The notes under the pieces: model-generated
The model's database searches: none
Seen by the model: only the letters and a program-made list of their open reading frames with translations
Told to the model about the DNA's origin: nothing
From: Phaseolus vulgaris
Lineage: Eukaryota; Streptophyta; Magnoliopsida; Fabales; Fabaceae
Direction of reading: 5' to 3'
NCBI RefSeq assembly: GCF_000499845.2
Contig: NC_023759.2
Coordinates: 51,062,172-51,126,171, forward strand
DNA length: 64,000 nt
Part shown: piece after piece, positions 1 through 64,000 of the stretch
Layout of the letters: each line of letters opens with the position of its first letter
Position numbering within the stretch: the stretch's first letter is position 1
Made by a program: the position numbers and the translations under genes

Positions 1-441
1 GATGTTTAAATGGCATGCTAAGACAGTCAAACATGGTTAAAAGCTATACAACAAGCCATAGGAAACCAGCAAATTTTTATCTGTATACCATCATGGATTA
101 TGGGTACCAAAGGATGCTAAAAGGGCAGCCATGAACGTGAATGGGTCTAAGGTATCATCATTAACTAGTGTTTGACAAACACGAAGATGCTGAAGAGAAA
201 ATATAAGTAATTTTCAACAGTATAACAAAACTTGTATGATATTACAGGAAATCTATCTTATTTACATAAACTGAAACCACACTTTCTAAAGTAGCCACAA
301 GATTGTTTCTTCTGTGGGAGGGGGAGAACAAAATGAGAATGTTAAGGACCAATTTTTAACCCTTCAACTCTGCTTTACATTTAGGAAAAAAGAAGAATAA
401 TGTAAGAAACATTGACGATGAACAAATAGATGGATCTATAC

Positions 442-1100
442 CTTTACATGTATGCACTGGACTCAATTCAGGGAATGGGAGAAACCCCAGAATAGAATAA
501 AACCGAACCCTCAGGCCTCCAGAATTAAAACCTTCAACCCTACCGTTATAAATGAGTCCACTATCTTTATATGCCTTTGCAGCCTTCCAATCTGATGATC
601 TCTACTTCATTGCAGAAATCATGTATCAGAACACAACATACAAAAATTACCATTAACCAAAACTTAACCAATTAAATAGAACATGCCGCAGCAATAATCG
701 ATTGGAGCTTATATTCCCTTCAAATAATTGTTTTTTTATAACAATAACATGCAAGAAGTAATAAGTTGGTTATATGGTATGACTAAGAATGAAAATTGCG
801 TTAATGATATGAATAAGAATAACAGACCCGAGCAAGACGAGCTTCATCCAGTGGATCTGGAGGAGTAGGGCGTTGAAGAAGTCCACTTTCGAGATTTTGG
901 TCAATTTGGGTATTGCCAGAGGCAGAGATTAAGAGTTTATGAGTGTGGTAGTGATGGTGCTGCCATTGCCAAGGTGTCTTAACAGTAAACTTGTGGGGGA
1001 AATTGAGGAAAGGAGAAAGGTGTGATTGAGATTGTGAAGCTGAGAGGAAGGAGATGGAAGTGTAGGAGGCAAAAGTTGCAGTTGCAGAGAAAATGGGCAT
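442..1100 (-). CDS. SRRP1: Plastid S1-domain RNA-binding protein, SRRP1-like, 5' two exons only (partial)
   Basis: Exons complement(442..601, 828..1100); the gene continues off the left edge. The start is the ATG at 1100. Exon 1 encodes 91 residues rich in Ser, Thr, His and Phe with few acidic residues at the front, as in a chloroplast transit peptide. It ends in a P-P-D-P-L-D-E-A-R-L-A-R stretch before a GT donor. Exon 2 starts after an AG acceptor in the same phase. It encodes W-K-A-A-K-A-Y-K-D-S-G, then G-R-V-E-G-F-N-S-G-G-L and F-L-P-F-P-E-L-S-P, which is how I remember the first S1 repeat of Arabidopsis SRRP1 (At3g23700), a chloroplast RNA-binding protein. Exon 2 ends after one base of a codon, so more exons must follow; I find no convincing one in 1-441. 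The family assignment is from memory and moderately sure. The exon structure is seen directly. Confidence 0.65.
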
Positions 1101-1660
1101 TATTGTTCTTTTCTTTGAACTTCAACTCAAAGAAGTTCAGGTCTCACTGAACCTCAAACAGAGAAAGAAGATAGATAGATAGATTGTAACAAAACTAATG
1201 GATACGTTCCACGTGTCGTTTTTTGCACCGCTAATCTCTTATGCTCTCCCTCCTACCTAGTAACTGCTAACTTGTGGTCGTGGCGTAAACACGCACTATT
1301 GTGTTTTCTTTTCTTTATCACTGTTATACTCTTTAAACCCTAATATTTTTTATTATTAACTGAATTTATAAAAAATAATAACATTTTATAAATCTTAGCT
1401 AAGAGTGAAAAAAGCATTAAAAGAATCTATTTTATGTAAGAATGAAATGATTTGATAGTTTATTTTCACTTTTTTTGAATAATAAAAGTATGTACAATAA
1501 TATAAAAAGGGTGTCAGAGTAGGTTAAGAGTTTTTATGAATTTAATCTGACTTTGGCACCCGGTGATTTGTGGAAGCAAGCTATATTTAATCTGACATTG
1601 GTTTTCAGTATTAAGAAATGTGGGACTTTCCACAAATTTCATCTCATGCTTGCCTTTTAC
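1101..1660. other. Intergenic space between divergent-end genes
   Basis: This holds the 5' leader and promoter of the SRRP1-like gene (read leftward) and the 3' end of the helicase gene, which is also on minus. The part at 1320-1500 is AT-rich. I see no gene here. Open frames reaching into 1553-1759 on plus are the complement of the helicase last exon. Confidence 0.6.
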
Positions 1661-4553
1661 TCAGAAGCCATAAAGTGGTTGTATACGTTCTTGACGCTTT
1701 CGCTTGCTCGTCTTTGTGGGATCTACAGCTTTGAAAAATCTTGGAGCCAGTTGAACTAGCCATTTAGGGTCTATGGCAGTGACCTCACGCATATATTCCT
1801 TCGTTGTCATCACAAGCTCGTGGTAGATTACCCAGTCTGGTTGTCTCTGGAACAAAGCTGAGCTTGGATGGATATATACACACTGGTTGTTAACCAGGGT
1901 TCTGTAACCTTCCTGAGGGTCCTTTCTAGCAGCATGGAAAAAGAATCCTGCAGCAATAGCCTTCGTGACTTTGGTTAACTTATTTCCAGCACTCGCAACA
2001 TCTAATTTGTACCTGGATTATGAATATTCATACACCTGGTTTAGAATGCAGTTTCATATAATTCAAGGATTATGCATGAGACCATGGTCAACATAATAAC
2101 TAAATCCGAAAAACACTCACATTATACACAGCAAAAAGTATTTAGAAGAATATCTAGATATCATACCTATCCATGATGGTGAGAAGCTGTTTTCTAACAT
2201 CCTGCACTCTTCTCAACGATCGGGATTGAACAAAGTTCTCAGAACACCACGGCCCTGAAAAATTCTTAGCTTTCCAAGCTTCATAAACAGCAAGTAGAGT
2301 AAGATGGTCACCCTCTGGCTGTAAAAACTTTGCCCTCTTCTGATCTGCTTGGCCTTGCTTTTCCCTTGGCCTGTAAAAAATATTTCCGGTTTGGATCATG
2401 GCAATTATGGTCAAAATCTCATCACTGCATCCAAGATCCACACTGGCAAGTAGCATCTTGGACAAAGGTGGATCCAAAGGAAATTCTGCCATTTTCCTCC
2501 CTAGTTTGGTTAACAGGCCCTCTTCATCCAATGCTCCAAGACTGTAAAGCTGCTCCATAGCAGAAACAAGCGCCTGAGGTGAAGGTGAATCCATAAAATC
2601 AAAGGCCAATAGATCGGTTATCCCCATAGCTTTCATATTAAGAGTAGTTGTTGCTAGGTTTATCCTTTGAATCTCTGGAACTGTAGTGGGAGACATCTCA
2701 TTCCTATATGCACTCTCAGTATATAGACGATAACACTTCCCAGGTCCTGTACGCCCTGCACGCCCTGCTCTTTGTTTGGCTGATGCTTGTGAAATTGGAG
2801 TTATCACCAAAGAATCAAGGCCTTGCTTCGGGTTATAAACATTCTGCTTGGCAAATCCAGGATCAACTACATAAGATAAACCATCAATGGTCAAAGAAGC
2901 TTCAGCAATGTTTGTAGCCACAACCACTTTCCTTTTCCCAGGTGGAGTAGGTTCAAATATCCTAGACTGCATTTCACTAGGAAGAGCACTATAAACAGGT
3001 AAAATGATGAGCTCTGGAACATTCTTACCCAATCCCTTCATTCTCTCAAAAAGAGATTGGCATGCAAAATCAATCTCTTCTTGGCCAGTTAAGAAGAGAA
3101 GAATGTCTCCTTTAGATTCTGTCAAGTGGATCTGCAAAACAGTGAGCAAAGATGAATCCAAGTAATCACTCTCAGGCTGTTTAGCATAAAGTATCTCCAC
3201 AGGAAAAGTTCTCCCAGGTATTGTAAAGATGTTACAGTCAAAGAAATACCCTGAAAACTTCTCAGCATCAAGAGTAGCAGACGTGACGATCAATCTTAAT
3301 TCAGGCCTAATCTTCAGTAGCAGCTTCAGAAGTCCAAAAAGAACATCAGTATAAACAGTTCTTTCATGGGCTTCATCAAGCATAATAACTGAATACCGTG
3401 ACAGATTCTCATCCACCAACATCTCCCTAAGAAGCATACCATCAGTCATGTACTTGATGACAGTATCCGATCCAGTGCAATCCTCAAACCGAATGGCGAA
3501 ACCAACTTCCTCCCCCAATCGACAACCGAACTCTTCTGCAACCCTCTTTGCAACAGACACTGCAGCGGCTCTCCGTGGTTGAGTACACCCAATTTTCCCC
3601 TTTGTGGTGTACCCCGCTTCGGCAAGATACTGGGTAAGCTGAGTAGTCTTCCCAGAACCAGTTTCTCCGATCACCACCAACACCTGATTATCATGCACAG
3701 CCTGAATCAATTCATTTTTCAGTTTATAAATTGGCAAACTCTGCCTCTGCTCCGGAATAGAAAACTTTGATTTCGGCCCAAACGAAATGGTTTTTTCGCA
3801 GTTCTCCTTCCACTCCGGCATGTCAAAGGCAGATAAACCCACCCCCCTAAGCTCGTAAGCAAGGTGTCTTTCACCTTTCTCCGGCATAGGATCTTCCCAA
3901 GGGCGATTCAGATCCTTTGGAATTGAATCCAGCATTGAACGATGCAGCTGTTCTCGCACTTCCCTTCGTTCCTTAGCAAGCGCAGACTGAATCGCCGCGC
4001 TGCGAAGCAGAGAACCTTCTGGATTCGTGAAAATCTTAAGAGGAGACATGTCCATTGAGTGTTTGGTTTTTTTCCCCTGCAAGAAAGCAGGTGCATCATC
4101 ATTCAACTCAATCTCAAGATCCTCATCGTCACCTTCTTCTTGGTGTAGCAATCCATCTCCCTCCTCCTCCTCCTCATCATCTGGAAAATTCAAGTTTCCG
4201 GCGGCAGTGAACTGTTTTACTTCCCGTTTCTCCGGAGAAGAGATTCTCTTCTTGTGAGGCCTCCACGAAGAACTGCCACTGCCCTCTTCTCTGGTTTCAG
4301 ACTCTGTCTTAGAGGGTGTAAGAACTGCATGAACAACGGTGAAAAGCGTTCGGACAAGGTAATCCGGAAAATGGGCACCGTTGTCCTTGAGTTTGTCGAC
4401 GAAGTGGTTAAGGTTGTCGGAAGAGCTTGCCAAGTGGATGATGAACTCGGCGAGGACCTTGTCGGCGGCGCCGGTGTGGGATTCGAGCTCGGCGCAGACC
4501 TTGGAGAGGAGCGACAAGTGTTGAAGCGCGTTGAATCCATCGATCGCAGCCAT
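1661..4553 (-). CDS. DEAH-box pre-mRNA splicing helicase, DEAH5/PRP22 (DHX8) family, lacking the S1 domain
   Basis: Exons complement(1661..2012, 2167..4553), 912 aa. One intron splits an Arg codon late in the gene. The start is the ATG at 4553 (M-A-A-I-D-G-F), which matches the family N-terminus. Visible motifs: GETGSGKT (motif I, near residue 294), DEAH (near 392), SAT (near 423) and QRAGRAGR (motif VI, near 593), followed by the winged-helix, ratchet and OB regions ending in [11 protein letters not shown]22/DEAH5 proteins release mRNA from the spliceosome in the nucleus. The usual protein is about 1170-1200 aa, with an S1 domain after the first 90 residues. Here the N-terminal helical part (about 1-85) runs directly into an acidic linker and the conserved A-F-L-Q-G segment, so S1 is absent. 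The last ~18 residues of the family tail are also missing. It is probably a paralogue of a full-length DEAH5; whether it still works in splicing is open. Confidence 0.92.
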
Positions 4554-4658
4554 GGCGAGAAGTGAGATTGAGACGCGTGAGAAAATGGTGTGTGGTGTGA
4601 GATGAGCGTAGCGTAGGCCACAAGAAATGGTTACCTTCAAAATCTCGCGCTTTCTTCA

Positions 4659-4669
4659 CTATTTATATA
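4659..4669 (-). promoter_or_regulatory. Likely TATA box of the helicase gene
   Basis: On minus this reads TATATAAATAG, about 105 bases upstream of the ATG at 4553. It fits a plant TATA box. The transcription start cannot be seen from sequence. Confidence 0.5.
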
Positions 4670-6429
4670 CGATTTTGAATTTCAATCATGTTTCAAATTT
4701 CAATAATGCATATTCTTTTTCTTTTAAAATTAATAATAAATAAATATAACATAGGTTCTGCATAACAAAAACATTTAAACAACACCTTTTTTTAAAAAAA
4801 TAATAATAACGCGTTTTTTATTAAATAAAACAAAACGTTTTTATTAAATAAAACAAGTTTTTTTTCTTTGAAATAAAACCACGCGTCCCTTCTCATAAAA
4901 AGCCATGTTTGATTTGGTCAACGAAAATGTTTTACTCTTCAACTCACTCACTAAATTGCTAAAGTGATGTTCAAATCGAGTATTCTTGTATTTTTAACAT
5001 GATTGTTTCTTGATGCACCTCCATAGTTATTATATGGTATCATTCTCATATATTATTGTATTTCAAAAGTATTTTATTTTAATATTTTGAATTATATAAT
5101 TTAGAAAAAAAAATAGATTTATAATTAACTTTCAGATTATGTAATTCGGAAGACTTTTGTGATTAGCTAGATTACATAATCTGGAAGTTAATTACGAAAC
5201 TAGAAAAACAGTTCTGGATTATGTAATTGAAAGTTAGATGCATGATTAACTTTCGAATTACATAATCTAAAAATCTTTTTTAATGAAAATAAACTTCTAG
5301 ATTATACATCTGAAAGTCTTTCTTTCATATGAAGTATTAGCTAAAATGTTTTCTGAATATGAGATTAATCTTAGAATTATGTAATTCATAATTTTTTTTT
5401 AAATGCATAATTAACTTATGAATTATATAATTTAGAAGTCTTTTTTTAATATAAGATTACCTTTTGCATTATGTAATCTGAAATATATCTTAATCACATA
5501 ATCCACGGGCTTATTTCAAATAAATAAATAAATCAATTTTTTGTAAATCTAAATAATACTTCTAAATCGAAAACATCTTCCAAATTATCTATGAATGTGA
5601 TAAAAAGGATAAAGTAGCCTTTTAACATTTACATTAGATGTATAATGAGATAAGTTACAGCTAGAGGCAAGTGGTAAGCATAAAAGGTATTTAAAATATT
5701 ATTAATTCTTACATTTTTTAACATTTAGATAATTTGCTAGACAGCTTATATATTATCTATTTTATATTTGATTTAGATCTAATAATATCAAATTATGATA
5801 GAATGTGCGTGACCCTCTTACTATAATTACTTAAAATTTAAAAAAAAAATTAATTTCTTATATAATATTTATTTTTAAAAATTATATAGAAACAATATTT
5901 TTAATACTTCTGTTTTAAAAAAAATTTATTTCATTTTCAGACTGAAAAAATACATTAAAAATTTATGTAAAAGAACAAAAACATATTTAACATAGAAGGT
6001 TTCATTATAAATCATAAAAAGAAAAAAAAGACGTATACACGATTAATGTTAAAAAATGTTATAACATATCTAAATATAATGTAATATTTATAAGTGTATT
6101 TTTTATAAACATATTTAGGATAATATTTTAAACGCAAATCTTTTATACATAATATATATAGATATATTATTGCATAATGCATATATAGTTTATATTAGTT
6201 TGCTTAGACATGTGCCCTTCTGGAAATGATTTGCTACTCAGTAAAAAATTTAAACAAAAAAAAACCTGAATGTACAAGTTTAAATTATGAGAAACTTGGT
6301 TCCAATACAATATTGACACATGCCATTTGTTCCCTGTAGATTATTCTTCTTCCCTTGGTTTCTTACTATGGACTGAAGTGATTCTGCTCCTGTATTTCTA
6401 CCATAATTTATTTCCAATTCTTGTTTCTG
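4670..6429. other. AT-rich intergenic region, helicase promoter side to PDS 3' end
   Basis: No gene is seen. It holds the upstream region of the helicase gene, a degenerate repeat cluster (5090-5510, listed separately), and from about 6200 the probable 3' UTR and downstream region of PDS. Confidence 0.6.
5090..5510. repeat. Cluster of about ten degenerate near-palindromic repeats
   Basis: A core close to GATTATGTAATC, often followed by TGGAAG or TCGGAAG, recurs every 30-50 bases in alternating orientation: near 5095, 5133, 5168, 5217, 5256, 5292, 5376, 5422, 5465 and 5492. Copies differ by a few bases. The similarity between units is seen directly. That it belongs to a dispersed legume repeat family is inference. 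Confidence 0.6.
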
Positions 6430-12592
<6,163 letters not shown>

Positions 12593-14208
12593 TGGAGCAG
12601 AGAACCCCAAAGAGATGAATGAAACAAAGCCTGAACAAAAAAGATGCGTGTGAATAATACTATAGCGGAATTGAAGTGCATGAAACTGTAATTTGAAAAG
12701 TTGATAAGGGGAGAAAAAGAAAAAGTTGAAGAAGTGAAAAGAGTGAGATTGTGTACGAAACGAAGCTTGCAGTTGCAGAGAGAGAGCACAGGGAGAATGG
12801 TGAGAAAGGGTGAGTGTTGTGTGGTGTGTTTTAAGAATTAATTTTGCTGTGTGAGCTGAGCAAGAATGGAAAGTGGGAAAAAATTAGGACAAAAAGACAA
12901 TACAGATCATAAATGACGATAATACCCGCTACGTCTCTTCTTCTTTATTTGTTACTTTGGCCAACACTACACAACATTCTCGGATATATTCCTGGGTTAA
13001 ATAAGTCAACGCGACAACGTGGGTGTTTGGTTCCGAGGTTAATAAAAAAAGTTTTAAATGTACTGTAATTGTTATTAATTCAAATTTATGATTAATTTGG
13101 TTTTTATAGTATAACAATTATTATAATAAATTATTCCTTCAATTTAACATTTTACTTCGTAGTTACACTAAATATCTGTAATTAAAATAATAATGAATTT
13201 GAAAAATAAAAAATCATTGCTTCTTGTTTCATGTTTTGGAAAGTGTTAATCCCGTTTGGATTAACTTCTTTCAGATACCAAACACCCAGATGCTTGAGAC
13301 GGCTTTAAATCGAAACCATGTTTTCTTTGTCCACTTCTCCTCAAGTGCATGTGAACATAAAAACGGAAAAAATACAATAAATATTGCATTAGTAGATGAG
13401 ATAATGCCGCAAACCGAAATAAAGAGATAGTAGTATACTTTAATAAGTATTTGGGAAAGAGACAAAAAAAATAATAAATATGACAGATAATATAAGTTAC
13501 ACTTAATCTTAAGTCTTTAATTAGGATAATGTTATTTCAAAATCAATAATTAAACATTCAAAATTAATTAATATCTCTTTATGAATATTAAAATTAAATT
13601 AAATGTAATGTTATTAAAGTATATAAAAATATAAACAATTTGATTTTATTGTTATTAATCCATTTGATAAAATGTACAGATAATATATACTTATGATTTA
13701 ACTCTTAATAAAATTACATTTATACAAAATTACTAAAGATGTAAAATTAATTATAATTCACGTTAGTATAGCTTAATCATAACATTTAATCATAAATTAT
13801 CAAAATTAAAATAAACGCATCTCCACTCTCAAGTAGATACATATTTTATGGCTGCCTATATTGTGTAACACTGCATCAAGTTTTGTAACAAACCTTCTCT
13901 GGAAGAAGTATTTGCCTGCTACTATAAAGATTTCAAGAACTCTATGTACAAAAATACAAATTATTGCTTCAACAAAACCGGAACAGTAAAACACAAATAC
14001 ATATTCTTTAAACAAAATTGGGTTGAACGCAATGCATTTGAATGCATTTACTTTTGAAAATTAAAAAACCTTCAACATTTGCTATTTCTTCTTAAAAGCG
14101 AGTGAAAAAATTACGCCATGAACAAATTTTATGTAATATATATTCTTTCTTTTTAGAAACGTGTACAAGTTACAGAAACAGATATGATGAACAACAGTTG
14201 TTCATTAA
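12593..14208. other. PDS promoter and leader, then intergenic to TOP3B 3' end
   Basis: 12593-12850 holds the pyrimidine-rich (on minus) 5' leader and promoter of PDS; I do not see a clear TATA box. 13020-13800 is AT-rich without a recognisable gene. From about 13800 it is probably TOP3B 3' UTR and downstream sequence. Confidence 0.55.
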
Positions 14209-17200
14209 TTAAAAATCTCGGAAACTCATTTTGGGATCCATCATTTTTCCACCCCCGCGTCCTCTGCCCCTTCCACCTTTTCTACCTCTACCTCTTCCTC
14301 TTGAGCCCATGTGCCTGAAACTTCTACCATGTTTCATTTCCACAAGGGAATGAAGCAACTCGTCGCATAGAATGCAGCCACGGTGCAAGGTTGCTCCGTC
14401 TTCCAGAGGAGTTGTTTTCTTGTTGAAGTCTACTTCTATGATTGAAGAGTCACATTCAGGACACCGCTCTTTAGTTGTGGAGATTCTGTGTGCACCTTGT
14501 GCAAGAAAAACTAAGCAATTACACATGTTACAACAAAGTCGCCATCTGGGAGCACTTATTGGGTCTAAGACAAGTGTTCCACTGCACTCTGGGCAAGCAC
14601 ATACACCCTGGGAAACCAGAGAATTTGGGCAACTGGGATGAGGGCACAGGCTGCAGGGCATGCCAGATCCCTTGCCAATCTTGCCAGCACTACCAGTTTT
14701 AGTGGTATTGATGAGTGCTTCAATGCCTTCGAATGGGGGATTACTGTAGCAGTATGGGCATAGTGGGAATGATTTACCATCTGGGCCAGGCATGGAGCAA
14801 ATTAAAAGCTCAAAATTGTCCAAAGGACAAGACAATTCTTTGTACAGCTGTAGAAAAAATTGAAGCAAATGTGAATGACAGGCATTTGGCAAACCAAACA
14901 ACACAGCAACAACGAAGATTAAATGAAACGGTAAATATCCAATGGTCAGCACATGTGTTAGGAGAATAATAGTTTTTTAAGTATTTAGTTTCTAGAAATG
15001 TATTCTGTTTTGCCTTTATCTTCTCTGATATTGTTTTTCTTTGAGCTTGTATCTTGTATAAGCTGCTGACTCTGTATTTCGAGTACTGTGAAATATATCA
15101 ATCATTCTTGCAAAATATTATTACCATCACTCCTTCTCAACTACTTTTAACTTTCCCAAGTATATTATTCACACTCAATCTGCTGGAGCAGTGTTTGACA
15201 AATATTACCAAAACCCAAGCCCCTTCTTTCTTTTCTTTCTTATCTTTGTTCCGCATCTTGAAGGGAGAGAAGCCAAAATAATAATGTTGATTACAAGTTT
15301 AGACAAGTTAGGAAGGAACTGGATGGTGAAAAGGTACTCTAAAAGTCCTCTTGCTCGTGATCTAATAAACAGTGAAGGGACTGGTGCATGATAGCACACA
15401 TAATGTAGGTCCGTAATAATCTTAAAAGGAATGTTCATATAGTCATCCTCCAATTATAGTGACATGGTAGTTGTTAAACCACTCCAAGTACGAAAACTGT
15501 AACACATTCTGAAAATGAAAAGGAAATCTCTCAATAGTTTGCTGACAGTGAAGACATTTTATACCTGCATATCAGAGGTCTGAAATTCGTTGGATTTTTT
15601 TATATTGTTTTCAAGGAAAAAGGCACAAATGGTTGAAAGGAAGTCAGCCCCAATAACAAATTAGCTTAGGAAAAGAAAGTGGAACGAAGAAGGAAGAGAT
15701 AAATTGTAAACAGGGAAAGATAGGAAGACTTTGCTCTTCAGAATAAGGATGGGGAGAAATGTTAACAATGCTACTTAATACAATCATACAAAATACTTTT
15801 GATAGAAACGAGTTCACAATAATATAAATTTACCAAAATTCAACAGTTTTTCAAGAGTCGATATTATTAGACAGGCTGTATAATACCTTGATAATTCCCT
15901 TCTGAGGAAGATAATAAACCTCCTCACATGTACCACAATACAATCGTGGAGGCTGAGTAGAAATGTACTTCATATATCTCAAGCATTTACCACATTTACT
16001 CAGAATACGCCCTGATTCAGTAAGCGTAGAAAACTGTGCTTCAAATAATGCATCCATATCTTCAATCTAAGCAAGATAGAAAGCAACAGAATTAGTAACA
16101 ATGCAACCTACATCCATGTGCAACTTAGTAGCAAACGTCATGGGGACTTGTGGACAATATTTGAAAAAGAAAGAATAAAGAATACATGGAATCTTTCTAC
16201 TCAAGGATGCATATGGGATAAATCCAGCATACATCAATTCACCGATGCATTAAGAGGAGTGCAAAACCTCATAGCTTTTACAAAAGCATGTGTTATCAAT
16301 AAAAGGTTTGACAGACAACAGTAAGAATAGATTGTAAGACTGAAGCAAAAGATGTAAGCCAGGGAAATACGGGATAAACTGTGACCTGACAAAATTAGAA
16401 AGAAAACAAGAGTATAAATTAATTTTAAATTTTTACCCAACGTAATCTTCAGATTAGGGTTGGAGGAAGGAGAATCAAGAGAAATCGTATTGAAGCACAA
16501 AACTAACTTAAATCAAGAGAAATTATTTAGTATAAATAAATAAAATTCTAATGTGTTGTGAAATTTGAAAAGACAATCATATTGAACCATATTATCACGA
16601 AGAAAACACGAACAAGCACTAAACCAAAGTTAGCCAACCTTTTTGACAAAGTAACTAAACTTCTGTGTGAACTGTTGGATTACATGCTGCACCACATGTC
16701 GATGATCTACCTGACCCTTGGCAATAAGAGTAATCTGTTGCTCAATGAAGCTACGAATATCGGGCAGGCAGAGATCTGGATCTATAGTTTGATAACCTCT
16801 TACTAATGTAATGCCTAATGGGGTCGGGACAAGCTTTCTGCCTGCTTGTACCTGCAATTTGATTAGATGAATATCCAGACAATGATGCATCCATATAGGC
16901 TACAAGTGTATACCCATTACCTGCACATAATTCCGCTCACATATGTTGTTAATATGTACGGGAATTGATGCATCTGTTCCTATTCCATTTTTCTCCATCA
17001 GGGATATCAGCTCACTTTCAGTTAGGTAATCTGGAGGACTGGTAATCCCCTGTAGAACATGCGGTGTTAGCTATCCATAATATATATAGAACTCTAATAC
17101 AAAATATGTTTCAAAAAAATTCTTCTAAAAAATGGTTATATATGAGTCAACCATCCCTGGCCTTTATTATAGTTGAATATAAAACTGAACAGTTCCCTTT

Positions 17201-20200
17201 ATGGTTTACACCACCAAAAAAGACAACAAAAAAGACTAGAAATGGCTAGAAATTAGGATCAAATCTAAAATACTGCATACAGAATCTGAACGAGTCAAGA
17301 GTCACCACAGTTACCTCATAGAGCTCCAACTTTGATACTTCTATCTTCTGCCCTTTTACAAATGATGGAATATTTTTATCATTTAAGGCCAACCAAGGCA
17401 TTATAGCAGTAAATCCTTTGGTAACAACATGCTGCCCTGTACAATGAAAGGACTCTCCGCCAATGGAAAACTCAACCTTCCTCCTGGAAGGATGACAATA
17501 ATGTATGAAAAGCTAGATGTTTATAAAGTTCAATAAAGCGAGGGCATGTGAATATTTGCAATGGTTTAGACAAAGATTAATCTTAGAAGAAATAAGGAGA
17601 AATATTATGCCAATATATTCTGTAAAAACTATATTATTATGATTATGACAACAATATGGGGGAAGCCATATCCTGAATATTCTACCATGTGCACTTAGAT
17701 ACAGTCTGACAAGGAAAAATTGAAAGAGAGAAAATTCCGATAGGTTGCAGAGCCTACATATTTATGAATTTATGACCTTGGCCCCTATTACATTGTTATA
17801 GAATGTTTGACATTTGTACCCGTACTCCAGTATTGCTAACATTATCAAAATGTTTAAATATTTAAATAGATAACAAGGAGAGACCACAACAAACATAAAT
17901 TAACAAGATTGCCTCAGATAAAACAATCCAAACAAAGGCACAGGACATTTGTGGAATCACTTGACTTAAGTCAAAACCATAAGGTGATGATCAAGAAATA
18001 TTGAAACAGTACAATTTTTTACCTTATATACTTGCAGTCCGGAGACACTGTGCCTATGAAGTGTTGACAAATATATTGGTAGAGCTTCCAAGCATCATTG
18101 CCCAGCATATCTTCTGCTGCTGATCTCATTGGAGTAATGGGAGGATGGTCCCCTACATCTGTTCCTAGACGAGGTTTTTGATAACCAGCAGTAAGTAGTC
18201 CTTGTACATAATTACCCCATGTTGGGTTATTTTTTTGTGCAGAGAGTACACCAAGAAAGTCAAATGAAGGAGGGTATGCTGTGCTTTCCGTGCGTGGATA
18301 GCTAGAGAGACATTGTGCAGAAACCAATCAAATGTTAGTACATGCTACAAATTAAGAAAATATAACATTACTAATAAGAAGACTAGGAGATTGTGAGAAA
18401 ACCTGATGAAACCTTGAGTATACAACCGTTCAGCTAGTTGCATAGCCATCTGAGGTCCAAATCCTAGAGCACTTGAAGCAACCTGGAAAGAACATTGTAC
18501 CCAAGTTATTTGACATTAACTCAAGAAATTAACATTGAATCCAGAATAAAATATAGTTGTCTGATTTTTAAAGCAGATTTTTTAGTACAAACATTAACAG
18601 CTCTCCGGAATAAAGCATCATTCCATAATAGTGGAATTTTTCATTTAATAGATATACAGAAAATTCAAACGTAGCCATTATTTATATTATAAAATGTTAT
18701 CATTTCCAAGTGATTCTTAACCTTTAGAAGGTTTACTGTGTTCAGACCAACAGGACGACTTTTGGTTTCCTGTTTTTCTGATATTTCAGTCACTTCCAGA
18801 AGTCCATCTTCGGAAACGAGCTTTTGAAACATCATAGCAACCTGAAATGGCATAAAAGTATCTAAAGGGTGCCCTTCATTTGTTGGTTTGAGACAAAGAA
18901 TGAACACAAATATACAGGAATAGAATTGTTCACATTTATGTCAAACAATTTGCCACGTTGCCATTCTAGCTGAATTTCATAGCCACTTTGAATTATGTAA
19001 GGATGCAAACTCCAAAACTTTTCTGACTTGAAAGTGTTTATTTGTAAATATCGCTGCACGCAAAATCCTAAGGTAGGAGTCTGACACGGTCCATAGCTGA
19101 AATAGGAAGAAATTAGTACAATCAATAACCTCATCAAAGTTTAAACAAAATAAAATTATTGACTCCAGAATGATGATAAATTAGAAATTAGAAAATGTGT
19201 GATATGTAATCTCCTGCTTCTGAATAATGTTGAGATGTGTGTATTGCAGCTTGCATTACCAGGTGGCAATGCATGTCAAACCTAGGAACCTAAGCAATCT
19301 CAGGTCCTGAATGCATAAAAGAACAAGAATAGCATAACAGAACAAAACAAAGCACAGCAAAGACATAATGATAACATAGCCATTAATTTATGACAAAGGG
19401 ATTAATAGCTACTTGAATAAAAAAATTGAAAGAGAATCAAACTAGTATATCATATCACATTACTAATTGTTCCAAAAGCTTCAGCTAAATGGATTTGTGA
19501 TATATACCAAGCTGATCTTGAGATCAGCAGTATCATTGCAAGAAGAATAGGAAGTTGATCAGTCTCTTTTCAGATTTGCAGAAACAGAATGAGGCTTTAA
19601 GCATTGTGAACTTAAGACATTAGCAGCCTTGTGGGGTTTAGTAGTCTCAACTATCTGAGCTTTCTGCGGTCCAATTAATAAGCCTAAAACTAAGTAAACC
19701 CTCACTGCAATCAACATCAACTAGCTAATTTTTAATTTTTGACACAACTCATATGGCAAGGTTAATAGTTGAAGCACTAAAATGCAAATCTCTATTCAGC
19801 TGTTGCTACTCTGGGATATGCAGAAGTTACATATTCTGATTTCAAATAATTCTAAATAATAAGAAATGACAATCATTCTTCTTCATCATCATCATCAACA
19901 ACAAAGTCTTATCTCACTGGGTGAGATTGGCTGCATGTATGGACACACGATATCAATAAACATAGTTAAAAATCAAAGCCTATCTTTCTTCACGAATTAA
20001 AAATAACTAATTAGAAATATGGAATAACAGCAAAAACAATACAAGAAGAACAATAATAAAAATAGAAAATGATATACACAGAGCAGAAAACTAACGAGAT
20101 GACCCTGGAATCTAGGTTGCCATATTTTCCCTGGAAATAACTCGTTTGAAATCGAGTAAAGGCAACTCCAACTTTCAAATCTATCTCTTGCCTAGCATCT

Positions 20201-23200
20201 ACCGCCAATGCCTCATCTTTATTAGGTTTGACAAGGTTGTCTAAAGCCTTCACAACATCTTTCTCAGTAACAGAAGAGAACCGTGCACGGTAAGTATCAT
20301 TTGTTTTGAAACCAGTACACTGTATAACTGCAACAACATTCAATATTTTATATGGTTCAAAATATGATTTGCAATTTTGAAGTTAATTAACTCATTCCAA
20401 AAAATACTGAATGTGAAAGCATGATCTGCACCAAACAAGATACCCCACTATAACACAAGGCAGGATTAAATGTTCACTGCAAATGGCAAAAGGGGATATT
20501 TTGAAATGTAGGGAAGGCCAACCTCCGGCTGTGTAACCAATACACACAAAGCACCAAAAAATAAATAGAAAAAATTAAGTCCTTAACATAAATATTGCAC
20601 AGAAGGCACTCTTAGCTGGCCATTTCTTCATACTACCTAAAGGAGTAAGTAAAACAACGAAAGGATAAAAACTTAGATGCAAATACTAAGGTCCCAGTAC
20701 TAAACAAATCTAGTGACTATTATAGACTAATAGTCTTTCTAAAGGACAGATTGGGCTGAAGAGTTATGTTCATCCTATAACAAGGGTACTGTGGCAGCAT
20801 TTTTTTACATTTCAATTTTCTATTTTCTTTCTGGGCAAGCTACCTTAGACAACTACAAGTCAATTTGTTCAATGGGCTAGGGTTTTTTTTCAATAACCAA
20901 ATCAAAACTCACATCAACTAACTTTGCATTCCAATAACAGAGAAAAGACTGGTTATAATCATCAAAGTATCAAAAAATAAAGAAGACTACCAACGACAGT
21001 GACATATATGTAAAAAAGAAAAATTATACAGTTACCCTCAAAACATATATTTTCTCCTTCACGATCACAATCTAACCATAATACCAAATAACGACATCCA
21101 CGAGCTTCTTGACTTAAATGTCTACAAATATGAGCCTGAATGAAACAAAATGTGTTAGTAACTGCAGCAAATCATCACAAATAAGTCAACTATAGATGAC
21201 AAATTTCCATGTGTTATAACTAATTTGTAAGAAGTTAGCAAGCATCAATGGAATTAACACTCTTCAAAATGTAGAGAGTGGAATGAAGGCCAAAAGATAC
21301 AGCTCAAGTCATTTCAATATAATCAGGCCTTTACAACACCCTGTGAAAAGCATTCAAATCAGTATCAAGTCTAACACCACTGAAACAGAAGATGGTAGAA
21401 TAAATAAACAATAAGATAGCTTAAAATGAAATTATAAAATGAATATTTATCACCCTTGCTAAGAGTCAAGATCAAGTGAAACTTTGAAATGATACCAGAC
21501 CTTCTTTGATAAAGTAATCTACACCCAACAGCTTAGATCTCATTTTCCTCATTGTCACAAGTAAATTTAAATACAAAGTAACAAATCACTATCAACACAA
21601 TTGTGAAAAGTGTGTGCACTGTCCATTTTTTAAGGCCACTATATTCACTTAATATGATATTTTAGAGTTATAGCAACTCTTGGCTTCATTTTTTCCAAAA
21701 CTTCTACAACTTTGCATCTAAAAGCAACGTGTCTACAAAATTTATGAACTGTGTCAACTTTTCTTCAGAAAGCTGAAGCACACAAAATGACCTTCCACGC
21801 CCTTACCTCTATCACTTTCTACTAACTTAAGAAAAATTCTTAATAATACATCTTAAAAATACATAATTATTTGTGATAGAAAGTTATATCTATTTTCCAT
21901 TGGCAAGAAAAAGTTTCCTATTATGCCTGCAGCCTTAAGCCCCTTTGTAGTATTCAAAACTAGAAGAAATCAAAAATACACGAAAACTATAAAAAAAAGT
22001 TCCAGAACATTTTCCCTAAGTGAATTTCTAGGAACCTTCAGAAAACATTAAGAAAACCGTCACCAATCTTTAGGAAATGTATATAGACAGATAGATTACT
22101 AACAAAAATTTAATGTTACTGTCTGGTCTAACTTCATATTAACTGTGAGCATATAAAGCATCATGAAATTGGGTTTCAGTAAGGAAAACAAAGACAAAAG
22201 TAATCTATCTTGCTCCCAATAACTCCAAATAATGTATAAATGATTTTATGAGAAGACACAGAGGAGCCACTGCAACAACTAAGCCTCTTCTATTGTGATT
22301 TGTGAATCATGTCCACCAACAAGCCACAGATCTCACAGAAAAGCAGGAAATATTTGTGGAGTAATACCTTTGGGTTTGACTCATTCTTTAGAACCTGAGA
22401 CTGAAAAAGATCTAACGGATCTGTAGCTGCCCAATCTTGATATTTAGCAGGAAAATCTACACTACATTATCAACAAAAGATAGAAAACCCAGAGTGAATA
22501 CTAAAACCACTCAGGATTTGAGACATGCATAACGTGCAGTGAGACCAAATAGCATGGTTTGCACCATAAACTGATCCAGCCTTCAAAAAGTTAGTATAAA
22601 ACGGGACACTTGCTACACTTTTCAATGACAAAAAGATTAAACCACAAACTAGATAGAGATTCATGTCAAACAACTCCAGTGATTTAATCATCTATGATGC
22701 ACTATCCTTTCCTTCCTTTGATCATATGGAAGTTGTGGAACAGCATCGTAATATAGAATTTCTTGCTTTGCATGCCACTCACTGAATTTCTACAATGTCC
22801 ATTGACATCTAATCTAATACAACTTCCATTCAACGAGAGACATGACAAAAGGAGTGTGCAAATGCCTAATATAATATTTTAAAAGATATAAAAAAAATAA
22901 AAGTAAAAGTTTAATGAAAATCTTATTAAGTGATCTCCTCGAAAAAAAGATAAGAAAAAAACCTGAATACGTGCCCAATAACGGATGTTACTTTAAAATA
23001 TGCAGGCGACCCAAGAAACTTCCCGTCAAATTCATGAACTTCCGTACTTCCCCTTCTCGTAAACGCCTGCTTACATAATGTGCTTCAAGAAGTTTAGTTT
23101 AATTTTTACTTAAAGCTAATATAACATTTTTACACTGAGTGTAAAAAATTTATACTGAAAAATTAATCACATATCATCTCAAGTATGTGTAATAATTATA

Positions 23201-23744
23201 AAAGTTAACAAAATTATCATACATGACAATAAGTGATTAAATCAGAGCAAAAACTGTCAGTGTGTTCTAATTAAATTACAAAAGTGAAAAAACTTATCAT
23301 ACATGGCAATATGTGATTGAATAACAGTGCAAAAAACTGCAGTGCATTCTAATCAGACAATAATAGTAGAACTCAATTGCGTATTTTAGTAACTGTTTTG
23401 TTTTCATTTTTCATTTTAGGCGGAAATCAAACAAAGCTATAAACAGCACGACCACTAGGTTTTGAACGGAGGAAACATGTGTGTAGGTTTTGAATGGAAG
23501 AAACATTTATATAGGTTTTGAAGTAAGAGGATGTGTATGCGAAATGCGAAAAAGAGTACCTGATTTCGAGAGAGAACAGAAGCAATAGAGAGAGCGATGC
23601 TAGGCTTCTCTGCGACCTGAAAGGAAAACCACACAACAAAAGGTCACAACAACAACAACAACTGCAATAACACAAATGGAACCAATATCCTTGAGAGAAC
23701 TGAATTTCTCTTACCATCAGAACTTTGGGAATGGGTGGCGCCAT
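14209..23744 (-). CDS. TOP3B: DNA topoisomerase 3-beta (type IA)
   Basis: Fifteen exons, complement(14209..14847, 15887..16066, 16639..16851, 16921..17049, 17315..17483, 18023..18301, 18403..18482, 18722..18841, 18934..19096, 20096..20327, 21036..21135, 22368..22461, 22963..23066, 23560..23616, 23715..23744). The total is 2589 nt, 862 aa. Exon 1 is only 30 nt ([10 protein letters not shown]). Visible parts: the Toprim start V-A-E-K-P-S-I-A in exon 2; the metal-binding D-x-D-x-E at about 117-121 (W-L-D-C-D-R-E-G-E); the catalytic tyrosine, about Tyr328, in S-Y-P-R-T-E-S; four-Cys zinc modules in the last two exons; and an Arg/Gly-rich tail, typical of the RNA-linked beta form. Type IA enzymes pass single strands through a transient break; animal TOP3B also acts on RNA. 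The gene looks intact. Its first exons have a rearranged inverted copy at 38071-39500. Confidence 0.96.
23200..23365. repeat. Two-unit tandem repeat in TOP3B intron 2
   Basis: Units at about 23200-23279 and 23281-23365 share the order TTATCATACATG, GCAATA or ACAATA, TGTGATT, then AAAAACTG and TTCTAAT. Both units are also present in the inverted copy near 38440-38620, so the tandem duplication came before that copy. Confidence 0.6.
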
Positions 23745-25439
23745 CGTTCTCTTCTTCAACTTCTCTCTGCTTCAGCTGCGCCAAGAGAGAGAGTAAACAA
23801 CGAAATCGATTTCAAACAAGGGATTAGAAATGTGAGCTTCGTGGGCTCTGAAATAATTTTTAAATAATAAAAGATTAATAAAGCTAACTCAAAATAATTA
23901 AAAATATGAAACAAATATATGTTAAAAAAGTAAATATTAATTCAAAAAACTATTTTATAAAAAAATAGTTTCATTGGAGTTTTTCATGATATAAAAAAAT
24001 TAATTCAAAAATTGAAAAACTTAGTTAGAACTTCTAATATAATTAAAACTTAAATTGAATATATTATAAACACAAGTACCTACATTTTATAATAAATGGA
24101 ATTCTAACTTTGACTTTAAACTATATATTGTGAATTGTTATAACATTTGCTATCTAAAGTCTACATTTTAAAATGTCTCCTAAATCACTTTTGTATATTA
24201 CACTTTATTTTGTAATAAAAGAATACAATTTAATAATTACTTTGTAGAAATTTTAAAAACGTTGATTTATAGTTTTTTAAAATAAAAATTGTTTTTTACA
24301 TATAAAATTCAAATAACTTGTGATATATTAACCTTATTTTAGTAAGATCTCTTATTTTTAGCCAATAAAGCAATAATAATAATAATTTTTTAAACATTAT
24401 TTGGTAGAGAAACTTAAACAAACTCTTATAAGTCAAGTTTTATGTCCTCAATTAGAAATCTGGAAGTAGCTTCCTATATAATTTTGAATACTGAAGTTTC
24501 TTTAAGAACAATTAAAAAGTAATAACTTATATGTCTTAATAATTTTAGATATATACATAACAATCTGTATGACATAATTTTATGTGTCTGACTTTGTGTA
24601 TAACTTTCAATCGAGAAGAGAAAGACTTAATTTTATTTTTTTAATGAATAACATTTTTCTCAAAAGAACTACAATAAAAAGTAATTTTTATCTCTTTTGC
24701 TTTAAAACTCGTCAAAAAGGACCAAATCTTCAACTCTATTTTTTAAACAAACATATTATTAAAAAAATATATAAATTCACGATCAAGAACACTCAGTGAA
24801 CTTAAAAGAAATCCAAAAAATCTCTAAACAATAGAAAGATAGGAACCAAAAATCGAACTATTTAATCAAATTAAAGAGAAGGAGCAGCAGAAAGTTCGAA
24901 TTAAAAAGGAAAAGAAAGAAACAAAATTTGGCCTTATATCAGAACCCATCCTTAAGATAACCGAGAACAGAGTTTTGGCCATGTCTTCAAAAGCGAAGAT
25001 TCTGCAGAAGCTATCCAATGATAAGTTCAGGAATTTCAACAAATTAAACATGTTATGTCTTGTATTGCTGCTGATTACAGATACCAAAAACATCATTAAC
25101 AAAAGTGAAAAAAGAACAAACATAATTAACTACAGTGGAAAAAGAACAATTGCAGTAGTTACAGAACACATTCAGAAGAAGTTTAGAACACAAACTTATC
25201 ATATAAAGTTACATTAATATTTTCTCTGGTACACACCATTGGCATACATCTGTTACAGATTTCAACTTGCAGTAGAAATTTGCTGTTCTCCCCACATACA
25301 CCGTACAAAAAGCATATGCAGGAAAAACTATTACCAGAGAATGAAAAGCTCACTTGAAATTACAAATACCGCCATGCATATCTAACCTCATATATATATA
25401 TATATATGAATGCATGCACAAATCTTAATTATATAATCT
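23745..25439. other. TOP3B leader and promoter plus AT-rich intergenic region
   Basis: 23745-23830 is the probable TOP3B 5' leader. 23870-24960 is strongly AT-rich with no gene seen. Two overlapping opposite open frames at 24866-25217 have no recognisable family and are not called. About 25200-25439 is likely cystatin 3' UTR, including a short TA run. Confidence 0.55.
25391..25407. repeat. (TA)n microsatellite
   Basis: An uninterrupted TA dinucleotide run of 17 bases, in the probable 3' UTR or downstream flank of the cystatin gene. Confidence 0.8.
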
Positions 25440-25832
25440 TCACTGGTTGTTGTTGTTGGTGGTGGTGGTGGTGGATGCAGGGGAAAAGTGGAGGAGCTTC
25501 TTGGAATGAATCCAGGGCTTGACCACCACCACTGAGGAGAACATTTTGTGAATCCCTCTGTGAGTAGCAGAGATCTTCAAGTAGTACTTCACCCCTGACA
25601 CCACTTGTTGTTGCGCCTCAACCACCTCTGAAAAGGTCAACTTCTCGTTATCGCTGTCGTTGTAGAGCTTCAAACCGTTGTTGTACTCCTCCACCGAGAA
25701 CCTCCCAAGCTCTTGCACTTCCCTGTTTGTTCTGACATCAGGGATCTCCGTCTTCCCCCCGACCAATCGAGCACATGAAGCAGAAGAGAGAAGAGAGAGC
25801 AAGGTGACGAAAATGGCGAGAGTCGCAGCCAT
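25440..25832 (-). CDS. Phytocystatin, secreted cysteine-protease inhibitor
   Basis: Single exon, 130 aa. The start is the ATG at 25832; the triplet just upstream, at 25835, is GTG. Residues 1-21 form a hydrophobic signal peptide ending A-S-C-A. Cystatin landmarks in order: Gly-Gly at 25-26, the plant LARFAV-type helix as L-G-R-F-S-V-E-E-Y-N at 42-51, the first binding loop Q-V-V-S-G at 76-80, and Pro-Trp at 106-107 in the second loop. The inhibitor blocks papain-like proteases and probably enters the secretory path. The end is unusual: a run of Thr then Asn residues, encoded by GGT/GTT-type repeats on the plus strand. It lacks the long legumain-inhibiting extension. Upstream it has a TATA box, a G-box and RY motifs. 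Confidence 0.93.
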   Translation of the reverse strand: MAATLAIFVTLLSLLSSASCARLVGGKTEIPDVRTNREVQELGRFSVEEYNNGLKLYNDSDNEKLTFSEVVEAQQQVVSGVKYYLKISATHRGIHKMFSSVVVVKPWIHSKKLLHFSPASTTTTTNNNNQ

Positions 25833-25906
25833 CACTGAAGAAGCTTAGTTGTTTTTGTGTGAAGTTTGGTGAACTTGGTTGGAGGAGAAAGCAGGAATGA
25901 GAGAGG

Positions 25907-25914
25907 TATATATA
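25907..25914 (-). promoter_or_regulatory. TATA box of the cystatin gene
   Basis: TATATATA lies about 75 bases upstream of the cystatin ATG, inside a GA-rich leader. The spacing fits a TATA box with a short 5' UTR. Confidence 0.6.
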
Positions 25915-26069
25915 GTGAGGTTGGTGAGGGGTGTTTGGTTGGGACACGAAATGTGGAGCTTCTTAGGGATGAGGTGTTTTTGGAGTTGTTTTTGGGGAGA
26001 ATGATTGAGTTATCTATATCCCATTGGGTTGTGGTTCAAGGCATGGTGGTGCATGGCGTGGTCCTGCTC

Positions 26070-26077
26070 CATGCATG
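26070..26077. promoter_or_regulatory. RY motif (CATGCATG)
   Basis: A perfect CATGCATG, about 240 bases upstream of the cystatin ATG. RY motifs bind B3 factors such as ABI3 and FUS3 in seeds. That this copy is active is inference. Confidence 0.5.
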
Positions 26078-26146
26078 ATGCGTAATTCTGAGTTTGGTGT
26101 TTTTGTGAGAGAGTGACAGATAAGCCACCATGCTATTCAGAGACTG

Positions 26147-26156
26147 CCACGTGTGG
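26147..26156. promoter_or_regulatory. G-box / ABRE core (CCACGTGTGG)
   Basis: A CACGTG core at 26148-26153, about 320 bases upstream of the cystatin ATG and between RY motifs. G-box/ABRE elements bind bZIP or bHLH factors and often mediate ABA response. Confidence 0.55.
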
Positions 26157-26163
26157 AGAATGT

Positions 26164-26176
26164 ATGCATGCATGCA
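26164..26176. promoter_or_regulatory. Overlapping RY motifs
   Basis: ATGCATGCATGCA contains CATGCATG and a further CATGCA. It is 8 bases from the G-box, a pairing seen in seed-maturation promoters. Confidence 0.5.
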
Positions 26177-26440
26177 CTGCTAGCTACCTGTGCTGTCACT
26201 GCGATGATGCCATCATTAATTGATTAGGAAGAGAAGTGAAATGTAATAACCAAAACTAGTTGAATGATTCTCTTCTTAGTTGATTTACCTTTTTTTCTTA
26301 AATTATCTCTTCATATTTTCTGCTTTATGCTTAAATGATCTTCGTATTTTTTTCTGCTCTTCTGCTTTTTGTCTTTGTCTGAATTCGAATAATACTTATG
26401 AAAGATATTTTAATGCCACATGAATGATTGGGTTTTTATC

Positions 26441-27083
26441 ATGGATTATTTTATTTTTTAACTAAAATGGTCCGTTTAAAAAAAATTACAAATTTAGGTA
26501 ATTTGTGTCAATTCGACACGACTTCATATGCACAGATCGTTCCAATTTGACACGACTCTGTCATGTTATACTGAAATCGTGTCAACTTGGCACGACTTCT
26601 GCCATGTATTTTTTTAAAAACAAAATATTGTTTATATATTGGGTAGTAAGTTATGTAATGTTAAAAATTAATTTGATACATAACTTTTTAAGTGTGGTAG
26701 TTTTAACAAAAAAATTGGATAACGTGTATGCATCATGTCCCGCGCCATTAAATATCAAAAAATTTGCATACATAAAATATTAAATATCAAAATATACTTT
26801 TTGGCTAGTGGGAAACCATGTCCGACGACAATGTCTTCAGGAGTTAATGACTTAAAGTTTGAATAAGCTGATTATCCAAACATAATTTATACACGATTAT
26901 CCAATTTTTTGTTCTTTAAAACAAGCACTCTTAAAAAAATTATATATCAGAATAATTTTTAACATTACATAACTTACTACCCAATATATAAACAATTTTT
27001 AACATTACATTAACACGACTTGCCTTAATTTATATTTTTTTTAAAACAGACCCAATTTTGATAAAAAAAAATTAATAATCCAA
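26441..27083. mobile_element. Non-autonomous DNA transposon-like element with long inverted repeats
   Basis: The outer ends 26441-26500 and 27022-27083 are imperfect inverted copies (GGATTATT, then TTTTAAAAAAAAT and so on). An inner pair, 26628-26690 and 26945-27010, is a much closer inverted match containing GGGTAGTAAGTTATGTAATG. The left part also holds three tries at a GTCAA-TTGACACGACT motif (26505-26600). No transposase frame is present. The inverted repeats are seen; the class (MITE-like or MULE-like) is inference, and target-site duplications are not clear. Confidence 0.6.
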
Positions 27084-29946
27084 TTCATTGCCTTTCTATA
27101 ATATAATACAATAATAATAATAATTGAATTAATTGTATATATAATATTGATTTTTAATTATTCTACATTATCATGGAGAGTGGCAGTGGTTTCTATTTGT
27201 TTGTTTCGTGCTTTCGATTTTGAAAAGAAAAGTGTATATGATTGAAAAGTAATACTCTTTTCTCATGCATTCTTAAATTCATTAGAAAAATAAGTGACTA
27301 TTCTTTTAAAACACGTACGTTGAGTAAAATAAATACTTCATGTTAATGTATTTATACCGTATGTCACTTTCGAATATTAGGAAAATAATAATAAGAGACA
27401 AGAGTGATAAACATATGATGAATAAAAGCAAAAAAAAAAGGATTATGATGACAAACCATGCGAATAAAGAGAAAAATAACGAGTGGTGTGATGAGATTAA
27501 AAAAAAAAATAGGTGAAAAGAGTTTGATGTATAGGAAAATTGATTTTACGTTTTTTATAATAACGAGAGTAGTAGAAATTTAGTAAAAAAGATAATATAT
27601 TTACTCAATATAATATGATAATAAAATTTTATGATTTTTGGTACATTTCAATCAATAAAATATAATATATTTAAATAGTATGATTTTTCTTTAGTTTCTG
27701 TTTTTTTATCATAATCAGCCTAACTTGTGATTCCTTCATTCTGCACCCTCGTGTTTTAAACATGCACCTTAAATGAGATGTTGAAATGTCAAAATTATCC
27801 CTAATAAAAGTATTTCAAATTTTACATAATTTTTAATATATTTAAGGATTCAGAAATAATAAGATAGTTTAATACATTTTTGGATTGTAAATATGAATGT
27901 CTCTATTTAAAATTATATTTTTAATAATAAAATTGAACATTTAATAAATAAAAATCAGAAATTTGGTTGCACTTGAATACAATCAACAACATAAAAAAAA
28001 TCATATGAAAAGGTAAAAATAATTTGTCTCCATCAATAAACTCGTCTATCTGCAAAATTAACAAAGTATAACTTTTAATATTTGAGTAAACACTTAAATC
28101 TAAGTTATATACATGCAATTTTAATCAGTGAACTGCACAAAATTAATTAAATAAATATTTAATTAAATAATTATATTAAAATATTAAATATTATTTTGTA
28201 ATTATATTCTTTTTCTACTTGTTGTGTTATTTAAGTTGGTAATAAAAGTTTCAATATTACGAAAAATTAACTTAAAAGAAGCGATAACAATATTATTATT
28301 GCATAATTGAATTTTATTGAACAAAGTAATGACTTGGTTTCATTTTCAAGTCAATTGAGTGAGTGTCAATATTTAAAATAGTTTTTTTTTTATTGAAGAT
28401 CCATTATAACAAGGATTTAGTCATGTAACTACCCTTAATCTAATATTAAAGCAATATTTAATATCAAATAATAACTCATAAAAGGTGGATTATGATAGTG
28501 TAATAAACAAATATTTCAATGTATTATTATTGGTTATTTATTATTTCATATATATAAATATTTATGTGAATTATTGTTTTTTTATTATATCACATATTAT
28601 GTATACTGATTCATTGGTTAATTTACATGATTATATAAAGAGATATCTTGATTATTTTCGAAAGGAAATATCTCAATTTAAGAATTAAAAACATCTTGAT
28701 TTAAAAAAGAGTGGCTTAATATTACATATTTTATAATATTATACTTCACTAATTATACATGTTGTTTTTCGAGATTATATAACTAAATAAGTATGACTAT
28801 ACATCAGGATAAAAATGCTTTAATTTTGCAAATTTCAGCAAATATATTTGTAACCAATTTTTTGCATCTCAATAAAAAATGAGTATTTTGATATAGTTTA
28901 TGCTACTTATAATTTTTCTTTGAAAAATAAATATATATTTTTTTGTGTCAAACAAAAAATTATTTGTCTTTTTTAAAAATGTAATTAAATTGTGTTATCG
29001 ACCGGAGTTGGAACCAAGATAATTATTGAACCTCTTTTCGGTCGGTTGATCGGTTTGATCTTCACTCATTCCTCTCTAATGAATTTCTTTTGTATTTTTA
29101 GCTCCTCCACTTCTCGTATTCGTGAATTCCGAACTCGAATGATACTTGCAAAAGGAACTCTGAAACTCAAGCAAGACTTCGACACTCGGTATGCAGTGTA
29201 ATTAGTACCCGATGATGACATACCTATCATTTGATATTTGTGCTTATTTATATAATTATTGTAGATGATTTGTTATTGGGACGAATTAAAGATTTAATCT
29301 GTAATTAAAAATACACCATTTAATATTTGACCTTTGATTGGTCGTTAGTCTTCTACTTTGATGTAGTGGTATCGATCAGTTTTAACCGAACACTGAACTT
29401 CAACTCAATCGTATGGACCTGACCGGTAAAATTTGATTTAAAAAAAACATAATTTATTTATCTTTAAAAGGAAAGCCATCATACTTTATTTTAGGTGACA
29501 TTAAAAGAAGACAAGTGGTGATTTGATTGACTTTTAATTGATTAATCAAGTAATTTTTAAATAATCATAAAAGTTTAAACATTACAAAAATTTAACTTCA
29601 AAGGAATTACGGCAGTGTTATTATTAACATTAAAATTTATAAAAACCACTTCCATTAATATTGCAGAGATGATTATATCAATTGTTTAGTTTTTAATGTA
29701 TTTGTTAATGAAGTTTATTTAATATTAAGTTTGTTAAGTACTCGTCTAATCTCGTGATAATTGAATGATAAGTTCCAGATCCGAGTGGAATCCATCGGAT
29801 CCTGGTTCCGGGTATCCGGATCCACTGAGACGCTCCAGATCCAACACGAATTCAAAAAGTTAATTTCGCTCTCTCTATTCTCTTTCTCTCTCATTCTTTT
29901 TTCTTTCTTCTCAACTATTTCCTCTAATAATTCAAATCCCTATCGC
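27084..29946. other. AT-rich intergenic region
   Basis: No gene is seen. The part at 28990-29220 is less AT-rich, with GACCGG/CCGGT-like and GTCGGTTGATCGG motifs and another CCGGT near 29424. This may be a remnant of a repetitive element, but ends cannot be set. The region close to 29760-29946 probably belongs to the kinesin promoter and leader. Confidence 0.5.
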
Positions 29947-29956
29947 TCCAACGGCT
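29947..29956 (+). promoter_or_regulatory. MSA element (G2/M-specific activator) of the kinesin gene
   Basis: TCCAACGGCT matches the published MSA consensus YCYAACGGYY at every position, about 100 bases upstream of the kinesin ATG. MYB3R factors use MSA elements to restrict cytokinesis genes, including phragmoplast kinesins, to G2/M. The match is seen; activity is inferred. Confidence 0.65.
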
Positions 29957-30054
29957 CTTTTCAAACTCCATCATCTTTCTTCTTACCCATTTCCTTCGCT
30001 CTCTGTGTTGTTCTCGCTTTGTTCTTCTCTCTGTGTTCTTCTCTCTGCCCCAAA

Positions 30055-33000
30055 ATGAAGCACTTCATGCTCCCAAGAAACCCTCTCAGGGACGCAGAAT
30101 TTGCTTCTTCAGCAACCCCAACCCCTTCTCCTAGCTCCACCAAACACCGCCCCTCTCGCAAGCACAAACCCTCCAAAGAGAATGATCCTCCCTCCGATCC
30201 CAATCTCGCCGTCCCTTCCCCCGCTAAGTTCAAGAGCCCCTTGCCACCGAGACCACCTTCTTCCAACCCTCTCAAGCGCAAGCTCGCCATCGCCGCCGAT
30301 GCCCTAACCGACAATCCACTCCCCGCGCCCTCCGATTCCGGCGTCAAGGTTGGTTTCTCATTTTAGGGTTTTCGACTTATCGGTTTCCGATGCCTTCTAT
30401 CTAACTCCGATTTCTCTCTTCTTGCCTTTGTTGCAGGTTATTGTGAGGATGAGGCCGCTCTGTCCCGACAAGGACGAAGGAGATCCCACTGTTCAGAAGG
30501 TTTCCAATGATTCGTTGTCCATCAATGGCCACAACTTCACCTTCGATTCCGTTGCTGACACTGTGGCTACTCAGGCAGGGTTTCTATTTTTAGTTATGAT
30601 CAGTGCCGTTCTTTTGTTTTATCCTTGGCTTGAAAGAAATGTTCTCTTAACGCGATTTTGGCCACAAGGACTGTGATGAAACCGCAGTTTAATCTTCTTC
30701 GGAATTATTGATTTCGGTGTTTGATGCGCTTTGGGATCCTGTTTTTCAGCTCGATATTTTCGAACATGTTGGTGTGCCACTGGTGGAGCATTGCTTGGCT
30801 GGTTTCAATAGTTCAGTTTTTGCTTATGGACAGGTTTTCTTCTTCCCGTTGACTTTAAATTTAACTTTTAGTATTGTCCTGTTGCTGCCGCTGCTGCTCC
30901 AGTGCTGTTGAGTTTGATGATGTTGTGTTTTTGAACTTGCTAGACGGGGAGTGGGAAGACTTACACAATGTGGGGTCCTGCCAACTGTTTGTTGGAAGAA
31001 AATGATCAGCAAGGACTTGCACCCCGTGTTTTTCAGCAACTATTTGCACGCATAAATGAAGTAAGCATTGAATTTTGGTTTGTTGTAAAATTATTTGAAG
31101 AGTGTTTGCACTTTTTGTTACGTTTACTAACTGTTGCATTTCCTGCACAGGAGCAAACTAAGCATTCTGACAAGCAACTCAACTATCAGTGCAACTGTTC
31201 TTTTCTTGAGGTTGATTGACTCTAAATTGCTTCTTCCTTGTTTGAGACCTGTTTAACCTTGTCAGTTAAGTCCATTTAACACAAAGATTGTTTTTGCAGA
31301 TATACAATGAGCAAATCATGGATCTATTGGATCCAAATCAGAAAAACCTACAGGTAAATTCTAAAACACCATATGTGTTAATTATTTTTCTCGTGCTTCA
31401 TAGTTTTGTGCTGGAACTGATATTTTTGTTTGTCCAGATTCGAGAAGATGTCAAATCTGGTGTCTATGTTGAAAATCTTTCAGAGGAGCCCGTGTCTTCA
31501 ATTAAGGATGTAACTCAGCTTTTAATAAAGGTATTTGTCACACTTACCCTACCACTGGTGTTGTATTAAGACACATGTTTTCTTTCTTTTATGATTCAAT
31601 TTTGAGCATAGTCTTCAGGGGCAATATCATTAGCCTCAGTGTGGAACTAGTTTTAGCCTGCTGTTTTGTAGCTGGTAATTTTCTATGCTTTAAAAGATGA
31701 GTTACTCAATGGAAAGCACTGAAGTTGTTTATTGGTTGCCAGAAGAAAATGGAGAGATTTTATGTCATGCATTGATATGATTTTATTTAAAAATTAAACT
31801 TTTAGTTTCACTATTGTAAAGATTTCTGGAAGAGTAAAGAGTCTCTCAAAGCACATTTGTCTAGAAACTCTGCTTCAAACGTTTTTCATATAACGTGTTT
31901 TACTGTCATCTGCCTTTCATAATGCAGGGATTATCGAACAGGAGAACCGGTGCAACCAGTATAAATTCGGAGAGTTCCCGCTCGCACACTGTTTTAGTTT
32001 GTGTAGTCGAATCTCGATGCAAGGTGATACACTATCTCATGACATGGAAATTGTCCAGTAATCTGCACTCTTAGTAATAATGAGTGGACTGCTGATATTA
32101 TATGATAGAAGAATAGATCCTATGCTAGTCCAGACAACTTAAAGGGTTTGATTAAGCTAGATTAATATGAAAATTCAGGGTGTTGCAATTGAAAGCTTAA
32201 GAAATCTATTCATCGTGAATTTGTTATTCTCAGCAATTGTTTGCCAAAAGAACTTTTCTGGAGGGTGTTTTGAAGTAAATTCATGTTTGCAGAGTGCAGC
32301 AGATGGTGTGAGCAGATTTAAAACAAGTAGGATCAATCTTGTTGATCTAGCTGGTTCAGAACGACAAAAATCAACAGGTGCTGCAGGAGAGCGATTGAAA
32401 GAAGCTGGGAATATTAATAGATCACTCTCACAGCTTGGGTATGGTTTAACTTGTGAGTGTATTATACTGTGAGAAAATATCAGTGTTAAAGATAATTACA
32501 AATGGTGAATACCAAGCCAGAAACACAAGAAAGAATAAAATCTTGTATGTGATTTGTCGAGGCTTTAATGCAACCTCAGAAATAAGCCAAATATCATGGT
32601 ATCCTGAAGTGCAAGCTTCAGGTGCTAGGATAAATGTTAACAAGGACAGTTCCGTACTGAAGTTACAGTTTCTTAATGTTATTAGGACACTATGAATGTA
32701 ATTTAGACCAGTAAAATGAGGAAATGACAAAACTAGATTATGACAGAGATGCAAGTGTTTTTTGGAATCAAGGATTTCTATCGGGGCCAGTACTTTACTG
32801 AGGTTAAATTGTACTGCAGGAATTTGATAAATATTCTTGCGGAGGTCTCTCAAACAGGAAAGCAGCGGCATATACCTTATAGAGATTCGAGGTTAACATT
32901 TCTGTTGCAGGAGTCTCTTGGAGGAAATGCAAAATTAGCAATGATTTGTGCTATTTCTCCAGCGCAAAGGTAGTATGTGAAGCACTGGTCATTTAAATTA

Positions 33001-36000
33001 TTTTACCTTCTAATCCTTCTGCACTACAGAATTTTTAAATGGCTTGGTCCTGCAGTTGTAGGAGTGAAACATTTAGTACACTGAGATTTGCGCAACGTGC
33101 CAAAGCTATCAAGAACAAGGCAGTTGTTAATGAAGTCATGGAAGAAGATGTGAAGCACTTGCGGCAAGTGATACGGCAACTAAGGGTATATTTTGTTTTT
33201 TCAAAATTTTAAATCACCTTCTGTTTTTCCATTCTTCGTTTTGAAATTGAAATAACTTAGAAGTGTATGATATCGACAGGATGAGCTCCATCGAATGAAA
33301 GCAAATGGCTACAACACAATGGACTCAAATGGAGGTCATTCAGCAGCTTGGATCCGGCGAAGCTTGAATTTGTTACAATCCAGCCTGAATCGACCACCAC
33401 CATTACCCCGTCTTGATGAAGATGGTGATGAGGAGATGGAAATTGATGAGGAAGGTGTTGAGGACCATGATGAAGTTTCCTGCAAAGCCATTATGCTGAG
33501 TAATTGTAATACTGTAGCTGATAATGACAATGGAATGAACACTGATGATCAGGATTTGACTCAACCTAGTGAGGAGAAAAATATACCTGGTTTGCCTGGC
33601 AGTAAAAATATTAGTGAAGAATCATCATGTGAAATGGTAGGAAACCGTTTCTCTTGTACTATGGGTGAGTCTGACCTTGGAAGTTTTGCTGGTTTTTCAG
33701 CCCCAGATGTGCCCAGTGATTCTCCTAGTGCAGCAATGAATTGTGTCTCACCTGCCAGCCTCAGCGTAGTTGCTTGTGATTTATCCCCAATCCTTAAATC
33801 CCCAGCTCCTAGTGTTTCACCTAGAATCAGTACCAGCTGCAAAAGTCTGAGGACATCAACAGGGTTGTCTCCTTCTGAGAGTGATCTTCATGTTGAAAAA
33901 GATTTGGGAATAAAAACTAGCAACAAGAAAAACTCATATTCGGCCTGTTCTAGTCAGACAGCTCCAAATTTCCTAAATAAAACAGAAAATTTAGCAGCAA
34001 GCATACGCCATGGTCTTGAAATTATTGATAGTTACCAACACAATTCAGCTTTGAGGCAATCTGCATATAGGTTTTCATTAGGGCCAAGAAAATCTAGATT
34101 AATTTTTCCAGTTGACAAAGTTGATGTGGGCCTGCAGACTTCTCTTGATGATGATGTTGTAGAAGATTCTGTTTTATTCACCTGTAGTAATTGTAAAAGC
34201 AGAGCACAACTTGATGTCAACAACACTGACAATAACTCAAACCTACAGTTAGTACCTTTTGATTGCCCTGGGTTTGCTGATAAGCCAAAGAAGCAAGTAC
34301 TCAAAGTAGGTGTAAAAATTCAGTTGCTTTTCTTATGTAGAACCTGAATTCATTATATCAATTATAACTCCTTTTACTTCTGTTATTTAGGCAGTAGAAA
34401 AGGTTTTGGCAGAATCTATAAGGAGAGAAATGGCACTTGAAGAGTTTTGTGCCAAGCAGACTTCTGAGATAATGCAGCTTAATCGCCTGGTAAAATTCTT
34501 TCTGTTTTATCTAGAACCATATAATTGTTTTTTGTGTACGTTGTTGTTAATGAATGCCTCCCTTGTATTTGTAGGTGCAACAGTACAAGCATGAGATGGA
34601 ATGCAATGCTATAATTGCACAGACCAGGGAAGATAAAATTCTTCGTCTTGAGAGCCTAGTGGATGGGGTTTTACCCACTGAAGAGTTCATGGTGGAAGAA
34701 CAAGAGGCACTTAACCATGAACACAAGGTAGAAATATGTTCTTTTATGGTTTCACATTTATGAACAATAGTCTAATATTTTATGCTCATAATGTATAATT
34801 ACTATCAACAGCTGTTGAAGGATAAGTACGAGAATCATCCAGAAGTTTTGAAGATGAAGATAGAGTTGAAAACTGTGCAAGATGAATTGGAAAAGTATCA
34901 AAATTTCTACAAATTTGGGGAGAGAGAAGTGCTGATGGAAGAGATACAAAGTTTGAGAAGCCAGCTTCAATTTTATATTGACTCTTCATCCACATCATCA
35001 AGGAAGCAATATCCGTTATTGCAATTGACGTACTCGTGTGATCCCAGTACGGCAGCAACCCTCACTGCCATTCCAGATTTGACCGATGAGAGAGATGAGA
35101 CAAATGAAATTCTTGCATCATCCAAGAACGATATTGAAGCAAATGAAATTCTAGCATCATACAAGAAGTATAATGAAGCAAATGAAATTCTAGCATCATC
35201 CAAGAATGATATTGAAGCACAATTTGAACAAGAAAGAATTAAATGGACAGAGGCAGAAAGCAGGTGGATTTCTCTTTCTGAAGAACTTAGAGCTGAGCTA
35301 GAAAGTAGCAGGTTGCTATCTGAAAAAAGGAAGCGAGAATTAGATGCTGAGAGGCAGTGTACTCAGGAGCTTCAGGAAGCCATTCACATGGCTATAGAAG
35401 GGCATGCAAGACTTTTAGAACAATATGCAGATTTGGAAGAGAAACACATCCATTTGCTTGCAAGGCATAGACAGATCCAAGATGGAATTGAGGATGTCAA
35501 GAAAGCGGCTTCCAGAGCAGGAGTAAGAGGTGCAGAGTCCAAGTTCATAAATGCCCTTGCTGCTGAAATTTCAGCTTTAAAAGCAGAAAGAGAAAAAGAA
35601 CGGAGAATCTTAAGAGATGAAAATAAGGGCCTACAGTCCCAGTTGAAGGACACTGCAGAAGCAGTACAAGCTGCTGGTGAACTGCTTTTGCGGCTTAAAG
35701 AGGCTGAAGAAACTGTCACTGCTGCACAGGTTAGCAACAAGTCAAAATACCTCCATGTTTGGTTTTATTAACTGAATGACCTTTTGTTATGTCTAGTTGC
35801 TATGATTAAAATTTCACTAGTATTTGATGCTTTTCCCCCCAGCACTTTTCTCCGCCTCCATGTTTCTGTCAACATCATAGCATCGTAATTTTTTATGATA
35901 GTTGTATATAATTTAGTTCCTAACAAGAAAACTTGTGTTCCTAGTTTGTTCAGGACTAAATTGTTTTATTGGCATTTCTTGTGAACATGTCTTCTTATTC

Positions 36001-36591
36001 GCTCTCAAGCCATCAAGAAATTGAGAAAATGATAGTCATAACTTTTGACGTTGAACTCAATTTAATTTATTTGCCGCAGTTGATGATGAATATTTTCTCT
36101 AGTAGTAGTGACATTTTTAAACAGCTCAGTCAGTTTTTCAACATGAAATTTGCAGAAACTGGCTCCTACGATTAACTTTTGAAATTTGAAGTCTTTATTT
36201 GCTGCAGTTGATGATGAATATTTTCTCTAGTAGTGGTGAAATTTTTAAACAGCTGGGTCAGTTGGGTTGACTAACATGTAATTTGCAGAAACGGGCTATG
36301 GATGCAGAACAGGAAGCTGCCAAGGCCTACAAACAAATTGACAAGTTGAAGAAGAAGCACGAGAAGGAGATTATCACACTCAATGAGCTCCTTGCAGAAG
36401 CACGTTTGCCGAAGGAATCAGTACGGCCAACTTATGATGACGATGTCGTCATGCCCAGTTATGACGACTCAAAGGAGCAAAACAGTTTTAATGATCAGTT
36501 TGAGCCATTTCACAATAATGCAGAGTATGGCGAGCTTGCAAAACTAGCAGAACCATCATGGTTCTCTGGTTATGATAGATGTAACATATAA
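30055..36591 (+). CDS. PAKRP1: Phragmoplast-associated kinesin KIN-12 (PAKRP1 type)
   Basis: Sixteen exons, 30055..30348, 30437..30574, 30750..30833, 30944..31060, 31151..31210, 31300..31353, 31438..31530, 31928..32023, 32293..32438, 32820..32969, 33056..33185, 33280..34305, 34391..34489, 34575..34727, 34812..35729, 36289..36591. The total is 3861 nt, 1286 aa, close to Arabidopsis PAKRP1. The start is the first ATG of a frame open for about 98 codons upstream with no earlier ATG. A Ser/Pro-rich head of about 98 residues precedes the motor. Motor motifs: G-Q-T-G-S-G-K-T at 171-178, N-x-x-S-S-R-S-H ending at 300, and D-L-A-G-S-E at 330-335. Long coiled coils follow. The protein sits at phragmoplast microtubule plus ends and organises the cell-plate midline. 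The intron after exon 2 must use a GC donor. A three-unit repeat sits near residues 978-1017. Confidence 0.95.
36071..36297 (+). repeat. Direct repeat duplicating the 3' splice region of the last kinesin intron
   Basis: Units at 36071-36163 and 36199-36297 each carry GCAGTTGATGATGAATATTT, then TTTTTAAACAGCT, and end in TTTGCAGAAAC. The second unit supplies the acceptor that restores the family reading frame (AG ends at 36288). The first has an equally good-looking acceptor (AG ends at 36155), but its use would hit a stop after eight codons. Confidence 0.75.
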
Positions 36592-38070
36592 ATATATCAT
36601 CACATTACAATGTGTCATTTGTATTAATTTGTTCATATATGATTTGAAAAAATTATTGTATTCTTTGGTTCTTACTTTTTGTGAGCATAAACGAGTTTGT
36701 CTCCGTTCATCCCTCACTCTAAAAACTATTTTGAGTAGGCACAACATTTACCTGATAGAGATTGTCGGTTGCAAAGTCTCTTCATTCTTTGTATTCTTAA
36801 TTCCAATTTATGAAATTATTATCATTAATACATTTCCATTTTTTTCCCAATAGCTGAAATTTAGGTTGGAAAGGGTAAATAATTGAATTAAATAAACTTA
36901 ATATCTTTTTTTTTTTTACTTTTTTATTATGTATGTGCTTTGGTTGCTTTCATTAATCTTTTTTAATCATGATTTCACCTATATATACATAGATACATAA
37001 TTTTGGTTGCGATTTTGGTGTTTAAATATAACTAATATGTTCAAAATATTTATTATAAATTATATATTTTCAAATGATCTACCAAATGAAATAAAATGTG
37101 TTTTTGATTTGCACCGTTTACTAATGTCTGTTGTTTGTTTTATTCTTAATGATTTAAAAGATTTTGTCTTCTAATTATTCATATTTATAAATTAAATTAT
37201 AAAGTTTTGGATATTCAAGTTCGAAAATAATGTTACTTCTGTACTATCCATAAGCTTATTTGGACAACATAAATGACATTTCAAATCCCAACATAAATGA
37301 GTTCTGGATATTGAATCCTCAATACCATTCTAGACATAAAAATCTGGAATCAATAACTCACTTCTGATATGATCATCCAAAAATTTAAATAAAACACGAA
37401 AATGACCTTCTAAATATCTAAATCCAAAATATATAACAATCATTCTGAATTTTTACATCCATAAATAAACAAAGAAAACAAGAACAATATTAGATTTTAA
37501 ATTTTATGTTGAGTGCATATCTTAAATAATATAGTGGAATGAGAAAGAATCTATTATTTATAAGTAAATAATTTTTCTGAAAAAATTTCACTAGAATATT
37601 ATGTATTTCGTTGAAATTATTTTGAGTTAGCTTTATTAATATTTTATTATTTAAAAAATATTTTATAGCCGACGAAGCGCACACTATTAATCCCCTATTT
37701 GAAATGGATACTGGTTTGGCAAATGCTTCCTCCATCCAACACTTTTAACTTGCACTCAACATAATTTCAAAAATTTCGAAAATACCTTTTATTCCAAAAA
37801 TAAAAATTCAGAATTGAAAATAATGCATTCTGGAAAAATAAATCTGGAAGAGATTTTTATGTTTCGGATATAAAAATCTGGAAAAAGAAAATCAAAATTC
37901 CATTCCAGATAAAAAATCCAGAACTGAAAATTTCTAGAAAAAATTATCCGAAAAAATTATTGTGTTTCCGAAAAAGAAGGTTCCGAATGTAATTTTATAT
38001 ATACCCCACATTTTAAGGGTATTTTTGGATTTTCTCATGTGATTGGTTGCATTTATATGGTGCACGAAAC
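36592..38070. other. Kinesin 3' UTR and AT-rich intergenic region
   Basis: No gene is seen. Segments at 37250-37480 and 37790-37990 carry repeated short phrases such as CTGGAA and AAAATCTGGAA, resembling degenerate dispersed repeats. A short non-AT-rich piece near 37670-37740 is not recognised. Confidence 0.5.
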
Positions 38071-39500
38071 ATGGCGCCTCCCATTCCCAAAGTTCTGATG
38101 GTAAAATAAATTCAGTTCTCTCATGGAAATTGGTTAGAAGTGGTGTTATTGCTGTTGTTAGCTTTTTTGTTGTGTGACTTTCCTTTCAGGTCGCAGAGAA
38201 GAAGCATAGCATCGCTCTCTCTATTGCTTCTGTTCTCTCTCGCTTTCAGGTACTCCTTTCGCATTTCGCATACACACCGTTTTACTTCAAAACCTACATT
38301 CATATTTCCTCCATTCAAAACCTATATACATGATTCCTCCGTTCAAAACCTAGTGCTAGTGCCATTTATAGCTTCGTTTGATTTCCGCCTAAAATGAAAA
38401 ATGAAAACAAAGTTACTCAGACACGCAATTGAGTTCACGTATTACTATTATTGTTTAATTAGAATGTACTTGCAGTTTTTTGCACTGTTATTCAATCACA
38501 TGTTGCTATGTATGATAAGTTTTTTTACTTTGTAATTTAATTAGAACGCACTGTTAGTCCTTACTCTGATCTAATCACATATTGTCATGTATGATAAGTT
38601 TGTTAACTTTTATAATTATTACACATACTTGAGATGATATGTGATTAATTTTGAGTATCATTTTTTTACACTCAGTATAAAAATCTTTATATTATATTAG
38701 GCATTTGCACTCCTTTTCGTAAGATGTATTATTGAGAAATTTTCGTAAGTTAGTGGAAAGTGATAGAAGAAAGTGAGGGCTTGGAAGGCCATTTTGTGTG
38801 CTTCAGCTTGCTGAAGAAAAGTTGACACAGTTCATAAACTTTGTAGACACATTTCTTTTAGATACAAAGTTGTAGAAGTTTTGAAAAAAGTGAAGCTAAG
38901 AGTTGCTATAACTCTAAAATATCATATTAAGTGAATATAGTGGCCTTCAAAAATGGACAGTGCACACACTTTTCACAATTGTGTTGATAGTGATTTGTTT
39001 CTTTGTATTTAAATTAACTCGTAACAATGAGGAAAATGAGAACTAAGCTGTTGGGTGTAGATTCTTTGATCAAAGAAGGTCTGGTGTCATTTCAAAGTTT
39101 CACTTGATCTTGACTCTTAGCAAGGGTGATGAATGTTCATTTTATAATTTCGTTTAAGCTATCTTATTGTTTATTTATTCTAGCAGCTTCTGCTTCAGTG
39201 GTGCGAGACTTGATACTGTTTTAAATGCTTTTCACAGGGTGTTGTAAAGGCCTGATTATATTGAAATGACTTGAGCTGTATTTTTTGGCCTTCATTCCAC
39301 TCTCTACATTTTGAAGAGTGTTAATTCCATTGATCTTTGCAAACTTCTTACAAATTGAGTTATAACACATGGAAATTTGTCATCTATAGTTGACTTATTT
39401 GTGATGATTTGCTGCAGTTACTAACACATTTTGTTTCATTCAGGCGCAAATTTTTAGACATTTAAGTCAAGAAGCTCGTGGATGTCGTTATTTGGTCTCC
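38071..39500 (+). pseudogene. Rearranged inverted copy of the TOP3B 5' end (exons 1, 2 and part of 5), joined to the next gene
   Basis: 38071-38100 copies TOP3B exon 1, from its ATG exactly. 38190-38249 copies exon 2 (20 codons instead of 19, P-S changed to K-H-S). 39444-39490 copies the start of exon 5. The connecting sequence matches TOP3B intron 2 and the intron before exon 5, in inverted orientation. Exons 3 and 4 are gone: one deletion removes roughly 22870-23130, another roughly 21855-22850 of the parent. Splice signals remain: GTAAAA donor and TTTCAG acceptor around intron 1, CAG/GTACTC donor after exon 2, TTCATTCAG acceptor before exon 5. All three pieces are phase 0 and run without a stop into the following gene. 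As a topoisomerase it is dead; as a 5' end for a chimera it looks usable. Confidence 0.85.
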
Positions 39501-40667
39501 ATGGTTACTTTTAAAAGCTATTTAAGTTATAGAAGAACAGAGATCCCTTTCAGAATCTTCAGATTTCGTAGCACTTTCTTTTTATCACTGGAAGCTACAT
39601 GCTGGCATATATATGGTGACTTGAGATATTATCATTCTGGGTCAGAATGGGGTAAAAATCAGAAATTGAATCCAAACGAGAAGCCAAACAGGGTGGGACT
39701 TTTCTGGGACTTGGACAATAGACCACCCAATGCAATCCCACCTTATGAAGTTGCCAATAAGCTGAGAATAGCTGCATCTTCCTTTGGGATTGTTCGGTAC
39801 ATGGTGGCTTATGCAAATAGCCACACCTTTAGTCATGTTCCTCAATCTGTACGGGAGAAAAGGGAAGAGAGGGAAAAGTTGCATCGTTTAGAGAACAAGG
39901 GTGTCATCAAGCGAAATGAACCTTATCGTTGTCGGGTTTGTGGGAGAAAGTTTCATACTAATGACAAGCTTGTCAACCATTTCAAGCAACTGCATGAGCG
40001 CGAGCACAGGAAAAGGATGAGCCAGATTGAGTCTGCTAGAGGGAGCAGGAGGGTGAAGTTGGTGGCTAAGTATTCTATGAAAATGGAAAAGTACAAGAAG
40101 GCTGCAAGTGCTATTCTCACACCCAAAGTGGGATATGGTTTGGCAGATGAGCTCACACGGGCTGGGTTTTGGGTTCAAACTGTGTCTGATAAGCTACAAG
40201 CTGCAGATCGAGCATTGCAAAGCCACATTGTGGATGTCATGGATCATAGGCAGGTTGAGTGTGTGGTTCTTGTGTCTGATGATTCTGATTTTGTCGATGT
40301 GATAAAGGAAGCAAGGCAGCGATGTCTCAAGACGGTTGTCATTGGGGATATTGATGATGGTGTCTTGAAGAGGACTGCTGATACTGCCTTTTCTTGGGTG
40401 GAAATTCTGATGGGAAAGGCTAAGAAACAGGCTGTTTCAGTTGTAAAAAAATGGAAGGATCGTGATATTTTAAAGAGGATAGACTGGACATGTAACCCAG
40501 ATGCGGATGAAAAGAAATATAATGTGGATGATACCATTGCTGAAACATCAGAAGATGATAATTTTGAAGATACCTGTGATGAAGTTGATGATGTCTATAA
40601 GGATGACAGAGGTTCTTGGTGGGAATTAGATTCTGACAATGATGTCACAAAGAGACAGTCAGGCTAA
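39501..40667 (+). CDS. NYN-domain putative nuclease with C2H2 zinc finger (possibly expressed as a TOP3B-headed chimera)
   Basis: 388 aa from the ATG at 39501, in one exon. The first ~50 residues are rich in Arg, Phe, Ser and Tyr with few acids, as in a mitochondrial presequence. A split NYN (PIN-like) fold follows: F-W-D-L-D-N near 67-72 and V-L-V-S-D-D-S-D-F near 256-264, with the conserved Asp residues that bind metal in this RNase superfamily. Between them is a C2H2 finger (C-R-V-C-G-R-K-F then H-F-K-Q-L-H, near 144-165) with basic flanks. The C-terminus is acidic. Similar Arabidopsis proteins are annotated as putative endonucleases with a C2H2 finger; the substrate is unknown. The frame stays open upstream into the TOP3B fragment. 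Joining 38071..38100, 38190..38249 and 39444..40667 gives 437 aa. Which start is used cannot be told from sequence. Confidence 0.88.
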   Translation: MVTFKSYLSYRRTEIPFRIFRFRSTFFLSLEATCWHIYGDLRYYHSGSEWGKNQKLNPNEKPNRVGLFWDLDNRPPNAIPPYEVANKLRIAASSFGIVRYMVAYANSHTFSHVPQSVREKREEREKLHRLENKGVIKRNEPYRCRVCGRKFHTNDKLVNHFKQLHEREHRKRMSQIESARGSRRVKLVAKYSMKMEKYKKAASAILTPKVGYGLADELTRAGFWVQTVSDKLQAADRALQSHIVDVMDHRQVECVVLVSDDSDFVDVIKEARQRCLKTVVIGDIDDGVLKRTADTAFSWVEILMGKAKKQAVSVVKKWKDRDILKRIDWTCNPDADEKKYNVDDTIAETSEDDNFEDTCDEVDDVYKDDRGSWWELDSDNDVTKRQSG

Positions 40668-42338
40668 TTATCCGATTTATCTGTGAATAAGTGAACACTT
40701 GACCTTCTACTTGACAGAGTTTGGTCATCGAATATGTGAGATAACTATGGTGTAAGTTATGAATGGTTGTGTTATCTTTGAAAATGAAACTAGTATCCTA
40801 TTTAATAGATTATTCCATTTTACTAGTGAAAGCTTTTTCTTATTTTCATCTTATTATTTTGAAAGTTTTTAATTTAGTCTTATTACTTATGAAAATTAAG
40901 TATGGTAATTTATTCCATCAACATCTTCAAAGTGTCTAATTAAAGATCACTTGTTGAAATGATGATTATTTTTACCATCTCATCACTCACCCTTTCCGAA
41001 TAACTTCAACTTCTTTTCCATGTTCATTTTTTTTTATCTCTATTTCCATCTCCCACACCTTAACAGTTGAAGGATTACTTGACAATGAGAGAAGTTAAGG
41101 TCGAAAACTATGACAAAAAAAGGAAGAAATATTGACATGGTTGAAGGAGGAATCATAGAGGAGGAAATTCCGTTTTCAAACACGACAAAGTCTATGATAG
41201 TGGAAGTTTGGAGTATGAAATGGGAAAGGTGAAGAGAAGAAGTATGCTGATATTCATATCAAGGAACCATGTTATTGCCACATTCGTGTTGCATTGAATT
41301 TGATGAAAACTGTTTGATTGATTGGTTATTTTAAAAAATAGATCAAATTGATTTTTTTTAAAACAATGAGAGGAAGGTAAAAAGAAAATTGGGACTAAGT
41401 GAAATAAAAACATAAAAGTTAAAAGTGAGAAAAACCAAAATAAAAAATTTACCTACAGAGGACTTCAACGACTATTCCATTCAGTGACCTTCGTCAATTG
41501 AATGCCCGGGGACGGCTTTGACCCAAACATATAATTGCATTTTATATTTTGTATTAAATTTTTAGATTTTCAGTTCCTAATATTATTAATTTTAACTATC
41601 TTATGATACCAAACATAAAATATAATCTCACAATTTAATAACTATAAAAACTATTTAAAAACAAATACATTTGTCAGCATTGGAATAAATATTTGTTAAA
41701 AATATAACGTCTGGCATTCGCAAAAACTTAATTCATTCAATACAAAAATAGAAAATGACAAAAAAGTATTTTTATTATAAGAAGTATATAAATCTAGGAC
41801 AGATACTTGTATTTGTTAAATTTTTGATAATTACAACATGATTTTAATATAATTTAAAATAAAATATATTAATTTTTTAAAAACTCAAATTATTATATAA
41901 ATTTTTTATTTTTATTATAATTATAATAATAAAAACTTATATTTTAAATATTTTTTATAATTAATTTATATAATTCATAATTATATAATATATAAATCTG
42001 TGTTTTCGAATATTATATTTTAAAAATTAGACAGATTATATTAGTATTCGTGTTGTATTAGTGTTTGTGTTATATCGGTGTCTGTCAATGTTACATAAGA
42101 TAAAGATTGTCAAAGGAAAATAATATTTTTTATAAAAAAAAATTATTAACTGAATAAACCCTAAAAGGTCAAAATAAAAGTAAAATGGATGTGTTATGTT
42201 AAAGAAGAAGAATAAAGTAATAGAGAGGAGTTGAATTCAGAGAAAAGCAGGGAGAATTGAAAATTGAAGAGCGAAGAGTGTGAGAGAGTTGTTTCCGTGG
42301 GAAATACAGTTGCCGGTGCCGCGGGTGAGTGATCGAGG
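40668..42338. other. 3' UTR of the NYN gene, AT-rich spacer and SEC23 leader
   Basis: No gene is seen. 41520-42140 is very AT-rich. About 42200-42338 is the purine-rich probable SEC23 5' leader. Confidence 0.55.
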
Positions 42339-47758
<5,420 letters not shown>

Positions 47759-48889
47759 GGGCAGATGATAGTAGAGATTGAGATTTTATGGGTTGTGTCT
47801 GGACTTTGGTTTGGGGAATTCACCAATCATGTGTGTCCTGGGTTGTGCTGTTGCATTCAATACTTTTCCTTTCTTTCCTTTGTTCTTAACAAAGAGAAGG
47901 TCGGAGCCTACATGAATTGAAGAATAAGGAAGACCTGAAACATGATTCTTTAAGGTTCTGGTCGATTTTTCTTTTATGGAGAAAATAAAGGGTTGGAAAG
48001 TATGTTAAGTTTGGGTATTGTGCGGGAAGAAAGGATAGAAAATGGAGTTAGGAGACCACCTTTGCGACAGCAGCTTAGCAAATGAGGGATATATTTTTGA
48101 CTCAGTTTTTTCTCTTTGTTTTGGCCCAGATCTGAATTTTTGGGTTCCTCAGCTGGATTAATTTATATAGTTCTTTTACTTTTATATGTTCCCCAGGTAG
48201 CAAAGTAACTAAAGTCATTTTCTGATGTTGAGTTTCATATCATTCTCTTGATACTGTTTTGTATTGTATATTGTGAAGTAAGCTTATAGGACCCATCTCG
48301 GTGAAATTCATATAAACATGGATGAAAATTGTTTTACTTTTATTACAGAAATTTCTAGATTAATTTTGTTCTTATAAAGTTTTCAAAGTCTTAGAAAAGA
48401 TGTTATAATACCGAGTTGTGACATGCTAGTGCTTATATTGTGATGCTGAAGTACATGACATATGTACTATTTAGATTCAGATGCATGTATCAAAGTTGCT
48501 ACAATTATTTTCTGAACTTTTCAAATTTATAAAGACCAAAATTAATGCAAAGAAATGTGGAAGATTTAAATTAAAAAAATTTAAAGCCTTTTTTTTCATA
48601 CTTTATTAGAAAGTAAGAGTTCCTAAAAAAGACTATTTTATAATTTTTTTTAACATAAGTGATTTGTAGGGAAGCTCATAACTGAATAGCATATCTGACC
48701 AAAATTGAAAATTAATTAAGGCGGAAGCTAAAATATTTTAACTTTTGGTTTTTGCGGTTTTGTAAACATATTTTTTTCACGTGGCATTTACTATTTAAAA
48801 AAAAAATTGAAATATTTTATAATAGTAAAGAATTTGAAATGTTTTATAATATTCTGTTATTTGGATAAGAAAGTTTAAAATGAATTGAA
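47759..48889. other. SEC23 3' UTR and spacer before the F-box inverted repeat
   Basis: The first few hundred bases are probable SEC23 3' UTR; the rest is AT-rich. No gene is seen. Confidence 0.55.
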
Positions 48890-51060
48890 ATAATAAAAAA
48901 TTATTAGTGAAATCCAATTTTTGTAAGGATTTGGATTTTTTTTATTGATTTTTTTTTACTGTTACGTCTATTCTATTCTTATTTTTTTATGGGCGTCATT
49001 TTGACTAAAACATTTATTATCTTGATTTTGGTTAAGAATTGTTTTAACTTTTTTGTGTGATAATTTTGGTTATTGGTAAGGTTACTTTCCCTTTTCACTA
49101 TAATTGGTAGTTAAATTTTCTTTAACACTATGTTTTCTCAGCACCTTAAATTGAATACTCACGTCACAAACAAGATATTCTCATTTTAATAATAAAAATA
49201 AACAAAAATATGAATCTAGTCAAATATTCAATAAATTTTTTAAAAAATAAGATCCTAATAAAATATTTTGTAGATTTTATTTGAATTTAAAATATCAATT
49301 AAATGGAAAGAAGAAAAAAAAAACAAGCATTATTTTTTATCATAACAATACTACTTTTTGGTAAAAAGAAATTATAATAATAAAGTAGGATAAAAAAACA
49401 TAAAAGAGTTACATTTATTTCTTCTCTAAATCAAACATTTATAAGAATCCTAACATGATAAAGATGTAGTCCAGGTCCACATGGACGAAGAGTATCCATG
49501 TATGAAGTAAGAGAAACATAGTATTTATATTTGTTTTCACATATTTCTTCAATCTTCATGTAGTTTTCACCAGTCAAACCACAACTGTAGATATATTTTT
49601 CAGTAGCAAAAATAAGAAGTTCACCATTCATAACCGTGAACCCTGTGATTATAGGATATTTTTCCTTCAAACCTATTTCTTGTGTTTTTATCTTCACAAT
49701 TATCCTCCACATACTTGTTTTATAATCTTCCAAAATCTCCACTTTGAAAGTAGATATTTTAAGTCTTACCAAGCAAATGGAGGAACTTGCCATTGACACC
49801 TTGCCCCAGTTGAAAATGCTCATGTCACACTTCTTATCCGTTGAGCTCTTTCTAGCAGGTTCGGACAACTTGAGCATTGTGGAGGTGCCATTCTTGAGAT
49901 TGTAGGACATTATATAGGGTTCAAAATAAGGGCTCCCTTCAGTGATGTAAGAGCCACAATCTAAAATGAAGTGGATGACTCCATTGTCATGCACAGGCAT
50001 GTTAAACTTCATGTTTCTACCACCAGCACAAAAACTCTTTTCCATTGTTTTCCATAATCCTTCCCGAGGCTTCAAAATTTTGCATGCATAATTTGAAGAC
50101 CAATCAGTTGGGGTTTCAAAATGAACCACCATGTAATCATCAAACTCATCATAACACTCCAACAACATGATCATAACATGTGCACGTGCATTCAAATTTT
50201 CTTCACCATCGGTGGATAAAGAAATTGGTAACTGAGAATTTGTCGCTGGGTTGCAAATGTAAAACTCAGAAGGTGTCTTATCTGTTGCACGACAAAGTAT
50301 CAATCCCTTGATTGAAGCTAAGATTTGACTGGATTTTGACAGGAACTGGAGAACTTCGCCAGACACACCTAATCCTTGCTGATGCGAAGGTAATGAGTGC
50401 AACCTTACCTCTTCGTTACATGGCCTCTCTAGTTGTATGAAGAAACATGTATCATCTCTTTTCAATGAGTTATGAACATGATTCATTAGGAAAAAACCTT
50501 CTTCTAGAAGATTGTAAAACCCCTTGTTCACAGCTTTAAATCTGTAAAGAGACTTTGCTGGCAAATAAGAACAAATAGGGAATATCTCGCTTGAAATCAT
50601 AGCCATGACTGGGTGAGGTTAGTGTGAGAAAAAAAAAAGTGAGAAGTAGAGAAAAGTGTGTAGGCAAATTCAAAAAAGAGATGATATGATATCTGTAAAA
50701 CTCAATTTTATAGTTGGATGAATATATATAGATATAGATAAAAAAATATATTAACCAAGATAAGATAAGAAAATTTTATCTATATACATACAATTAAAAA
50801 AATATTAATAGAAAATCTTGATTTCTTTTTTAATTTATAAGTTCTTTTATTTGCACATTTTAAAACAGGAAAAAGTTATAAATCAAAATTTCATCATTAA
50901 CAAAATCTCTAAGAAAATATTATATAATACATTCTGAAAATATTTCAAATTTTAGTCAAATAAAACCCTCTATATTTTAGTTTCGATAGCAAATGATAAT
51001 CAACTTTTATTCTTAACTAATATTTTGTGTTCAGTTTAAAATTATTTATAGTTTAATGAT
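48890..51060. repeat. Left arm of a large inverted repeat carrying the F-box gene
   Basis: This segment is matched in reverse complement by about 53640-55810. Matching stretches cover the downstream flank (for example GGGCGTCATTTTGACTA near 48990 against its complement near 55700), the whole coding region and several hundred bases of promoter. Arms are about 2.2 kb each with small indels. Ends are estimated by eye, within about 50 bases. Confidence 0.8.
49431..50606 (-). CDS. F-box protein with associated interaction domain, intact copy
   Basis: Single exon, 391 aa, starting at the ATG at 50606 (M-A-M-I-S-S-E-I-F). The N-terminus carries a short, somewhat worn F-box: E-I-F-P-I-C-S-Y-L-P-A-K-S-L-Y-R-F-K-A-V-N-K, near residues 7-28. 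This segment normally binds SKP1 in SCF ubiquitin ligases. The motif I-C-N-P-A-T-N-S-Q near 120 and the later repeats resemble the F-box-associated region of the large plant FBA families. The target is unknown. A frameshifted inverted copy lies at 54085-55238. Such genes duplicate rapidly in plants, and expression is not assured. Confidence 0.85.
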   Translation of the reverse strand: MAMISSEIFPICSYLPAKSLYRFKAVNKGFYNLLEEGFFLMNHVHNSLKRDDTCFFIQLERPCNEEVRLHSLPSHQQGLGVSGEVLQFLSKSSQILASIKGLILCRATDKTPSEFYICNPATNSQLPISLSTDGEENLNARAHVMIMLLECYDEFDDYMVVHFETPTDWSSNYACKILKPREGLWKTMEKSFCAGGRNMKFNMPVHDNGVIHFILDCGSYITEGSPYFEPYIMSYNLKNGTSTMLKLSEPARKSSTDKKCDMSIFNWGKVSMASSSICLVRLKISTFKVEILEDYKTSMWRIIVKIKTQEIGLKEKYPIITGFTVMNGELLIFATEKYIYSCGLTGENYMKIEEICENKYKYYVSLTSYMDTLRPCGPGLHLYHVRILINV

Positions 51061-53639
51061 CATGAATATATAAAAATAGGATAAAAAAATAGAAATAGAT
51101 ATAGAAATAGATAAAAAATACTTGTTAATCAAGATAAGATAAGATAAAATAAGAAAATTTTATCTATATGCATACAATTAAAAAAAATATTAACAAAAAA
51201 TCTTAATTTTTTTAATTAATACGTTCTTTTATTTGCACATTTTAAAACATAAAAAAAAAATATCAAAATTTCATCATTAACAAAATCTCTTCCAAGAAAA
51301 TATTATATAATACATCCTAAAAAGATTTCAATTTTTAGTAAAATAAAGTTATTTTATATTCTAGTATTGATACAATGATAATCAACTTTTTATCTTTAAC
51401 TAATATTTTGTATATTTTAAGATTATTTTATATTTGATTGAGGATATTTTAAGAAATTAACAGTACAAAAAATTATTAAATAAAAATTAATTTTAAAGAT
51501 TAAAATAATTTGTTAATAGAAACTATTTTATAAATTAATTTTTATTATTAATAAAAAATTATAAAGTAATTTATAAATTGGTATTTAACTATTAACTATC
51601 AAATTTTTAAATACTAATTATTTTATATTTTAAATTAGTCAATATTACTCTTTTCAATATAAAATATGAGTAGCTAAAATCTTAATAACTAATTTAAATA
51701 TCAATTTAGAAACTATTTTATAAATCTTTATTAATAAAAGAAACACATTATATACCAATAATTTTTAAGTTTCTAAAATAATATTTAATTTAATCATGAC
51801 TAATTATTTTTTATCTTTATATTTAATAATTTTATTTAGTGTAAGCAACCTATCAATCTAAAACAGTAAATATATACAAAGTATTTAGTTATTAATAATT
51901 TGTATTTATTCATAACTTTTTTATTCTATGAATATTATCAATATAATTTAATATCCATTACAATATATAGAGAGAGATATAGATAGATTCATCCTTTTTT
52001 CCATTTTTTTTATTTCTTTCTGTCCTTCAAATATATTCCAAATTTATCTGATGTGAAATTTTAGAAAGAAAAGAAAAATTTATCTGCATATACAATTAAA
52101 AAATGTTAACACAATTTTTTTTTTTTAATTAACATGTTTTTGTTTTTATTTGCACGGTTAAAAGAATAGAAAAAACGTATAACCTCACAATCTCATCATT
52201 AAGAAATAAAAAAAACTCAAATTCTAGTCAACGCCCTTTTATATTTTAGTTTTAAATCGTGCAAATTCAGTAACCACATATTTTAATTAAAATGTGTAGT
52301 TGATTACAATCTCATAAATTATTTTAGTTTCAACTTTTTATTCTTACGTAATATATTGTTTATTTTAAGATTATTTTATATTTGATTGAAGATATTTTAA
52401 AGAATTAATATATGGCGCAAGTAATTATCTATTAATTTAAAAATAATAAATATATCAAAAATATTTAGTTAGTATTTTATAAGATAATATTTTTTAATAA
52501 ATTATTTCATAGAATTCATAGCCATAACAAAATATATATTTTATTTTTTTTATTGGTTTCGGTCCTTGAAATATATTCCAACGTCTCTCTAAAACTATTT
52601 TTATTAATGGAAAAAATAAAAAATCTCAATAAAATATAAAAAATTCTTATTTGAATTTTAGTCAAATTAACAATAATCATATAATTAAAAGTGTTACATC
52701 ACACGTATCATCAAATATTAAACTAAAAAATAATATATTTTTAAGGATTAAAATAAACAAAATTATTGGACATTAAAAAGATTATAATATTTTATTTTTA
52801 AAATTATATATTTTTACTTGTTTTACGTAAGTAGATTTTAATTTAAAATATCCATGGTTACTAGTTAACTTTTTTTTATATGACACAACTATTTATTTAT
52901 TTTTTATTAAGTCATATTGAAAAGTAATAAATTTTTTTATATAAAACTTTCAGATAATAATTTATCATCATATAAAAAAATAATATTAAAAATAAAAAAT
53001 AAAAAATAATATTAAAAAATAAAAAATAAAAAAATATGAAGAAATTATATCAAAATTGATAGATAACTATATTATATTTATTCAATAGTGAAAGAAGTTT
53101 CAAATTTTAATAGTGAACAAAGTTCATATTTTAGACCTTCTATATTTTTATAAAGAAAAATTTCTCCTATCTTTTAAGATTTTTTAATTTTTACACAAAA
53201 AAATACATAATTTAATTTAGGTTGTAAATTTTTTTTCTATCTTAACTTATTTCACGAGATTTTTTCAGTGAGTCCATAAGAGATATGTTTTTATAATTCT
53301 ATACATCTAACAACTATACATTAACATTTTTTAAAATAAAAACTACATTTACTTGACTATTATATTTTTTATAAATATAAATATTATTGGAGTTCATAGT
53401 TAATTTTAAAATTGATTAATTTAGTAATTTTTTTAAACAATTTATCGAAACACAACCAAAAATAATTAGATGCTATAGTGACTAAATTAGATATCATTTT
53501 AGAGACTAACAAAAATTTTGGTTTCTAAATTAGTTTTTATTATTGTTAAATAGTTTCTAAATTGATATCTAATTAGCTATCAATATTTTAATTACAAATG
53601 TTTTTATTATAGTCAATAGAAAAAGACTTTTTTTTAAAT
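51061..53639. repeat. Spacer of the inverted repeat, containing further degraded copies of the F-box upstream region
   Basis: 51130-51450 and, more weakly, 52070-52400 repeat the phrase order of the F-box promoter at 50760-51060: TTTATCTATAT, CATACAATTAAAAAA, TTTTATTTGCAC, TTTCATCATTAACAAAATCTC. The remainder is extremely AT-rich, including a run of AAAAATAA-like units near 52980-53035. No gene is seen. Confidence 0.65.
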
Positions 53640-55810
53640 ATAATCTTAAAATATACAAAATATTAGTTAAGAATAAAAAGTTGATTATCAAAACTAGAAT
53701 ATAAAATATCTTTATTTGACTAAAATTTGAAATATTTTTTGGATGTATTATATAATATTTTATTGGAAGAGATTTTGTTAATCGTGAAATTTTGATATTG
53801 TCGCTTTTTATTCCTGTTTTAAAATATACAAATACAAGAACGTATTAATTAAAAAAATCAAGATTTTCTGTTAATATTTTTTTAATTGTATGCATAGATA
53901 ATTTTTTTTATTTTATCTTATCTTATATTGGTTAACAAGTTTTTTTTATCTATTTCTATATATTCATCAAACTATAAAATTGAGTTTTACAAACATCATA
54001 TCATCTCTTTTTTGAATTTGTCTACACACTTTTCTCTACTTCTCACTTTTTTTTTTTTGCTTCTCACACTAACCTCATCTAGTCATGGCTATGATTTCAA
54101 GCGAGATATTTCCTATTTGTTCTTATTTGCCAGCAAAGTCTCTTTACAGATTTAAAGCTGTGAACAAGGGGTTCTACAATCTTCTAGGAGAAGGTTTTTT
54201 CCTAGTGAATCATGTTCACAACTCGTTGAAAAGAGATGATACATGTTTCTTCGTACAACTAGAGAGGCCATGCAACGAAGAAGTTAGGTTGCACCTATTA
54301 CCTTCGCAACAACAAGGATCAGGTGTGTCTAGCGAGGTTCTCCAGTCCTTGTCAAAATCCAGTCAAATCTTAGCTTCAATCAAGGGATTGATACTTTGTC
54401 GTTCAATAGATAAGACACCTTCTGAGTTTTACATTTGCAACCCAGCTACAAAGTCTCAGTTACCAATTTCTTTACCCACGCATGATGAAGAAAATTTGAA
54501 TGCACGTGCACATGTTATGATCATGTTGTTGGAGTGTTATGATGAGTTTGATGATTATATGGTGGTTCATTTTGAAACCCCAACCGATTGGTCTTCAGAT
54601 TATGCATGCAAAATTTTGAAGCCTCAGGAAGGATTGTGGAAAACAATGGAAAAGGGTTTTTGTGCAGGTGGTAGAAACATTAAGTTTAACATGCCTGTGC
54701 ATGACAATGGAGTCATCCACTTTATTTCAGATTGTGGCTCTTACATCACTAAAGGGAGCCCTTATTTTGAACCATATATAATGTCTTACAATCTCAAGAA
54801 TGGCACCTCCACAATGCTCAAGTTGTCCAAAACTGCTAGAAAGAGCTCAACGGATAAGAAGTGTGACATGAGCATTTTCAACTGGGGCAAGGTGTCAATG
54901 ACAAGTTCCTCCATTTGCTTGGTAAGACTTAAAAGATCTACTTTCAAAGTTTGGATTTTGAAAGATTATAAAACAAGTAGGTGGAAGAGAATTATGAAAA
55001 TAAAGACAAAAGAAATGTGTTTGAAGGAAAAATACCCTACAATCACATCACGGTTATGAATGGTGAACTTCTCATTTTTGCTACTGAAAAATATATCTAC
55101 AATTGTGGCTTGACTGGTGAAAACTACATGAAGATTGAGGAAATATGTGAAAACAAATGTAAATACTATGTTTCTCTTATTTCATACATGGATACTCTTC
55201 GTCCATGTGGACCTGGAGCTACACCTTTGTCATGTTAGGATTCTTATAAATGTTTGATTTGTATAAAAAATAAACTCTTTTATGTTTTTTTTATCATACT
55301 TTGTTATTATAATTTCTTTTTATCAAATAGTAATATTGTTATGATAAATTTCATACTAATTGTTTCTACAAAATAGTGCTTATTTTTTCTTCTTCTTTCC
55401 ATTTAATCGATATTTTAAATTTAAATAAAATTTACATAATATTTTATTAGGATCTTAATTTTTTTTAAATCTATTGAATATTTGACTAGATTCATATTTT
55501 TGTTTATTTTTATTATTAAAATGAGAATATATTGTATGTGGCGTGAGTATTAAACTTAAGGTATAGAGAAATCATAGTGTTAAAAGAAAATTTAACTACC
55601 AATTACAGTGAAAAAAGAAAGTTACCAATAACCAAAATTATCACACAAAAAAGTTAGTAATTATTAACCAAAATCAAGGTAATAAATATTCTAGTCAAAA
55701 CGACGCCCATAAAAAATAAAAATAAAATAGACGTAACAGTAGAAAAGAAAAATCAATAAAAAAAAAATCCAAATATTTACATAAATTTTGGAATTCATTA
55801 ATTTACTTTA
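53640..55810. repeat. Right arm of the F-box inverted repeat
   Basis: Reverse-complement match to 48890-51060. It carries a short insertion with TTTCATACTAATTGTTTCTA near 55350 that the left arm lacks but the third copy at 63690-64000 has, so this arm and the third copy are closer to each other than to the left arm. Confidence 0.8.
54085..55238 (+). pseudogene. F-box gene, second copy, with two frameshifts
   Basis: The ATG and about 320 residues match the copy at 49431-50606 closely. After K-E-K-Y-P near 55045 a 4-base deletion relative to the intact copy shifts the frame, giving a stop at 55057-55059 after 324 residues. The lost C-terminal part continues in another frame to 55238. A one-base insertion near 55216 then changes the very end (C-G-P-G-A instead of C-G-P-G-L). 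A truncated protein with F-box and most of the associated domain could still be made, so this may be a shortened gene rather than fully dead. Confidence 0.85.
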
Positions 55811-56474
55811 ATAAAACTTTAGTTTAACATTAAAGATATTTTGTAAATACCTCATTTTTTATTTTATCTTCATCCGCCGTAGATATAACATATTTTAGTC
55901 TTTATAATTTGTAATTTTTGTTTTTAATCTCTATAAGTATTTTATTTTTAATTTTTGTTTGCACGAACAAATAATAGTTTAGTCTCTTTATGTATTTTTA
56001 CGTAATATCATTATTAATATTCTGGTTTAAAATTTAAATAACCTCAAATCAAAGTAATTCATAGTTTATTTTTTGATAATTACATATATATCTTATAAGT
56101 TAAGTTTTTTCTTATCTTTGAATCTTAAACTCTCTTGTTCTTCATTTACAACATTCTTCCTCTCTTCTTCTACAACGGCGATGGTGATGACCGTGAGAGA
56201 AAAATGTAAAACTCATGAAGGTAATATGGTTATTTCACCCAATTGAGGGGGTGCAGGTAGGAAATTGGGGAGGTGCAGGAAAAAAAGGCTACCCATTTTT
56301 CAAAAGTTCTGCCTTCAGTAGGCCCAATTTTGCAAAATCACATACGAACAACGCAGCTCAACAGAAAGAGCTTAGTAACTAACTACCTTTCAATTTAAAG
56401 CTAAGCTTGGCGCCAAAAAAACGAAAGCAGTAGCAGCAGCAGCGTTGTGGCGATTGGGGAGTAGAGAGAAGAGA
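55811..56474. other. Spacer and PRD1 upstream region
   Basis: 55870-56010 has phrases such as TTTTAGTCT and TTTTTGTTTTTAATCTCTATAA, common in plant repetitive DNA. 56245-56285 has GGGTGCAGGTAGGAAATTGGGG-like sequence. Probable PRD1 promoter and short leader follow. No gene is seen. Confidence 0.5.
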
Positions 56475-59400
56475 ATGTACTGGTGCAGCGATTCACGCGA
56501 TGTGGATGTTGTTGTCGGCGACGAGGAGGGATTTTCAGTTTCGTGTTCTCAGGGCCATCGATCTTCGTTGAACCTCCAAACTCACGGCGGCGCTTCCATC
56601 TGCCTCGTCTGCTTCTCCAACCTCCTCTCCAATCCTCTCTCCCCAACCGTCCATGTCTCCTACGCTCTCTCCCAGCTCTCTCGATCCCTCTCACTCCCTC
56701 ACTTCCTTCAACCGCTTCTCACCTTCCACCCTCACTTCCTCCTTTCGCCTCTCGTCGCCGCCCTCTCCTCCTTCCACGACGAGCCAATCGCCGCTCAGCT
56801 CACGCATCTCATTCTCGCCCTCTCTGCGTCCGCCGATCCTTCCGTTTCCCGCGAATTCGTCGCTAGGGTTTCCGATCGCATCACTTCCGGTGCTTTCGGT
56901 TGGTCTTCCCCTCAGCTGCACATGGTGATTTTAGTTTCCCTTCCGCATTTTTACCTTGTCAATTAACTGTTTGAATAAATTTTGAAGTAACCTTTTATAA
57001 GTAGGAAGTAAGATAAATTTAGCTTTCTTCGATAGCTAAAATCAATTTATATAATTAACAATTTCATGAACTGAAGTGTTTATGTTTATTTTAACTTTAT
57101 TAAAACATTCAATTCATTTTTTAAAAGTGTTTATACTTATAGACTAGTTTATCCAAACATAACTTAAGATTCACCCTATATATGATTGCCGTATAATTTT
57201 CTAGTCTTAAATTCTAAAATAAATGGAAATTTTTATGGATTGTTTCTATTGTTCTGAATCGACAGGTTCACTGCCTTGGGGCTCTTCTGAATTGTGAGAA
57301 GGATGATGATCTCCATAAACACATAAAAGACATTTGTAGCCTCATTTCTGTTCTTGTTACGGGCCTTCAATTTCCGAGGTATTGTTCAGATATATTATGC
57401 TTTGGATACTTGCTGTACTGTGGAATTTAAAATTTATTTCACGTGGTAAGTCCTTTGCTCGCTCCGTGCAGTGAGGAGATTCGAGGGGAGGTCCTCTTTG
57501 TCCTTTATAAACTATCTGTTCTTCAGAGTACATCAGCAGAGGGAGAAGGAAGTGATATGTTGATTCCCTTTTGTCCACAGATATTGTACCTGTTGGTCGA
57601 TGTGCTCATGAAGACTCAAAATGACGATGTTCGCTTGAATTGTATTGGTCCGTTATCAAGTTCTCAGTATTTTTGTTCCTTGAAAAGAAAACTCCAAACT
57701 TCTTTTTGGTTGTCTTGTTTGTTTTAACTTTTGTCTTTTTCGTGAAGCCTATTTTGGATGGGTAGACTACAGATTGACATTAGGACGTTGTCTCAAACGG
57801 ATTTTGTTGTTTGTCTCATGTATACTCAACTACATAACTACTCATAGTAATAGATAGAAAGGTGGTATAGAACACTAGACTTTTAAATGTTGACAATATG
57901 AAAACAAAAAACACTGGCATGCCATGCATTATTACATCTGATGACCATTTGTATCATGAATTTCGATTGAAAGGTTGATTACCTGTTTGTATCTTTCTCT
58001 CCAAGAGTTTGCATCCATATCCTACATCATCCGAATTACCAAAGTTGCTGCCTTAATGAACGAGTGGTTAACGTTAAAATTCCTGGGATTGTTAAAAGTC
58101 AGTAGTATGGCCATAGTTCACAGAATAGATATCAGCAAGTGTAAGATGCTATAGTTTACAACATAATTGTCATTTTTGTTTCTTTTTTGAATGACAGTTT
58201 ACATTTTTGTTAATTAGCACTTTTGACCATTCTGGCTCGAAGACGTTTGCTCAGGGAAGAATGTGCATATGATGCGTGTAACATCTCTTCCAATGGAGGA
58301 GGAGTTAACTCTAAAGAAACTGAAGATGGAACCAAGGGCACATCTCTGGTAAATCTGTTTGCTGAAGCCATCAAAGGCCCATTACTTTCGTCAGACAGTC
58401 ATGTTCAAATCGGCACTATAGATTTACTCTTTCACTATTTGTCTTCAGTCAAAACTTCAGACTATGAGATTCGAGTCTTGGTGGAAGAAAATATTGCAGA
58501 TTATTTATTTGAAATATTAAGATTGTCAGGTGAGAACCTAGTATTGAACTTGCCAAAGAAGTTCTTTGTCTCTCCTAGATGAAAGCGATATTGATTTTGC
58601 TGTGTTGAATACTGTGCATATTTTATAGCCTTGTTTATTGCCACAATATAGAATGAAAACATTTGCCCTAATTTAGATTCATTTCTTATTAACGGAATTC
58701 AGAGTTGGTTATCTGGATCTAGTCGGTTTTATTAATCTAATTTAGTTTACCTCAACTTTTTCTGTTATAAGCTAGTGAATGCAGAACTTAATTTTGACCT
58801 TACTGTTATGCATTGGTACGTGGCTTACTAATTATTCTATTAATGAACAGAGTATAAGGACCCAGCAGTCAAGATGTGCCTTCAGGTACTAGACCTTTTA
58901 TCAACTGCTGAGGAAAGTTTTAAACTAAGACTCGTTGTTGGAATTTCAACTCTTATTCCAGCATTACATTATGTGGCGGACATTCCCTTTCACCCTGTCC
59001 AGTGTGCGACATTGAAGCTCATTTATGAATGCATTTCTGAGTGCCCTGGATCTGTATCAATTTCTCAACTAGAGGAACTGATTCTTGTTTTGATAAGAAT
59101 GCTCAGAAAGTATTCTGATGGAGAAATGGGTATGATTCCCGAGACCTTTATAATGGTCTGCTCCGTCTTTGTGGCTCTTATAAGATATCCATCTTGTAAT
59201 GGAGCTCTGGATCTGTCAAAATCAATCGCGGAAGCAACAAGACATGCCATTTTAGCTTGTCTCTCTGTCTCTGAAAGGAATATCAACCAAATTTTGCAAT
59301 GCTTGTACCTACTTAAAGAGGCATATGCATACAGTCATGATGGAAACTCCAGTAACTCTAGTAAGCTGGAACTTCAAAGCAGTATTCTAGATACATGCAG

Positions 59401-62400
59401 AGCCCATTTACTGCCTTGGCTTGTAATGGGCATCAATGAAATGGAAGAGGACATTGCCCTGGGATTGCTGGAAACTTTTCATTCGATAGTGCTTCTGCAG
59501 TCTAGTATTAATGCCACGGAATATGCAGAGACTTTGATTTCCGTCGGTTGGTTCAGTTTTTCATATGAATGCCTGGGTTTGTTTACAGGGGATAGGATGA
59601 AAAATATAATATATTTGTTGCTAAGTTCACTCATGGATTCTCTACTAGGAAATTATTCTGGACAACCAATTAGAGAGGCCGTTTTACACCTGTCTCACGA
59701 TCCTATCGATTTACTCTTTTTGCTTGGTCAAAGGAGTACTAACAGTTTGGATTTGCCTTCTTGTCAATCTGCAGTTTTGCTGATTTTGTACACCAGTTCG
59801 CTATATGATGAAAGGTACTTACGTTGCCAAAATTCGTACTCCTGTTGCCCTGATTAGCAATTCATCGACAACTGTTTTCGCTGACAGTTTTCTGACTTTA
59901 ATTACCAGACTTGCAGATGAGAAGTTGATTTTAGCTTCTCTTGAACAATATATTCTTCTCAATAGGAGCGATTTTCATTGTCGGACCTCCGATAGTATGA
60001 ACGTGACACGACTGGTGAATCTTTACAGTTTATTAAGGGGTCTTGACAATACGAACCACCAAATTCACTACAGTGGAGAAGCGGAGGAGATAATATTCCA
60101 GCTCATAAACAATGATGAATGGGACTTACTTTCAGCAAGAATTCACACAGTATCATTGAAGTGGTTATTTCAACAAGATAACATAATCAACTCATTATGC
60201 CATCAGATTTTGAAATTTTGCAGAAGCTATAACTTAGAAGAGACTGACTTATTTCTCGGAAACAATAATCAAACTGTTAACGTCCAGACACTAGCAGAGT
60301 TAGTATCAACAGAGGATAACTACGGAGCTAGAATTTTCGTGTGCTTATTAGCACAGCTCTTGGAGGAAGAAAGGCATGAATGTGACGTAGTATGTGTTCT
60401 CAATGTCATGGCAACTATGGTCCATGTCTACCCAACTGCTTGTGAGCAATTATCTTTGCATGGAATGGCGACAACAATTAGGAGTTGGTTTTATTTGAGT
60501 AATTCCTTGTCGACAGCAACTTACATGTCCATCTTGATTTTGGTTTTTAACACTTTGAGTTCAGTGCATCCTGAAACACTGTCTGCTGATCAAAGTTGGG
60601 TTGCGGTAACTATGAAGGTTTGAGTTCATATTGCTCCCGTATAAATTTAATCATTATCATGATTAGACTCCCATTTTAGGTGGAAAAATACAGTGATCTG
60701 ATATTATAAAAATTCTATAACCGACCAACTATCCCTAAACATACTAGAAAACACAATGACTCAGTTAATGATTGTTCTCACACCACGTCCACTACTGCAG
60801 ATGATGGAGTATTCAATTCCATCCGAAAAGGTTGATATCTTAAGTGACGAAAGTCTCTTTGTTATTGGCATTCTTTCCTTAATTTTGCATCTTTCCACCA
60901 AGAAAACACTTGAAGAGACTTCAAAGGCCGTTCTTTTTAATACTTCTATAATCTCAATGGTCAACACCATAGTCTCTGCTGCTTCTTTGAAGGGACCTGC
61001 TTTGGTAGAACACGACGAGGGAACAAGCACCGGAGAAACTTTAATATTTGTGCTTCTGCTTCATTACTTCGCGGTTAAAAGGTAAGCCGTTCACATCAGT
61101 AACAAAAAAAAGAGAGTATATTTTATCTTCTTCACTTCTGGCAAATAAATTGTAGCATATTAAAGTAAGAAAATTATATTTTACACCCCTTAATTGTCTT
61201 TTCTAAATATTTAAAACAATGTGTTTTAAATCCTAAATCTTCTATTCTAGCTTGCATGCTATCCTACCAGGGTTTGTGGATTGGCAAAGCTTCCTTGTTT
61301 CATTGAAACCATCGGAGCCACTAGCCTTCATTGGCATCCGTTGCCATGACTTGTGCAGACTTCTGCATTTTGGTTCTCCTGTAATCAAGATTGCTGCTTC
61401 TTATAGTCTGTTAGAGTTATTTAACAGAATATCAGATCAAATAAACAGTAATCATGAAGAGTTGAGATGTACTGTTGGGTACTTAATGTCCATAAGGAGC
61501 ATATTGGAAGGGCTGGTTTTCTATAATGATCTGAGAGTGGCTACAAATTGTTGCTTCTGCCTGTCAATGATTCTGGGATGGGAAAATCTGACAAAAGAAA
61601 CAAAACTCTTGGAAGGGAGTAGCTGGTGTAGATTGATTATTGAGGAGATGACAGTATCTTTTGCAGCTCCTGCTTTAGCATCACAATCATTCATGAACAA
61701 ACAAAGCCCTCAAGTACTCATAGCTATAGCTGTGCTAAAACTGCGTAAAATCCCTCAGTGGATGAGATCTGTGTTTGATAGTTCAAGTATATCTGGCATA
61801 CTGGATAACCTTACTGCAAGTAACTTGAGTTCGGAGATTTTGGTTTTATTTCGAGAACTACTGAAATCTAACTTCTTAACTACAGAGCAAATTGCAACTA
61901 TAAATCAAATTCTCCAGGTAACTCCTTCCTTGTCTTCTATTAGGTTTCCACAGTTACTTTATGCTTTATCCGTGTTTGCACCATACATACCATTATTTCC
62001 TTGGATTTTGTAAAGCTCATACAATACAATTCTTTCATGCGTAGCGTATCCATTTTATAAGGTGATTCAGCAAAAGAATAATGTGAAAAGGTTCTTTTTA
62101 CACTCATTGGAATGTGTATACTTTCGTAGGGAGGAGAAGAGAGATAGGAAGGGTACAGAGAAAGAAATAAAGTTTAAAATGGGTATAGAAGTTAGAATGT
62201 GAAAAACTTAAGGTTATTTAAATTGTACATACCCGTAGTTATGCCATTCTGATATTTACAGGAATGCAGAAAGTGCATTTACACTAACAATGCTCAAGAG
62301 GGTCTCCCAAATGAGGCGATAAAAAAGGTCCTCACGGCATCGTATGATACGGGAGACATTTGTGAGTTTCTCATTGATTTAATGACTTCAGAGGCGTACA

Positions 62401-62495
62401 TAGATACGGTTTCCAGGGGATTTCATAAAAAGCTCTCAGAAGAAATAGAGATGTTTTACACTTGCTTGTCTGTAGATGATGGTGGTTGTACGTAG
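56475..62495 (+). CDS. PRD1: Meiotic double-strand-break protein PRD1 (PUTATIVE RECOMBINATION INITIATION DEFECT 1)
   Basis: Nine exons, 56475..56924, 57266..57378, 57472..57647, 58218..58529, 58851..59814, 59909..60617, 60801..61081, 61251..61917, 62262..62495. The total is 3906 nt, 1301 aa, close to the Arabidopsis protein. The start is the ATG at 56475; the in-frame triplet further up is TTG. Recognisable stretches: G-H-R-S-S-L-N-L and S-I-C-L-V-C-F-S-N-L in exon 1, S-E-E-I-R-G-E across exons 2-3, F-A-E-A-I-K-G-P-L-L-S in exon 4, and L-E-Q-Y-I-L-L-N in exon 6. PRD1, related to mouse MEI1, is needed for SPO11-dependent break formation at the start of meiotic recombination. It has no known catalytic motif; the protein reads as a long alpha-helical repeat scaffold. 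All junctions are GT-AG and in phase, so the gene looks functional. Confidence 0.94.
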
Positions 62496-62670
62496 CTTCA
62501 GTTTTTCATCTCATCCATGGTACATTTGAATTTGACAAAGATGGCATAACTACCTATGTTGGTTTCATACAGTCATGCTACCAGTATGTTTTATGTCAGT
62601 AAAGCAATGAGATCATTGTAAGTCCATTTTTTCCTTTCTGTCCTCAGGGTGAAGGGAAGAGTACACTTCT

Positions 62671-63345
62671 TCACAGCTTTTAAGACCAGTTTGAGTGTTA
62701 TTTGTCTTCATTAACTGTTACAGTTACTTTTCCTCCCCTTCCATTAATATGATGATATCTATCCAAATCTATTTTCATTTATGGGTGTTCATTGTCTATA
62801 TTTATGTAATAAACTGCATTGAATTAGTTTAGTTCCTACATATGCATTATTTTCCGTGTATGATAATTATTTATTGACAACGAAATTGATAAATACAGTT
62901 TTAAATTACTTATATCATTTTTCTCTTCAGGAATTGGTTCAGTTCAAGGATTTGACAAGAAACCGCAGCAGTTGTAATGGCTATATTTGCTTCTCTAAAA
63001 ATGGAGAGTGAGGTATGTCACAAGTTGTGTACGTGTATAAATGTTTGGTTCACAACTAGATGTAAATAACCAGTTTATCAAATATATTAAAATGAGGATT
63101 TTATGTTTAACTTAATCTTATAAAAGTTTATAAGATGATGTTTACATCTATTTGAAATATCCTAATTTTTAGTTGATGTGAAATCTTGAACACATTCTTA
63201 CGTATAAATTGTTGGTAGTCTTGAGTGTGAGGGGTGTAAGATAGACAATTCGAATGATTCTGAATCGATATAAGATCTCTAACAAAATCCTTAAATCTTT
63301 AATTGTTCGGCATGGACTGTGATGAGAATAAGAACCAAGTGGGTT
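62671..63345 (+). pseudogene. Scrambled SEC23 fragment (introns 11, 7, 8 and exon 8)
   Basis: 62671-62745 matches SEC23 intron 11 (about 47446-47512). 62746-63077 matches intron 7, exon 8 and the start of intron 8 (about 45690-46180 with gaps). 63301-63345 matches a later part of intron 8 (about 46186-46240). The exon 8 copy, at about 62932-63013, has a duplicated TTCAG-like insert and a lost base that break the frame. The order of pieces differs from the parent gene. It sits just after the PRD1 stop. Confidence 0.8.
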
Positions 63346-63689
63346 TATTTTTTTATTTTCAAAATTATAAAGTTGTATTCCTTAACTTTAAAAATTGTTA
63401 CATTGAATTTTAATTTTTATTATAATTATATTTCGCATAGTATCATATAATAAAACATTTGTTACTTTAATTTGTAATATTAATTTTTTAATTAAATTAA
63501 ATAAAAATTGAAAATATTAGTAAAGTAAAATAATAATAAATAAAACGAAAATACATGCTAGAAATTATGTGAAGGAACTTATGACTAATTTTATAAACTA
63601 TATCCTTCTACAAATTAAATTCTGCTTATTAAATACTTATGAAAGTATAAGGGATACTCTATTATGTATTAACTTATTCTCATTAATAT

Positions 63690-64000
63690 GTAGCTTTCTT
63701 TTTTTTATATTGGTAGTTAAAACTTTTTCTACAATATGTTTTCTTAGTACCCTAGATTGAATACTCATGCCATAGACAAGCTCTGCTCATTTTAATAATA
63801 AAAATAAACAAAAATATGAATCTAGTCAAATATTTAATAGATTTTTAAAAAATTAAGATCCTAATAAAATATTATGTAGATTTTATTTAAATTTAAAATA
63901 TCGATTAAATGGAAAAAAGAAAAAAAAATAAGCACTATTTTGTAGAAACAATTAGTATGAAATTTATCATAACAATATTACTATTTTGTGAAAAGAAATT
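63690..64000. repeat. Downstream flank of a third F-box copy, running off the right edge
   Basis: Matches 49110-49380 (same orientation) and the complement of 55310-55570, including TTAATAATAAAAATAAACAA and ATATGAATCTAGTCAAATAT. By position, a minus-strand F-box copy would be expected to start its 3' end a few dozen bases beyond the window. Confidence 0.75.

Follow-up and report, generated by a model that had tools for sequence, protein, structure and literature searches.

Organization of the Chimeric Locus

The window analyzed, a 64,000-nucleotide stretch of Phaseolus vulgaris chromosome 1, harbors an intact TOP3B gene and a partial copy of it joined in frame to the gene of a putative C2H2/NYN nuclease. 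The parent TOP3B (PHAVU_001G264300) is located on the minus strand at 14209..23744, with its stop codon ending at 14209, and the product spliced from the window agreed with P0124 across all 862 aa. The joined frame of the chimera (38071-38100, 38190-38249, and 39444-40667, plus strand) encodes 437 aa with GT-AG at the intron borders, and the coordinates, frame, length, and borders proposed for it in an earlier note were all recovered from the window sequence. The chimera is already known as the NCBI gene model PHAVU_001G264600 (P0001), showing 100% identity over 437 aa.

Within-window comparison revealed the copied TOP3B pieces in the order 37615-37709, 38071-38694, 38689-38717, and 38720-39507, inverted with respect to the parent (23899-21073), the longest of them matching with an E of 0.0. 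The upstream piece (37615..37709, parent 23899-23805) was identical at 83/95 positions. It is followed by an unrelated 361-bp stretch (37710..38070, plus strand), which replaces the last 60 bp 5' of the TOP3B ATG and contains TATATATA at 37996, a sequence counted 16 times in the 64 kb. Nothing else in the window matched this stretch at E<1e-3, and a search for terminal repeats, judged by eye, showed no convincing transposon ends. Short AATCTGGAA-type repeats were observed in it and are present near 37327 too.

The copy of exon 1 (38071..38100, 10 residues) is identical to the parent at 29/30 positions, and its donor reads GTAAAA, the parental one being GTAAGA. The copy of exon 2 (38190..38249) is identical at 53/57 positions, carries a 3-bp gain, and ends in the acceptor-like CTTTCAG. 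Exons 3 and 4 are deleted, and the fused intron (38250..39443) is composed of a TOP3B intron 2 piece, a 29-bp intron 3 piece, and an intron 4 piece. The copied start of exon 5 (39444..39507, 58/63 ungapped positions identical) continues without a stop into the nuclease ORF, the homology extending to 39507. The loss of two exons, the gain of one codon, the open passage from exon 5 into the nuclease, and the phase 0 of all retained junctions are thus as the note had described them. Over ungapped sites, 552/612 were identical to the parent in piece 38071-38694 and 737/782 in piece 38720-39507.

Other rearrangements were also observed in the window. A tandem duplication of ∼100 bp lies at 36066-36297, near the end of the gene 5' of the TOP3B copy. 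A large inverted repeat at 48903-55802, with arms of ∼2.1 kb each (48903-51045 and 53640-55802) sharing 89% identity, may be a transposon of the kind bounded by long terminal inverted repeats. Exon-sized pieces of the gene beginning near 42339, presumably SEC23-like, recur out of order at 62682-63349 and 63690-64000. They derive from 47445-47506, 45683-45964, and 46124-46239 and adjoin sequence matching the outer parts of the inverted-repeat element, an arrangement that looks like transposon capture of gene fragments.

Conservation of the Recipient Nuclease

The native nuclease ORF (39501..40667, plus strand) encodes 388 aa. The TOP3B head covers, as had been claimed, the putative native presequence beginning at Met 39501. 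The same Met is the start in 10 of 16 aligned head-less homologues, including those of Vigna, Glycine, Cajanus, Spatholobus, and Sphenostylis; the other six begin further in. The alignments comprised 19 rows for the comparison of starts and 65 rows for conservation, hand-picked from 120 listed proteins.

The Pfam NYN domain (PF01936) was matched with 43.4 bits against a curated cut-off of 24.2 (E 6.3e-11), and the scores of the nuclease for the Pfam zinc fingers were below their cut-offs. The residues C193, C196, H209, H214, D119, D121, D309, and D310 were invariant in the 65 rows, and D312 was nearly so. With the domain, the zinc ligands, and the catalytic-type Asp residues kept, the protein is a predicted member of the C2H2/NYN family (AT4G12240-like). 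The Toprim and topoisomerase domains, both present in the parent P0124, gave no Pfam match in P0001, and a viral contig scan returned no matches. In a PDB sequence search, the best 60 of 105 matches fell in the zinc-finger part. The predicted structure of the chimera had a mean confidence of 69.8, with residues 39-105 at low confidence, and its best fold match was the NYN domain of human MARF1 (6fdl), with a probability of 1.00, a Foldseek E of 1e-3, 11% identity, and a TM-score of 0.71 by target and 0.26 by query.

The bean ORF ends nine residues short of the cowpea protein, its stop codon being followed by LSDLSVNK. Relative-rate tests of bean against cowpea with five outgroups gave P values from 0.32 to 0.87, i.e., no significant difference in rate, and a decaying nuclease was rejected on this ground. 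Against Sphenostylis, bean was faster with two of the five outgroups (P below 0.05). Of 126 conserved columns, bean deviated at 5, which placed it 14th among the 65 rows; the 13 other printed rows had 0-4. Judged by these comparisons, the nuclease body is very probably alive, and a mild acceleration of it in bean is conceivable.

Distribution and Age of the TOP3B Copy

Sequence words of the TOP3B head were found in P0001-P0003 only, among 123 listed homologues, the remaining 120 being without them. This set consisted of 120 listed of 420 matches, one of the listed being Phaseolus-named, and three proteins retrieved by a short query for head fragments, none with head words. The head was likewise absent from the Vigna protein models.

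P0002 and P0003 represent a bean-like second allele or species, in which the exon-5 piece is also open into the nuclease ORF. Apart from the start residue they agree with each other, and residues 31, 34, 219, and 389 set them off from the reference. Both begin at residue 31, one with V and the other with M, and therefore look like genomic ORFs called by rule and not like transcripts.

The intron distance between copy and parent was 0.081, and the two long pieces as wholes gave 0.060 and 0.105. The legume substitution rate is ∼8.5e-9 per site per year, and with this rate the intron distance yields an estimated age of ∼3.5 to 6 million years for the copy; the split of bean and Vigna is dated at 8 to 10 million years. 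The description of the locus as a candidate young chimeric gene holds: it is chimeric, derives from the parents proposed, is likely young, and is joined in frame.

Nearby locus tags for TOP3B and the NYN gene were found in Canavalia (VNO77_44346/VNO77_44320) and Crotalaria (RIF29_08385/RIF29_08375), these being locus tags and not gene maps, and in Lathyrus sativus the TOP3B and nuclease entries are on contigs of equal size. A retroposed origin of the nuclease gene was rejected on the basis of the Canavalia and Crotalaria tags, although the listed TOP3B and NYN entries of Glycine, Lotus, and Lupinus luteus are on different contigs. The P0121-P0123 set includes two fragmentary nuclease-like proteins of Vigna angularis, and P0123, from a JGI contig, is a relative that looks frameshifted. 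Given these proteins, breakage or duplication of the nuclease gene may occur in other members of the group.

Proposed Origin of the Fusion

The copy carries two deletions, both running from intron to intron, the first of which removed exon 3 and the second exon 4. In the former, TTATATTAG is common to both ends, and in the latter, a run of T is found at the ends. The border of exons 3 and 4 in the parent is phase 2, and the loss of one exon alone would therefore break the frame; only the double loss keeps it. The last match between TOP3B and the nuclease gene is ATGGTTA at 39501-39507, which is common to both and contains the native start codon. The ATG of this heptamer does not lie in the TOP3B frame of the parent. 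In the copy, an extra base immediately 5' of the ATG brings the TOP3B and nuclease frames together; this base may come from the nuclease leader or be a later gain.

It is proposed that in the Phaseolus lineage an inverted copy of ∼2.8 kb of TOP3B, beginning in the upstream region and ending early in exon 5, was placed ∼14 kb from the parent and became joined, at the short shared ATGGTTA, to the start codon of the nuclease. The structure, including the removal of exons 3 and 4 by the intron deletions, is read directly from the sequence, and the order of events would be a matter of reconstruction. The nuclease's own leader would have been displaced or lost in the process, and transcription would have to cross the captured TOP3B leader and introns, since the nuclease ORF is intact and evolves at about the cowpea rate.

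Preservation of the Frame and Tests for Selection on the Head

The earlier note had argued that an inactive copy would not keep both frame and splice sites. To this argument, a neutral simulation gave little support. In 20000 trials for each distance, with the indel spectrum taken from the aligned copy, a copy was counted as kept if its start codon and both GT-AG pairs survived, its total length was a multiple of three, and no stop had arisen in it; the frame was judged on total length and not exon by exon, which makes the test slightly generous. At copy-branch distances of 0.03, 0.04, 0.05, 0.07, and 0.08, the simulated copies kept amounted to 40, 29, 22, 12, and 10%, respectively. About half of the intron distance of 0.081 thus corresponds to ∼29% kept, or ∼10% after a 1-in-3 chance of the junction frame. 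The preserved frame is a weak argument for function because deletions from intron to intron spare the splice sites and neutral copies often stay open.

Copy and parent differed at 10/150 exon and 95/1244 intron sites (P=0.87). By hand count, five of nine head substitutions replace residues, as would changes at 107 of 141 sites (P=0.23), a share that fits neutrality and also mild constraint. Between the two bean-like alleles, 2/19 head residues and 2/388 body residues differ (P=0.012); without residue 31, the start codon of the second ORF call, the contrast gave P=0.13. Variation between alleles is possibly faster in the head than in the body. With regard to the residues replaced in the head, the parental P is present in 101/101 and H in 113/118 of the TOP3B rows having a residue there, and C in only 58/120 rows. 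Part of the exon change may lie on the parent side and not in the copy, since at the position of the N-to-F replacement the N of the bean parent is itself unusual, G being found in 92 of 120 TOP3B rows. TOP3B being constrained, the exon changes had been expected mostly on the copy, and the rows agree with this in part only. The 5' half of the copy is more divergent than the 3' half (60/612 vs. 45/782, P=0.006), and gene conversion or different constraint could account for the gap. Altogether, these comparisons give no clear sign of selection on the head, and no constraint is visible in it, with slight constraint still compatible with the counts.

Predicted Expression Routes and Targeting

Transcripts starting 5' of 38071 would, once spliced, yield the 437-aa pre-protein, whose 49-residue head stems mostly from TOP3B, and those starting within the copied intron 4 would yield the native 388-aa form. 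The ATG at 38071 lies in the context AACATGG and the native one at 39501 in TCCATGG. Two further ATGs, at 38037 and 38057, are found shortly 5' of 38071. These ATGs, if transcription starts near TATATATA at 37996, argue against easy use of 38071, and so do the donor, which lost the G at position +5, and the acceptor-like end of exon 2. With the exon-5 piece as a leader only, an ATG at 39482 opens a different frame that overlaps the native start.

The head has a net charge of +5 and is modeled as one helix (residues 8-41, pLDDT 54-77 by blocks). Its maximal hydrophobic moment was 0.624, a value attained in 39 of 2000 head shuffles and, among 102 native N-termini, in one. The undiverged TOP3B pieces already had a moment of 0.554 (49 of 2000 shuffles), and most of the head's amphipathy is, by this measure, inherited from them.

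Upstream of the nuclease domain, an R-x(1-3)-H motif was found in 90/106 homologues (strict R-x-x-H in 88) vs. 647/2120 shuffled N-termini. The conserved R-x-x-H, which may be a mitochondrial processing site, is located downstream of both starts (38071 and 39501), and this suggests that both pre-proteins could give the same mature protein. A mitochondrial location of the nuclease is probable. It had been suggested that alternative starts could send the nuclease to different compartments; the placement of the motif makes such a difference possible and not to be expected. If R-x-x-H is indeed the processing site, the identity of the mature enzyme would explain why the fusion is tolerated.

Interpretation of the Chimeric N-Terminus

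The TOP3B copy may be a plain pseudogene fragment, inert in itself, with transcription starting from the copied intron 4/exon 5 piece, the 388-aa protein as the sole product, and the 437-aa model arising in annotation from TOP3B similarity. The divergence of the head exons at the intron rate points in this direction, as do the share of neutral copies that stay open (∼29%, ∼10% with the junction frame), the disappearance of the 60 bp 5' of the TOP3B ATG, and the donor change, the acceptor-like end of exon 2, and the upstream ATGs. However, the copy has lost neither its start nor any of the four splice dinucleotides, its frame is uninterrupted, the exon-5 frame is open in the second allele too, and an exon-5 piece serving as a mere leader would put the out-of-frame ATG 39482 over the native start. 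We consider this explanation rather unlikely. It is improbable that the head is a functional new presequence, i.e., an added targeting signal under present or past positive selection, with alternative starts changing the destination or the import efficiency. The net charge of +5, the rise of the hydrophobic moment from 0.554 in the parent pieces to 0.624, the Lys encoded by the gained codon, the two positions changed to Phe, and the AACATGG context are consistent with such a role, but no constraint is visible in the head, the second allele differs in it, and the parent pieces are amphipathic already. That TOP3B and the nuclease gene were brought together by misassembly found no positive support and was rejected as exceedingly improbable, because the identical junction is present on two further contigs, of 82 kb (P0002) and 4.9 kb (P0003), which differ from the reference at four residues; copy and parent are, moreover, 6-10% apart in two long pieces.

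Capture of a promoter and leader by the nuclease gene is the reading we favor, with somewhat better than even confidence; a chimeric N-terminus, expressed and selected, would be possible in addition. The head would at present be tolerated and close to neutral, and both forms would most likely yield the same mature mitochondrial enzyme. It is improbable that shuffling of TOP3B exons equipped the mitochondrial-type nuclease of Phaseolus, in the course of a few million years, with an additional leader of higher amphipathy, promoter choice now setting the import route or dual targeting of the enzyme.

Comparison With Known Systems

The locus id was found in the literature in a single report, a field GWAS that places Phvul.001G264600 near ss715645301, a marker for pods per plant, and names it a C2H2 zinc finger protein (PMC11435040). 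No paper describing the fusion was found among the listed literature on the locus id, bean fusion genes, NYN genes, and presequence shuffling, and mentions of AT4G12240, in the parts of the sources seen, were table rows only. The chimera is an ordinary kind of new gene, and the possible gain of a presequence is its testable part. It is a clean, apparently young chimera in a crop, with the donor 14 kb away, the recipient intact, and a very short junction sequence, and it allows one to ask directly whether 5' ends, once captured, spread as neutral leaders or turn into new targeting signals.

Similar to the C2H2/NYN plant proteins called like AT4G12240, the bean protein has the whole nuclease body, the native start, the zinc ligands, and the Asp residues; it differs in its 49-residue head and in lacking the nine C-terminal residues of the cowpea protein. 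The NYN domain of human MARF1 best matches the predicted fold of the bean nuclease, and the C2H2 finger inside the plant protein sets the two apart. MNU1 and MNU2 are described as mitochondrial NYN proteins carrying LOTUS domains (PMC9181182). The NYN domain is common to them and the bean protein, for which LOTUS domains gave no Pfam match and a mitochondrial place is predicted.

The APOK3/KPOK3 pollen-killer system of Arabidopsis consists of young genes, in which the antidote is described as chimeric and mitochondrial, and predicted NYN domains are present in both killers (PMC11761171). Youth, chimerism, and NYN are shared with the bean gene as a likeness of description. To our knowledge, no segregation distortion is known for the bean locus.

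In four Oryza species, 310 fusion genes have been reported; in those of Type II, one gene is duplicated and its duplicate comes to lie next to a gene that is not (Zhou et al., 2022, PMC9199173). Unlike these, the bean copy is inverted and local, with its expression putative, as is the single-copy status of its partner; as in Type II, the parent TOP3B is kept and partly copied beside its partner, and the copy gives the 5' end.
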